Source: Marine Group I thaumarchaeote (GTDB lineage Archaea; Thermoproteota; Nitrososphaeria; Nitrososphaerales; Nitrosopumilaceae). From it: a DNA stretch of 51,437 nt. Below are positions 1 through 51,437 of the stretch, piece after piece (within the stretch, counting starts at the first letter, position 1; each line of letters opens with the position of its first letter). The notes below the pieces were generated by a model, which searched no databases, was not told the DNA's origin, and worked only from the letters and a program-made list of their open reading frames with translations. The translations under genes were made by a program, and so were the position numbers. The DNA lies in NCBI GenBank assembly GCA_013390905.1, contig JACATG010000008.1, forward strand, positions 1 to 51,437, written 5' to 3'.

Positions 1-87
1 AACAAAACCTTGCTCGTCAAATAACTTGACCTTATAGTATCTATCAGAATCTGATGAAAATTCCTTTAGAATCTCTCTTTTATCCAA
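1..87 (-). CDS. alaS: Alanyl-tRNA synthetase, N-terminal fragment (runs off the left edge)
   Basis: Only the first 29 codons are present; the rest lies left of the window. The start reads TTG at 85-87 (minus strand), and a strong GGAGG ribosome binding site lies about 10 bases upstream at 98-102. The peptide begins MDKREILKEF and continues with a YYKVKLFDEQGFV-like segment. I recognise this as the archaeal AlaRS amino terminus, which normally runs on into a zinc-type Cys motif. The enzyme charges tRNA-Ala in the cytoplasm. The assignment rests on a short stretch, so another protein with a similar amino end is possible. Confidence 0.6.
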   Translation of the reverse strand, partial: MDKREILKEFSSDSDRYYKVKLFDEQGFV

Positions 88-111
88 CGTTGAGCATCCT
101 CCAATCCAATA

Positions 112-1314
112 TTAAGAATTGTTGTTTAACAATATTCCTTTTTGATTCAGATATGCAAATGCATTGATTAATTCCTCTTGTGAAATCAATCCATCAATAT
201 GCCATTTTGAGATATTTTTTATCCATTTAGGACTATTGCTAGTGTCATAAAGTGAGGTAACTAGAAGAATTTTATCATCATTAAATGATGGATTACCGCG
301 TCCGTCTTGATTACTAGTTAAAATGTACAAACCATCAGGTCCTTGCACCACATCTCTCAGTCTTCCAAATTCTCTCCAGAACAACTTTTCAAAAGAAATT
401 ACATTGTAATCTGAATCAAAGTCAATCATTAGTAGGTGCTGCCCTCTAAGTGAGGCTACCAAATATTTTCCATTCCATTGTGGGATCTCTTCACCATAAT
501 AAAATGAAGCACCTGATGGAGCCCAAGTATCATCACCTGAATGCAATATTGGATTAGTCAAACCGTCTTTTGTTTCATCACCAATTACATCAGGCCAACC
601 ATAATTTTTTCCAGGTTCTATTACGTTCACTTCATCGTGTGCAGATGAACCATGTTCTGTTGCAACCAAAACTCCAAATTCATCCCAATCAATTCCTTGA
701 GGATTACGGTGTCCAAATGAATACACCGCCGAATCTGAAAATGGATTGTCATCAGGTATTGTTCCATCAGAATTTATCCTGAGAATTTTACCTGAAACAG
801 AATCTAGTCTTTGTGAAAGATTAGGATCTCCTGCATCGCCAGTTGTAACATACAACTTACCATCTGGCCCAAACTTTATTCTACCGCCATCATGGTATGA
901 TGCCCCTGGAATATTTTCAAGTAGAATCTTGTCTTCAGTTAGAACATTGTTTGATTCTACAAATCGCACGAGTTTATTCTTTGTTGATAGAAATTCATTG
1001 TAAGTATAGTAGATGTAGATGTAGTGATTTGATTCAAAGTCAGGATCCAGTGCTATTCCAAGCATTCCTCCCTCTCCACCTCCTACATTTAACGACATGA
1101 TTTGTTTTTGTATTGAATTCTCAATTACATTCAAGGTTCCTGTTCTTTCAGAAAAGAAGATCCTGCCATCTGGTGCAAAATCAATACTCCATGGAATAGA
1201 AAGATTCTCAGCTACTACCTCTACTTTCACTCCCAAGTCAGGATAAGATTCTGCAAAAGCCATACTTGTCATTCCAAAAATAATTAGAATAGAAAAAGTA
1301 ATTGTGGTTTTCAT
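112..1314 (-). CDS. Secreted PQQ-type sugar dehydrogenase family protein (GSDH/Asd-like)
   Basis: About 400 residues. The chosen start (MKTTITFS) puts a classic signal peptide first, with a hydrophobic stretch ending in AFAES; an in-frame upstream extension to 1386 would bury it. The mature part is a six-bladed beta-propeller of the glucose/sorbosone dehydrogenase family, seen in IPWSIDFAPDGRIFFSERTG, the YHDGGRIKFGPDGKLYVTTGDAG segment, GHRNPQGIDWD and ATEHGSSAHDEVN. In characterised relatives PQQ binds in the centre and aldose sugars are oxidised outside the cell. Whether this archaeon makes or imports PQQ cannot be judged here, so the real cofactor is open. It is divergent from the gene at 1373; an AT-rich TATA-like stretch at 1331-1340 fits its promoter. 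Confidence 0.8.
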   Translation of the reverse strand: MKTTITFSILIIFGMTSMAFAESYPDLGVKVEVVAENLSIPWSIDFAPDGRIFFSERTGTLNVIENSIQKQIMSLNVGGGEGGMLGIALDPDFESNHYIYIYYTYNEFLSTKNKLVRFVESNNVLTEDKILLENIPGASYHDGGRIKFGPDGKLYVTTGDAGDPNLSQRLDSVSGKILRINSDGTIPDDNPFSDSAVYSFGHRNPQGIDWDEFGVLVATEHGSSAHDEVNVIEPGKNYGWPDVIGDETKDGLTNPILHSGDDTWAPSGASFYYGEEIPQWNGKYLVASLRGQHLLMIDFDSDYNVISFEKLFWREFGRLRDVVQGPDGLYILTSNQDGRGNPSFNDDKILLVTSLYDTSNSPKWIKNISKWHIDGLISQEELINAFAYLNQKGILLNNNS

Positions 1315-1372
1315 ACTGTTCATTTGTGCTGATAAATAATACATTAAATACACTATCAATTTCAAATAACTT

Positions 1373-1882
1373 ATGTTTGGAAGCAAGCTGGCCCTGAAAG
1401 AAGGAACTCATGTTTTCTCTACTAAAAAGAATGGTGAATTTTACGACTTTATCTTTGGAGTAATTACAGGTATAGATGGCAGACAAGTCGGGATTAATGG
1501 CGTAATTGTCAATCCTGTTGGCCTCAAAAATAAGGTAGAACAAGGAAAGACAGGGGAAAGATCACGAGAGATACTTGAGCATCCAACCCCTGATAATGTT
1601 GTTCTAGCTTTAGTGTATAGAGTAGAGTACGAAAATTATGCTGATGTAATTGATCTTGATAAAGACAAATGCGATCTTATTCCTCCACAGGTTTATTCAA
1701 TGTTAGATGGTTGGATTCGGGAATCCCTATCAGAATTTCTCAACAAAGTATTGTCATTACCTCTCGGTTCCGAAAGAGATGAAGCAAAACTGCTTTTGAG
1801 AAGCAGAATGGAGTCTTTGATGGATAAAAATCTGAAAAGAGCACTTTATTCCGTTTGTCGAAGTCTTAAAATCTTGAACTAG
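1373..1882 (+). CDS. Conserved-looking protein of unknown function
   Basis: 169 residues from ATG at 1373, with a TATA-like ATTAAATAC at 1343-1351, about 26 bases upstream, which fits a leaderless message. I do not recognise the family. The first half is rich in glycine and beta-branched residues, including FGVITGIDGRQVGINGVIVN, suggesting a small beta fold. The second half looks helical and basic (ESLSEFLNKVLSLPLGSERDEAKLLLRSRMESL). No signal peptide or membrane segment is visible, so it is probably cytoplasmic. It lies just upstream of the ribosomal stalk gene with its own promoter region, so the neighbourhood says little about its job. Confidence 0.65.
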   Translation: MFGSKLALKEGTHVFSTKKNGEFYDFIFGVITGIDGRQVGINGVIVNPVGLKNKVEQGKTGERSREILEHPTPDNVVLALVYRVEYENYADVIDLDKDKCDLIPPQVYSMLDGWIRESLSEFLNKVLSLPLGSERDEAKLLLRSRMESLMDKNLKRALYSVCRSLKILN

Positions 1883-1913
1883 TTTTCAAATTTCAGGCGT
1901 GATTTCTCCATAG

Positions 1914-1922
1914 TTTTATATT
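1914..1922 (+). promoter_or_regulatory. TATA-like box for rpl12
   Basis: TTTTATATT lies about 25-33 bases before the rpl12 ATG. That is the spacing expected for an archaeal TATA box driving a leaderless or nearly leaderless message. No ribosome binding site precedes the ATG. Confidence 0.5.
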
Positions 1923-1946
1923 ATGCCCTAAGAAAATCTCGATACA

Positions 1947-2255
1947 ATGGAATATGTTTACGCTGCTTTACTTCTTCACAAGCTAAAGAAAGACGTCAAT
2001 GAAGCAAACATCAGCTCAGTTGTAAAAGCATCTGGTACTGAAGTTAATGAAGCTCAAGTGAAATCACTAGTTGCAGCATTAGCCGATGTAAATATCGATG
2101 ATGCAGTCAAAGCCGCACCTGTAGCAGTTGCAGCAGCCGCACCAGCAGCAGATGCACCAAAGGCCGGTGGTGAAGCAAAGAAAGAGGAAAAACCAAAAGA
2201 CGATGGTAAATCCGAAGAAGCAGCCATGGAAGGATTGTCTTCTCTGTTTGGCTAG
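1947..2255 (+). CDS. rpl12: Large-subunit ribosomal stalk protein P1 (archaeal L12)
   Basis: 102 residues with the three parts of archaeal P1. An amino-terminal helical dimer and P0-binding domain begins MEYVYAALLLHKL. An Ala/Pro hinge follows at about residues 57-72. The charged tail ends in EEAAMEGLSSLFG, close to the conserved ending that recruits GTPase translation factors. Copies bind the carboxyl end of P0 to make the stalk. In most archaea this gene follows rplP0 directly. Here it is separate, on the opposite strand, with its own promoter, about 700 bases beyond the end of rplP0, so its dosage may be set by its own promoter. Confidence 0.95.
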   Translation: MEYVYAALLLHKLKKDVNEANISSVVKASGTEVNEAQVKSLVAALADVNIDDAVKAAPVAVAAAAPAADAPKAGGEAKKEEKPKDDGKSEEAAMEGLSSLFG

Positions 2256-2330
2256 ATAACTTTATTTCAATTTACTTTAGATCTTTATTTTTATGAATCT
2301 TAATTAGCAATAGAATTGTCTTTGTATTGA

Positions 2331-2969
2331 TTGGTAGATTTCTCTTTTCCAATAGATGGGTTCATTAGCATTCTTGATTATTTGGGCACAATAGCTTTTG
2401 CAGTAACTGGAGCATCAAAAGCAATTGCACACAAGGCTGATATTTTTGGAATTCTTGTTTTAGCTACTGTAGTTGGAGTGGCAGGCGGAATTACCAGAGA
2501 TATAATATTTGGTAGATTTCCTACAGCCTTTTCAGATCCTACCTATGTTAGTCTAACTGTTATTACTGGAATTGTAATGTTCTTCCTTTATTCATATTTT
2601 AAAAAGCGCATGAATGTTTGGTTAGTTTTTGATGCAATAGGATTAGGAGTTTTTTCAATTATAGGAGCTTCAATTGCATATCAAATAGTTGGATTAGACT
2701 TTCTTTCAATGTTGTTTGCAGGAGTAATTACTGCAATAGGGGGTGGAATTCTTAGAGATATTTTTGTTAGAGATATTCCAATAGTTTTTGTTAAAGAAGT
2801 CTATGCTGTTGCAAGTATAATTGGAATTGTAATATTTTACACTATTCTTTCATATGGTGTGGACATGCAAGTTGCATCGATAATTGGAATTGTTGCAGCA
2901 ACCGGAATAAGATTACTTGCAATGAAGTATAAATGGAATCTTCCTAGAGTAAAAGACAGTACTGATTAG
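2331..2969 (+). CDS. UPF0126/TRIC-family membrane channel
   Basis: 212 residues from a TTG start. The protein is almost entirely membrane helices, about seven, built as two homologous three-helix repeats. Each repeat carries the family signature of a Gly-rich turn followed by RD: VGVAGGITRDIIFGRFP and AIGGGILRDIFVRDIP. This is the prokaryotic TRIC-like/YicG family. Members act as monovalent cation channels in some prokaryotes and as glycine transporters in some bacteria, so the substrate is not certain. Its end overlaps the convergent rplP0 gene by four bases. Confidence 0.8.
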   Translation: MVDFSFPIDGFISILDYLGTIAFAVTGASKAIAHKADIFGILVLATVVGVAGGITRDIIFGRFPTAFSDPTYVSLTVITGIVMFFLYSYFKKRMNVWLVFDAIGLGVFSIIGASIAYQIVGLDFLSMLFAGVITAIGGGILRDIFVRDIPIVFVKEVYAVASIIGIVIFYTILSYGVDMQVASIIGIVAATGIRLLAMKYKWNLPRVKDSTD

Positions 2970-3832
2970 GCAGGTTTGTAATCTTTTGCTTTTCCAGCAA
3001 CTGCTCTTGCTTGAGCATCTGCTTTTTGCAAAATCTGTTCCTTTGTTTCATCAGTCATAAATCCTGACTCGACAGATACAGAGCGTGCAGATTGTGCTGC
3101 TTTACTAAGAATTTGTGAAATGTTGTCCGGTGTGATATAAGCTGCTGCAATAGATAATGAAACTGCTTCTTGGTGTGCTTGTGCAAATTCTCCTCTAATC
3201 TTCTCAACATCAATTACCATCTCTGCTTCAACATACTTGACGCCATCTTCTAGGGCTACATAGAGCAAAATTCCAGCCTCTACAGGCTTGATATCTAGTT
3301 TTCCAAGAATTGATGCTAATTTTTCATTGATAACTTCGCCTTTTAGTACCGGAGTTGTATCCTTTGCAATCCAAATTGTTCCTTGATCAATTTTAGTTGG
3401 AATTCCTGCTTCTTTGAATTCTGTAAGCATTGGTCCTGGTGCAATTCCCGTGTTTTTTGCAGGTACCACAACATCTAGACTTGCAACATCTCCTCCTCTC
3501 GCCATCATCATGATTTTATTTTTGGCTAGAAGGACATTTAGCTTGAATGGTGACATGTTGGTAAACATGAACATACATTGTCCTGAAAGCTCTCTAACAA
3601 TGTCTTTGATTCCTGGTACGTCAATTTGCTCCAGGGCTTTTTGTGCAACTTTATCTTTTATACTAACAAATTCTACGTCATCTTTGAGAATTTTTCTTAA
3701 AGGCAATATCTGTGTAGAACGTACCTTGTACATTTTGATTAGAGCTAGAACTTTGTATTTTTTTGGCAGCTCTTGTAACTGTTGATACATTTGGGTTTTT
3801 CTTTTGGGATAAGATGTTCTATTCTCATGCAA
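2966..3832 (-). CDS. rplP0: Large-subunit ribosomal protein P0 (archaeal L10)
   Basis: 288 residues. The amino part carries RKTQMYQQLQELPKKYKV, the rRNA-binding L10 domain. The middle P0 insertion includes TKIDQGTIWIAKDTTPV. The carboxyl part has helical segments that in archaea carry several P1 dimers. The extreme acidic LFG ending usual in archaeal P0 is not present; the protein ends in AVAGKAKDYKPA. The start is taken as TTG at 3830-3832, because the RKT segment belongs to the family; it overlaps the end of rpl1 by eight bases, which implies translational coupling. P0 anchors the GTPase stalk on the 50S subunit. Confidence 0.93.
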   Translation of the reverse strand: MHENRTSYPKRKTQMYQQLQELPKKYKVLALIKMYKVRSTQILPLRKILKDDVEFVSIKDKVAQKALEQIDVPGIKDIVRELSGQCMFMFTNMSPFKLNVLLAKNKIMMMARGGDVASLDVVVPAKNTGIAPGPMLTEFKEAGIPTKIDQGTIWIAKDTTPVLKGEVINEKLASILGKLDIKPVEAGILLYVALEDGVKYVEAEMVIDVEKIRGEFAQAHQEAVSLSIAAAYITPDNISQILSKAAQSARSVSVESGFMTDETKEQILQKADAQARAVAGKAKDYKPA

Positions 3833-4487
3833 ATTTCTTCTTGACCTCTTGTACTTGTTTTATTGGTTTACCCATTGTAGTTTTTACCATTATTCGTTTG
3901 ATATTTCTCTCCCCGTTTGGCAATTTCTTTTCAATTGCAGTAAGAACAGCATGTGCATTAATTGCCAAGTCAGTATCTTCCATAGATTCATCTCCAATTT
4001 TACATGATATGGATAAAGATGCTCTTGTTCTAACTTTGATTGATGTTCTAAATCTTTGTAAAAATGATTCAATAGGTGCATCAAATGGAACTGGAGTTGG
4101 CATCTTTCCTCTAGGGCCTAAAAGCTGACCCAAAGTTTTTCCTACAAGTGGCATAACTTTAGTATCTGCCAAAAAGAAATCATATTTGTTAATAAATTTC
4201 CGAGACTCTCTTTTGTTAGTTGCAAATTTATCTAGTTCACTTGTCCCAATAACAGCATCAGCATTTGCCTGTTTTGCTTTCAGGCTCATATCTCCTGTGG
4301 CTATAACACAAACAGTTGCTGGAGAACTTGTCTTTGGGAGCTGAACCACTTCATTAAGGGCAAATCCCTTCTTGACGTCAATATCTTTGAAATTTATGAT
4401 TAATTCTATGGCTTGAGTAAATTTCCTCTGTTTAGTTGCAGTCTTGGCTTCTTTAATCACTTCAACTAGCTGTGTCTCTGTAATCAT
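3825..4487 (-). CDS. rpl1: Large-subunit ribosomal protein L1
   Basis: About 220 residues, starting MITETQLVEVIKEA; an ATG three codons upstream is also possible. The two-domain L1 fold is clear from FVNFKDID-like beta strands, VIGTSELDKFA, and the family signature LGPRGKMPTPVPFDAPIESF. L1 forms the mobile stalk at the E site and in several archaea and bacteria represses its own mRNA. An AT-rich TTTTAAG element about 26-30 bases upstream fits a leaderless promoter. It is the first gene of an L1-P0 pair cut off from rpl11 by an opposing Lrp gene. Confidence 0.95.
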   Translation of the reverse strand: MITETQLVEVIKEAKTATKQRKFTQAIELIINFKDIDVKKGFALNEVVQLPKTSSPATVCVIATGDMSLKAKQANADAVIGTSELDKFATNKRESRKFINKYDFFLADTKVMPLVGKTLGQLLGPRGKMPTPVPFDAPIESFLQRFRTSIKVRTRASLSISCKIGDESMEDTDLAINAHAVLTAIEKKLPNGERNIKRIMVKTTMGKPIKQVQEVKKKFA

Positions 4488-4620
4488 TACGAACATTTTC
4501 GAAAAAGCCTACTTAAAATCGTTTAGAGATTAAAATTTCTGATTTTCATTTATTTTAAAAAATTACACGTTTAATATAAAAAAATTGTAATTCCAAGAGA
4601 AATTTATCTCAAAACCTACA

Positions 4621-4630
4621 TATATTAAAT
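4621..4630 (+). promoter_or_regulatory. TATA-like box for the Lrp-family gene
   Basis: TATATTAAAT lies 24-33 bases before the TTG start at 4654. The spacing fits a leaderless transcript and supports the TTG over the internal ATG at 4678. Confidence 0.45.
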
Positions 4631-4653
4631 CATAATCATATTTTTCGAATACG

Positions 4654-5109
4654 TTGCAGCGATTTGATGATCTGGATATGAAGTTGCTTTTCGAATTAAC
4701 CAAAGATGGTTCTATCTCTGTTCCTAATTTGTCAAAAAAACTTGGAATCAATGCTTCTGTGCTGTATAGCAGAATCAAGAGATTACAGAAGAAAAAACTA
4801 ATCAAAAAATTTACCGTGGAAATAGATGATTCCCTCTTAGGTATCGGTGTAAAAGCTACCGTTGGAATCAACCGAGATCCTAAATACAAGGATTCAATTC
4901 ATGAAAAATTCATGGAAATCCCAGAAGTTGTCTCAATATCAGAAATTACTGGCAGATTTGATATACTGATTAAAATTTATGCCAAGAGCCTTGAATCCCT
5001 TCATACTGTGGTAATTGAAAAAATTGGAAAAATAGACGGCATTCAAAATACTGAAACCTTTGTAGAACTACAAAGAACCAATAAAGATCCTGTTTATTTA
5101 ATTCAATAA
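4654..5109 (+). CDS. Lrp/AsnC-family transcriptional regulator
   Basis: 151 residues. The amino part is a winged helix-turn-helix (LDMKLLFELTKDGSISVPNL, then SKKLGINASVLYSRIKRLQKKKLIKKFTVEID). The carboxyl RAM/AsnC ligand-binding domain shows VVSISEITGRFDILIKIYAKS. Such proteins form dimers or octamers on DNA and often sense amino acids. It is the only plus-strand gene inside the minus-strand L11/L1/P0 ribosomal block and ends one base before rpl11 ends, so its message runs towards rpl11. Its targets cannot be told from the sequence; the nearest divergent promoter is that of rpl1. Confidence 0.88.
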   Translation: MQRFDDLDMKLLFELTKDGSISVPNLSKKLGINASVLYSRIKRLQKKKLIKKFTVEIDDSLLGIGVKATVGINRDPKYKDSIHEKFMEIPEVVSISEITGRFDILIKIYAKSLESLHTVVIEKIGKIDGIQNTETFVELQRTNKDPVYLIQ

Positions 5110-5589
5110 TTATTGGAATTTCTCATCCCATTTGCCCTCATTAATTTCGACAGTAATTTCTTTTGGAGTCTTTCCTTCTATTTTTACTCCTAATGCGACA
5201 CATGTACCAACTATGGTTTTTGCAACAGATTTCAATGAAGAAGCATAAGATTTCTCAAGTTTTGTATTTGCTACTTTAACAATTCCATCCATTGTGACAT
5301 CTCCTACCCACTCAGTACCTGATGCTCCTGAACCTTTCTGAATTCCTGCTTCTTTCATAATGAGTGCTGCAACTGAAGGAATACCAATTTCAATTTCATA
5401 CTTTTTTGTATCGGTATCAACAACAACAGTTACTGGGACTTTCATTCCCTCAAAGTCTTTTGTTTTATCATTGATTGCCTTGATAACTTCCATAATGTTA
5501 ACTCCTAGAGGACCCAATGCTGGACCTAATGGCGGACCTGCAGATGCTCCTCCTCCAGTTACAAGTGCTGATACTTTTTGTTCTCCCAT
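5110..5589 (-). CDS. rpl11: Large-subunit ribosomal protein L11
   Basis: 159 residues beginning MGEQKVSALVTGGGASAGPP, followed by LGPALGPLGVNIMEVIKAINDKTKDFEGMKVPV. The glycine/proline amino domain interacts with GTPase factors. The carboxyl domain binds the 23S GTPase-centre RNA, where GSGASGTEWVGDVTMDGIVK lies. It follows nusG after a 35-base gap in the archaeal order secE-nusG-rpl11. The usual next genes, rpl1 and rplP0, come only after an opposing Lrp gene, so the operon is interrupted here. Confidence 0.95.
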   Translation of the reverse strand: MGEQKVSALVTGGGASAGPPLGPALGPLGVNIMEVIKAINDKTKDFEGMKVPVTVVVDTDTKKYEIEIGIPSVAALIMKEAGIQKGSGASGTEWVGDVTMDGIVKVANTKLEKSYASSLKSVAKTIVGTCVALGVKIEGKTPKEITVEINEGKWDEKFQ

Positions 5590-5624
5590 TTTTTATCTAC
5601 TCTATACGAAAAATTTAATCCTTA

Positions 5625-6083
5625 CTAAGCCTCACTTGATAGTTTCAGATAGTTTGCGTCTACTGTAACTGGTAATTGATATGAAGCATCCAACAAAACC
5701 ACAGTTGCTTCTTCTTTGTCAACATCTATTCTAGTAACTGTTGCTTTCATTCCTTTGAATGGACCTCCTGTGATTTCGACTATATTATCTACTGCTAATT
5801 GTGAAACTGTGGATTTTTTGATAAGATATCCCTCAATATCTTTGAATTCTAATTCTCCTCTTAATTGGCCACGAATATGTCTAATTCCTTCAACTGCCAT
5901 GTAAGCATCACTTGGATTGATTGCTTCAATTACAACATAGCCTTTCAGATTGTCAACTAGCAAAACTGATTGAATGTTAATTTTATCTGCCTTTGCTTTA
6001 GCTTCTAATAATCTCATTACCACTTTTTCTTGTCCACCAGTGGTCCTAATTGCAAATAAATGTGATTTTACTTCCTCTGTCAA
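5625..6083 (-). CDS. spt5: Transcription elongation factor NusG/Spt5
   Basis: 152 residues from a TTG start two bases after the secE stop. An amino NGN domain (SHLFAIRTTGGQEKVVMRLL; GYVVIEAINPSDAYMAVEGI) is followed by a KOW domain (DNIVEITGGPFKGMKATVTRID). Archaeal Spt5 clamps RNA polymerase with Spt4, raises processivity and can couple transcription to translation. It is cotranscribed with secE and rpl11, the conserved archaeal arrangement. Confidence 0.95.
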   Translation of the reverse strand: MTEEVKSHLFAIRTTGGQEKVVMRLLEAKAKADKINIQSVLLVDNLKGYVVIEAINPSDAYMAVEGIRHIRGQLRGELEFKDIEGYLIKKSTVSQLAVDNIVEITGGPFKGMKATVTRIDVDKEEATVVLLDASYQLPVTVDANYLKLSSEA

Positions 6084-6085
6084 TT

Positions 6086-6265
6086 CTATCTACCAAACGT
6101 AATTACCGAAAAAACAAACTGAATAATAAACCCAATCGAACCAACTCCTGCTATTCCAAACATTACCAATCTAAGATGTTGTGAATACTCATCTCTGTCT
6201 GGTTTTTTGGCCATTTTCATAGTATTGGCCATGTTTCTCAAAGTCTGCTTTGGGTTTAATTTCAT
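6086..6265 (-). CDS. secE: Preprotein translocase subunit SecE (Sec61 gamma)
   Basis: A 59-residue gene with ATG at 6263-6265. It starts MKLNPKQTLRNMANTMKMAK, has the amphipathic segment KKPDRDEYSQHLRLV and ends with one membrane helix (MFGIAGVGSIGFIIQFVFSV). That is the whole architecture of archaeal SecE, which embraces SecY in the membrane. Its place immediately before nusG confirms it. A TATA-like element (ATATAA on the minus strand, 6289-6294) about 25 bases before the ATG suggests a leaderless message. Confidence 0.92.
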   Translation of the reverse strand: MKLNPKQTLRNMANTMKMAKKPDRDEYSQHLRLVMFGIAGVGSIGFIIQFVFSVITFGR

Positions 6266-6304
6266 TGCTGGAAATTAATAAGGTGTCCTTATATCTCTTA
6301 TCTC

Positions 6305-7081
6305 ATGGACTTACTAGTTGCATATCGAGATGACCCTGCAGGTCACAACATGGCAAAATTTCTTTCGAAAGAAATGATTCAAGAAGGTGATATTTTTCGT
6401 GGGAAATATTATGACTTGGTAATAATTCCAACTCCTGCCATTTCTGCTGATTGGTTAGAAGAAAAATATGACTATGACGGATTTGTATTTCTCTCAAAAC
6501 ATGCTGCAGAATCTGGAGTATTGGCTCTGACTTGCCATTGCACCGGAAATTTTTCTGAAGCTAAATTTGGTGGAAACAATAGACAGATTGCAGTCCCTCA
6601 CCCACATCTTCAAAAAGCATATCTTCAAACTTTGAAGAAAAACCAGTCTCAATTTTTAGAATTTCAAATCACTATTGAGGCCACACACCATGGACCTACT
6701 GCATTAACTAAACCATCCATATTCATAGAAATAGGCACATCTGAAAAACAATGGAATGATATATCCTTGTGCAATTCAGTAGCAACTTTGGTTCACCAAG
6801 TAATTTCACAACCAATTAAAGAAAATCCTGTTGCAATTTGTTTTGGAGGAACTCATTATCCTTCAAAATTTACTAATGAACTACTTGAAGGGAAACATGC
6901 ACTTGGAACCGTTATTCCAAAACATGCATTAGACGATCTTGATGAAAAATTATTCTCTCACATTCTTGCACAAAATAGTATGGCACAAACTGCTCTTTTA
7001 GATTGGGGTGGATTGGGTTCCAATAAACAAAAAGTACTTGATTTTCTTGAATCAACAGAACTTGAGGTTATCAAACTTTGA
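6305..7081 (+). CDS. dtdA: D-aminoacyl-tRNA deacylase, archaeal type (DTD2)
   Basis: 258 residues. It frees tRNAs from mischarged D-amino acids in the cytoplasm, a proofreading step. Family markers are FLSKHAAESGVLALTCHCTG, the segment IEATHHGPTALTKPSIFIEIG, FGGTHYPSKFT and LGTVIPKHALDDL, whose histidines are the likely zinc ligands. ATTAATA at 6274-6280 is placed to be its TATA box, interleaved with the opposing secE promoter. The following alkyltransferase start overlaps its stop codon, so the two are probably translated together. Confidence 0.9.
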   Translation: MDLLVAYRDDPAGHNMAKFLSKEMIQEGDIFRGKYYDLVIIPTPAISADWLEEKYDYDGFVFLSKHAAESGVLALTCHCTGNFSEAKFGGNNRQIAVPHPHLQKAYLQTLKKNQSQFLEFQITIEATHHGPTALTKPSIFIEIGTSEKQWNDISLCNSVATLVHQVISQPIKENPVAICFGGTHYPSKFTNELLEGKHALGTVIPKHALDDLDEKLFSHILAQNSMAQTALLDWGGLGSNKQKVLDFLESTELEVIKL

Positions 7082-7377
7082 ATCTTGAACAAAAGATTTA
7101 CAAAAAATTACTAGAGGTTCCAAAAGGCCAAATCACAACTTATGGTGAATTAGCTAAAGCTGTTGGACTGAAAAATGGACAGAGAATCATTGGAAAAATA
7201 ATGAACAAAAATCCTTATCCTGTGATTATTCCATGTCATAGAGTTGTAATGTCTACTGGAAAAATTGGCGGTTACGCATATGGAGAAGGTATCAAAACCA
7301 AATTACTAAATGACGAGTGTATTCAAATTAAAAATGGCAAGATTATAGATTTGGAAAAAAAGGTCTATCGGTTCTAG
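7078..7377 (+). CDS. ogt: Short O6-alkylguanine-DNA alkyltransferase (Ogt/MGMT DNA-binding domain only)
   Basis: 99 residues from a TTG that overlaps the dtdA stop. It contains only the active-site/DNA-binding domain: VPKGQITTYGELAKAVGLKN, the RIIGKIMNKNPYPVIIP segment, and the PCHRVV motif that holds the alkyl-accepting cysteine. Because the Cys is present it is not an alkyltransferase-like protein, which has Trp there. The amino-terminal domain of full-length MGMT (about 170 residues) is missing, as in other small archaeal and bacterial Ogt homologues. It would repair O6-methylguanine by suicide transfer. The end overlaps rpl19e on the other strand by four bases. Confidence 0.85.
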   Translation: MNLEQKIYKKLLEVPKGQITTYGELAKAVGLKNGQRIIGKIMNKNPYPVIIPCHRVVMSTGKIGGYAYGEGIKTKLLNDECIQIKNGKIIDLEKKVYRF

Positions 7378-7835
7378 TTCTTTCTACCTGCTTTGATTTC
7401 TTCCATCAAAGTTCTAAGATGTGCTTTATTTCTAACCGTATTTCCACCAACTCTTTTGTAGAGTGCCCAAAATTCTAGATTAGTCAAATCTTTTCTGTCT
7501 TTTGCAATCTTTAACAATCGTCTCAATGAACGAACTTTAGCAACGTATACTTGTTTTTTACCTACCCGTGCTCCCTTCCTACCACGTTTCGAACCTTGAG
7601 TTGTTCCTCTTTTGTTCTTTTGAGCTTTCTTTTTGTGTGCCCTGCCTTTAGATGTACCTGTAAATGATTTAACTGTGATTGTATTTGCTGTAACGAGACT
7701 TCGAATATTTTCTCTTGTGATTGCATCTGCAACATCATCTAGATGATCAGTATCAAATCTTATTCTATGAACTCCAACACCTATAACTCTAGACGCTAGT
7801 CTTTTCTTAGCTTTAAGATTTACTACCAATTGCAC
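7374..7835 (-). CDS. rpl19e: Large-subunit ribosomal protein L19e
   Basis: 153 residues. It shows NLKAKKRLASRVIGVGVHRI, a very basic linker (KGRAHKKKAQKNKRGTTQGS) and the conserved YVAKVRSLRRLLKIAKDRKDL helix. The start is a GTG at 7833-7835, or a TTG two codons later; either overlaps the end of rpl32e by up to 23 bases. It sits on the 50S surface near the subunit bridge. In most archaea rpl18 follows, but here the gene ends against ogt and rpl18 is about 7.6 kb away on the other strand. Confidence 0.94.
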   Translation of the reverse strand: MQLVVNLKAKKRLASRVIGVGVHRIRFDTDHLDDVADAITRENIRSLVTANTITVKSFTGTSKGRAHKKKAQKNKRGTTQGSKRGRKGARVGKKQVYVAKVRSLRRLLKIAKDRKDLTNLEFWALYKRVGGNTVRNKAHLRTLMEEIKAGRKN

Positions 7836-8217
7836 TCACTCTTGCATTAAAAATTTTGAATTTACCTTCAATTGCTTTTGCAGCAATTTCTTTTCTCTTT
7901 TTAGTTCCAACACTATGTCCAAATCTAACGCCATCTTTTTTTGGATCTAATTTTTCTAAATCAATTAAATTATGAACTAAATTATCTGTAAATCCTGAAG
8001 GATGTAATCCCCTTGCTTCTTTAGGTCCTCGATATCCAACTTTAACAAGGCCTGGACGACCTCTACTCTTTTGTTTTCTTTGATGATGATCAATTCCTTT
8101 TGGTTTTCTCCAGTTAGTTTGAAGTCTAACATAACGCCAACTTTCTGGTCTAATAAAATCAGGATTGTGTTCTTTTATTTCTTGCCTCTTTGCAAGTTTA
8201 TCTTTGTTGATCAACAT
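7813..8217 (-). CDS. rpl32e: Large-subunit ribosomal protein L32e
   Basis: 134 residues from ATG at 8215-8217. A longer open frame reaches 8412, but its extra 65 residues are hydrophobic and unlike the family. Conserved stretches are FIRPESWRYVRLQTNWRKPK, GIDHHQRKQKSRGRPGLVKV and YRGPKEARGLHPSGF. An AAATAAAT element about 25 bases upstream suits a leaderless start. It is paired with rpl19e as in the archaeal spc operon; the L6-type genes that usually precede it are absent, and upstream lies the divergent pckA. Confidence 0.94.
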   Translation of the reverse strand: MLINKDKLAKRQEIKEHNPDFIRPESWRYVRLQTNWRKPKGIDHHQRKQKSRGRPGLVKVGYRGPKEARGLHPSGFTDNLVHNLIDLEKLDPKKDGVRFGHSVGTKKRKEIAAKAIEGKFKIFNARVSAIGSKS

Positions 8218-8366
8218 CACGGTAATTCTTGAATTTTGAAATAAATACGTTCCTAGCCTAGAAAAAATTTCAGATAAGAAAGAGATAATAAGGAAATTCA
8301 AGGCGAATCGAAATATCTCATGAACAAACCTGAGATTGATAAAATTATTTTTGGAGCTGTAACACT

Positions 8367-9971
8367 CTGACTCAAGTCGTAGGTTCTGCCGTAACTGAGA
8401 AATTCTCATCACAATTAACAGAATTTGGAATCAATCCTTCTAAAGTTTACCGAAATCTTAGCGTATATGAAATGGCACGTCTCGCAGTTGAAAGAAATGA
8501 AGGCGTCATAAATTCAACAGGTTCTCTTTCTGTCAATACTGGAAAATATACTGGTAGATCTCCTGATGACCGCTTTATCGTATATGACGACAAAACTAAT
8601 GATACAATTGATTGGGGAAAGATTAATCATCAATTTCCAAGTGATAAATTTGAGAAACTTCTCGAAAAAATGAAAAGCTTTGTTGAAAATAAGGAACTTT
8701 TTATTTTTGATGGTTTTGTAGGTTCTGACCCAGAAAATCGTTTGCCAATTAGAGTGATAAATGATCGTGTTTGGCAAAATTTGTTTGGAAGAAACTTGTT
8801 TATTCGACCTACAAATGAAGAGTTAGAAAATCATGAACCTGAGTTTACTATATTATGTATTAATGACTTTGAAGCAGTTCCAAAAATCGATGGAACCCGA
8901 ACTAATGTCTTTATCCTAGTTGATTTAACAAGAAAAATTGTTTTGATTGGAGGTACACAATATGCTGGAGAAATGAAAAAATCAATGTTTAGTGTAATGA
9001 ACTACCTTTTGCCAGAACGTGGTATTTTTCCAATGCACTGCTCTGCAAATATTGGTGCAAAAGGAGATACAACATTATTCTTTGGATTGTCTGGTACTGG
9101 TAAAACTAGCCTTTCTGCAGATCCTAATAGAAAACTAATTGGTGATGATGAGCATGGATGGTCTAATAATGGCACATTTAATTTTGAAGGTGGATGCTAT
9201 GCAAAATGTATCAATCTCAGCCAAGAAGCAGAACCTGAAATCTGGAATGCAATCAAATCAGGTTCCGTTTTAGAAAATGTAGTACTTGATGATAATGTAC
9301 CAAATTATAATGATACTAGTTTAACAGAAAATACTCGTGTGGCATATCCTTTGGATTACATTCCGGGTGCAGTATTTCCTAGTGTTGGTGGACATCCTGG
9401 GTTGATTGTATTTTTGACTGCTGATGCGTTAGGCGTTTTACCTCCAGTTTCTAGACTGACAAAAGAAGGTGCTATGTATCACTTCATGTCAGGTTATACA
9501 AGTAAATTGGCAGGAACTGAAAGAGGAATCAAAGAACCAAAATCTGTATTTTCTGAGTGCTTTGGGGCTCCATTTATGCCTAGGCCAGCATCAGTTTATG
9601 CAAAATTACTTGGAGAAAAAATCAATCAACATAACACTATAGTTTACCTTGTAAACACTGGTTGGTCTGGGGGTCCATATGGAATTGGAAAAAGAATTAA
9701 GATCAAATATAGCCGTGCTATGGTTACTGCCGCTCTTTCAGGCGCACTAGATGTTGTAAAATATCACCATGATGATTTATTCAATCTAGATGTTCCAACT
9801 GAAGTAGATGGTGTTCCTTCTGAAATTTTAGATCCAAAAAATACTTGGGATGACAAAGATTTGTATACTCTTTCCGCAAAAAAATTAGCTCAGATGTTTG
9901 TTGAAAACTTTAAGAAATTTGAGAATGTCTCATCTGAGATAATTGATGCAGGCCCTAAACCTACTGCATAG
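8367..9971 (+). CDS. pckA: Phosphoenolpyruvate carboxykinase (ATP)
   Basis: Converts oxaloacetate and ATP to PEP and CO2, the entry to gluconeogenesis. The kinase P-loop (FFGLSGTGKTSLSADPNRK), LIGDDEHGW, NFEGGCYAKCINLS and GKYTGRSPDDRF identify the ATP-dependent family. The first ATG in frame is at 8472, but family-like sequence (FGINPSKVYRNLSVYEMARL) continues upstream of it. The frame stays open back to 8343 with no ATG, GTG or TTG. The only start-like codon is CTG at 8367, used here, giving 534 residues. Alternatively a short frame MNKPEIDKIIFGAVTL (8320-8370) is joined through a frameshift near 8366. The function is certain; the first 15-35 residues are not. Confidence 0.9.
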   Translation: MTQVVGSAVTEKFSSQLTEFGINPSKVYRNLSVYEMARLAVERNEGVINSTGSLSVNTGKYTGRSPDDRFIVYDDKTNDTIDWGKINHQFPSDKFEKLLEKMKSFVENKELFIFDGFVGSDPENRLPIRVINDRVWQNLFGRNLFIRPTNEELENHEPEFTILCINDFEAVPKIDGTRTNVFILVDLTRKIVLIGGTQYAGEMKKSMFSVMNYLLPERGIFPMHCSANIGAKGDTTLFFGLSGTGKTSLSADPNRKLIGDDEHGWSNNGTFNFEGGCYAKCINLSQEAEPEIWNAIKSGSVLENVVLDDNVPNYNDTSLTENTRVAYPLDYIPGAVFPSVGGHPGLIVFLTADALGVLPPVSRLTKEGAMYHFMSGYTSKLAGTERGIKEPKSVFSECFGAPFMPRPASVYAKLLGEKINQHNTIVYLVNTGWSGGPYGIGKRIKIKYSRAMVTAALSGALDVVKYHHDDLFNLDVPTEVDGVPSEILDPKNTWDDKDLYTLSAKKLAQMFVENFKKFENVSSEIIDAGPKPTA

Positions 9972-9972
9972 A

Positions 9973-11997
9973 CTACTTTCTTTTAATTAGTCCAATAATG
10001 CCAATTATTATTACAATTACTGCAATTATCCCAATCTGCTTTTCTGGAATGTCAATTATTTCTGATCTAAGGGAATTTTCTGGAAGTGAACTAATTACAA
10101 TTGTGTTAAACGCATTTGTTGTGTTTCCCCCAACTCTAATTTTGGCATCAATCCAATATTCTACATTTTCATAGATTTCTATTGATGCATTTTTGTTTGG
10201 CACCGCAGTTGTAGTGTCTGTTCTTCCATCTTTACTATTTGTAACTGAAATTTTTGCAAAACTCCATTCTTCGGGATGATAAATATCAAAGAAAAGTTTT
10301 TGATTTTGTTGATTTACAGAAATTGAACCTTGTGTGTAATGTAATAGAAAGGGAATTACATATCGAGTATCATCATGATTGACAATTATTTTTCCTTCAT
10401 GATCCCCAAAATTTTCTTCAGTAATATTCATTTTAATTTGTAGAGCATCATCTTCAAGAAAAGATTCAAATTTTATGAATTCTGGTCCTTCAAATTTAAC
10501 ATCAAAATTATCCAATGTGCTATCAATCAGTTTTAACTCAAATTGTTTTTCTGCAATTAGATTATCTGATGACACATTAACCACAAAATTTGGAGGTATG
10601 ATGATTAATTTTGCACCATAAGCATTTCCTATATCTAATCTTCCAGCACCTGCTTCATGTACTGAAAATTCTTTCCCGTAGGCATCTGAAACAGGCTCAA
10701 CTGTAGTTAGCAATAGAGACTTTATCTCATGATGGTGAAGTTCTGGGTTTTTTTGAAGTAGTAGTGCTGCTGCTCCAGAAACATGTGGTGCTGCATAACT
10801 AGTTCCACTAGTAAAATTGTAACCTCCATTGTTTTGTGTGGAGTTGATATATGCACCGGGAGCTACAATATCTGGTTTTAAGTAAAATGGCGATACTGGT
10901 CCTCTAGAACTAAAATGTGCAACAAAATCTGGATTATAAAATAAATGCATGCTTGCCTCATTACCATTTTTTATCGATTCTTTGATCTCAATTCCTTCTT
11001 CTCTGTCAACTGATACCACAGGAATTTGTGGTTTGTATCCTGGTTCCATAAATTCATGAATCAATTCACCCAAAAAAATTCCTGGTCTGTTATTGTAAAC
11101 TATCATAGCTTTTGCTCCTGCATTGGCAGCATTGCTTTCCTTAATAGAAAAATACAATAATTCTCCTTCAACATCACTCCCTCTTTCAACAATTAATATC
11201 GCATCTTTAACATCAAGTTCTTTCAAGTTCTCAATTTTTCCAAAACCACCAAAAATTATTTTTCCTATAATTGGTTCTTCTAGTTTTGTAGAACCTACCA
11301 TTGGAATTACAGTGTATGGCTTTTCATCCACTTCTAATGTTGCAACTAAACTTGAAGCAAGATTATTGTATGTTGCACCCACTGTGACAGATCCAAAATT
11401 TCTACCTGGACTGCCAATTGTTTTGAGTCCTGGACCATCATTTCCAGCAGCAGTTACTACAAAAATTCCTTCTTCTAATGCAATACTTACTGCACGATCA
11501 ATCTTAGCATTTGTTTTGTTTACTCCTAAACTAATATTGATAATGTCTGCCCCATCTTCAATTGCTTTTTCAATAGCTCTAATGATTAATTCTGATGATA
11601 CTTCTTCTCCATCTTCTGACACTTTGTAAGCAAGAATTTTTGCCTTGGGTGCAACTCCAATCGCTTGACCATCTGCTGCAATAACTCCAGCAACTTGAGT
11701 ACCATGACCATTTGTATCAAGAGGTAGTTCATCTTCTCGTATGAAATTGTATCCTCCTACTACTTTTCCATCAGGACCCCATCCAAATAGATCTGGATGA
11801 TTAAAGTCTACACCTGTATCAATTACAGCTACTTTAATTCCAGTTCCATCAATTCCATCAATTCTTAGAATTTCTGTTCCAATATATGGTACGCTTCTTT
11901 CTAAATATGTCTGAATTTCATTTTCAGATAATAGAAATTGAAACAAAATAAAACCCACAAAAAATACTATCATTAAAGAAAAAACAAAGAATTTCAC
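9973..11997 (-). CDS. Membrane-anchored subtilisin-like serine protease with PA domain
   Basis: 674 residues from GTG. An amino-terminal hydrophobic segment (MKFFVFSLMIVFFVGFILFQ) is a signal or anchor, with almost no propeptide. The S8 catalytic triad is visible: Asp60 in AVIDTGVD, His98 in TNGHGTQVAG and Ser near 400 in SGTSYAAPHVSG, with the oxyanion Asn in TAAGNDGPG. A PA (protease-associated) insertion lies at about residues 215-350, followed by beta-rich carboxyl domains. A single membrane helix ends in IIGLIKRK. It therefore probably faces outside, tethered at the carboxyl end, and digests extracellular protein. It converges on pckA with one base between the stops. Confidence 0.9.
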   Translation of the reverse strand: MKFFVFSLMIVFFVGFILFQFLLSENEIQTYLERSVPYIGTEILRIDGIDGTGIKVAVIDTGVDFNHPDLFGWGPDGKVVGGYNFIREDELPLDTNGHGTQVAGVIAADGQAIGVAPKAKILAYKVSEDGEEVSSELIIRAIEKAIEDGADIINISLGVNKTNAKIDRAVSIALEEGIFVVTAAGNDGPGLKTIGSPGRNFGSVTVGATYNNLASSLVATLEVDEKPYTVIPMVGSTKLEEPIIGKIIFGGFGKIENLKELDVKDAILIVERGSDVEGELLYFSIKESNAANAGAKAMIVYNNRPGIFLGELIHEFMEPGYKPQIPVVSVDREEGIEIKESIKNGNEASMHLFYNPDFVAHFSSRGPVSPFYLKPDIVAPGAYINSTQNNGGYNFTSGTSYAAPHVSGAAALLLQKNPELHHHEIKSLLLTTVEPVSDAYGKEFSVHEAGAGRLDIGNAYGAKLIIIPPNFVVNVSSDNLIAEKQFELKLIDSTLDNFDVKFEGPEFIKFESFLEDDALQIKMNITEENFGDHEGKIIVNHDDTRYVIPFLLHYTQGSISVNQQNQKLFFDIYHPEEWSFAKISVTNSKDGRTDTTTAVPNKNASIEIYENVEYWIDAKIRVGGNTTNAFNTIVISSLPENSLRSEIIDIPEKQIGIIAVIVIIIGIIGLIKRK

Positions 11998-12075
11998 AAA
12001 TTTTCTAACTATTTTTACAAGTAAAAATGAATTGCTTTCTAAACCAATAAATTGAATAAATTTTCAAAAGAACTC

Positions 12076-12696
12076 ATGGAAAAATACACACTTCCTGAAA
12101 TGCCATATGCTTATGATGCATTAGAACCTCACATTGATGCAAAAACAATGGAGATTCATCACACAAAACATCATCAAGCATACACTGACAAACTAAATGC
12201 AGCTCTTGAAACATGTCCAGCTGAGATTCAAGAAAAGGATATCCTTGATATCTTATCTGATATTAACTCAGTACCAGAGGACAAAAGAAGTGCAATTAAT
12301 TTCAATGGTGGTGGTTATGATAACCACAGGTTATTTTGGAATAACATGAAACAAAATGGAGGTGGAGAACCTGGAGGATCAATTGCCGATGCAATTAAAG
12401 ATTCTTTTGGCAGCTTCTCTGACTTCAAAGAGAAATTTTCATCCACAACAGCAGTAATTCAAGGTAGTGGTTGGGGATGGTTAGTATACAATTCTTCTTC
12501 AGGAAAGGTTGAATACAAATCAATGCCAAACCAGACTAGTCCAAGAACTGAAGGATTAGTACCATTGTTAGGTTGTGATGTTTGGGAACATGCATACTAT
12601 CTCAACTATCAAAACAAAAGACCAGTCTATATCGAAGCATGGTGGAATGTAGTTAACTGGGATGAAGTACAAGATAGATTCTCAAAAGTAAAATAA
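12076..12696 (+). CDS. sod: Superoxide dismutase, Fe/Mn family
   Basis: 206 residues from ATG at 12076 (MEKYTLPEMPYAYDALEPHI). An in-frame TTG at 12052 would add eight residues, but the AT-rich AATAAATT upstream then serves better as a TATA box. Metal ligands are visible: His in MEIHHTKHHQAY, His in the YDNHRLFWNNM helix, and Asp and His in LLGCDVWEHAYYLNY. The QGSGWGWLVYN loop is typical of the family. It removes superoxide in the cytoplasm. Whether it holds iron or manganese cannot be fixed from these motifs. A T8 run follows the gene. Confidence 0.94.
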   Translation: MEKYTLPEMPYAYDALEPHIDAKTMEIHHTKHHQAYTDKLNAALETCPAEIQEKDILDILSDINSVPEDKRSAINFNGGGYDNHRLFWNNMKQNGGGEPGGSIADAIKDSFGSFSDFKEKFSSTTAVIQGSGWGWLVYNSSSGKVEYKSMPNQTSPRTEGLVPLLGCDVWEHAYYLNYQNKRPVYIEAWWNVVNWDEVQDRFSKVK

Positions 12697-12710
12697 AATT
12701 TTTATCTTTA

Positions 12711-12718
12711 TTTTTTTT
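12711..12718 (+). terminator. T-rich terminator after sod
   Basis: An uninterrupted run of eight T follows the sod stop by 14 bases, inside a longer T-rich stretch (12699-12718). Archaeal RNA polymerase terminates at such oligo-T tracts without a required hairpin. Confidence 0.45.
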
Positions 12719-12780
12719 ATCTGTCATCCTAGATCTATCTATGAATGAATTTATAACCATCTGAGAAAGGTTTGTTGTAA

Positions 12781-13206
12781 ATGAGTGAAGAACAGGCACA
12801 GCAATTAATGCAGCAAATGCAAATGCTTGAAACATATTTTTCTGATTTATCTCAAAGAGAAGTAACTTTTCTAAGTGTTTTACGAGAGGCAACTGCTGCA
12901 ATAGAATCCATGAAATCTCTTAGTCAGAAACCTGAATCCGAAACTCTTGTTCCAATTGGAATTGGAACATATGTACATACAAAAATTTCATCCAATAGCA
13001 AGATTGTTTTGAGTATTGGTGCAGGTGTTGCAGTGGAAAAAGATTTTTCTTCAGCAATAAACTATCTTGAAGCACATATTAAAGAAATTGAGATTGCTTT
13101 ACAAGATAATGCTGCAAAAAAACAAGATGCAGCAGCACGATTGGAGCAAGGAAGAGAAGAAATTAATCAATTAATGCAAGCTGTATCAAAACCAAATTCT
13201 GGATAA
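12781..13206 (+). CDS. pfdA: Prefoldin subunit alpha
   Basis: 141 residues with two long coiled-coil arms (residues about 3-40 and 95-138, many Q/E/K heptads such as EEQAQQLMQQMQMLETYFSD) around a beta core (ETLVPIGIGTYVHTKIS; KIVLSIGAGVAVEKDF). This is the alpha subunit of the hexameric chaperone that hands unfolded proteins to the thermosome. ftsY starts four bases after its stop, a pairing conserved in archaea. The L39e/L31e/IF6/LX genes that normally precede it are not adjacent; L39e and L31e lie at the right end of this window. Confidence 0.93.
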   Translation: MSEEQAQQLMQQMQMLETYFSDLSQREVTFLSVLREATAAIESMKSLSQKPESETLVPIGIGTYVHTKISSNSKIVLSIGAGVAVEKDFSSAINYLEAHIKEIEIALQDNAAKKQDAAARLEQGREEINQLMQAVSKPNSG

Positions 13207-13210
13207 AAAC

Positions 13211-14407
13211 ATGTTTGATAAACTTCGTGATGCATTTTCTAATGCAGCGAAAAGTCTTGGTGAAAAGGAACTCAAAGAAAAAGACATTGAAGATATTCTT
13301 TTTGAATTAGAAATCTCTCTTTTAGAATCTGATGTAGCTAGTGAAGTAATTGATGAAATAAAATCTGACCTAAAAGAAAAACTAATCGGTTCAAAAATTG
13401 ACAAGCATCAAATTGAAAAATTTGTTAAGGATAGTTTGATCTCAAGCATCTCTGCATTATTTGATGCTGCAGGGACAATTGATCTATTTGAAAAAATTAA
13501 TGAAAAAAAGAAACTAGAGCAACCTTTTTTGATTTTATTTGTTGGGATTAATGGAACTGGAAAAACTACTTCTTTAGCTAAAATTGCATATATGTTACAA
13601 CAAGCAAAATATTCTGTTGTTGTTGCAGCAGCAGATACTTTTAGAGCTGGTGCAATTGAGCAATTACGAGAACATACTAATCGTCTTAATCTAAAACTTG
13701 TCGCACAGAATTATAATTCAGATCCTGCTGCAGTTGCCCGGGATGCTGTATTGTATGCCAAATCTCACAAAACAGATTGTGTGTTAATTGATACTGCAGG
13801 AAGAATGCAAACAAGCAAAAACTTGATGCAACAAATTGAAAAAATCAATAAAGTTGTAAATCCTGATATGACAATTTTCGTGGGTGATTCATTAGCTGGA
13901 AATGACACTGTTAACCAAGCACGTGAATTCTTTAAACGTGTAAAATTTGATGCTTCTATTTTGACAAAAAGCGATGCCGATGCAAAAGGTGGTGCTGCTT
14001 TGTCAATTGTGAAAGTTACTTCTACGCCCATTATTTATGTTGGAACTGGACAAGAGTATTCTGATCTAAAACCATTTGATAAGGAAACTTTTCTAGAAAC
14101 TGTCTTTGGCTCATTAGGTGATGTTGATATGAAGAAAATAGAGAAATCAGAACCAACACCAGAACCAACACCAGAACCAACACCAGAACCAACACCAGAA
14201 CCAACACCAGAACCAACACCAGAACCAACACCAGAACCAACACCAGAATCTTCTGATGATCCGTTTGAAGGAATTATTGATGAAGACATTACAACTTATT
14301 CAGAAATATTTGAAGTTCTTCCACCTGAAAATGATAACGAAGCTTTCAAACTAGGAAAAAAGATTCGTGAATGGATAAAACATGGTCGGCCTAAATCTGA
14401 TCAATAA
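13211..14407 (+). CDS. ftsY: Signal recognition particle receptor FtsY with carboxyl-terminal EPTP tail
   Basis: 398 residues. The N domain (residues 1-95) is helical. The G domain has the P-loop GINGTGKTTSLAK at about 112-124, DTFRAGAIEQLREH, DTAGRMQTSKNLMQQ and TKSDADAKGGAALSI, and ends near residue 300. It docks SRP-ribosome complexes at the membrane by GTP-dependent pairing with SRP54. An acidic domain, where present in other FtsY proteins, usually precedes the N domain. Here the amino end is bare, and about 85 extra residues follow the G domain: eight EPTP repeats (314-345), an acidic patch and a basic end (KKIREWIKHGRPKSDQ). Translationally close to pfdA. Confidence 0.95.
   Translation: MFDKLRDAFSNAAKSLGEKELKEKDIEDILFELEISLLESDVASEVIDEIKSDLKEKLIGSKIDKHQIEKFVKDSLISSISALFDAAGTIDLFEKINEKKKLEQPFLILFVGINGTGKTTSLAKIAYMLQQAKYSVVVAAADTFRAGAIEQLREHTNRLNLKLVAQNYNSDPAAVARDAVLYAKSHKTDCVLIDTAGRMQTSKNLMQQIEKINKVVNPDMTIFVGDSLAGNDTVNQAREFFKRVKFDASILTKSDADAKGGAALSIVKVTSTPIIYVGTGQEYSDLKPFDKETFLETVFGSLGDVDMKKIEKSEPTPEPTPEPTPEPTPEPTPEPTPEPTPEPTPESSDDPFEGIIDEDITTYSEIFEVLPPENDNEAFKLGKKIREWIKHGRPKSDQ
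14150..14245 (+). repeat. Eight tandem 12-bp repeats inside ftsY
   Basis: The unit GAACCAACACCA is repeated eight times without a mismatch, encoding (EPTP)8. The identity at DNA level, including synonymous positions, shows recent expansion by slippage or unequal exchange. Confidence 0.95.
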
Positions 14408-14486
14408 AATGTTGAAGAAGAATTCAAAAACAAGATAAAGAGGATAAATCTAGAAAGAAACGAGGTATGCTTGGACATTTAAGGAA

Positions 14487-15401
14487 ATGAAACTCAAAAC
14501 AAAAGATTTACTCACTTTATCGGAATTAACCCAAAAGGAATTTGTAGACTTGATTAACTATTCAATCAAACTAAAAAAAGAACTCAAAAAAGGTGGAACC
14601 AAACCTATTTTAAAAAATAAAACATTGACAATGATTTTTCAAAAACCATCTACCAGAACACGTGTAAGTTTTGAAATTGGAATGTATCAACTAGGCGGAC
14701 ATACAATTAATTTATCATCTAATGACATGCAATTATCTCGTGGTGAATCTATTGAGGATACAGCAAAAACTCTCTCACGATATACTGATTGTATAATGGC
14801 GCGTGTTTACGAACATGAATTACTAGAAAAACTATCTAAACATGCAAGTGTACCTGTAATAAACGGATTATCTGATTCTTTTCACCCTTGTCAAATTTTA
14901 GCAGATTTTATGACGATTAAAGAAAAGAAGGGAAAACTAAAAGGATTGAAGATTGCTTGGATAGGAGATGGAAATAACGTGTGTAATTCTATGATTTATG
15001 GTGCCGCATTAACTGGAATTGAAATGTCTATTGCAACTCCTAAAGGATTTGAACCAAACAAAACTGTTGTCAAAGAATCAAAGAAATCAACTAACATTGA
15101 ATTAACTACAGATCCATTCATTGCAACTAAAAATGCCGATGTGGTTGTAACTGATACTCATTCTTCTATTCACAATAGTGATCCAAAAAGAATCAAAAAG
15201 TTCCTTCCAAAGTATCAAGTTAATTTCAAGTTAATGAGTACTGCAAAGAAAAATGCGATCTTCATGCATTGTCTTCCTGCTAAGAGAGAACAAGAAGTAA
15301 CGTCATCAGTAATTGATGGCTCTCAGTCGGTTGTATGGGATGAAGCAGAAAATCGTCTTCATTCTCAAAAGGCATTACTTGTTGCTCTCATTAGCGCTTA
15401 A
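14487..15401 (+). CDS. argF: Ornithine carbamoyltransferase
   Basis: 304 residues. Carbamoyl-phosphate binding is seen in the [15 protein letters not shown] segment. HPCQILADF and the ornithine-side [12 protein letters not shown] loop identify OTCase rather than ATCase. It makes citrulline from ornithine and feeds ArgG, encoded at 40.8-42.0 kb in this window. It stands apart from the other arginine genes, between ftsY and rpl18. A seven-codon open frame (14466-14489) overlaps its start as ATGA; see findings. Confidence 0.95.
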
Positions 15402-15436
15402 CGTATATAAGAGAAGATTCAAACTCGGTTTCTATA

Positions 15437-15919
15437 GTGGCCTATTCAAAGATATTGAGAAGACTTAGGGAAGAAAAGACCAATTATAAAAAACGTGGAA
15501 CCATGTTGATGGGCAAACGCGATTTTATTACTGTAAATATTACTAATGAAAATACTTTAGTCCAAATTCTCAAGCCTGGTATGACTGGTGATACGGTTGT
15601 TGCATCTGCACATTCTAGATATCTACTTCAAAAAGGATGGAAAGGATCTAGAAAGAGTGTACCTGCAGCATATCTTACAGGATACTTGGCTGGTAAGAAA
15701 GCACTTGGTAAAGGTGCAAATGATGCTATTCTGTATACTGGAACTAGAAGATATACACAAAGAATGGCTGCAGCTCTTAAAGGAGTAATTGATGCTGGGG
15801 TTAAAGTACCAGCTGACGAAGAAACATTTCCCCCTGAAGACAGAATCAACGGAGAACATCTTACTGTTAAAAACGATATTCCAAAAATAAAATCTACAAT
15901 TGATAGCGAGATAAAGTAG
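15437..15919 (+). CDS. rpl18: Large-subunit ribosomal protein L18
   Basis: 160 residues from GTG. Typical archaeal/eukaryal L18 (L5 family) stretches are YSKILRRLREEKTNYKKRGT, SRYLLQKGWKGSRKSVPAAY and LTGYLAGKKALGKGAND. It binds 5S rRNA in the central protuberance. It opens the plus-strand run rpl18-rps5-rpl30-rpl15-secY. In other archaea rpl32e-rpl19e come immediately before it; here they are elsewhere in opposite orientation, so this gene must have acquired its own promoter in the 35 bases after argF or be read through from argF. Confidence 0.93.
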   Translation: MAYSKILRRLREEKTNYKKRGTMLMGKRDFITVNITNENTLVQILKPGMTGDTVVASAHSRYLLQKGWKGSRKSVPAAYLTGYLAGKKALGKGANDAILYTGTRRYTQRMAAALKGVIDAGVKVPADEETFPPEDRINGEHLTVKNDIPKIKSTIDSEIK

Positions 15920-15921
15920 AA

Positions 15922-16623
15922 TTGAGTCAAACAACAAAACCTACAGGTCCACGAGGACGAGGTCCACCTGTATATGGGCGAGGTCCACCAGGAGGCAATG
16001 ATCGTCCTAGAAGACCCCGAAGAGAACCTGTTGAAGAGATTTGGATCCCAAAAACTAACTTGGGAAAGAAAGTTGCATCAGGAGAAATTACTTCTCTTGA
16101 AGAAATAATTGAATCTGGATTAAGAATTCAGGAAGCAGGAATCATCAAGAAACTACTTCCAGATTTGAAAAGTGAAGTTGTCGATGTAGGAATTATTCAA
16201 AAAATGACTTCAAATGGTCAATCTACCAGATTCAAAGCAATTGTTGCAGCTGGAAATGAAAATGGTTACTTGGGAATTGGTCAAGGAAAATCAAAACAGA
16301 TGAGAATTGCTATTGAGAAAGCAACAAGTCAAGCTTTTCTAAATGTCAACCCAATCAAATTGGGATGTGGTAGTTGGGAATGTAGATGTGATCAAAAACA
16401 TTCTGTCCCATTCAAGGTTAGAGGAAAGGGTGGAAGTGTTACGATAGAAATTATTCCAGCACCTCGTGGGTTAGGTCTTGTTGCTGGCGGTAAAATTAAA
16501 CGATTATTGGAATTAGCAGGTCTTAAAGATGCATGGACCACTGCAAAAGGCTCTACTCCTACAATGAGTTCAACTTCAAAAGCCGTATTGGATTGTCTTA
16601 GACAGACATTTAGTCAGGGTTGA
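15922..16623 (+). CDS. rps5: Small-subunit ribosomal protein S5 with Arg/Gly/Pro-rich amino extension
   Basis: 233 residues from TTG two bases after the rpl18 stop. Residues about 40-230 are S5 (EEIWIPKTNLGKKVASGEI; GNENGYLGIGQGKSKQMRIA; CGSWECRCDQKHSVPFKVRG). S5 lies at the mRNA entry side and affects decoding accuracy. The first 38 or so residues are a low-complexity RG/GPP-rich stretch (GPRGRGPPVYGRGPPGGN), probably disordered and RNA-binding; it is longer than I expect for the family. Confidence 0.94.
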   Translation: MSQTTKPTGPRGRGPPVYGRGPPGGNDRPRRPRREPVEEIWIPKTNLGKKVASGEITSLEEIIESGLRIQEAGIIKKLLPDLKSEVVDVGIIQKMTSNGQSTRFKAIVAAGNENGYLGIGQGKSKQMRIAIEKATSQAFLNVNPIKLGCGSWECRCDQKHSVPFKVRGKGGSVTIEIIPAPRGLGLVAGGKIKRLLELAGLKDAWTTAKGSTPTMSSTSKAVLDCLRQTFSQG

Positions 16624-16628
16624 TAAAA

Positions 16629-17096
16629 ATGGCAAATGCAATTCTTGTTGTTAGAATTAAGGGTCAAGCCGACTGTCCATACTGGGCAACAACCACTATG
16701 ACTTTGTTAAAATTAGATAAAAAATATCGTGCAACAATTTTACCTGCTAAAGCTACCACTTTGGGAATGCTAAAAAAAGTACAGCACTATGTATCTTGGG
16801 TTGAACTTGATACAGATTTGGCAAAAGAATTGATTGAGAAGAAAGCAAGAAAATCTGGTTATAAAAAAATAACTGCTGATGATCTAAAAGAACTTGGTTT
16901 TGCAAGTTCTGATGAATTGGCTACAGCTTTGGCTGAAGGCAAGGCTACTTTATCTAAATTAAAACCCCTAAAACCTTGGTTTGCTTTAGCACCTCCAAGA
17001 CATGGATTCAAGAGAAGCACTAAGAAACTATATGGACAGAAAGGTGTCCTTGGACTAAACAAAGAACTTGGTACTTTGGTAAGGAATATGATGTAA
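16629..17096 (+). CDS. rpl30: Large-subunit ribosomal protein L30
   Basis: 155 residues from ATG at 16629 (MANAILVVRIKGQADCPYWA); a TTG three codons earlier overlaps the rps5 stop and is less likely. It is the long archaeal/eukaryal L30 (L7 family): an L30 fold with TMTLLKLDKKYRATILPAKA, plus a carboxyl part with PWFALAPPRHGFKRSTKKLY that binds rRNA. Same operon as rps5 and rpl15. Confidence 0.94.
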   Translation: MANAILVVRIKGQADCPYWATTTMTLLKLDKKYRATILPAKATTLGMLKKVQHYVSWVELDTDLAKELIEKKARKSGYKKITADDLKELGFASSDELATALAEGKATLSKLKPLKPWFALAPPRHGFKRSTKKLYGQKGVLGLNKELGTLVRNMM

Positions 17097-17097
17097 C

Positions 17098-17523
17098 ATG
17101 GCAACAAGATTAAGAAAGACCAGAAGACTCAGAGGAGGACGACATATGGGATGGGGACAAGTAGCTCAACATCGCGCAAGTGGTCATAAGGGCGGTCTTG
17201 GAGTTTCTGGTATGATGAAACATCACTACAGCTCCATGTTAAAATATGATCCAGATCATTTTGGTCATGATTCAACTAAACCACCTCACCCAAATATTAC
17301 AAAGAAATGGACTAGCGTCCGGGATCTAGATGACTTGTTTACAAAATTCGGTAAAGAAGAAGGAGGAAAGAAAATCGTAGACCTAAAAAGTGCAGGATAC
17401 GAAAAACTCCTTGGCGGCGGAAAGATAACTAATGCTTATTCCGTCAAAGTACAACAATTTACAGCATCTGCAGAAGAGAAATTAAAAGCCGTTGGGGGAG
17501 AGGTGTTATCTGATAATGGCTGA
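17098..17523 (+). CDS. rpl15: Large-subunit ribosomal protein L15
   Basis: 141 residues starting MATRLRKTRRLRGGRHMGWG. The basic glycine-rich amino part (QVAQHRASGHKGGLGVSGMM) and the carboxyl globular domain match archaeal L15. It begins one base after rpl30 ends and overlaps the secY start by eight bases, so SecY is translationally coupled to it. Confidence 0.94.
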   Translation: MATRLRKTRRLRGGRHMGWGQVAQHRASGHKGGLGVSGMMKHHYSSMLKYDPDHFGHDSTKPPHPNITKKWTSVRDLDDLFTKFGKEEGGKKIVDLKSAGYEKLLGGGKITNAYSVKVQQFTASAEEKLKAVGGEVLSDNG

Positions 17524-18946
17524 AGGTAGTTTTACCACTGTTGTCAGAAAAATTGTTTTTAGAGTAGAACCATATCTTCCTCAAATACCAAAACCAAAAA
17601 AGAAGGTTTCTCTCCAAAAAAAATTGTTATGGTGTGGAGTCATATTACTAATCTACATGGTAATGGGACAAACCCCATTATTTGGAGCTACAGCACCACA
17701 GTTTGACTTTCTAGCATTTGCTAGAGTTATTTTTGCATCACAACAAGGCACACTAGTTGAATTAGGAATAGGGCCGATAGTTACAGCTGGACTTTTGATG
17801 CAATTATTGAGAGGTTCAGAAATTCTCAAATTTGATTTCAAAAAACCAGAAGAAAGAGGAATATTTCAAACAGCAACTAAAATGGTAACATACATTGTTA
17901 TCGTAGCTGAATCTATTGTATATGCTGTAGCAGTTTATGGTCCTGGAGTTTCTGAACCCTACATTATGTATGTGCTGATTGGTCAGCTGATGGCCGCGTC
18001 GATAATTATTATGTTCCTGGACGAGTTAATCCAAAAGGGCTGGGGTCTGGGCAGTGGAATCAGTTTATTCATTATGGCCGGTGTTGCTCAACAGATTCTT
18101 TGGAGCCTGTTTAGCCCGTTGCCGGCGGGTGATGGGGGAATGATTGGTATCATTCCATACATAGGTGAATCTATCATGAATGGTGATGTTTCAAATATCT
18201 TGTTTCGTGCAAACCAACTCCCGAGTATCTTTGGGTTGTGTCTTACTGCAGGAATATTGTTAATACTTGTATTTACACAGGGTATGAAAATTGAGATTCC
18301 AATTGTCTCTACAAAATACAGAGGCTTCTCTGCTGTTTATCCTATAAAATTGATGTACGTCTCTAACATTCCAGTTATCTTAGCATCTGCACTTACTGCT
18401 AATGCAGTTTTCATGTTCCAAATGCTGTGGGCAAACATGAACCCGCGGAATAATAATTTCTTTATGAATTTTATAGCGCAGTTTGACCCAACAAGTCCTA
18501 ATACTCCTATAGGTGGAATAATCTATTACATCACCCCTCCACGAGGTTTAGATGTTGCAGCTTTAGATCCTATGCGCGCGGTAGGCTATATTCTATTTAT
18601 GATTGCAATTGTAGTTGTGTTTGGTAAATTATGGGTAGAGCTTGGAGGTTTATCGCCAAAGAGTGCAGCTCAGAATTTACTTGATGCAGATGTTCAAATT
18701 CCTGGATTTAGAAGATCAAACAAACCAGTTGAAGCATTGCTGAACAAGTACATTCCATCAGTTACCATTCTCGGCTCTATGATTTTGGGTCTCTTGGCTG
18801 GCGTATCTGATGTTCTTGGTGTATTTGGTTCTGGAATTGGAATTCTACTTATGGTAGATATTCTCATAAACTATTATACACAATTGGTTAGAGAACAAGT
18901 TGAAGTCGTCATGCCGCGGTTGGGTGCTCTACTTGGTAGAAAATAA
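17516..18946 (+). CDS. secY: Preprotein translocase channel subunit SecY (Sec61 alpha)
   Basis: About 476 residues with ten membrane helices. The start is ATG at 17516 (MAEGSFTTVVRKIVFRVEPY). The plug region (QTPLFGATAPQFDFLAFARV), the pore helices, and a cytosolic loop near EIPIVSTKYRGFSAVYPIKL are recognisable. It forms the membrane channel with SecE (6086-6265) and SecG/Sec61 beta. A stretch at about 17960-18135 uses codons far richer in G and C than the rest of the gene (CTG, GCG, TCG, CCG), with smaller GC spots at 18440, 18570 and 18910. The protein there is normal SecY. The end overlaps adkA. Confidence 0.96.
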   Translation: MAEGSFTTVVRKIVFRVEPYLPQIPKPKKKVSLQKKLLWCGVILLIYMVMGQTPLFGATAPQFDFLAFARVIFASQQGTLVELGIGPIVTAGLLMQLLRGSEILKFDFKKPEERGIFQTATKMVTYIVIVAESIVYAVAVYGPGVSEPYIMYVLIGQLMAASIIIMFLDELIQKGWGLGSGISLFIMAGVAQQILWSLFSPLPAGDGGMIGIIPYIGESIMNGDVSNILFRANQLPSIFGLCLTAGILLILVFTQGMKIEIPIVSTKYRGFSAVYPIKLMYVSNIPVILASALTANAVFMFQMLWANMNPRNNNFFMNFIAQFDPTSPNTPIGGIIYYITPPRGLDVAALDPMRAVGYILFMIAIVVVFGKLWVELGGLSPKSAAQNLLDADVQIPGFRRSNKPVEALLNKYIPSVTILGSMILGLLAGVSDVLGVFGSGIGILLMVDILINYYTQLVREQVEVVMPRLGALLGRK

Positions 18947-19511
18947 GAGAATTGTGATGGTAGGAATACCAGGTGTTGGAAAAACTACACTATTATCCAA
19001 AATAGTTGAAATCATAAAAAAACATGGTAAAAGTGTTCATGTGGTAAGTTTTGGAACTTTAATGTGTGATGTTGCCAAGAAAAATGGTCTTCATGATAGA
19101 GATGAACTTAGAAAATTACCCATAACTGAGCAACAAAATCTTCAAAAAATTACTGCAGAAAAAATTGCTGCACTAACTGAGCAAGTTATAATCATTGATA
19201 CTCATGTGTTTATCAATTCTCCAGGAGGCTATTACCCCGGCTTGCCAGAAAATGTTTTAAAAATCATCAAACCCACAAACTTTGTTTCTATTTCTGCAAA
19301 ACCAGAAGAGATCTACAATAGACGAATGAAAGATGATACTAGAAATAGAGACAAAATCACTGTTACTAACATTAAAAAAGAATTAGATATTCAAGCAGGT
19401 ATGATTTCTGCATGTTCGGTTATTACTGGCTCTCCTGTGAAATTCATTAATAATCGTGAGGGAAAGATTGATGAAACAGCAGAGAAAATAATTAATGCAG
19501 TAGGAGTATAA
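18933..19511 (+). CDS. adkA: Adenylate kinase, archaeal type
   Basis: About 192 residues. The start is taken as TTG at 18933 (MVENKRIVMVGIPGVGKTTL), overlapping secY by 14 bases; a longer frame would add unrelated residues. It has the P-loop GIPGVGKTT, LRKLPITEQQNLQKITAEKI, and the lid-like region DDTRNRDKITVTNIKKELDIQ of the trimeric archaeal enzyme. It equilibrates ATP, ADP and AMP. The secY-adk-DUF106-cmk-cbf5 order is widely conserved in archaea. Confidence 0.92.
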   Translation: MVENKRIVMVGIPGVGKTTLLSKIVEIIKKHGKSVHVVSFGTLMCDVAKKNGLHDRDELRKLPITEQQNLQKITAEKIAALTEQVIIIDTHVFINSPGGYYPGLPENVLKIIKPTNFVSISAKPEEIYNRRMKDDTRNRDKITVTNIKKELDIQAGMISACSVITGSPVKFINNREGKIDETAEKIINAVGV

Positions 19512-19514
19512 AAA

Positions 19515-20123
19515 ATGGATTTTAATTTTATTCCACTTTTCATTCATGATTCCATTACTGAAGGAGGTAGAATGAATTTAGGAAGTGATGATCCAATAAT
19601 TCAAGGATTAATTCTTTCAATGTTTTGCGTAACTGGATTTGGAATTGTGCTTAATCTATTCAACGCTGGAGTTAGAAAGAAGATGGTTGATCAAACAAAG
19701 CTAAGACGTATTATGAAAGAAACACGTTCATATCAAAAAGAAAGAATGAAGGCCATGAGATCTAAAGATCAAGCAAAAATAAATGAACTAAGCAAAAAAT
19801 CTTCGTACATGAATAAAATGTCAATGGAAATGATGCAGATGAATATGAGACCTATGATGATTACTTTTGTACCTTTAATCTTGATATTTTATCTTGTATT
19901 GCCACAACTATTCTCTTATACTGTAGCGATGTCTCCAATTCCACTAAATGTGATTCCAGGAGATTTCTTCACATTAACGTGTACTGCAACACAAGCAGCA
20001 GATCCAGATAGCGTTTGTTTTGGCAAAGAAAATTCATTATATCTTTGGGCATGGTATTTCCTCTCCTCTATTGCTTTTAGTGGAATGATTATGAGATTAA
20101 CAAAAACAACAATGGGCACTTGA
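19515..20123 (+). CDS. Oxa1/EMC3-like membrane insertase (DUF106)
   Basis: 202 residues with three membrane helices (about 35-53, 116-134, 177-195). A basic cytosolic coiled coil lies between the first two (RRIMKETRSYQKERMKAMRS), and methionine-rich MNKMSMEMMQMNMRPMM precedes helix 2. This is the archaeal DUF106/Ylp1 family, homologous to YidC, EMC3 and TMCO1. These proteins act beside the Sec channel in inserting membrane proteins. Position just after secY agrees. Its stop overlaps the TTG start of cmk. Confidence 0.88.
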   Translation: MDFNFIPLFIHDSITEGGRMNLGSDDPIIQGLILSMFCVTGFGIVLNLFNAGVRKKMVDQTKLRRIMKETRSYQKERMKAMRSKDQAKINELSKKSSYMNKMSMEMMQMNMRPMMITFVPLILIFYLVLPQLFSYTVAMSPIPLNVIPGDFFTLTCTATQAADPDSVCFGKENSLYLWAWYFLSSIAFSGMIMRLTKTTMGT

Positions 20124-20680
20124 CAAAATCTATTGTTATTTCTGGTCCACCTGCAGTAGGAAAAACAACTGTTGCAAAAGGATTAGCAGAAGAATTTCAA
20201 TTACAATATCTTAGCGGAGGAGATGTGCTAAAAGAAATGGCAAAAGAACAAGGTTTTGATTCTGATGGTGATGATTGGTGGGATACTGATGATGGAATGA
20301 AGTTTCTCAGCCAACGTGAGCAAAATGCTGAGTTTGACAAAAAACTGGATGAAAAATTAACTGGACTTTTCAATCAAGGTGGAATGGTAATTACTAGTTA
20401 CACCTTACCGTGGCTAATCAAAGACGGCATCAAAATTTGGTTAGAGGGTTCCCATACAAGTAGTACTGGAAGAATGCAATCCAGAGATAATATGAGCACT
20501 GAAAAGGCTTATGAAATTACAAAAAAACGATTTGATCAGAATAAAGCATTATACAAAAAATTATACAACTTTGATTTTGGTGATGATACATCTGTATTTG
20601 ATGTAATAATTAATACAGATAATCTTACAGCTCAACAAGTAATTGATGTTGCAAAAGAAACTGTGAGAAAATTACTATGA
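20120..20680 (+). CDS. cmk: Cytidylate kinase
   Basis: 186 residues from TTG overlapping the previous stop. P-loop GPPAVGKTTVAKGLAEEF, then LQYLSGGDVLKEMAKEQGFD, a substrate region with KIWLEGSHTSSTGRMQSRDN and a helical end. It phosphorylates CMP/dCMP. The archaeal form is shorter than bacterial Cmk. Its last codon overlaps the ATG of cbf5 (ATGA). Confidence 0.9.
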   Translation: MTKSIVISGPPAVGKTTVAKGLAEEFQLQYLSGGDVLKEMAKEQGFDSDGDDWWDTDDGMKFLSQREQNAEFDKKLDEKLTGLFNQGGMVITSYTLPWLIKDGIKIWLEGSHTSSTGRMQSRDNMSTEKAYEITKKRFDQNKALYKKLYNFDFGDDTSVFDVIINTDNLTAQQVIDVAKETVRKLL

Positions 20681-21678
20681 CCCTCAAACAACTTGAAAAT
20701 CTTGTTGAAATTGATCAGGATATTACAGATGATGCTTATGGGACATATTATGATAAAAGAACAATTGAACAATTACTAAATTATGGGATTATTATATTGG
20801 ATAAACCGCCAGGTCCTACAAGTCACGAAACTGTAGCTTGGACTAAACGCATTTTGAAACTCCCAAAAATTGGTCATAGTGGAACACTTGATCCTCAAGT
20901 TTCAGGAGTTTTACCTTTAGGGCTTGGAGAAGCTACCAAAGCATTAGGAGTTTTACTTTATGGTCCAAAAGAATATCATGCATTAGGACGAATTCATTCC
21001 CTTCCCTCTAAAGAAAAACTTGATGAAACAATTGATTTGTTTAGAGGAGAAATTTTTCAAAAACCTCCACAACGTTCAGCTGTTGTTAGACAAACAAGAA
21101 CAAGAACTATCTATGAATTTGAAGTGTTAGAACAAAAAGAACGATTACTCTTAACCAGAATTTTGTGTGAGGCTGGAACTTATATCAGAAAATTATACTA
21201 CGATTTAGGAGAGCTTCTTGGACCTGGTGCAACAATGATAGAACTTAGACGAACCAGAGTAGATCAATTTCGCGAGACTGATGGTTTAGTAACTCTTCAT
21301 GAACTTGCAAATGCATTTGCAATTTGGGAAGAGGAAAAAGATGATAGCAAATTAATGAAAATGATCAAGCCTGTTGAATGTGCATTCAGTGAATTAAAGT
21401 CAGTAGTAATTCGCGATTCTGCAGTAGATGCTATGTGTCATGGTGCACAACTTGCAATTCCTGGTATTTTACAAATTTCTTATAATCTAAAGAAAGGAGA
21501 TATTGTTGCAATTTATACACAAAAAGGAGAGGCTGTAGCTTTAGCCGAATCAACGATGTCTGAAGAAGAAATTCGTGATGCTACTAAGGGGTATGCATTT
21601 GAAACAAAGAGAATCATTATGGCTCCAAATACATATCCAAAAAAGTGGAGAAGAAAATCAACTCCACGAAAGGATTAA
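20677..21678 (+). CDS. cbf5: rRNA/tRNA pseudouridine synthase Cbf5
   Basis: 333 residues. The TruB-type catalytic domain has the active Asp in KIGHSGTLDPQVSGVLPLGL. FQKPPQRSAVVRQTRTRTIY and LCEAGTYIRKLYYDLGELLG follow. A PUA domain covers about residues 230-310 (VIRDSAVDAMCHGAQLAIPG). It is the catalytic subunit of H/ACA guide-RNA particles and also makes Psi55 in tRNA in archaea. The last gene of the ribosomal/secY run except for the overlapping unknown at 21645. Confidence 0.95.
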   Translation: MTLKQLENLVEIDQDITDDAYGTYYDKRTIEQLLNYGIIILDKPPGPTSHETVAWTKRILKLPKIGHSGTLDPQVSGVLPLGLGEATKALGVLLYGPKEYHALGRIHSLPSKEKLDETIDLFRGEIFQKPPQRSAVVRQTRTRTIYEFEVLEQKERLLLTRILCEAGTYIRKLYYDLGELLGPGATMIELRRTRVDQFRETDGLVTLHELANAFAIWEEEKDDSKLMKMIKPVECAFSELKSVVIRDSAVDAMCHGAQLAIPGILQISYNLKKGDIVAIYTQKGEAVALAESTMSEEEIRDATKGYAFETKRIIMAPNTYPKKWRRKSTPRKD

Positions 21679-22151
21679 AAAATCAAGAAATTATTTTAAA
21701 AGAATTGCTAGCAAAAAGCCTTGTAATCTTTATTAGTATTGGTTTGATTTCTGGACTTGCATTTGGTGTTTATTTGCTTGATGTAAAAAATACTAATCAA
21801 CTAGTTTTTGTTGAAGGGCTCTCAATTTCTGTAGTTACAGAAAAATCTGATTTTAAAAAAGGTGAAGAGATAAAAATTAGAATAGTAAATTCTGGAACTG
21901 TTCCGTTGATTTTTTCTGATGCCTCATATGGTCTTAAAATTACTGGGTTATTTGGGGTTTTGATGTATTCACCTGTTTCTGTACAAGTGATTTCTCAGCT
22001 AGAACCTGGTGATGAAGCTGAATTTTCATGGGATCAAATTAAAAATAATGGTGATACAGCTTTAGAAGGTCTTTACAAAATATCTACAAAAGGAGTAGAC
22101 AAACAGGGGAATCAAGTGGAGAAATCAACTACTGTTGCAATTTGGAAATAG
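21645..22151 (+). CDS. Membrane-anchored protein with a beta-sandwich domain, function unknown
   Basis: 168 residues if the GTG at 21645 is used, which overlaps cbf5 by 34 bases; a later TTG at 21705 would still keep the membrane helix. One hydrophobic helix (SLVIFISIGLISGLAFGVYLL) is followed by an extracytoplasmic immunoglobulin-like domain (LSISVVTEKSDFKKGEEIKI; IRIVNSGTVPLIF; LEPGDEAEFSWDQIK). Domains of this look occur in adhesion and protease-inhibitor-type proteins. I do not recognise the family. It is translated from the end of the secY-cbf5 run. Confidence 0.7.
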   Translation: MEKKINSTKGLKNQEIILKELLAKSLVIFISIGLISGLAFGVYLLDVKNTNQLVFVEGLSISVVTEKSDFKKGEEIKIRIVNSGTVPLIFSDASYGLKITGLFGVLMYSPVSVQVISQLEPGDEAEFSWDQIKNNGDTALEGLYKISTKGVDKQGNQVEKSTTVAIWK

Positions 22152-22172
22152 TTTTTCAATTCCCAAGACACA

Positions 22173-22183
22173 TAATATATAAT
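22173..22183 (+). promoter_or_regulatory. TATA-like box for the tRNA-Ser gene
   Basis: TAATATATAAT lies 36-46 bases before the first base of the mature tRNA. That would place transcription start about 10-15 bases upstream of it, a short 5' leader for RNase P removal. Confidence 0.5.
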
Positions 22184-22218
22184 CAAATCTAACCGAATAA
22201 TTTTGTCGTAAGACTTGT

Positions 22219-22319
22219 GCCGGGGTCGCCTAGCCTGGTAGGGCGCGCGCCTGGAAATAATTTACCATAAAGCGCGTTCTCGCAAGGGAACGGGAGTTCG
22301 AATCTCCCTCCCGGCGCCA
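22219..22319 (+). tRNA. tRNA-Ser (anticodon GGA) with an intron and encoded CCA
   Basis: Folded by eye. Acceptor stem GCCGGGG/TCCCGGC; D stem GCCT/GGGC; anticodon stem CGCGC (22246-22250)/GCGCG (22272-22276). A long variable arm (22277-22291, a GTTCTC/GGGAAC-type stem) and the T arm GGGAG-TTCGAAT-CTCCC follow. Discriminator G73 and the long variable arm mean serine. After removing the intron the anticodon loop reads CTGGAAA, so the anticodon is GGA (22253-22255). The terminal CCA (22317-22319) is encoded. Confidence 0.93.
22257..22270 (+). other. 14-nt tRNA intron between positions 37 and 38
   Basis: The stretch between the halves of the anticodon stem is 21 bases; a normal loop is 7, leaving 14 extra. 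TGG (22252-22254) can pair with CCA (22265-22267), and A-rich bulges flank this helix on both sides, a relaxed bulge-helix-bulge substrate for the archaeal splicing endonuclease. Exact ends may shift by one base because of the A runs. Confidence 0.8.
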
Positions 22320-22354
22320 TTTCAAAATCCATTAATGACAAGAAATCTCTTCAT

Positions 22355-23656
22355 TTGTCATTGAAGAAATACGATATTGCTATAATTGGTGCAGGAATTT
22401 TAGGAACAACTATTTCATATTGGTTATCAACACTTTATGATCTCAATGTCTGTGTAATTGAAAAAGAAAACGATGTAGCAAAGCACACAAGTAGTAGAAA
22501 TACTGGCGTGGTTCATTCCCCCTTTTACCTAGATCCAAAAAAAAGAAAAACATCTGCTGTTTCATCTTTAGTTTCTCATGATTTATGGGAAATTTTTGCA
22601 AAGAAAAAAACTCTACCTTGGTTTGAAGTTGGAACGATTGAAGTAGCCTTAGATGAACAACAACATAAAACTTTGGAGAAATACATGAAGTGGTCTGCAC
22701 AAAATGGAATTCCTGAGAATCAAGTTGAATTACTTGATTCAAAAGATCTTGTAAAAAAAGAATCAAATTTACATGCATATTCTGGCCTTTATTGCTCAAG
22801 AGATGTTTCTACAGATTATGGAATTTTTACTAAAGAATTACAAAAAGAATCTGAAAAAAATGGAACAAAATTTTTGTTTGATAAAGAAGTGATAGACACT
22901 AATGATCACTCTGAAGTCCAACTTACTTTCTCTGATAATTCTACCTTGACTGCAAAATTTATGATAAATTGTTCCGGTGGTAACTCGCTAGATATTGCTA
23001 AAAAGTGTAATCTTGCAAAAGAATATGATGATATTCATTTTAGAGGTGAATACTGGATATCAGATCAACCATATGCTGATTTAGTTAAAACAAATATTTA
23101 CACAGTGGCAAGATTTTCTGAGTTTCCATTTTTAGATCCTCATTGGATTAAAAGATCTAATGGAACAACTGAGATTGGTCCAAATGCAGTGCCTGTGTTA
23201 ACTCCTGAAACTTATGAAGGTTACACTGGTGAATTAAATGCCGCAGTCTCTAAAATCCGAGAAATATTTGAAGGAAACGTTAAGCGTCTTCTTACAAACC
23301 GTAGTTTTCTATTAATGCTTTCTAAAGAATTTCTTAGTTCTGTTTCAAAAACTGCGATGGTTCATCGTGTCCAACAATTTATTCCAAAAGTTAAACCTGA
23401 ATATTTCACCAAGCGTGGCACTGCTGGAATACGAACACCAGTTATTTCCCCCAAGGGTGAATTTGTTAAAGATATTTTGGAACTTGTTGGTGAAAACTCA
23501 TTTCATATTGTTAATTATAATTCTCCTGGAGCTACTGGTGCTCCAGCATACTCTGCATTTATTATAAAAAAATTACAAGACAACGGGTTCTTAGATTATT
23601 CTCAAAAACCCAAAGATTCTTTTTGGAATTTTGAAGAAATTATCAGTCTTTTCTAA
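22355..23656 (+). CDS. FAD-dependent oxidoreductase, L-2-hydroxyglutarate oxidase type (LhgO-like)
   Basis: 433 residues from TTG. The amino end is a Rossmann FAD-binding motif (YDIAIIGAGILGTTISYWLS; VCVIEKE). The HTSSRNTGVVHSPFYLDP motif is typical of the L-2-hydroxyglutarate dehydrogenase group within the DAO superfamily. The carboxyl end has RGTAGIRTPVISPKGEFVKD and NYNSPGATGAPAYSAFI. It would oxidise L-2-hydroxyglutarate to 2-oxoglutarate, cleaning up a side product or linking to respiration. No membrane helix is obvious. It stands alone after the tRNA. Confidence 0.8.
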   Translation: MSLKKYDIAIIGAGILGTTISYWLSTLYDLNVCVIEKENDVAKHTSSRNTGVVHSPFYLDPKKRKTSAVSSLVSHDLWEIFAKKKTLPWFEVGTIEVALDEQQHKTLEKYMKWSAQNGIPENQVELLDSKDLVKKESNLHAYSGLYCSRDVSTDYGIFTKELQKESEKNGTKFLFDKEVIDTNDHSEVQLTFSDNSTLTAKFMINCSGGNSLDIAKKCNLAKEYDDIHFRGEYWISDQPYADLVKTNIYTVARFSEFPFLDPHWIKRSNGTTEIGPNAVPVLTPETYEGYTGELNAAVSKIREIFEGNVKRLLTNRSFLLMLSKEFLSSVSKTAMVHRVQQFIPKVKPEYFTKRGTAGIRTPVISPKGEFVKDILELVGENSFHIVNYNSPGATGAPAYSAFIIKKLQDNGFLDYSQKPKDSFWNFEEIISLF

Positions 23657-23717
23657 TTTTCAAATCTGAATCTCTTTTAATCAAGCTTAATATCCTATAA
23701 CAATTGAAATCCGATTA

Positions 23718-23987
23718 ATGCTTCCTGATAGATGTTCAGTATTGGAAAAGGGAAAACAATGTGTTAATCCCCCAGAATTTATTGTATCGATTATTTCTAA
23801 TAAAGATGAATACATGATTGGAGTGACCTGTGAAAAACATAAACAAATTGTTTCTGGTAAAATTGAAATTCTTCAAAATGAAGGAAAAGTTAATGATGGA
23901 AAAATTAGTTTTTCATCTATCAAAGTAGTAGGAACTGACTGTATTCATGCAGATACAGATGATTTTATCCAAATTGATATGAAATAA
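23718..23987 (+). CDS. Small Cys/His-containing protein of unknown function
   Basis: 89 residues from ATG. It has four cysteines, in MLPDRCSVLEKGKQC, GVTCEKHKQIV and VGTDCIHADTDDF; the first three with a His could bind a metal. No membrane segment. I do not recognise the family. It is followed 39 bases later by another unknown on the same strand. Confidence 0.6.
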   Translation: MLPDRCSVLEKGKQCVNPPEFIVSIISNKDEYMIGVTCEKHKQIVSGKIEILQNEGKVNDGKISFSSIKVVGTDCIHADTDDFIQIDMK

Positions 23988-24026
23988 TCCAAAAAACTGA
24001 AATAATTTTAATTTTAAGAATACTTG

Positions 24027-24401
24027 ATGCTTTTAGAGTTGTTATCTGATTTAGTCAAAATTGATGATGTCCTACTTATCATAAGAAATGATGGTGCTAT
24101 CAGTGAGGTTAGAAGCAATTCTCTAAGTATCAGACAAAAAGAAAAATGGATTACTATTGGTGATAATGATGGTCCAGCACATATGCATATAGATTCAGAA
24201 TTGATAAAATCAGCAGAGTTTGTACAGGAAGAAAAGTCTGAACGTACTAGTTTTAGTGTAAGATTCTTTGACAAAAATAATGAGCGTGTTTTAGCAGCAT
24301 TTTTTACAAAAATGTACGATGAATCTAAAACATTAATTTCTGAAAGAAAAAAAGTCTATGACGAACTAAACCAAAAATATTCTTCTAAAATTAATTTTTA
24401 A
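24027..24401 (+). CDS. Protein of unknown function, faintly like heme-utilisation ChuX/HemS folds
   Basis: About 124 residues from ATG at 24027 (a TTG lies one codon before). The pattern WITIGDNDGPAHMHID, FVQEEKSERTSFSVRFFDKN and NERVLAAFFTKMYDESKTLI recalls the repeated beta-sheet units of heme-handling ChuX/HutX/HemS proteins. I cannot support more than a fold-level hint. Cytoplasmic by composition. It ends exactly where the minus-strand terminator begins. Confidence 0.6.
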   Translation: MLLELLSDLVKIDDVLLIIRNDGAISEVRSNSLSIRQKEKWITIGDNDGPAHMHIDSELIKSAEFVQEEKSERTSFSVRFFDKNNERVLAAFFTKMYDESKTLISERKKVYDELNQKYSSKINF

Positions 24402-24429
24402 AAAAAAACCTTGTCTGAAAAAGACAAGG
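24400..24429 (-). terminator. Hairpin plus oligo-U terminator reading leftward
   Basis: CCTTGTCT (24409-24416) and AGACAAGG (24422-24429) form a perfect 8-bp stem with a 5-base loop. On the minus strand it is followed by nine T (24400-24408). This has the form of an intrinsic terminator for a minus-strand transcript, unusual in a genome where T-runs alone seem to serve. Confidence 0.6.
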
Positions 24430-24439
24430 AGAAAAAATA

Positions 24440-24529
24440 TTATTGTTCAGATTCTTTTTTCTTCTTATCTTTTTCAGTTTGTAGTTTGGCTAATTCTAAT
24501 TCTTCATTTGTATGGTTAAATTTTTTCAA
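24440..24529 (-). CDS. Possible 29-residue lysine-rich peptide
   Basis: An open frame starting with TTG at 24527-24529 encodes a short charged peptide (MKKFNHTNEELELAKLQTEK and a lysine/glutamate tail ending ESEQ). The reading frame is open a further 11 codons upstream without another good start. A TATATC-containing AT-rich element lies about 20-28 bases upstream and the hairpin terminator lies immediately downstream, which is why I list it. It could instead be the 3' untranslated part of the 2-hydroxyacid dehydrogenase message. Confidence 0.35.
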   Translation of the reverse strand: MKKFNHTNEELELAKLQTEKDKKKKESEQ

Positions 24530-24597
24530 TCTAACACTAGTTTGAAATTTAGATATAAAAACTCAACATTTTTTTGATTGGAACTTATGCATAAAAA

Positions 24598-25566
24598 TCA
24601 ATATCCCACTGAGTAGATCGGTCTTTTTCCATTCATTCCAAGATTAAGATTTTTCACAGTAATTTCTGCCATTTTGGTTCTAGTCTCTTTTGTTGAACTT
24701 CCTATGTGTGGTGCTAACACAACATTTTGTAATTTTACTAATGGATGTTTTTTACTAATTGGTTCTATTTCAAAGACATCTAATCCTACTCCTGCAATCA
24801 TTTTTTTCTTTAATGCCATTACAAGATCTTTTTCATTAACAATCTTTCCTCTTGATGTATTGATCAAAAATGCTGATTTTTTCATTTTTCTAAAAATTTT
24901 CATATTAAACATATGATCTGTTTCTTTTGTATGTGGTACATGAATTGAAATGATATCACTTTGAGTGATTAGTTTTTCAAATGAGACATATTTTATTCCC
25001 AATATTTTTTCTCTGGTCTTAGAAACGCGTTTTCTGCTGTTATATGTTAACTTCAAATCAAATGCCTTTGCCCTTTTAGCAAGAGCTTTCCCAATTCTTC
25101 CTAGACCTAAAATACCTAGAGTTTTACCTTGAAGATCTAATCCTACATAATCATATGCTCCGTAGATTACTTTCCATTTTCCCCCTCGAGTAATTCTGTC
25201 TCCTTCTGAGACTCTTCTTAATATGTCAAGTAATAATGAGAATGCAAGATCAGCAGTTGCATCTGTTAATACTTCAGGAGTATAACCTACACGAATTTTC
25301 TTTTTCTTAGCATACTTGGTGTCTATATGATCAAAACCAACGCTATAGGTACTAATCACTTTTAGATTCTTAGCCAAGTCTATTATTGCTTTATTGATTT
25401 CATCATATGGAAAACAGATCAATCCATCAATCTCTGTTATTTTTGTTCGTAGCTTAGTTTGAGGGATAGGAATTTTTCCAGAATGAATTTCTATCTGATA
25501 TCTTTTTTTTAATTCCTTTAATGCAAAATCATGTAGTGTTCTTGTAAGAAACACTTTCTTTTTCAT
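24598..25566 (-). CDS. D-isomer-specific 2-hydroxyacid dehydrogenase (glyoxylate/hydroxypyruvate reductase-like)
   Basis: 322 residues from ATG at 25564-25566. The NAD(P) Rossmann motif is LGILGLGRIGKALAKRAKAF. The catalytic Arg lies in LINTSRGKIVNE, the Glu in LDVFEIEP and the His in LAPHIGSSTKETR. It reduces 2-oxoacids such as glyoxylate or hydroxypyruvate to D-2-hydroxyacids. There is no ACT domain, so it is not a full phosphoglycerate dehydrogenase. It is divergent from a small zinc-ribbon gene, and the two appear to share one TATA element. Confidence 0.88.
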   Translation of the reverse strand: MKKKVFLTRTLHDFALKELKKRYQIEIHSGKIPIPQTKLRTKITEIDGLICFPYDEINKAIIDLAKNLKVISTYSVGFDHIDTKYAKKKKIRVGYTPEVLTDATADLAFSLLLDILRRVSEGDRITRGGKWKVIYGAYDYVGLDLQGKTLGILGLGRIGKALAKRAKAFDLKLTYNSRKRVSKTREKILGIKYVSFEKLITQSDIISIHVPHTKETDHMFNMKIFRKMKKSAFLINTSRGKIVNEKDLVMALKKKMIAGVGLDVFEIEPISKKHPLVKLQNVVLAPHIGSSTKETRTKMAEITVKNLNLGMNGKRPIYSVGY

Positions 25567-25589
25567 CAACTTCAGATTTATACCAAACC

Positions 25590-25597
25590 ATTTATAC
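25590..25597. promoter_or_regulatory. Shared TATA element between two divergent genes
   Basis: The sequence TTTATAC (GTATAAA on the other strand) sits 21-27 bases before the zinc-ribbon ATG and 24-31 bases before the dehydrogenase ATG, almost midway in a 51-base gap. It fits both leaderless starts. Confidence 0.45.
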
Positions 25598-25617
25598 GAT
25601 TTCCTTGTAAATTTATT

Positions 25618-25764
25618 ATGTCTTCTGAAGTTAATGAAGAAGAAGAGTTTGCTATTTGTGTAGAATGTGGAAATTCAATTGAAAAGTGTGTTTGTGTATG
25701 TCCTTATTGTGGAGAACGTGATAAATGTGAATGTGCATTGTTTGATGCAGCAACTGGTGGTTGA
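25618..25764 (+). CDS. 48-residue double zinc-ribbon-like protein
   Basis: ATG at 25618, stop at 25764. Begins MSSEVNEEEEFAICVECGNS. Cysteines fall in CVEC, CVCVCPYC and KCEC, eight in all, enough for two zinc sites. The amino end is acidic. Small zinc ribbons of this size occur in archaea as transcription or ribosome-associated factors, but I cannot assign one. It lies 49 bases before korA, which has its own GGTGA ribosome binding site. Confidence 0.65.
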   Translation: MSSEVNEEEEFAICVECGNSIEKCVCVCPYCGERDKCECALFDAATGG

Positions 25765-25813
25765 TTAAACTGATAAAACAGATTATTTTCATTCCAAACA
25801 AAGGTGACCTTTT

Positions 25814-27721
25814 ATGAGTTCAGTTGATTTTACTTGGCTAATTGGAGGTCCTCAAGGAAGCGGTGTTGAATCTGGAGCAAATATCTTCTCTAAAGTTTGT
25901 GCAGAAATGGGATATCAAATATTTGGTAAAAGAGAATTTTATTCAAATATCAAAGGTGAACACAGTTACTTTACAGTAAGAGTATCTGATCAACAAATTC
26001 GTTCAAATGTAAATGATGTAACATTAATGGTATCATTTGATGCCGAAACAATTTTTCGTCATTTTAACGAGGTTTCATCTAATGGTGGAATTATTTATGA
26101 TTCTGAATTAGAAGATGTTAATACAGAAGGAGTTCGCTCACTTGATTCTCCATTCAAAGAAAGATTACACAAATATCTAGAATCAAAAAATAAGCCATTT
26201 ACTATAGGAGGTGTTCTTGAGATTGCAAAAGAAAAAGGTGTCAATCTTTACCCTGTCTCTTTTAAGAAAATCCTAGAAAATCTTGCTCAAGAGACTGATA
26301 ATCCAAAACTACGTAGTTTAATCAGAATGTATAACGTAATTGGTGTCTCATTGTCTTTGGGATTAATCAAGATGCCTTCTGATTCTTTATTTCGTTCAAT
26401 TGATACAATATTTTCAAAAAAACGTCAAATTGCAGAAATAAACAAACAGGCAGCAAACTATTCTTACAATTATGCTTCTAAATTTGAAAACTTTGATCAT
26501 AGTTTAACTGGAACTACAAAAGAACCTCATACAATTCTTGTTCAGGGTCATTATGGAACTTCAATTGGGAAAATGGTTGCTGGATGTAGATTTCAATCAT
26601 ATTATCCAATCACTCCAGCTTCTGATGAAAGCGACTACTTGGAATCACATCAAATTTTAGAAGTTCAAAATAACAGACCTGGTTCTACAGCTGTAATTCA
26701 AACTGAAGATGAAATTTCTGCCATTGGAATGATGATTGGTGCTGCATTAACTGGTACACGTTCCTCAACATCAACTTCTGGTCCAGGTTTTGCATTAATG
26801 ACTGAGGCAATAGGATGGGCTGGAATTAATGAAGTCCCTATTGTGATTACTCTATATCAAAGAAGTGGGCCATCAACAGGTCTTCCAACAAGACATGGAC
26901 AAGATGATCTTCTTTTTGCAGTTCATGCAGGTGCTGGAGACTTTCCAAAGATTGTATATGCTTCAGGAGATATTGAAGAAAGTTTCTATGATACCGGAAG
27001 ATGTTTTAACTATGCAGATGTTTTTCAAATTCCTGTTATTCATATGATGGACAAGTTTCTTTCTAGTTCTGTTGTTACATGCAAAAGATTTGATCCAAAC
27101 AAGATTACAATTGATAGAGGCAAATTACTAGACAAAGTTGAGGGTGAATACAAGAGATTTGCCTTTACTGATGATGGAATCTCTCCTAGATCTAGACTTG
27201 GATTAGATAACGGTATTTTTTGGAATACAGGAGACGAATCTGATGAATATGGTCATATCTCTGAAGATCCTGTAGAACGAATTAAGATGATGGACAAAAG
27301 AATGTCTAGACTAGATTTGGCATTAAAAAGAATTCCTGATGAGGAACAAGTAATTTCTTTCGGTGCACATAAACATACTATAATTTCTTGGGGTTCAACA
27401 AAAGGTCCTATCTTGGATGCTATCTCTATGCTGAAAAAAGAAGGAATTGATATGGGATTTATTCAAATTAAACTAATACATCCTTTTCCAACTGATCTTG
27501 TTAAATCCCTTCTCAAAGACACAAAAATAATAATTGACATTGAAGCAAATCATTCAGGACAATTAGGCCAAATCTTTAAACAAAATGTTCTTAAAGATAT
27601 TAACTATTCTATACTAAAATATTCAGGTCGAGGAATGACTAGCACAGAAATTTTTGATTCACTAAAGAAAATTGTTGAAAACAAAGCTGACAAAAGGGAG
27701 GTTTTAAGTCATGGCGCTTAA
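25814..27721 (+). CDS. korA: 2-oxoacid:ferredoxin oxidoreductase, fused gamma-alpha subunit
   Basis: 635 residues. The amino part is the gamma domain ([20 protein letters not shown]). The alpha part contains [14 protein letters not shown] at about 263-276, the motif typical of Sulfolobus-type 2-oxoacid:ferredoxin oxidoreductases, and continues to a carboxyl domain. With KorB it decarboxylates 2-oxoglutarate or pyruvate to the acyl-CoA and reduces ferredoxin, or runs in reverse. Substrate preference cannot be read from the motif. A GGTGA ribosome binding site precedes the ATG. The korB start overlaps its end by 11 bases. Confidence 0.93.
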
Positions 27722-28673
27722 ACTTGCTGACTACAAAACTGATGTACATAATGACTGGTGTCCTGGTTGTGGTGATTTTGGAATAGTAAATGCATTACAG
27801 ATGGCATTAGCAGAAATGGGAATAGAGCGAGACAAGGCAACAATTTTTTCAGGGATTGGCTGTTCTGGAAAAACTTCTCACTTTATCAATACATACGGGG
27901 TTCATACTTTGCATGGTAGAGTTCTTACTTTTGCTCAAGGTGGAAAACTTGCAAATCCTGAGATGACAGTAGTTGCAGTTGGTGGAGATGGTGATGGACT
28001 AGGAATAGGAGCTGGTCATTTTGTTGCAGCTGGAAGACGAAATGTTGACATGACTTATATAATTTTTGATAATGGCGTTTATGGGTTAACAAAGGGTCAG
28101 GCATCTCCTACTCTAAAACTTGGAGAACAGACAAAATCATTAGCTTCCCCAAATACAAATTATGATGTCAATCCAATTGGTTTAGCTGTAGCAAGTGGTT
28201 TTACATTTGTTGCTCGAGGTTACTCTTATGATGTCAGACATCTTAAAGATTTGATAATAAAGGCTGTTAAACACAAAGGTCTAGCATTTCTTGATGTTTT
28301 ACAACCATGTCCTACTTACAATGATATCAATACAAGAGATTGGTATGCTGGTGTAGATCTAGCCCAGGAATCAATAGAGAGACATTCCAGAATTTACAAA
28401 CTTGAGGATACTCAGTTTGATCCTTTAGTGCATTATGATGATGAAGTTGAAGTTAATGAAAAACTATCACAAGCCCTGATAAAATCTTTAGAATGGGGAA
28501 CTAAGATACCAATAGGCGTATTTTATCAAAACGAACTCATTTCCCCATATTCTATTCGTTTGAAAGATCAAATTCCAAATTATCTTGAAAACCCTCCTGC
28601 TAAACAAAAGATTTCAGAAAATGGATTACCTATAACAAATGTTTCAAAAATTCTTGATTCTTTAGAAGTTTAG
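27711..28673 (+). CDS. korB: 2-oxoacid:ferredoxin oxidoreductase, beta subunit
   Basis: 320 residues with ATG at 27711 preceded by GGGAGG. The thiamine diphosphate motif is [20 protein letters not shown] plus [20 protein letters not shown]. Four cysteines for one [4Fe-4S] cluster are seen in [19 protein letters not shown] and LQPCPTYND. No separate delta (2x4Fe-4S ferredoxin-like) subunit is encoded, as in the two-subunit archaeal type. A T-run at 28734-28742 follows. Confidence 0.94.
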
Positions 28674-28770
28674 AGATACTCAAACATACCACAGATTCCT
28701 AGAAACTATTGTAACTATGGCTAAAACATACTATTTTTTTTTAATTCCTAGTGTGCTGAGGGGGAAAAGC

Positions 28771-28780
28771 TTATTATAAT
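28771..28780 (+). promoter_or_regulatory. TATA-like box for the iscA-like gene
   Basis: TTATTATAAT lies 24-33 bases upstream of the ATG at 28804, with no ribosome binding site between; consistent with a leaderless message. Confidence 0.45.
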
Positions 28781-28803
28781 TTGAACCGGCCTTTTTCTAT
28801 ATA

Positions 28804-29154
28804 ATGGCAACCGAACAAACACAAAAGCTAATCACAATCACTGCAAAAGCAGCTGAAAAAATCAAAGAATTCATGAAAGAAGAAGCAGAATCCCCTGAAT
28901 ATCTTAGAGTATATGTTCAAGGTGGCGGTTGTTCTGGTCTATCTTATGGAATGGGCTTTGAAAAAGCGCCAGAAGAAGACGATATCGTCATGGAGGAAAA
29001 TGGAGTAAAATTCCTAGTTGATAGTTACAGCATTGATCATCTTCAAGGTGCAAGTGTAGACTATATTGAAAGCCTGATGGGATCTGGATTTAAAATTAAC
29101 AATCCAAATGTTACAAAATCCTGTTCATGTGGTTCTTCTTTTAGTACAGAATAA
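28804..29154 (+). CDS. Iron-sulfur cluster assembly A-type protein (HesB/IscA/ErpA)
   Basis: 116 residues. The three conserved cysteines are visible, one in VQGGGCSGLSYGM and two in SCSCGSSF. The segment DIVMEENGVKFLVDSYSIDH and LQGASVDYIESLMGSGFKIN are family-typical. It carries or delivers Fe-S clusters to apoproteins such as KorB. Separate promoter, downstream of korAB. Confidence 0.93.
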   Translation: MATEQTQKLITITAKAAEKIKEFMKEEAESPEYLRVYVQGGGCSGLSYGMGFEKAPEEDDIVMEENGVKFLVDSYSIDHLQGASVDYIESLMGSGFKINNPNVTKSCSCGSSFSTE

Positions 29155-29306
29155 ACAACAAAATTTTTCATTTTTAGATCTCTCTGGTGATTGTTGCGCA
29201 CGCATATTTTTTTAAAAATTTCATATCTTCAGTACAAATTCATGCGATACCCTCATATATTGAAAGCAGAAACCCAATTTATGATAATTAAGGAGATGAA
29301 TAATTT

Positions 29307-30449
29307 ATGCCTCAATCAGGAATTGTCAAATATCATGTTAAACTTTCCTATGAAGTTGATGGACTCGTTGAAAGAGCAGATATAATCGGCGCAATCTTTG
29401 GCCAAACAGAAGGATTGTTAGGTCCAGAGATGAATCTGAATGAACTGCAACGAGTTTCTAAAGTAGGACGTATTGAAGTTAATGCGCAATCTACAGCTAA
29501 TACTACATCTGGTGATGCTTTAATTCCAATGAGTACTGATATTGATACTTGTGCATTAATTGCTGCAGGAATTGAAAGCATTGACAAAGTAGGTCCATTT
29601 GATTGCAAATTTAGATTAGATACCATTGATGATGTGAGAGCTGCAAAGAAAGAAGATATTGTAAGGCGTGCAAAAGAAATCAAGCAAAAATGGGCAACAA
29701 AAACCGTTAGTGAAGGCGAAAGTATGCTAAATGATGTTCATCAAGGTGATGCTGGAAAACTAGCAACATATGGACCATCAAAACTTACATGCAGTTCTGG
29801 TGTATTTGATTCTAATTGGGTAATTCTAGTTGAAGGAAGAGCAGATGTAATTAACCTCCTAAGAGCAGGATATGATAACTCTCTTGCAATTGAAGGTGCA
29901 AAAATTGATGAATCTATCAAAGAACTATGTAGTGAAAAAGATACTGTCGTTGCTTTCCTTGATGGAGATAGAGCAGGTGGATTTATCCTCAAAGAACTCA
30001 AATCTGTTGTTTCATTAGATTATGAACTTAGAGCAGATAACGATGTTGAAGTTGAAGAATTAACTCCACAAAGAATTGATGAAATTCTAAGTCCTGTTGC
30101 TAATGAAATTAAAAGTGGAAAACCAACACCATCACTCAAAAGTGAAGATGATAAACCAATTTTAGATGTAGCATCAAAGATTTTTCCAAATCTTAATGAA
30201 ACACTTGAAGCAGTTGCACTAGACAGTGATCAAAACGAAATTTTCAAAGTTCCAATCAGTGAAGTTGTTAGCAAACTATCAACACAATCAGGAATCAAAT
30301 ATCTTCTACTAGATGGAATTATCACTCAAAGACTAGTAGAAGGTGCCAGAAATGCAGGCATTGAATGTGTTATTGGCCATAGGATTGCTAAATTATCCAA
30401 CTCTGATGGAATGACACTTAAAACATTTAGTGACTTAGGCTTAGCATAG
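29307..30449 (+). CDS. dnaG: DnaG-type primase, archaeal (exosome-associated)
   Basis: 380 residues. The amino part (GIVKYHVKLSYEVDGLVERA; GLLGPEMNLNELQRVSKVGR) and a central Toprim domain (WVILVEGRADVINLLRAGYD with the catalytic Glu near 176; VVAFLDGDRAGGFI) match archaeal DnaG. This protein associates with the RNA exosome and favours A-rich RNA, with weak primase activity. ATG at 29307 has an AAGGAGATGA ribosome binding site, unusual among the leaderless neighbours. The 152 bases upstream hold only a T/A-rich promoter region and leader. Confidence 0.93.
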   Translation: MPQSGIVKYHVKLSYEVDGLVERADIIGAIFGQTEGLLGPEMNLNELQRVSKVGRIEVNAQSTANTTSGDALIPMSTDIDTCALIAAGIESIDKVGPFDCKFRLDTIDDVRAAKKEDIVRRAKEIKQKWATKTVSEGESMLNDVHQGDAGKLATYGPSKLTCSSGVFDSNWVILVEGRADVINLLRAGYDNSLAIEGAKIDESIKELCSEKDTVVAFLDGDRAGGFILKELKSVVSLDYELRADNDVEVEELTPQRIDEILSPVANEIKSGKPTPSLKSEDDKPILDVASKIFPNLNETLEAVALDSDQNEIFKVPISEVVSKLSTQSGIKYLLLDGIITQRLVEGARNAGIECVIGHRIAKLSNSDGMTLKTFSDLGLA

Positions 30450-30458
30450 GCTTTCTAG

Positions 30459-31142
30459 ATGACTGAACTGAAGATTCAGCACATCCTAACTCTTTCTTAT
30501 CTTCTCTCTAAAGGAGCAAAACACAACTATGTTACTATCACTACTTCATCTCTTGGAAAAAATATCAAAAAATCACAACAAGCTGCATCAAAACATCTAC
30601 TTGAATTAGAACAAAATAATTTTATTGAAAGATTAGTCAGTGGAAGAAATATTTCAGTAAAAATTACTACAAAAGGTTTCTCTGAAATGGTAAAACTCTC
30701 GGCAATTTTACAAAAAAGTCTGGATTCTTTTCCATCTCATGTTGAACTAAAAGGAACTTTGGTTTCTGGAATGGGTGAAGGTGCATACTATATGGGATTG
30801 AAGGGATACACAAAACAGTTTAAACCAAAAATTGGGTACATCCCATTTCCAGGAACTCTTAATATTAGATTGGATCAAAAAATTCATCAAGAAGCAATTA
30901 AACAATTTGAAGTTTTAGAAGGTATCAAAATTAACAGCTTTTCAGATGGTAAGAGGACTTATGGCTGGGTAAAATGCTTTCCAGCCAAACTCAACAATTC
31001 AATTAATTGTGAATTAATCATACTTGAGCGCACTCATCATGATGATTCTATAATTGAATTAATATCTAAAGTCTGTATACGAAAAACTGCAAAACTAAAA
31101 GACGGTTCAAAAGTTTTAATCAAGATTCCAATAAATTCCTAA
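30459..31142 (+). CDS. ribK: CTP-dependent riboflavin kinase with amino-terminal helix-turn-helix (RbkR type)
   Basis: 227 residues. The first 90 form a MarR-like winged helix (TTSSLGKNIKKSQQAASKHL; LEQNNFIERLVSGRNISVKI). The rest is the DUF120 kinase domain (VELKGTLVSGMGEGAYYMGL; IGYIPFPGTLNIRLD), which makes FMN from riboflavin and CTP. In related archaea this fusion (RbkR) also represses or activates riboflavin genes. It follows dnaG by nine bases and converges on ribL with a four-base overlap. Confidence 0.9.
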   Translation: MTELKIQHILTLSYLLSKGAKHNYVTITTSSLGKNIKKSQQAASKHLLELEQNNFIERLVSGRNISVKITTKGFSEMVKLSAILQKSLDSFPSHVELKGTLVSGMGEGAYYMGLKGYTKQFKPKIGYIPFPGTLNIRLDQKIHQEAIKQFEVLEGIKINSFSDGKRTYGWVKCFPAKLNNSINCELIILERTHHDDSIIELISKVCIRKTAKLKDGSKVLIKIPINS

Positions 31143-31756
31143 ATTCCATGAATTGAGTCTCCATACTCTTTTTCTATTTTAGAGCTAGAGCTTTCAGGGA
31201 TTGGAGATTGTAATCTTGCAACTTTTGCTTCAAGATCAATTCTCTTACATCCATCTGTAATGAATTTCTCTTGATGAATTTGATCATAACCTAATGCAAT
31301 AATTTGTGGCCTAACGCGATTAACTGTCTTAAAAATATCATCTTCTTGTCCAACTAGACAAAGATCTACCATTGAAAGTGAATTTACTAATTCTTGTCTC
31401 TGTTCTTGAGTATGTAGTGGTCTTCTTTTCTTCATCTTTTCAGATGTGTTGTCAGTTGCTACGACTACAACTAAAACATCCCCTAATGCTTTTGCTGCAT
31501 TAAGTGTGTAAATGTGACCTGGATGAATGATATCAAAAACCCCTCCAGCTAACACCACATGTAATGAATTTCGCCCAATTTCCGTAAGCGTGTTTCTGTC
31601 CTCGTTTACAAGTTGATTTTTAATTAATTGATCAATTTTTGAGTTAATTACATCTGTTGAAAGCATGCTTTTTTTCTTAATAGTCTCAAATACTGATTTT
31701 CCGTTAATTTGGCACACATACATGGCAGAAAGAATTGCATTTTCACTAATTTCCAA
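31139..31756 (-). CDS. ribL: FAD synthetase-like cytidylyltransferase (RibL) with amino-terminal winged-helix-like domain
   Basis: 205 residues. From about residue 66 it is an archaeal FAD synthetase-type nucleotidyltransferase: VVLAGGVFDIIHPGHIYTLN, VATDNTSEKMKKRRPLHTQE and ALGYDQIHQEKF. HxGH is present as HPGH. It would adenylylate FMN to FAD. The first 65 residues look like a winged helix (ILSAMYVCQINGKSVFETI; VINSKIDQLIKNQLVNEDRN). It faces ribK tail to tail, so the two flavin enzymes are neighbours but not cotranscribed. Confidence 0.85.
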   Translation of the reverse strand: MEISENAILSAMYVCQINGKSVFETIKKKSMLSTDVINSKIDQLIKNQLVNEDRNTLTEIGRNSLHVVLAGGVFDIIHPGHIYTLNAAKALGDVLVVVVATDNTSEKMKKRRPLHTQEQRQELVNSLSMVDLCLVGQEDDIFKTVNRVRPQIIALGYDQIHQEKFITDGCKRIDLEAKVARLQSPIPESSSSKIEKEYGDSIHGI

Positions 31757-31801
31757 TATTCTTTCTATTTCTAGGACCTCTCTTTAATTCATTGCAAAAG
31801 A

Positions 31802-32839
31802 TTACATCTTTCGTTTAAGGCCTTTTGCTAATCTTAATGCATCTACAAGACCATCAGCATACCCAATACTCAAAATTGCTACCTCATCTTGACCATCTTC
31901 TAGGAATTTCTCTGCGTCTTGTATGTACAATTCTGCATTTTCCAAAATTTTTTGAAATTCTTTTTGATCTTTGTAGTGATGTTCAACTTCACCAAGCGCC
32001 TCTTTAACCATTGGAACGTACTTTTCTATCATTTGAATTGAAATTTTCTTTGTTTTTTCAGAATTATCAAATGGGTCATCAATACATTCTACTAGTATTT
32101 TCAAGGCATCTGATTCAGTAAAGTGTAATCTACCTGGAATGATTATGGTATGTGGTGGCTTTCCAAAATCTTTTTTCTTCAAACTAGATATTTTACCTGA
32201 AATAATTGATTGATCTTTGAATCCGATTCTTGATGCAACTATGACATAAGTAGATAAGCTTATGACATTTCTTCTTTGTCCTTTTTCTGTTTCTAATAAT
32301 CCATTTAACGCATCTTTAGGATCCAAGAAAAAATCTTTGTCTTGATTGTACTCTAAGAGAAGTACTGTATGATTTCCCTCAATAATATTTTTGTAAATTA
32401 GATAGTATGGTGTTGTGAGTGATTTCATTTCACTCATTATTGTTGCAATTCTTCCAATTTTGTAAAAATGTAAACCACATTCTCCTATCATTGAAGTAAG
32501 TGATGATGAAGCATGAATAGAATATGTCTTTATTTTTTCTTTAATTGCCCTTGTTCTTAATTCAATATGTGTTGTTGCAATGTATGGGTCTCCATATGAT
32601 AGCAAAACTACTTTCTTTTTCTTTGCATTTTGTAAAATCTCATTTCCATCTTCTACCAACCATCTTTTTGCAGGTTTGAATTCACCTTTTGTTATATTTT
32701 TTATTTTATCAAAATCAGATTTTTCAATTGGACTAGTAAATTGTTCAAGATAAACAATATCTGCTTTTGATAAAATATCTAATCCCTCACTAGGAATTGA
32801 TTTAAATCCAGAAATTCCTAAACCTACAAACCAAAGCAT
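31802..32839 (-). CDS. dphB: Diphthine synthase fused to DUF357
   Basis: 345 residues. Residues 1-255 are the SAM-dependent diphthine synthase (MLWFVGLGISGFKSIPSEGL; LLSYGDPYIATTHIELRTRA; ASSSLTSMIGECGLHFYKIG). It methylates the modified histidine of translation factor aEF2. The last 80 residues (MVKEALGEVEHHYKDQKEFQ; LSIGYADGLVDALRLAKGLK) are a helical DUF357 domain, normally a separate small archaeal protein. The start ATG overlaps the last base of lysK's stop codon. Confidence 0.9.
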   Translation of the reverse strand: MLWFVGLGISGFKSIPSEGLDILSKADIVYLEQFTSPIEKSDFDKIKNITKGEFKPAKRWLVEDGNEILQNAKKKKVVLLSYGDPYIATTHIELRTRAIKEKIKTYSIHASSSLTSMIGECGLHFYKIGRIATIMSEMKSLTTPYYLIYKNIIEGNHTVLLLEYNQDKDFFLDPKDALNGLLETEKGQRRNVISLSTYVIVASRIGFKDQSIISGKISSLKKKDFGKPPHTIIIPGRLHFTESDALKILVECIDDPFDNSEKTKKISIQMIEKYVPMVKEALGEVEHHYKDQKEFQKILENAELYIQDAEKFLEDGQDEVAILSIGYADGLVDALRLAKGLKRKM

Positions 32840-33966
32840 TACCTCATCTTTTTATCATGAAGTCTTTTTAAATGCTGAAGGGTTTTCTTGAGAATCTCAA
32901 TTCCTCTTAGAAATTCATCGATTGAAACTTTCTCGTCAATTGTATGAGCCTCATGTGGATCTCCTGGGCCATATGTAACAACAGGAATTTTCCACTGATT
33001 TCCAAGAACGTTCATGTCACCTGTGCCTGTTTTTCTGATTAGAGTTGGTCTTGAATGTTCTATATCAATAATTCCAAGGGTAAATGCCCTAACCAATGGT
33101 GAATTATGAGCTGCTTCAAAAGGTTCTGTTTCATCAAGAATTGAATAAAACGCTTCTACCCCTCTTTTCTCCGCAATTTCTTTTACCAACATTGCAATTT
33201 TTTGTTCAGTGGATTTACAGTTCATGTCTACAGGAATTCTAATATCAAAAGTGGTTTCACACTCTTTTGGAGTTACATTATGACTAATTCCACCTTTAAT
33301 TTCAGTTATAGTTGCAGTCAATAACATTCCTTTGGTTTTACCATCTTGACCAACTTCCAACCCTTCTTTGAGTTCTTTTGCAAAAATTATTGATTCTTGA
33401 ATTGCATTTTTTGAAAGCCATGGTGCACTTGCATGAGAACTATCCTCAACACTAACTTTGAGATTAATTGCTAACCTTCCTTTGTATGCTATTGTGACTT
33501 GTTTAACTCCGCTTGGTTCTCCAAAAATTGCATAATCAATTCCCATGTTTTTTTTAACTAAATATTTTATTCCCGTAGCACTTCCTTCTTCATCTACAGC
33601 TGCTACAAAAATTATAGTTCCATTGTTATTTTGAATTGATGCTGCAGCAAATAGCATCGCAATTAATGGTGCTTTTGCATCTGATGCTCCACGACCGTAA
33701 AGTAAATCTCCCTCTTTTCTAACTTTGACTTTTCCTGGAACAACATCCATGTGTCCACATAACATAATTTTTGGTGAACCAGTTCCTTTCTTTGCAATTA
33801 AATTTCCTACTTCATCAATTTGAATATCTTCAAATCCTAAATCATCACATTTATCAGCTAAAAAATCTGTCAGTGGTTTTTCACTGAGGGATGGTGTGTA
33901 AAGTCTGAGTGCTTTCTCAAGTGTCCTCACTTCAAATCCTGGTGTCACTGAAAAATGAGCGTTCAA
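32839..33966 (-). CDS. lysK: LysW-lysine/LysW-ornithine hydrolase (M20 deacetylase family)
   Basis: 375 residues from TTG two codons after lysX. Zinc ligands of the M20 family are visible in MLCGHMDVVPG, GRGASDAKAP, AAVDEEGSATG (general-base Glu) and GPGDPHEAHTIDEKV. In the LysW pathway it releases free lysine (or ornithine) from the carrier protein. It lies directly after lysX-lysW1 and is the only copy in the window, so it probably serves both pathways, as in Sulfolobus. Confidence 0.88.
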   Translation of the reverse strand: MNAHFSVTPGFEVRTLEKALRLYTPSLSEKPLTDFLADKCDDLGFEDIQIDEVGNLIAKKGTGSPKIMLCGHMDVVPGKVKVRKEGDLLYGRGASDAKAPLIAMLFAAASIQNNNGTIIFVAAVDEEGSATGIKYLVKKNMGIDYAIFGEPSGVKQVTIAYKGRLAINLKVSVEDSSHASAPWLSKNAIQESIIFAKELKEGLEVGQDGKTKGMLLTATITEIKGGISHNVTPKECETTFDIRIPVDMNCKSTEQKIAMLVKEIAEKRGVEAFYSILDETEPFEAAHNSPLVRAFTLGIIDIEHSRPTLIRKTGTGDMNVLGNQWKIPVVTYGPGDPHEAHTIDEKVSIDEFLRGIEILKKTLQHLKRLHDKKMR

Positions 33967-33969
33967 TTC

Positions 33970-34818
33970 TTACTTGCCTATCTTTAGTGCATAATCCAAC
34001 ATTAAGGAAGGAATATCTACCTTACACACTCTAACTGTATTTTTGTATTCTGTTGTATTGTTAACCTCATGGACAACTAGTCCTTTCTCATTACTTTCCA
34101 TCAAATCTACACCTACGATGTCTCCCTGAACTGCATTTTTTGCCTTAATACACATTTCTTCCATTTCTGGAGTGACTTTACATGGTTCTGCTACTCCGCC
34201 AAGTGCCATATTTGTTTTCCAATTCCCATTTTCGGAAGTCCTGTAAATCGCTGCAACTATTTTGTCTCCTACCATTATAGCTCGAATGTCTCTTGGTGGT
34301 CTTTTTACAAATTCTTCTAGGTAATGAATTTGGTAAATTGGGTACATATTTTCTCTACTATCAATAATTCCTTCAGCAGATTCTTTATCATTTAATTTTG
34401 AAATTAATCTACCCCAACTACCAACTGTTGGTTTGATTATTTTAGGAAATCCTTGTGTTTCTAATGCTTGTAAAGCTGCTTCTTTTGAAAAAGCAACTGT
34501 TGCATCAGGTGTTGGCACTCCAAATTTCTTTAGTAACATATGTGTGAATAATTTGTTTCCTGCAAAAACACCAGTATTAAGACAATTAATTACCTTGACT
34601 CCAAGTCCTTCTAGAGCTGCGGTTGAATGCAAGTTTCTATAGTAACTCACACATCTCTGAATAACTACGCCATAATCTTCAGGCTTTTTTTCTAAATTTA
34701 ATGCTAGTTTCTTACAATTAACCATCTGAATGTTGATGTTCCTTTTTTTACCAGCTTCTAGTAGAGCTTTTTCTTCCCAACGGATGGTATCGTAAAGAAT
34801 GGTAACGTCTGGACTCAC
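33970..34818 (-). CDS. lysX: LysW-2-aminoadipate ligase LysX (ATP-grasp)
   Basis: About 282 residues. The GTG at 34816-34818 overlaps the lysW1 stop (GTGA); a TTG three codons earlier is also possible. ATP-grasp features are seen in FPKIIKPTVGSWGRLISKLN, FVKRPPRDIRAIMVGDKIVA and VVHEVNNTTEYKNTVRV. It ligates the amino group of 2-aminoadipate to the carrier's terminal Glu. The ending NTTEYKN...VDIP is closer to what I recall of Thermus LysX than the second copy, and its neighbours are homocitrate synthase and lysK, so I call it the lysine enzyme. The substrate call is inferred. Confidence 0.8.
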   Translation of the reverse strand: MSPDVTILYDTIRWEEKALLEAGKKRNINIQMVNCKKLALNLEKKPEDYGVVIQRCVSYYRNLHSTAALEGLGVKVINCLNTGVFAGNKLFTHMLLKKFGVPTPDATVAFSKEAALQALETQGFPKIIKPTVGSWGRLISKLNDKESAEGIIDSRENMYPIYQIHYLEEFVKRPPRDIRAIMVGDKIVAAIYRTSENGNWKTNMALGGVAEPCKVTPEMEEMCIKAKNAVQGDIVGVDLMESNEKGLVVHEVNNTTEYKNTVRVCKVDIPSLMLDYALKIGK

Positions 34819-34982
34819 TGTCCCCAATCCTCGCCAACCGTTTGGGCAGGCTTTAGATCAAAACCGTCTGAACCTTTTGCTAATTCAAAACTTGCACCAC
34901 ATTCTGGACATGTTACAATCTCTCCTTCAAGTGCATCACTTGGTATGGAAATATCTGCATCACATTCTTCACATTTTGACAT
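34815..34982 (-). CDS. lysW: Amino-group carrier protein LysW, copy 1, ending in EDWGQ
   Basis: 55 residues from ATG at 34980-34982, with a GGAGGA ribosome binding site upstream. A zinc ribbon (MSKCEECDADISIPSDALEG; VTCPECGASFELA) is followed by an acidic tail ending TVGEDWGQ. In known LysW the last residue is Glu, whose gamma-carboxyl receives the substrate. Here the last codon reads CAG (Gln) before TGA. The stop overlaps the lysX start. Either the carrier is processed or it is not the working one; see findings. Confidence 0.88.
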   Translation of the reverse strand: MSKCEECDADISIPSDALEGEIVTCPECGASFELAKGSDGFDLKPAQTVGEDWGQ

Positions 34983-35004
34983 GTTATCTCCTACATCCTC
35001 CTCT

Positions 35005-36171
35005 CTATTTATCACTAATTATCTTTTTTTCAAGTCTGTCTTCAAGTGGAATTTCTATAAGATCTCCCATTCTGAGATTCTTTAATCCAAGTGCAACTGC
35101 TTTTGCACCCTCCTCATCTTTTTCGAGGCCTAATAGTGACATTAGATATGCAGCTCCTGTCTTTCCTGCCAATTCTCCAAAGACAATTTTCCTTCTATTC
35201 CCAACTGCTCTTGGTGGTATAGGCTCATAGGCTGCAGGATTTCTGAGAATTGCTGCTAGGTGTGTTCCTGCTTTGTGTTTGTAAGCAGACGATCCCACAA
35301 TTGGTTTTGAGTCATATGGTTTGATTGATGTGTAATCTTCAATTAATCTAGATAGATCCAGTAACATATCTAATCTAAAATCGTTTGATGATTTGTATAG
35401 ATAAGTAAGTGCTACAGCAACTTCTGCAAGAGGTGGAATGCCCGTTCTTTCTCCAATACCATCAATAGTAGTATGAATCTGATCAGCACCTGCGTCACAT
35501 GCTGAAAATGCATTTGCTACTGCAAAACCAATATCATTGTGAACGTGTGCATCTAATGGTACATCAACCACCTCTCTAACTTTCTTAACAAAATTATACA
35601 TTCCAATTGGACGTAAAATTCCAACTGTATCTGGAAGACTGATTCTATCAACCCCTGCTTCTTCAATTGCCTTGCAAACTTTGAGTAAAAACTCAGGTTC
35701 TGTCCTACTACCGTCTTCTACTGTAAATCTAATTTTAAGACCATGAGATTTTGCATACTCTACAGTTTCTACAGCTCTGTTAAGCGCTTCTTCTCTTGAA
35801 ATATGTAGTTTATCTTTTAGATGAATATCTGAAATTCCTAAATATGCGGCACACCATTTTGCATCACAATCTAATGAAATATCAATGTCTGCTTTAAGAG
35901 CACGTCCATGAGAAACAATATCTGCCCTTAATCCTTGTTTAATGATTATTTTAGTTGCTTCTTTATGATCCTTTGATATAATTGGTGAGATTTCAATTTG
36001 ATCAACTCCAAAATAATCTAACATCCATGCAATCTGAATTCTTTGTTTGTTTGTAAATGAAACACCTGGATGTTGTTCTCCTTCTCTTAAAGTACTGTCG
36101 AGGATTTTTATCTTCTTTGGGTTTTTGTCAAATGTATTGTAGATGTTTGCATAGTGATTCGGATCAGTCAT
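35005..36171 (-). CDS. lysS: Homocitrate synthase
   Basis: 388 residues, a TIM-barrel of the LeuA/NifV/LYS20 family. Metal and catalytic residues are in KILDSTLREGEQHPGVSF and LDAHVHNDIGFAVANAFSAC. The carboxyl part contains GSSAYKHKAGTHLAAILRNP. It condenses 2-oxoglutarate with acetyl-CoA, the first step of the aminoadipate route to lysine. Its place just before lysW1-lysX and the presence of that pathway support homocitrate rather than isopropylmalate synthase. The homoaconitase and homoisocitrate dehydrogenase genes are not in the window. TTTATATT (minus strand, about 36208-36215) fits a promoter. Confidence 0.85.
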   Translation of the reverse strand: MTDPNHYANIYNTFDKNPKKIKILDSTLREGEQHPGVSFTNKQRIQIAWMLDYFGVDQIEISPIISKDHKEATKIIIKQGLRADIVSHGRALKADIDISLDCDAKWCAAYLGISDIHLKDKLHISREEALNRAVETVEYAKSHGLKIRFTVEDGSRTEPEFLLKVCKAIEEAGVDRISLPDTVGILRPIGMYNFVKKVREVVDVPLDAHVHNDIGFAVANAFSACDAGADQIHTTIDGIGERTGIPPLAEVAVALTYLYKSSNDFRLDMLLDLSRLIEDYTSIKPYDSKPIVGSSAYKHKAGTHLAAILRNPAAYEPIPPRAVGNRRKIVFGELAGKTGAAYLMSLLGLEKDEEGAKAVALGLKNLRMGDLIEIPLEDRLEKKIISDK

Positions 36172-36273
36172 TACTGAAATCGTTGACCTAAATTGAGAAT
36201 ATAAACATATTCGTACTAGGTTCGTTGAAAATAACTAATAGTGATCCTAATTTAGTTTTGAATTGAAATTATG

Positions 36274-36288
36274 AAACGAAAGTCGTTT
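36274..36288. promoter_or_regulatory. Perfect inverted repeat AAACGA-AAG-TCGTTT
   Basis: Six-base arms with a three-base centre lie at the end of the Lrp-type gene and 103-117 bases before the homocitrate synthase ATG. TCGTTG also occurs at 36180 and 36222 in the same gap. These could be regulator half-sites; there is no T-run to make it a terminator. Confidence 0.3.
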
Positions 36289-36706
36289 AGATTACTTTTT
36301 TCAAAATAATTACAGTATTTGTATCAACTACTCCTGGAATTTTTCTTAACGCATCAATACTGTTATTAATTTCAGCAATAGTTGCTGCACTGATAATTAC
36401 TGTAATATCATATTGACCTGTAATTTCATAAACTGTTTTTACTCCTTCTAATTTGGTTAGTTTTATAGAAACTTTAGATGTGTCCATTGCAGAATCCACT
36501 GAAACTAAAACAATTGCACTAGTAGCATTTTCTTCACCAAGTTCCAAAGTAAATTTTTTAATAGTTCCACTACCTAGTAGATTTTTTACACGTCTTCTTA
36601 CTGCTGATTCAGAAAGCTTTAGTTTTTTACCAATGTCTACAAATGATTCTCTAGAGTTTTCTTTTAGATATTCAATAATCTTTTCGTCTACCTTATCTAT
36701 GTACAT
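36287..36706 (-). CDS. Lrp/AsnC-family regulator of the lysine/arginine block (LysM-like)
   Basis: 139 residues. Winged helix: KVDEKIIEYLKENSRESFVD, IGKKLKLSESAVRRRVKNLL. RAM domain: VKTVYEITGQYDITVIISAA and PGVVDTNTVIILKKVI. Its ATG lies inside the last 14 bases of lysJ, so it is cotranscribed with the arginine-side genes and sits upstream of homocitrate synthase. In Sulfolobus the Lrp-type LysM controls lysine genes, which makes an amino-acid-responsive role here likely, but this is inference from context. Confidence 0.85.
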   Translation of the reverse strand: MYIDKVDEKIIEYLKENSRESFVDIGKKLKLSESAVRRRVKNLLGSGTIKKFTLELGEENATSAIVLVSVDSAMDTSKVSIKLTKLEGVKTVYEITGQYDITVIISAATIAEINNSIDALRKIPGVVDTNTVIILKKVI

Positions 36707-37874
36707 TACGTTTTTGCTCCTCTTCAGTTAGTATAGAATCCAGAACATGTAAAACCTTTGTTATGTCGTCCTCCGATATTACAAGTGGTGGAAGAATTCT
36801 TAGTATATTTCTTCCAGAGTATAACATTAGAATGCCTTCTTTTATCAATCCCATTAGAATATCTTTGATTTCAAATTTCATCTCTATTCCTATCATAAGC
36901 CCTTTTCCACGAATTTCTCTAATCATAGTGTGTTTTTCTTTTAGTTTCTCTAACCCTTCTCTGAAAATTTTTCCCATCTTCTCAGAATTCTCAATCAATC
37001 CATCCTCAGTTAATGCTTTGAGAGATGCAATTCCTGCTGCACAGGATAATGGGTTTCCTCCAAATGTTGAAGAATGTTCTCCTTTACTCATCGAAGCTAG
37101 AATTTCAGGTCTTACAAGAGTTACACCCATTGGCACTCCTCCTGCTATTCCTTTTGCCAGACATAAAATATCTGGTGCAGTATTCCAATGATCACAAGCC
37201 CATAATCGTCCAGTTCTACCTAAACCAGCTTGTATTTCGTCAAAAATTAACAGAATTCCTTTTTCATTACAAAGTTTTCTCACTTCTTGCAAAAATCCTT
37301 CAGGTGCAACAATAATTCCACTCTCGCCTTGGATTGGTTCTAAAATTACAAACGCTGTATCGTCATCAATAACTGAACGAAGTGATTCTATATCTCCAAA
37401 AGATGCAAAAGAAACTTTCTCAACTAGTGGTTCAAATGGTTTTCTGTATTTTGGACTAAATGTTAATGACAAAGCACCAAAAGATTTTCCGTGATAGGAA
37501 CCTTTCATTGCAATCATTCCTTTTTTACCAGTAAACTTTCTTGCAAACTTTATTGCGGCTTCAATTGCTTCTGCTCCACTATTGTTTAGATGAACTTGTG
37601 TGAGTCCTTTTGGAGCTAGTCCAATAAGCATTTTCAAAAACTCTTCTCTTGTTTTGTTATATAGTGAACTATGAACAGTGATAATTTTATCAAGTTGTTT
37701 TTTTATTGCATTGTTAACTCTTTGATTTTGGTGACCTACTAGTGCTACACCATATCCGCCCATACAGTCGATGTATTCTTTTCCATCAATGTCCCATACA
37801 TGAGCTCCAACTCCTTTTTCAATTGTAACTGGAAATCTCTGATAGAGATTTCCCATAAATTGATCTTCACTCAT
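36693..37874 (-). CDS. lysJ: LysW-aminoadipate semialdehyde/glutamate semialdehyde aminotransferase
   Basis: 393 residues, class III PLP aminotransferase of the ArgD/LysJ group. GSYHGKSFGALSLTFSPKYR, LLIFDEIQAGLGRTGRLWAC and the PLP lysine in LCLAKGIAGGVPMGVTLV (about residue 240) are visible. It converts the carrier-bound semialdehyde to carrier-bound lysine or ornithine. Overlaps lysZ by eight bases and the Lrp gene by 14. The only such gene in the window. Confidence 0.9.
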   Translation of the reverse strand: MSEDQFMGNLYQRFPVTIEKGVGAHVWDIDGKEYIDCMGGYGVALVGHQNQRVNNAIKKQLDKIITVHSSLYNKTREEFLKMLIGLAPKGLTQVHLNNSGAEAIEAAIKFARKFTGKKGMIAMKGSYHGKSFGALSLTFSPKYRKPFEPLVEKVSFASFGDIESLRSVIDDDTAFVILEPIQGESGIIVAPEGFLQEVRKLCNEKGILLIFDEIQAGLGRTGRLWACDHWNTAPDILCLAKGIAGGVPMGVTLVRPEILASMSKGEHSSTFGGNPLSCAAGIASLKALTEDGLIENSEKMGKIFREGLEKLKEKHTMIREIRGKGLMIGIEMKFEIKDILMGLIKEGILMLYSGRNILRILPPLVISEDDITKVLHVLDSILTEEEQKRNVHR

Positions 37875-38670
37875 GTGTAATCACCGTACAATTATCATGT
37901 GCAATTGCAGAAGATATTGGATTTTCTTTCTGACCATTTGCAATTAATGCTTCTCTGACACCCATATCCAATGCTTCTGTAGCTGCTAAAATCTTCTTCT
38001 CCATTCCAGGTCCTATTTTTGGTCTAATTTCTTTTGCTTCTGCTAATGTTAGTTTAGGAACCAATTTGTCATCCATTAAAAGTCCATCAACATCTGTAAT
38101 GAATAATACTTTATCACAACCTACTTTCCCAGCTACATATGCTGCAGCCCTGTCTCCATCAACATTGAGAAATTCTGACTCTTCACTAATTGCTATTGGT
38201 GCAATAACAGGTGTGAGTCCTTGCTCTAAAAGTAATTTGATTAATCCTGAGTTTACTTCTCTAATTTTTCCAGTGTAGCCTCCATCAATTGCTTGTTTTC
38301 TACCTTTTTCATTAATTATGAGAAGCTTCTTTTTTCTGTCAGCTTCTATAATTCTGGCATCAACTCCTGAAAGACCAATTGCGTTAATGCCATTTTTCTG
38401 AAGCATTTGAACAATTCTCTTGTTTATTCTACCAGACATAACCATTGTAAAAATCTCAGCAGTCTCTTTGTCAGTATACCTGCTTTTGATTCCACTAGGT
38501 GATGTTACAAATTTTGGTTCTTTTCCAAGTTGCTTACAAACTTTAGTAACTTCTTTTCCACCACCATGAACTAAGATCACTCCCTCTGATTCTACTATTT
38601 TTTTAATGTCTGCAATTGTAGATGAATGTAAATTATCTACTACACTTCCACCAATTTTGATTGTGATCAT
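37867..38670 (-). CDS. lysZ: LysW-aminoadipate/glutamate 6-/5-kinase
   Basis: 267 residues of the amino-acid kinase family (ArgB/LysZ). MITIKIGGSVVDNLHSSTIA, GVILVHGGGKEV, LNVDGDRAAAYVAGKVGCDK and VLFITDVDGLLMDDK mark nucleotide and substrate sites. It phosphorylates the side-chain carboxyl of the carrier-bound amino acid. Starts two bases after lysY. Confidence 0.9.
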   Translation of the reverse strand: MITIKIGGSVVDNLHSSTIADIKKIVESEGVILVHGGGKEVTKVCKQLGKEPKFVTSPSGIKSRYTDKETAEIFTMVMSGRINKRIVQMLQKNGINAIGLSGVDARIIEADRKKKLLIINEKGRKQAIDGGYTGKIREVNSGLIKLLLEQGLTPVIAPIAISEESEFLNVDGDRAAAYVAGKVGCDKVLFITDVDGLLMDDKLVPKLTLAEAKEIRPKIGPGMEKKILAATEALDMGVREALIANGQKENPISSAIAHDNCTVITHE

Positions 38671-38672
38671 TT

Positions 38673-39719
38673 CTACACAGGAGTTAGTGGGGTATATCTC
38701 AGTCCATCCATTTCATCAAAACCACACATTATATTCATATTTTGAATGGCAGAGCCTGCTGCACCCTTCATCAAGTTATCTGATGCAGATAATGCAATCA
38801 ATCTGTTATTGTCTTCGTCAATCTCAAATCCAATATCACAAAAGTTTGAACCAACCAAGAACTTTGGATCTGGGAATTTGTATAAACCCTTTTTGTCACG
38901 GATGAGTCTGATAAATTTTTCATCACCATAAGCTTGACGATATAATTTCCACAATTCTTTTTCATCAATGTCTTTTTTCATGAATGTATGATTTGTACAT
39001 AAAATTCCACGAACTACATCAACTGCATGTGGACTCATTGAAATATGAATTTTCTTTCCTGCAATTTCACTAAGTTCTTGTTCAATCTCACCAGTATGTC
39101 TATGTTTTGCTGGTTTGTATGGTCTGATTACTCCTGCTCTCATTGCATGGTCAGTTCCAGAACCAGAACCTGCACCTGAAGACCCAATCTTTGAATCTAC
39201 AATTATGTGATCCGTTTCAATTATATCATTTCGAATTAATGGCGCAAGTGCTAATATTGATGTAACTGCCATGCATCCTGGACAAGAAACAAGTTGTGCT
39301 TTTTTAATTTCTTCTCTATGTAATTCAGGAATTCCAAAAACTGATTTTGATAAATAATCAGGGTGTGGGTGTTCCCATCCATACCATTTGTCGTAGTCCG
39401 CTTTATCATGTAATCTGTAATCAGCACTCAAATCAATTATTTTGATGCCTCTGTCATAGAGAGCCTTTACAATTTCAGTTGCAGTACCATGTGGAACAGC
39501 TGTGAAAACTAGGTCACACTTATCAATTAATTTATCATAATCTAATTCTGAGAAAGTAAGATCAGTAAATCCCTTCAAACTTGGTTGTACTCTATGAATA
39601 TATTCGCCAACATGTTGTCTTGATGTAACCATGGCGATCTCAACATCTGGATGGTTAACAAGAAGACGAAGTGTCTCTCCACCTACATAACCTGATGCTC
39701 CTACAATACCTACTTTCAT
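38673..39719 (-). CDS. lysY: LysW-aminoadipyl/glutamyl phosphate reductase
   Basis: 348 residues of the ArgC/LysY family. The NADPH site is MKVGIVGASGYVGGETLRLL. The catalytic Cys lies in AQLVSCPGCMAVTSILALAP. SKIGSSGAGSGSGTDHAMRA and the later His-containing segment ISMSPHAVDVVRG follow. A strong GAGGAGG ribosome binding site lies in the 28-base gap after argX. It reduces the carrier-bound acyl phosphate to the semialdehyde. Confidence 0.92.
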   Translation of the reverse strand: MKVGIVGASGYVGGETLRLLVNHPDVEIAMVTSRQHVGEYIHRVQPSLKGFTDLTFSELDYDKLIDKCDLVFTAVPHGTATEIVKALYDRGIKIIDLSADYRLHDKADYDKWYGWEHPHPDYLSKSVFGIPELHREEIKKAQLVSCPGCMAVTSILALAPLIRNDIIETDHIIVDSKIGSSGAGSGSGTDHAMRAGVIRPYKPAKHRHTGEIEQELSEIAGKKIHISMSPHAVDVVRGILCTNHTFMKKDIDEKELWKLYRQAYGDEKFIRLIRDKKGLYKFPDPKFLVGSNFCDIGFEIDEDNNRLIALSASDNLMKGAAGSAIQNMNIMCGFDEMDGLRYTPLTPV

Positions 39720-39747
39720 AATAAACCTCCTCGTAAGGAAGTATAAT

Positions 39748-40605
39748 TTATTTCCTAACGTAGTTTAGAGCAAATTTTATCATTTCTTTTGGAATGTTTC
39801 GTTCTGCAACTCTTGCCAATCCTTTGAATTCAACTGTATTGTTTACTTCGTGTACAACTAAGCCTCTTTCATCGCCTTCCATCATATCTATTCCTAAAAT
39901 TCCCCCACCCATGGCTTTTGATGCTTTCACTGCCATATCCTCAATCTCTTTTGTGATCTCACAAAGTTCTGGATCTGCTCCAAGTGCTATGTTTGTCTTA
40001 AAACCACCTGATGATTTTCTATACATGGCTGCAATAGGTTCATCTCCTATCGTGATTACTCTGATATCCCTTGGTGGTCTTTTGATTAATTCTTGCAAGT
40101 AGTAAATTCTATCGTGTGGGCCATCTGTAATATTTCTTATTTCAAGAACTGCATCCATTGTATCTTTATCTTTAATTGGCATTACTCCTCTACCCCAACT
40201 TCCTATCACTGGCTTGATCACTAGAGGATATCCAACTTTTTCTAAATTCTCTGCCGCACTTTCACCAGAAAATGAAAAGTATGTTTTTGGTGTTGGAATA
40301 TTATTTTTTTTCAAAAGTAAAGTCATGAACATCTTATTTCCACAAACATTTGCAACATCAAATTTGTTTAGAACTGGAACGTCCATAAATTCTAGACTTG
40401 CAGTAAAGTGAAGTCCTCTAAAATAACTAACACATCTTTCTAAAACAATATCTCCAAAGTCATAGTCTTCTCTTTTACTATCTGTGTTAATTTGAGTAAT
40501 TTTTGCATCTAACATTACTGCATTATGTCCAAGATCTAATGCCTCTTTCTGAAGCATCTTTTCTTCTGTTCTTAGGCGATCAAATACGATACATACTTTT
40601 GACAT
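39748..40605 (-). CDS. argX: LysW-glutamate ligase ArgX (ATP-grasp)
   Basis: 285 residues, a paralogue of the lysX at 33970. Key stretches: PLVIKPVIGSWGRGVMPIKD, IKRPPRDIRVITIGDEPIAA, ALGADPELCEITKEIEDMAV and VVHEVNNTVEFKGLARVAER. The substrate-end motif NTVEFKG differs from NTTEYKN of the other copy. It starts at the stop of lysW2 (TAATG), follows argG in the operon and precedes lysY/lysZ/lysJ, so I infer glutamate as substrate and arginine as product pathway. Confidence 0.8.
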   Translation of the reverse strand: MSKVCIVFDRLRTEEKMLQKEALDLGHNAVMLDAKITQINTDSKREDYDFGDIVLERCVSYFRGLHFTASLEFMDVPVLNKFDVANVCGNKMFMTLLLKKNNIPTPKTYFSFSGESAAENLEKVGYPLVIKPVIGSWGRGVMPIKDKDTMDAVLEIRNITDGPHDRIYYLQELIKRPPRDIRVITIGDEPIAAMYRKSSGGFKTNIALGADPELCEITKEIEDMAVKASKAMGGGILGIDMMEGDERGLVVHEVNNTVEFKGLARVAERNIPKEMIKFALNYVRK

Positions 40606-40772
40606 TACTCTCCCCAGTCTTCGCCTACAGTTTCTGCTTGCTTAAGCTCAACGTTTGATCCGTCTTTTTTTGCGATTTCAAAGTCAGCGCCACAATCACG
40701 ACAGGAGATAATTTCTCCAACTGAGGCATCGTCTGGGATGTTTAATATTGCATCACATTCTGGGCAGTTCAT
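40605..40772 (-). CDS. lysW: Amino-group carrier protein LysW, copy 2, ending in EDWGE
   Basis: 55 residues with ATG at 40770-40772 overlapping the argG stop (ATGA). Zinc ribbon MNCPECDAILNIPDDASVGE and ISCRDCGADFEIA, then an acidic tail ending in ETVGEDWGE, the canonical carrier end whose terminal Glu gamma-carboxyl is acylated. The stop overlaps the argX ATG. This copy has every feature of a working carrier. Confidence 0.93.
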   Translation of the reverse strand: MNCPECDAILNIPDDASVGEIISCRDCGADFEIAKKDGSNVELKQAETVGEDWGE

Positions 40773-41968
40773 GTTTTTGTTGACCTTTTCTTTTGTAATT
40801 TATTAGCTTCTGTTGTCTGCATTCCCCATAATTCTACAAATCCTTTGGCTAATCTCTGATCAAATGTGGACTCTGAACCATAAGTCACAATATCCTGATT
40901 ATACAATGAATTCTTAGATTTCCTTCCAACTACCCTTAGACTTCCTTTGTACAGTTTGAGTTTTACACTTCCTGATACTGGCTTTTGTGATGCCTCGATA
41001 AATCCATCCAAATCCGTTTTAAGAGGATCCTGCCATAGTCCTGAATACACCAAATATGCCCATTCATCATCAATTATGGACTTGAATTTATTTTCGTGTT
41101 TAGTATGGACCATCTTTTCTAAATCTGCATGTGCTTCAATCAAACAAGTAGCTGCCGGAGTTTCATATACTTCACGAGATTTTATTCCAATTACTCTGTC
41201 TTCAATATGATCAACTATTCCGACACCTGCGGCACCCGCTTTTTTGTTGATGTATTCAATCAGTTTTTGAGAATCCATTACTTTGTCATCAACTTCAACT
41301 GGAATTCCTTCTTCAAATTTAATTTCTAAATACGTTGGTTTATCAGGCAAGTTTTTTGTTTTAACCCAAATAAATATATCATCCGGTGGTTCATTGTATG
41401 GATCTTCCAATATTCCTCCTTCAATTGCACGTCCCCATAGGTTTTGATCAATACTAAATTTTTTTGCTACAGAATCAATTTCAATTCCATGTTTCTTTGC
41501 AAACTTTAATTCAGTGTCCCTATCCAAGTTTTTGTCTCGAATTGGAGCTATAATTGGAAGGTTGGATCCAGAGCGTAATGAAATGTCAAATCGTACTTGA
41601 TCATTTCCTTTCCCTGAACACCCATGTGCTAGTGATGTTACTTTTTCCTTTTTTGCAATCTCTAAAACTTTTTCTGCAATTAGTGGTCTTGCAAGTGCTG
41701 TTGCAAGACAATATTTTTTCTGATAAAGTGCATTGGCTTTAATTGATGGAAAAATATAATCTTTGACAAATTCTTTTCGTGCATCAATGTTATAGTGTTT
41801 TTTTACACCAAGTTTTTTTGCTTTAGCTGCAATTTTTTTAATATTATCACCTTGTCCAACATCTACTGTCACTGTAATGACATCCATGTCATATTCTTCC
41901 TGTAGATATTTTACAACCACTGAAGTGTCAAGCCCTCCAGAAAATGCAAGAATTCCTTTTTGAGTCAT
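40769..41968 (-). CDS. argG: Argininosuccinate synthase
   Basis: 399 residues. PP-loop ILAFSGGLDTSVVVKYLQEE; HGCSGKGNDQVRFDISLRSG; GVGIVDHIEDRVIGIKSREV. It joins citrulline and aspartate using ATP. It leads the minus-strand run argG-lysW2-argX-lysY-lysZ-lysJ-lrp, each separated by a few bases or overlapping. argH is not in the window. Its promoter lies in the 131-base gap shared with the divergent ABC importer. Confidence 0.95.
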   Translation of the reverse strand: MTQKGILAFSGGLDTSVVVKYLQEEYDMDVITVTVDVGQGDNIKKIAAKAKKLGVKKHYNIDARKEFVKDYIFPSIKANALYQKKYCLATALARPLIAEKVLEIAKKEKVTSLAHGCSGKGNDQVRFDISLRSGSNLPIIAPIRDKNLDRDTELKFAKKHGIEIDSVAKKFSIDQNLWGRAIEGGILEDPYNEPPDDIFIWVKTKNLPDKPTYLEIKFEEGIPVEVDDKVMDSQKLIEYINKKAGAAGVGIVDHIEDRVIGIKSREVYETPAATCLIEAHADLEKMVHTKHENKFKSIIDDEWAYLVYSGLWQDPLKTDLDGFIEASQKPVSGSVKLKLYKGSLRVVGRKSKNSLYNQDIVTYGSESTFDQRLAKGFVELWGMQTTEANKLQKKRSTKT

Positions 41969-42046
41969 GAAACATCTTTTTCGTTTTATTTTGGAATTTA
42001 TCTTTTTGTGTTAGGCTGGGCTCTTTTTTTTCAAAAAATTTTTGCC

Positions 42047-42058
42047 TAGCTTAAGCTA
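42047..42058. promoter_or_regulatory. 12-bp perfect palindrome TAGCTTAAGCTA
   Basis: A perfect dyad in the gap between argG and the ABC importer genes, about 10-15 bases upstream of TATA-like ATTATTTAAC (42070-42079) for the importer. Good placement for an operator of the importer, less so for argG. Confidence 0.4.
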
Positions 42059-42099
42059 AAATTCGATGATTATTTAACCGCCAAATATAACGCTGTTTT

Positions 42100-43122
42100 A
42101 TGAAAACTCGATCAGCAATTTCTGCAGGTATTGTTGTAATTGTATCGTTGTCTGTATTGATAACTCTTAGTTCTAGTGATACTACGCATGAAAATAAGAT
42201 CCGTATTGCCTATTTTCCAAACATTGGTCATGCCATTCCAATAGTAGGAATAGAAAAAGGATTTTTTGAAGAAAGCATTGGAAATCAAACCAAAATTGAA
42301 ACCAGAGTTTTTGATAGCGGACCACAGGCGATAGAATCCCTATTTGCCAATTCTATTGATCTTGCATATGTTGGACCCGGCCCTGCAATTAACGGATTTT
42401 TGAATTCAGATAATCATAACGTAAAGATTCTTGCAGGTGCTGCAAGTGGAGGTGCTAGCTTTATTGTTCATCCAAACTCTGAAATTAATTCAGTTTCTGA
42501 CTTTGCAGGAAAAAAAATTGCCACTCCTCAAATTGGTAACACACAAGATGTATCACTACGTCATTATCTTTCTGAAAATGGATTGAAGCCAGCTGAAAAA
42601 GGAGGGTCTGTAACTGTTTATAATATTTCAAATCCTGATATCTATACCCTATTTGTAAAAGGAGATATTGATGGTGCATGGGTTCCAGAGCCTTGGGCCA
42701 CAATTTTAGAAACCGAACTTGGTGGAAAACGATTATTCCATGAAGAAGAACTATGGCCAAACAAAGAATTTGCATCTGTTCTTTTAATCGCAAATGTAGA
42801 TTATGTAGAAAAAAACCCAATAATCATTGCTAATTTTTTACGATCTCATTACGAAACAGTAACTTGGATTAATACAAATCCTGTTGAAACTAGAATTGTT
42901 TTTAATAATTTTCTAAATTCCTATTTAGGACAATCTTTGTCTGATGATGTTATAGATATTGCATTATCTAATCTTGTAATTACTGCAGATCCAAAACCTA
43001 ATTCCATTTTTTCTTTTGCTGAAAGAGCTGATGCGCTAGGATATCTGGGAAGAAATGGATATGATTTATCTGAAATTTTTCTCCATTTTGATATGAATTC
43101 TATATTGGAGGAAAGTACGTAG
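42100..43122 (+). CDS. ABC importer substrate-binding protein, NitT/TauT (SsuA/NMT1) family
   Basis: 340 residues. An amino-terminal hydrophobic segment (ISAGIVVIVSLSVLITLSSS) has no lipobox Cys, so it is probably a membrane anchor or cleaved signal. The binding domain reads IRIAYFPNIGHAIPIVGIEK, DLAYVGPGPAINGFL, KIATPQIGNTQDVSLRHYL and DGAWVPEPWATIL. Relatives bind nitrate, taurine, alkane sulfonates, bicarbonate or thiamine precursors; which one cannot be read here. First gene of a three-gene importer operon; abuts the ATPase gene. Confidence 0.9.
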   Translation: MKTRSAISAGIVVIVSLSVLITLSSSDTTHENKIRIAYFPNIGHAIPIVGIEKGFFEESIGNQTKIETRVFDSGPQAIESLFANSIDLAYVGPGPAINGFLNSDNHNVKILAGAASGGASFIVHPNSEINSVSDFAGKKIATPQIGNTQDVSLRHYLSENGLKPAEKGGSVTVYNISNPDIYTLFVKGDIDGAWVPEPWATILETELGGKRLFHEEELWPNKEFASVLLIANVDYVEKNPIIIANFLRSHYETVTWINTNPVETRIVFNNFLNSYLGQSLSDDVIDIALSNLVITADPKPNSIFSFAERADALGYLGRNGYDLSEIFLHFDMNSILEEST

Positions 43123-43887
43123 ATGACTAAGTTAGAGGCAAAAAATATTGTAAAGCATTTTAGTCATGAATCTCACAAACTTACGGCACTAGGTGGAATT
43201 AATCTAAAAGTAGAGGCTGGCGACTTTGTATGTTTAGTAGGTCCGTCTGGGTGTGGGAAATCGACATTTTTACGAATAATTGCAGGTCTGGAGAAACCTG
43301 ATGAAGGACAAATTATATTTGATGGTCATCCCGTTACTGAGACTAGCCCAGAGAGAATTATGGTATTTCAGGAGGGTGCATTATTTCCGTGGCTCAAAGT
43401 TCAAGATAATGTTGAATTTGGGTTAAAGATGGCAGGTATTCCAAAAGAAGAGCGAGCAAAGATCTCAAATCGATATCTGGATATGATGCAACTAACAAAA
43501 TTTGCAAATTCTTATACTTATCAACTTTCAACTGGAATGAAACAACGTGTAGCTATTGCTAGAGCTCTTGTGATGGATCCTGATGTATTGTTGATGGATG
43601 AACCCTTTGCATCACTAGACGCACAGACTCGTGATTTGTTATTAGTTGAGATGCAGCTAATTTGGGAAAAAACAAAGAAGACAATTTTGTTTGTAACTCA
43701 TAATGTTGCAGAAGCTACAGTTCTTGGAACCAAAATAGCTGTTTTCAGTAATCGTCCATCAATTATAAAAAAAGAATTTGAGAATAATTCTCCACGGCCT
43801 AGAATTACTGAAGATGAATCATTACTCAAACTACAACAAGATATCTTAGCAGAACTTAGACCTGAGGTAAAGAAAAGTAGAGAGTGA
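43123..43887 (+). CDS. ABC importer ATPase, NitT/TauT family
   Basis: 254 residues. Walker A VGPSGCGKSTFLRIIAGLEK, Q-loop MVFQEGALFPWLKVQDNVEF, a signature reading LSTGMKQRVAIARALVMDPD (LSTGM in place of LSGGM), Walker B VLLMDEPFASLDAQTRD and the switch His in FVTHNVAEA. The permease GTG overlaps its stop. Confidence 0.94.
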   Translation: MTKLEAKNIVKHFSHESHKLTALGGINLKVEAGDFVCLVGPSGCGKSTFLRIIAGLEKPDEGQIIFDGHPVTETSPERIMVFQEGALFPWLKVQDNVEFGLKMAGIPKEERAKISNRYLDMMQLTKFANSYTYQLSTGMKQRVAIARALVMDPDVLLMDEPFASLDAQTRDLLLVEMQLIWEKTKKTILFVTHNVAEATVLGTKIAVFSNRPSIIKKEFENNSPRPRITEDESLLKLQQDILAELRPEVKKSRE

Positions 43888-44651
43888 TTATTACGGGAAA
43901 AAATTTTACACCTCATAGAATTGCATTTTACGCTGGAATAATTGTAATTTGGCAAATTATTTCAATGGTTGGAGTTTGGCCTGATAATATTTTTCCATCT
44001 CCATATGAAGTAGCTGAAGACCTGGCATATAGTGCAGCTGATGGTAGTCTGTTTTATGGAATCGCAACTAGCATGTGGAGATTATCAATTGGGTTAGCAA
44101 TTGCAATTAGTGGAGGAGTCGTCTTAGGAATTTTTATGGCAAGAGTTGAAGTTATCAATCAAACTGTTGGCTCTTTAGTTTTAGGATTGCAATCAATTCC
44201 ATCTATTGCATGGGTCCCACTTGCAATTCTTTGGTTTGGACTAACAGATGTTGGAATAATTTTTGTCACTGCAATTGGGGCAATCTTTGCAGTTACAATA
44301 AACACCTACACTGGAGTCAAAAACATTGATCCTCATTATATTGAGGCTGCAAGAAACATGGGTGCAAAGGGTACTCAGCTAATTACAGCTGTATTGATAC
44401 CTGCAGCATTTCCATACATGATTTCTGGCTTCAAACAGGGTTGGGCATTTGCATGGAGAGGCGTAATTGGTGCTGAACTGTTATTTTCTTTCTTAGGATT
44501 AGGATTCCTACTAAATGCAGGGCGTTCCCTTAATGATGTCTCACAAGTCATTTCAATAATGATTGTAATAATGGTAATTGGTCTTGTAATTGATACAGTT
44601 GTCTTCAAAAAACTGGAAAATAAAGTAATGTCTAGATGGGGATTACAATAA
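43884..44651 (+). CDS. ABC importer permease, NitT/TauT family
   Basis: 255 residues from GTG. Six membrane helices and the EAA-like loop HYIEAARNMGAKGTQLITAV, with AAFPYMISGFKQGWAFAWRG. It completes a one-permease homodimeric importer. A T7 run at 44664-44670 follows before the convergent MFS gene. Confidence 0.93.
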   Translation: MIITGKNFTPHRIAFYAGIIVIWQIISMVGVWPDNIFPSPYEVAEDLAYSAADGSLFYGIATSMWRLSIGLAIAISGGVVLGIFMARVEVINQTVGSLVLGLQSIPSIAWVPLAILWFGLTDVGIIFVTAIGAIFAVTINTYTGVKNIDPHYIEAARNMGAKGTQLITAVLIPAAFPYMISGFKQGWAFAWRGVIGAELLFSFLGLGFLLNAGRSLNDVSQVISIMIVIMVIGLVIDTVVFKKLENKVMSRWGLQ

Positions 44652-44668
44652 TACACAAAATTATTTTT

Positions 44669-45769
44669 TTATATTTTTACCTTTAGTGATACTACAAACG
44701 CACATACAATAATTGCAATTGCAAAATATATGACTACAATATAGTCAAATGCAAATGCAATGCTTCCTGCAATTATTGGGCCTATTACCATACCAATTGA
44801 TAATGTAGAACTAAAAATTCCAGTTGATGTAGAGCGTGGATTATTCTCCATTAGATGAAAGTTTCCTCCAATGAACAAAAATGCCCAAGTTGCACCAACA
44901 AGTGCCATAAATGGCATTGCCATCCACCACTCCGTAATTACTGACAGTCCAATAAATACAAATACAGTACAACCAATTCCAATTTTGAATTTTGTTATAT
45001 TTGAGAAATTAATTCTACTTGCCATTAAATTCATTAAGATAAATGCTGTCAATGTATTTGCAACATAGATAATTGATATTTGATAAAGTTCCGCACCTAA
45101 TTTTTCTATTAACATTAGCGGTAGAATAGTCCATACAGCTGCTGCTCCAATATGTCTTAGTAATAATGATAAAAACAGAAATTTATTTTTTATAATAATT
45201 TTCTTTGTAGTTCCTGGCTCCAGTTCTTTTTCTTGTGATATATTTGGTAACTTGATTGTAAACATTAATCCAATCACAAATGAAGCTGCACTAATCAAGA
45301 AAATTAATTTTAGATCATTTGCAAATCCAGCAGCTGCAATTCCTGCAAGCCATCCTAGTGCATGAAATGAAATTATAGTCGCTGCTCTTTTTTTCTCAAC
45401 ATTTAACTCATATGCATAAGCAATCATTGCAGGAATCATTATTCCACTTGCAATTCCTGCTCCTATTCTTGCTAGAAATAACAAAGTCATATCGTCTGCA
45501 AAATAATGCAATCCAAAGGCTGCAGCACATCCTATGAAGCCAATTCTGATGAATTTGAGCCTAGTTCCCTTCTTGTCTGAATGTCTGCCAAAATAGATTT
45601 CAGATAAAATCTGAGCAAAACTAAATGAGGCTACAATAAGCCCAATCTCAAGGATAGAATCTGTGACACCTTTTGCAATTATGGGCATGAATACAAAGAC
45701 AATAGAGACTCCAGCATGCTGAAAAAAGGTTGCACTACGAAGTAGATTGGTTACATGTAACTTTTGCAT
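44669..45769 (-). CDS. Major facilitator superfamily transporter
   Basis: 366 residues, about eleven or twelve membrane helices. The MFS loop after helix 2 reads YFGRHSDKKGTRLKFIRIG. The halves are FFQHAGVSIVFVFMPIIAKG at the start and GIFSSTLSIGMVIGPIIAGS near the end. The substrate is unknown; the general type is that of small drug or sugar efflux carriers. Its ATG region carries two copies of ACATGTAA. Tail to tail with the ABC permease. Confidence 0.85.
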   Translation of the reverse strand: MQKLHVTNLLRSATFFQHAGVSIVFVFMPIIAKGVTDSILEIGLIVASFSFAQILSEIYFGRHSDKKGTRLKFIRIGFIGCAAAFGLHYFADDMTLLFLARIGAGIASGIMIPAMIAYAYELNVEKKRAATIISFHALGWLAGIAAAGFANDLKLIFLISAASFVIGLMFTIKLPNISQEKELEPGTTKKIIIKNKFLFLSLLLRHIGAAAVWTILPLMLIEKLGAELYQISIIYVANTLTAFILMNLMASRINFSNITKFKIGIGCTVFVFIGLSVITEWWMAMPFMALVGATWAFLFIGGNFHLMENNPRSTSTGIFSSTLSIGMVIGPIIAGSIAFAFDYIVVIYFAIAIIVCAFVVSLKVKI

Positions 45770-45857
45770 AAATGTACATGTAATTCATCATTTACCTATT
45801 TCAACATACGTATCAATCACCTCAATGTTTGTGGATTTTTCTCAAAAGAGTTAAACT

Positions 45858-46844
45858 GTGCCAGAACATTTTGAAATTAAGTTGATAGAAAAAGAACCGT
45901 TTTTAGATGCATTACAAAATAGAATTTTACTTTTTGATGGTGCAATGGGAACTGAGATTCAAAAGCATGATCCAAAACCAGAAGACTTTCCAAACAATCA
46001 AGATGGTTTTAATGATGGTTTAGTAATTACGCATCCAGAATGGATTAAAGAAATTCACAAAAGTTATTTGGATGCAGGAGCTGATTGTATTGAAACAAAT
46101 TCTTTTGGTTCAAACAAAATCAAACTAGATGAATATGGTTTTGGTGATCAAACAGTTGATTTTAATAAAAAAATTGCACAACTAGCATTTGAAGTTTGTG
46201 AAGAATATTCAGAACCCCAACGATATGTGATTGGTTGCATGGGCCCAACAGGTTTTCTTCCCAGTTCAACTGATCCTGACTTGGGACAAAAACCACTTGA
46301 TGAAATCCAAAAAGCATTTGAGCTACAAGCAGAAGGATTGATTCTTGGTGGTGTTGATGCATTACTTATCGAAACAAGTCAGGACATCTTAGAAGTAAAA
46401 TTAGTAATTGAAGCATGTCATAACGCCATAGAAAAGACTGGCAAGAAAATTCCAATCATTTCTAATACTACTTTGGATCAATATGGGAAGATGTTACTTG
46501 GAACAAATATCCAAGCTGCATACACCACTGTTTCAAATATGGGAATTGATGTATTTGGATTGAATTGCTCAACTGGCCCAATTGAGATGAATCCAAGTAT
46601 AAGATGGCTTGATGAGCAAAATGAACACACCCTATTGGTAGTTCCAAATGCAGGAATGCCTGAAAATCAAGGAGGAAAGGCAGTATACAAGATGACTCCA
46701 GAAAAGATGAGTAATGCACTAGGTGATTTTCTTGATCAATACAAAAAGGTACGAATTATTGGCGGTTGTTGTGGAACAAATCCTGAACACATCAAAGCCT
46801 TAAGAAAAGTAATTGACGAAAAAGCCAACTCTCTCAAGGGTTAA
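45858..46844 (+). CDS. Methionine synthase, homocysteine-binding subunit (MetH amino-terminal domain)
   Basis: 328 residues from GTG. RILLFDGAMGTEIQKHDPKP, CIETNSFGSNKIKLDEYGF and the zinc cysteines in GLNCSTGP and RIIGGCCGTNPEH define the homocysteine methyltransferase barrel. Bacterial MetH carries this as its first domain; here it is a separate gene, followed after 32 bases by the remainder. It activates homocysteine for methyl transfer from cobalamin. Confidence 0.88.
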   Translation: MPEHFEIKLIEKEPFLDALQNRILLFDGAMGTEIQKHDPKPEDFPNNQDGFNDGLVITHPEWIKEIHKSYLDAGADCIETNSFGSNKIKLDEYGFGDQTVDFNKKIAQLAFEVCEEYSEPQRYVIGCMGPTGFLPSSTDPDLGQKPLDEIQKAFELQAEGLILGGVDALLIETSQDILEVKLVIEACHNAIEKTGKKIPIISNTTLDQYGKMLLGTNIQAAYTTVSNMGIDVFGLNCSTGPIEMNPSIRWLDEQNEHTLLVVPNAGMPENQGGKAVYKMTPEKMSNALGDFLDQYKKVRIIGGCCGTNPEHIKALRKVIDEKANSLKG

Positions 46845-46876
46845 GTATTTAGAAAAACTGAGATGATTTTATAATA

Positions 46877-49375
46877 TTGACTATTCCTAGGGTAAGTTCA
46901 GCACTAAAAGCAGTTGATCTAAAACAACTTCCAACCCCTTTAATCATTGGAGAGAGAATTAACACACAAGGTTCTCGTAAAGCAAAGAAGCTAGTTCTTG
47001 CTGATGATTATGATGGTCTAGTTGATTTAGCAAGAGTTCAGGTTGAAGACGGTGCTCATTGTCTTGATGTCTGTGTTGCAACTACTGAACGTTCTGATGA
47101 ACTGGAGTTTATGTTAAATCTCGTAAAAAGATTAAGTTTGGAAATTGATGCACCACTTGTAATTGACTCAACTGATCCTGAAGTTATTGAAGCATCAATA
47201 AAACAAATTCCAGGAAGACCAATTATTAATTCAATTAATCTTGAAGGAGATGGTAGTAGATTTGAAAAGTTAGCACCAATAATGGCAAAGTACGGATTGC
47301 CTTCTATTGCATTATGTATAGGACCAAATGGTATGGCTAAAACTCCAGAACAAAAAGTAGAAACAGCTGAACTTCTTTATGAAACTGGAAAAAAATATGG
47401 ATTAAAAATTGAACAATTTATTTTTGATGTTCTTACATTCACTTTAGCTACAGGTGAAGATGAATTTCTTGATGCAGGAAAAAATACTCTAGAGGGAATA
47501 CGTCTTGTTAAAGAAAAATTTCCAAATTCATTTACTACTTTGGGTCTCAGCAATATCAGCTTTGGTCTTGCTCCATATGCAAGAAAAATTATCAATTCGG
47601 TATTTCTGTATCATGCACTAAAGTCTGGACTTGACACGGTCATTGTAAATGCTAAAGAAATTGTTCCCTATGGTGAGATTGATGAGAAAGAGCGAAAACT
47701 TACAGAAGATTTAATTTTTAACACACATCCAAATGCACTATCTGAATTAATCTCCTATTTTGAAAATCTAGGTTCTCAAAGCAGCACTTCAATCAAAAAA
47801 GTTGACATTGATCCTTCTTGGCCTCCTGGAAAACGTGCTTACTTTAGAATTCTAAATAGACTCAAAAATGGAATTCAAAATGATGTTGTATCTGCAATTG
47901 CAGAGAAGATAGGTAAAAATGAACTAATCAAAGAAAATGATGGAATTCTATCTCTAGATGCTCCTCAAGAAATTACACATGATGGAGCAATTAGAACCCT
48001 CAATGAAGACTTACTTCCTGCAATGAAAGAGGTTGGCGACAAATTTGGTGCAGGTGAATTAATCTTGCCATTTGTTCTCAAATCAGCTGAGTGTATGAAA
48101 GCGGCAGTTGATGAACTTGAGAAGTATTTACTAAAAAAAGAGGGAACAAGTAAAGGCAAACTTGTTCTGGGAACCGTTTATGGTGATGTGCATGATATTG
48201 GAAAGAACTTGGTAAAGACAATCTTTCAAAATAATGGTTACACTGTATATGATTTGGGAAAACAAGTTCCATTACAAAAATTCTTAGAAAAAATTGATGA
48301 AGTCAACCCTGATGCTATAGGTTTGTCGGCATTATTGGTTTCAACTTCAAAACAGATGCAGTTTTTTGTAGAGCATGCACGAAAAAACAAAATGACTCTT
48401 CCAATTCTATGTGGAGGTGCTGCAATTAACACTAACTACATTAACAGAATTGCAAAAATGGATGGAATCTACGAACCTGGTGTATTTTATTGCAATACAA
48501 TGTTTGAAGGACTAAAAACAATGGATGTTTTAGTTTCAGATGAAAAACCAAAACTTTTGGCTACATGGAAAGAAAAGATAGAAAATTGGAAAGAAAAATC
48601 TACAGTTCAAGTAGATTCATCAAACCTTCCAAAGAGTGATATTAAACCAGTGAATGCCCCAACTCCGAAAAATATTGGAGAACCAATTCGTCTAAAGGGT
48701 GATCAAATCAAGATGGATGAAGTTTGGCAGATGATTAACAAAAAATCACTATTCAAGCTATCTTGGGGTCTTAGGGGGAAAGCAGCCTCTGAATCAGAAG
48801 AAGAGCATGAAGATTTGTTAAACCAATGGAAGATTCGAATTATAAGAGAAAAACTCTTCGAGCCTGAGATTGTCTATGGATACTTTAGATGTCACAATAA
48901 AGACGGAAAATTACTTGTTGAAAATCCTACGGGCGATGATGTAGAATTTGATTTCCCACGTTCTACAAAACCAGAACATCTATGTCTTAATGATTATTTT
49001 GGAGAAGATGACATTGTTGCATTCCAATCAGTAACTGTTGGCAACAGAGTAGTAGAAATGATAGACCAATGGAACAAAGAAGACAAGTATACTGATGCTT
49101 ACTATCTGCATGGGTTGGCAGTTGAAGTTGCAGAAGCCTTAGCAGAATGGATCAATAGTAAAATAAAATCTGAATTGGACTTGGAGCAAGGTGGACTAAG
49201 ATATAGCTGGGGATACCCTAGCTGCCCTGACGTATCACAACATCATTTAGTTTGGAAACTTTTGCAACCCGAAAAATCTGGAATGACATTAACTGAATCA
49301 GGTCAAATTATTCCTGAGCAATCAACTGCAGCAATTGTCATTCATCATCCAAAAGCAAAATACTTTGTACTTTAA
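46877..49375 (+). CDS. metH: Methionine synthase, folate-, cobalamin- and activation-domain subunit
   Basis: 832 residues from TTG. The pterin-binding barrel spans residues 1-290 (LIIGERINTQGSRKAKKL; PLVIDSTDPEVIEASIKQIP). A cap domain and B12-binding domain follow, with DVHDIGKNLVKT, whose His near 439 is the cobalt ligand, and GLSALLVSTSKQM. A SAM-binding reactivation domain lies at about 610-832 (GYFRCHNKDGKLLVENP; FDFPRSTKPEHLCLNDYFGE). It transfers the methyl from methyl-tetrahydrofolate or the archaeal analogue to homocysteine via cobalamin. With MetH1 it forms a complete split enzyme. Confidence 0.93.
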   Translation: MTIPRVSSALKAVDLKQLPTPLIIGERINTQGSRKAKKLVLADDYDGLVDLARVQVEDGAHCLDVCVATTERSDELEFMLNLVKRLSLEIDAPLVIDSTDPEVIEASIKQIPGRPIINSINLEGDGSRFEKLAPIMAKYGLPSIALCIGPNGMAKTPEQKVETAELLYETGKKYGLKIEQFIFDVLTFTLATGEDEFLDAGKNTLEGIRLVKEKFPNSFTTLGLSNISFGLAPYARKIINSVFLYHALKSGLDTVIVNAKEIVPYGEIDEKERKLTEDLIFNTHPNALSELISYFENLGSQSSTSIKKVDIDPSWPPGKRAYFRILNRLKNGIQNDVVSAIAEKIGKNELIKENDGILSLDAPQEITHDGAIRTLNEDLLPAMKEVGDKFGAGELILPFVLKSAECMKAAVDELEKYLLKKEGTSKGKLVLGTVYGDVHDIGKNLVKTIFQNNGYTVYDLGKQVPLQKFLEKIDEVNPDAIGLSALLVSTSKQMQFFVEHARKNKMTLPILCGGAAINTNYINRIAKMDGIYEPGVFYCNTMFEGLKTMDVLVSDEKPKLLATWKEKIENWKEKSTVQVDSSNLPKSDIKPVNAPTPKNIGEPIRLKGDQIKMDEVWQMINKKSLFKLSWGLRGKAASESEEEHEDLLNQWKIRIIREKLFEPEIVYGYFRCHNKDGKLLVENPTGDDVEFDFPRSTKPEHLCLNDYFGEDDIVAFQSVTVGNRVVEMIDQWNKEDKYTDAYYLHGLAVEVAEALAEWINSKIKSELDLEQGGLRYSWGYPSCPDVSQHHLVWKLLQPEKSGMTLTESGQIIPEQSTAAIVIHHPKAKYFVL

Positions 49376-50109
49376 CTAAATGATTTTTCTAAAAATTCAT
49401 TCAAGCCATTAAAATCACTGGGCGACGTAATCAATACATCTCCTGTAATGTTATGTACTTTTTTTACAAATTCCTCAAACCCTTGACTGTATGACGAAAA
49501 ATCTAAATTCAAAAATTTGGCTGATTTTTGATTTTTTTCAGAAGGAAATAAGATGATTGGGATTACTGAAAACCCTTTTAGATTATCTGAGAGATTTTGC
49601 ACTTGTTCTAGATTTTGAACCACCTGTGTTATGAATCCTTTAGGATTTGCTTCTAATTTCTTTCTAATTTTAGAAAAATCTGGTTTATTTGAAATTGAAA
49701 GATACAAATCAATTTTTGAATTAATACCCTGCTCTTTTAGTCTCTTTACAATTGTACTTGGAATCTGACCTAAATCTGGTTTTCCTGTTTGTGATGGATC
49801 ACCCATGAGTGCCAAAATCCCTGAAAAGCCTATGGAGATACAATTCTCTACAAACTCTGAAATCTCTTTCTCACTCTTGTCTCTAACTCTTAGACTAACT
49901 GTAATTGGGATATCTGGAATTTCTTTTCTAATGATCTTCCCAACTTCAATTGGTGAGACTCTTTGATATCCTAACACATTTTCAGTTAGATGTATTGCAT
50001 CACATTTTTTTGAAATAATTTTTATTTTTTCGATAAATTTTTCAATTGATTCATTTGTATCCACATCGGGTAAAATCTTAGGTGGATTAGCTTCATACCT
50101 TATTGTCAT
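49372..50109 (-). CDS. Methylenetetrahydrofolate reductase-like protein (MetF family)
   Basis: 245 residues, a TIM barrel with YEANPPKILPDVDTNESIEK, CDAIHLTENVLGYQRVSPIE, LMGDPSQTGKPDLGQIPST and GFITQVVQNLEQVQNLSDNL. The arrangement matches MetF (FAD-dependent reduction of methylene-THF), although the sequence is shorter (about 290 is usual) and diverged. It would supply the methyl group used by MetH; tail-to-tail overlap with metH by four bases agrees. Assignment to family good, activity likely but not certain. Confidence 0.75.
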   Translation of the reverse strand: MTIRYEANPPKILPDVDTNESIEKFIEKIKIISKKCDAIHLTENVLGYQRVSPIEVGKIIRKEIPDIPITVSLRVRDKSEKEISEFVENCISIGFSGILALMGDPSQTGKPDLGQIPSTIVKRLKEQGINSKIDLYLSISNKPDFSKIRKKLEANPKGFITQVVQNLEQVQNLSDNLKGFSVIPIILFPSEKNQKSAKFLNLDFSSYSQGFEEFVKKVHNITGDVLITSPSDFNGLNEFLEKSFS

Positions 50110-50183
50110 ATTGTCATTTTTTTAATCATTGGTTAAAACCTTTGAATACCAAAACCCAAATGGAATTATAGGAAAGAAACAAG

Positions 50184-50732
50184 ATGATTTTAGATGATTT
50201 AAAACCAATACTTTCAAGCCCAATAAACCCTATGATGAAAACTGATGGAAGATACAGATTGGCATCAGTTCTCGTAGTAATTTATGGTAAAGAACCAATC
50301 ATTATAATGACTGAAAAACCTAAACATATGAAATTTCATGCAGGTGAAATTTCATTTCCTGGTGGGAAATTAGATGTTGATGATTCTGATCTTTTACAAA
50401 CAGCATTACGTGAAACAAGTGAAGAAATTGGACTTGAAATTACAACAGAACAAGTAACTGGTCAACTTGAACCTGTTGTTACTTTGAATTCTGGTTTTTT
50501 GATTTTACCCTTTGTTTCAGTTATTGATGAGATTCCAACTCTTACAGCAAACTCTGAAGTTGAAAAAATTTTTCATATTAAACTAGAACCCTTTTTGAAA
50601 ACCATGGCAAATGATCCAAACCCATCTCATAACATCATTCAAGAAATGTACACTTTTGAATATCAAAATCAAATAGTATGGGGGGCTTCAGCTAGAATCC
50701 TTAGACAAATACAAAATCTTCTCAAACCCTGA
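50184..50732 (+). CDS. Nudix hydrolase (CoA pyrophosphatase-like)
   Basis: 182 residues. The Nudix box is complete: GGKLDVDDSDLLQTALRETS followed by EEIGLE. HAGEISFPGGK before it is the pattern of the NudL/CoA diphosphatase subgroup. It would cleave a nucleoside diphosphate-linked compound, perhaps CoA to phosphopantetheine. Own promoter region in the gap from 50110. Confidence 0.88.
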   Translation: MILDDLKPILSSPINPMMKTDGRYRLASVLVVIYGKEPIIIMTEKPKHMKFHAGEISFPGGKLDVDDSDLLQTALRETSEEIGLEITTEQVTGQLEPVVTLNSGFLILPFVSVIDEIPTLTANSEVEKIFHIKLEPFLKTMANDPNPSHNIIQEMYTFEYQNQIVWGASARILRQIQNLLKP

Positions 50733-50769
50733 GATTCATTTAAAAAGAGCTCTTCGTGCCTGAAAATCT

Positions 50770-50928
50770 ATGGCCGCACGGAAGTCTTCTCCAAGAAAGA
50801 TTCGTCTGCTAAAAAAAACAAAGCAGGCAGTACCAGTACCAGCTTGGATAATACTCAAAACAAAGCGAGCTGTTAGAACAAATCCAAAACGTAGAGCTTG
50901 GAGATCAACTGATGTGGAGGTAGGATAG
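50770..50928 (+). CDS. rpl39e: Large-subunit ribosomal protein L39e
   Basis: 52 residues with ATG at 50770. The protein is almost all basic: MAARKSSPRKIRLLKKTKQA, then PVPAWIILKTKRAVRTNPKR and RAWRSTDVEVG. It is the small L39e that lines the exit tunnel. The rpl31e TTG follows its stop directly. Order rpl39e-rpl31e is the archaeal norm. Confidence 0.93.
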   Translation: MAARKSSPRKIRLLKKTKQAVPVPAWIILKTKRAVRTNPKRRAWRSTDVEVG

Positions 50929-51437
50929 TTGTCTCAAGAATTAGAAAGAGTTTATACAATTAATCTCGGTAAAGTGAAGCTTTCACAGTCACAACATAGA
51001 GCTGTTAGAGCAATTAACATGATTAAAGAATTTGCTCGTCATCACATGAAAGTCGAGGAAATTAAAATTGAAGAAGAGCTAGCTCATCAAGTTTGGGCTA
51101 GGGGAGTTAGACGTCCTCCAAGAAAAATTCGAGTTAGAATGACCAAAACCGATGATGGTTATATTCTTGTTTCTCAATATGACGAAGAAGCAGAATCTAA
51201 AGTATCTTCTGAAAAAGATACCAAGAAAGTTGAAGACAAAGTAGAAGAACCATCTACAGAAGCCAAAGAAGTTGAAGACAAAGTAGAAGAACCATCTACA
51301 GAAGCCAAAGAAGTTGAAGACAAAGTAGAAGAACCATCTACAGAAGCCAAAGAAGTTGAAGACAAAGTAGAAGAACCATCTACAGAAGCACCAAAGAAAG
51401 AGAAACCATCTAAAGAAGCACCAAAGAAAAAATCATA
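50929..51437 (+). CDS. rpl31e: Large-subunit ribosomal protein L31e with repetitive acidic tail (cut by the window edge)
   Basis: TTG start right after rpl39e. The first 85 residues are L31e (LERVYTINLGKVKLSQSQHR; AINMIKEFARHHMKVEEIKI; RGVRRPPRKIRVRMTKTDDG). Some 80 residues of EVEDKVEEPSTEAK repeats and a PKKEKPSKEAPKKKS end follow. The last two bases of the window are TA in frame, so the next base probably completes a stop codon. L31e sits near the tunnel exit; ordinary L31e lacks such a tail. Confidence 0.93.
   Translation, partial: MSQELERVYTINLGKVKLSQSQHRAVRAINMIKEFARHHMKVEEIKIEEELAHQVWARGVRRPPRKIRVRMTKTDDGYILVSQYDEEAESKVSSEKDTKKVEDKVEEPSTEAKEVEDKVEEPSTEAKEVEDKVEEPSTEAKEVEDKVEEPSTEAPKKEKPSKEAPKKKS
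51229..51390 (+). repeat. Four tandem 42-bp repeats inside rpl31e
   Basis: Copies begin at 51229, 51271, 51313 and 51355 and are virtually identical at DNA level. Each encodes VEDKVEEPSTEAKE. The last copy diverges in its final codons. Confidence 0.93.

Follow-up and report, generated by a model that had tools for sequence, protein, structure and literature searches.

The loading site of the carrier protein LysW is the gamma-carboxyl group of its terminal glutamate, and this last residue is the chemical heart of the pathway. In the window, by which we mean the whole analysed stretch of DNA (51,437 nucleotides), the residue is encoded as one that cannot take the load: the gene lysW1 ends with a glutamine codon. 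The archaea concerned are among the most abundant marine groups. We ask whether such a carrier works and, if so, how its end is made ready for loading. The genes of the locus are listed below in coding order. They comprise two carriers and two ligases, but one lysZ, one lysY, one lysJ and one lysK.

40605..40772, minus strand: lysW2, the second carrier, ending in EDWGE (GAG TAA)
39748..40605, minus strand: argX, a LysX paralogue of the ArgX type that adjoins lysW2 and is its partner (TIGR02144, 292.6 bits vs 275.6)
38673..39719, minus strand: lysY/argC reductase, sole copy in the locus (TIGR01850, 419.5 bits vs 233.6)
37867..38670, minus strand: lysZ kinase of the [LysW]-aminoadipate/[LysW]-glutamate type, sole copy in the locus (NF010662, 306 bits vs 194)
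36693..37874, minus strand: lysJ/argD transaminase (TIGR00707, 435 bits vs 410)
36287..36706, minus strand: lysM, transcriptional regulator of the LysM type (NF040947, 187.9 bits vs 180)
35005..36171, minus strand: homocitrate synthase-like gene, entry to the aminoadipate route (LysS/LEU1-type matches below the equivalog cut-offs; position conserved in relatives)
34818-34982 (34815-34982 with the stop codon), minus strand: lysW1, zinc-ribbon amino-group carrier of 55 aa, C-terminus encoded as EDWGQ
34818..34820, minus strand: terminal codon of lysW1, CAG (Gln) and not a Glu codon; the stop codon TGA occupies 34815-34817
33970..34818, minus strand: lysX1, ATP-grasp LysW ligase with a GTG start (TIGR02144, 325.9 bits vs 275.6)
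32839..33966, minus strand: lysK, M20 metallohydrolase of the [LysW]-lysine hydrolase type (TIGR01902, 271 bits vs 163.1)

The 3' end of lysW1 reads GAG GAT TGG GGA CAG TGA, that is, EDWGQ and a stop. An earlier note on this DNA had stated that LysW1 ends in this way, that it adjoins lysX and the homocitrate synthase gene, and that LysW2 retains the glutamate. Direct reading of the codons, the order homocitrate synthase, lysW1, lysX1, lysK, and the EDWGE end of LysW2 bear out these statements. In profile searches LysW1 scored 89.2 bits with NF041070 (carrier_LysW_Arch, cut-off 75) and 46.5 bits with the LysW zinc-ribbon family PF21344 (cut-off 27), and it remained below the cut-off of the Thermus-type equivalog TIGR01206 (31.3 vs 53.2). 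Both pairs of zinc ligands (CEEC and CPEC) and the EDWG recognition tail are present, and the partner ligase has GSWGR, the motif by which this tail is read. In the zinc ribbon, the EDWG tail, the paired LysX and ArgX with GSWGR and the common LysZ, LysY, LysJ and LysK, the system is like those of Thermus, Sulfolobus, Thermococcus and Natrinema. The LysW and ArgW carriers described there end in glutamate, the loading site, whereas LysW1 encodes glutamine; judged by its gene, it is a variant carrier and not a standard LysW. Family models name these proteins LysW without flagging the terminal residue.

The product of lysX1 keeps GSWGR and all conserved active-site residues (invariant columns), and its relatives in PDB are 3vpd, 1uc8, 5k2m and 3vpb. 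The GTG start of lysX1 overlaps the lysW1 stop codon by 4 nt (GTGA in CAGTGA, window positions 34815-34818). This overlap favours CAG or GAG before TGA and is neutral as to Gln or Glu. We rejected the possibility that the overlap forces the glutamine, since GAGTGA preserves the same GTGA and since many Gln carriers end in CAATAA or CAGTAA without overlap.

The Gln end is far more general than the window. A whole-collection scan by protein similarity yielded 80 named relatives of the Nitrosopumilus/Nitrosarchaeum type. They comprise isolates, single cells and MAGs, and almost all have Nitrosopumilus, Nitrosarchaeum or Thaumarchaeota in the title. LysW1 ended in Gln in 76 of them and in Glu in the remaining 4. 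The earlier note asked whether Gln is conserved in related thaumarchaea only in the lysX-linked copy. It is conserved, and it is not restricted to that copy: there are lineages with Gln in both copies, in the argX-linked one alone, or in a single shared one. Of 300 sampled genomes of the class, 211 contained the Gln-ended motif GARGAYTGGGGNCARTRR; the reversed control had no matches. The window's family (f1) had at least one such motif in 161 of 171 genomes, f2 in 5/6 and f8 in 45/45; the motif was absent from the other families of the class in this sample. All tested genomes of f1, f2, f3 and f8 carry amoA except two incomplete ones, and amoA was found in none of the 12 tested genomes from other families. 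Family f3 (loci L065 and L066) is amoA-bearing, yet has Glu in both LysW copies.

In a phylum-wide sample, Gln-ended LysW was also identified outside the class, in f32 (8 genomes), f37 (4 genomes), f55 and f58 (one genome each; loci L256-L269), which overturned the possibility that Gln is limited to ammonia oxidisers. Of these 14 genomes, 13 yielded no Glu-ended motif; the exception was the f58 genome, in which a second LysW is Glu-ended. In f32, f37 and f55, the LysW of sister genera or species is Glu-ended, a pattern of independent origins of the glutamine. A match to the motif in f31 (G339) was discarded as not being a LysW.

Only two residues occupy the terminal position. The fetched loci contain 263 distinct LysW genes, of which 153 have CAR as the codon before the stop and the other 110 have GAR; a part of this set was gathered with Q/E patterns, and the sets found by similarity also contain only Q and E. 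All three stop codons are used in these genes, and both Gln codons occur across lineages. In the mixed set of LysW ORFs found by BLAST, 297/297 end in EDWG[QE], and the similarity-found relatives end in Q or E in 80 cases out of 80. At least 12 switches between the two residues are needed on the LysX tree; Fitch reconstruction gives 5 changes from Glu to Gln and 7 from Gln to Glu, the direction being dependent on the root and on parsimony. No column of the LysX1 alignment separates ligases partnered with Q from those partnered with E, GSWGR and the other conserved residues being invariant. Co-adaptation of the ligase to Gln was rejected on these grounds; the ArgX columns that do split by Q and E are best explained by family differences.

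All four combinations of tails in the lysX-linked and argX-linked copies exist. The window has lysX-linked Gln and argX-linked Glu. Gln in both copies was found in G154, G284 and G057, and it is the state of genus g43 and its relatives; the tails are swapped, with lysX-linked Glu and argX-linked Gln, in G189, G159 and G283, and this is the state of genus g44 of family f8 (L135, L136, L152); Glu in both copies was found in G038, G054, G021 and G176. Within Nitrosopumilaceae, with few exceptions, Gln belongs to the lysX-linked copy and Glu to the argX-linked one.

Profile search identified a single LysW in each of the closed genomes G043, G141 and G147, and in all three it is Gln-ended. Its locus has homocitrate synthase and intact ArgX, LysY, LysZ, LysJ, LysX and LysK. 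Given that the only carrier beside both ligases is Gln-ended, it has to work, unless these organisms make neither amino acid by this route. The presence of several aconitase-type paralogues, together with the conserved locus, was counted against lysine and arginine being made otherwise. No clear DapB was found in the window genome, the sole weak match being lysY itself; G141 has two weak DapB matches just above the cut-off. As far as gene content tells, Gln-ended carriers are functional, which follows from the genomes that have no other carrier. In the loci of these three genomes (L133, L134 and L072 in G141, G147 and G043, respectively, from amoA-bearing families), the argX-linked copy was lost and the single Gln-ended LysW is common to ArgX and LysX. 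In locus L146 of G172 (a 3.2 Mb single contig from the window's family), lysW1 has been lost from between the homocitrate synthase gene and lysX1, and the two ligases have a single Glu-ended LysW2 to use.

How a glutamine can serve at the loading site may be explained in several ways. A sequencing or assembly error, suggested in the earlier note, or a pseudogene has a negligible probability: isolates, single cells and MAGs agree on the residue, which from lineage to lineage is written with either Gln codon and followed by any of the three stops; hundreds of independent genomes exclude it. Glu-tRNAGln is a normal archaeal intermediate, and misincorporation from it was set aside, as it would apply to every archaeon. 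It is very improbable that LysW1 is a decoy or a regulator while LysW2 carries both routes. The window does have one Glu-ended carrier, and G172 has a single Glu-ended LysW2, both ligases and no LysW1; against this, the carriers are only Gln-ended in G043, G141, G147, G154 and G057, and the argX-linked copy is the Gln one in G189, G159 and G283. As a general explanation this proposal of the earlier note is refuted by the closed genomes whose sole carrier ends in Gln. Another of its proposals, also very improbable, is that LysX loads the alpha-carboxyl group of the terminal Gln, which would make deamidation unnecessary. This group is free and chemically available, and the sequence does not forbid its use. 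However, Glu- and Gln-partnered ligases belong to the same LysX family and have identical conserved residues, the single-copy downstream enzymes (LysZ, LysY, LysJ and LysK) must take both carriers, end residues other than E and Q would be expected and none occurs in the 263 genes, and replacement of the terminal Glu of Natrinema ArgW by Ala (E54A) results in arginine auxotrophy (PMC10433800). Comparably improbable is transamidation, in which LysX or LysK would put the amino acid in the place of the Gln amide in one step, with ammonia released and no free LysW-Glu formed. Such an amide-for-amide exchange is energetically feasible and would give the same gamma-amide. Against it, thiol acyl-enzymes are not known from ATP-grasp ligases or M20 hydrolases, and the carrier would be LysW-Glu after the first round anyway, ATP-dependent loading still being needed.

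Since the ligases with Glu and Gln partners are alike and one set of downstream enzymes serves both carriers within a cell, the same gamma-amide is expected, for which Gln must first become Glu. We consider it likely that the glutamine of the carrier is deamidated to glutamate before loading; deamidation before use, as performed by Dop on Pup, was among the possibilities of the earlier note and is left as the best explanation once the alternatives are weighed. In ammonia oxidisers and at least four other archaeal families the carrier probably needs to be activated by the loss of one ammonia before its first use. As to the enzyme, a separate amidase encoded elsewhere in the genome, dedicated or promiscuous and distinct from LysK, is rather unlikely. 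The families of the class that have Gln ends (f1, f2 and f8) all carry amoA in the members tested, which would fit a lineage-specific enzyme. On the other hand, Gln also arose in f32, f37, f55 and f58, and those loci share no extra gene: among the genes neighbouring Gln carriers outside the class, within the loci, only argG and argH recur, with no shared deamidase gene. LysK is thus the one hydrolase acting on the carrier that nearly all Gln loci have in common, and the repeated origins of Gln, together with the lack of a shared extra gene nearby, favour an enzyme that already belongs to the pathway.

Enzymes of the LysK family are established to hydrolyse, at the terminal residue of the carrier, the gamma-amide bond of LysW-gamma-Lys and LysW-gamma-Orn. 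By economy LysK is a candidate deamidase of LysW-Gln, an assignment that we regard as evenly poised. It would require that the LysW body be held in the pocket with a leaving group of the size of ammonia. The M20 metal ligands of the window LysK are intact (H67, D91, E121/E122, E145 and H336, numbered by the translation of 32842-33951). Its structural model has pLDDT 90, and the best match in both sequence and fold is the LysK from Thermus thermophilus (5xoy), the closest solved relative, which cleaves LysW-gamma-Lys and for which no report of deamidating Gln-ended LysW was found in the open literature. The score with the stricter equivalog NF003367 is below the cut-off (262 vs 363). The fold matches of the model include 5-nitroanthranilate aminohydrolase, an enzyme of the M20 fold that is named an aminohydrolase. 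In the window lysK lies directly downstream of lysX1, and LysK is present in nearly all Gln loci that are long enough to show it. No LysK residue tracks the Q/E state in the alignment. Alignment positions typical of the amoA-bearing families (S90, A125 and others) were considered as possible co-adaptation and dismissed, as they are mostly also found in f3 with its Glu carriers and say little. The LysK of f3, where both LysW copies have Glu, resembles that of other ammonia oxidisers.

We lean modestly towards the reading in which LysW1 is a working carrier, made as an amide pro-form and deamidated once, most likely by LysK. The terminal Gln of the translated protein would be LysW-gamma-NH2, with the same gamma-amide bond as in LysW-gamma-Lys and LysW-gamma-Orn and with ammonia as the leaving group. 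After one-time hydrolysis of Gln to Glu, most likely by LysK, LysX would put aminoadipate on the gamma-carboxyl group of LysW1, the common LysZ, LysY and LysJ enzymes would process the loaded carrier, and LysK would free lysine, the carrier returning to the cycle as LysW-Glu. More tentatively, many archaea may make the lysine and arginine carrier as an inactive amide activated by LysK, a metabolic counterpart of Dop and Pup that would have evolved independently and several times. An activity of this kind in LysK would be one that has gone unrecognised.

In species where Pup is encoded with a C-terminal Gln, Dop has two activities, cleaving Pup from its conjugates and deamidating PupQ (PMC8599861). 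In the Pup/Dop/PafA system the small protein is encoded with Gln at its end in some species, e.g. M. tuberculosis, and with Glu in others, a pattern present in LysW at the same terminal site. One hydrolase deamidates the protein and cleaves its gamma-amide conjugates, and the ligase uses the gamma-carboxylate; for LysW this part of the parallel is proposed. We claim no homology between the two systems. Pup has no zinc ribbon; Dop and PafA resemble glutamine synthetase, whereas LysK belongs to the M20 metallohydrolases and LysX to the ATP-grasp ligases; and Pup tags proteins for degradation, whereas LysW carries metabolites. Deamidation before loading would make LysW a second, unrelated case of a small carrier protein activated by conversion of a C-terminal Gln to Glu. 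No account of Gln-ended LysW was found in the open literature, while much of the work on LysW is in subscription journals, outside the scope of this search.

If LysK is the deamidase, the price of Gln is a single additional turnover for each carrier molecule, and the residue might be close to neutral. If LysK is product-inhibited, activation of new carriers could, as a guess, also depend on the demand for lysine and ornithine. The copy bias in Nitrosopumilaceae counts against the best explanation, as simple interchangeability of the two residues does not explain it; the nearly fixed Gln in the lysX-linked copy and Glu in the argX-linked copy suggest selection.
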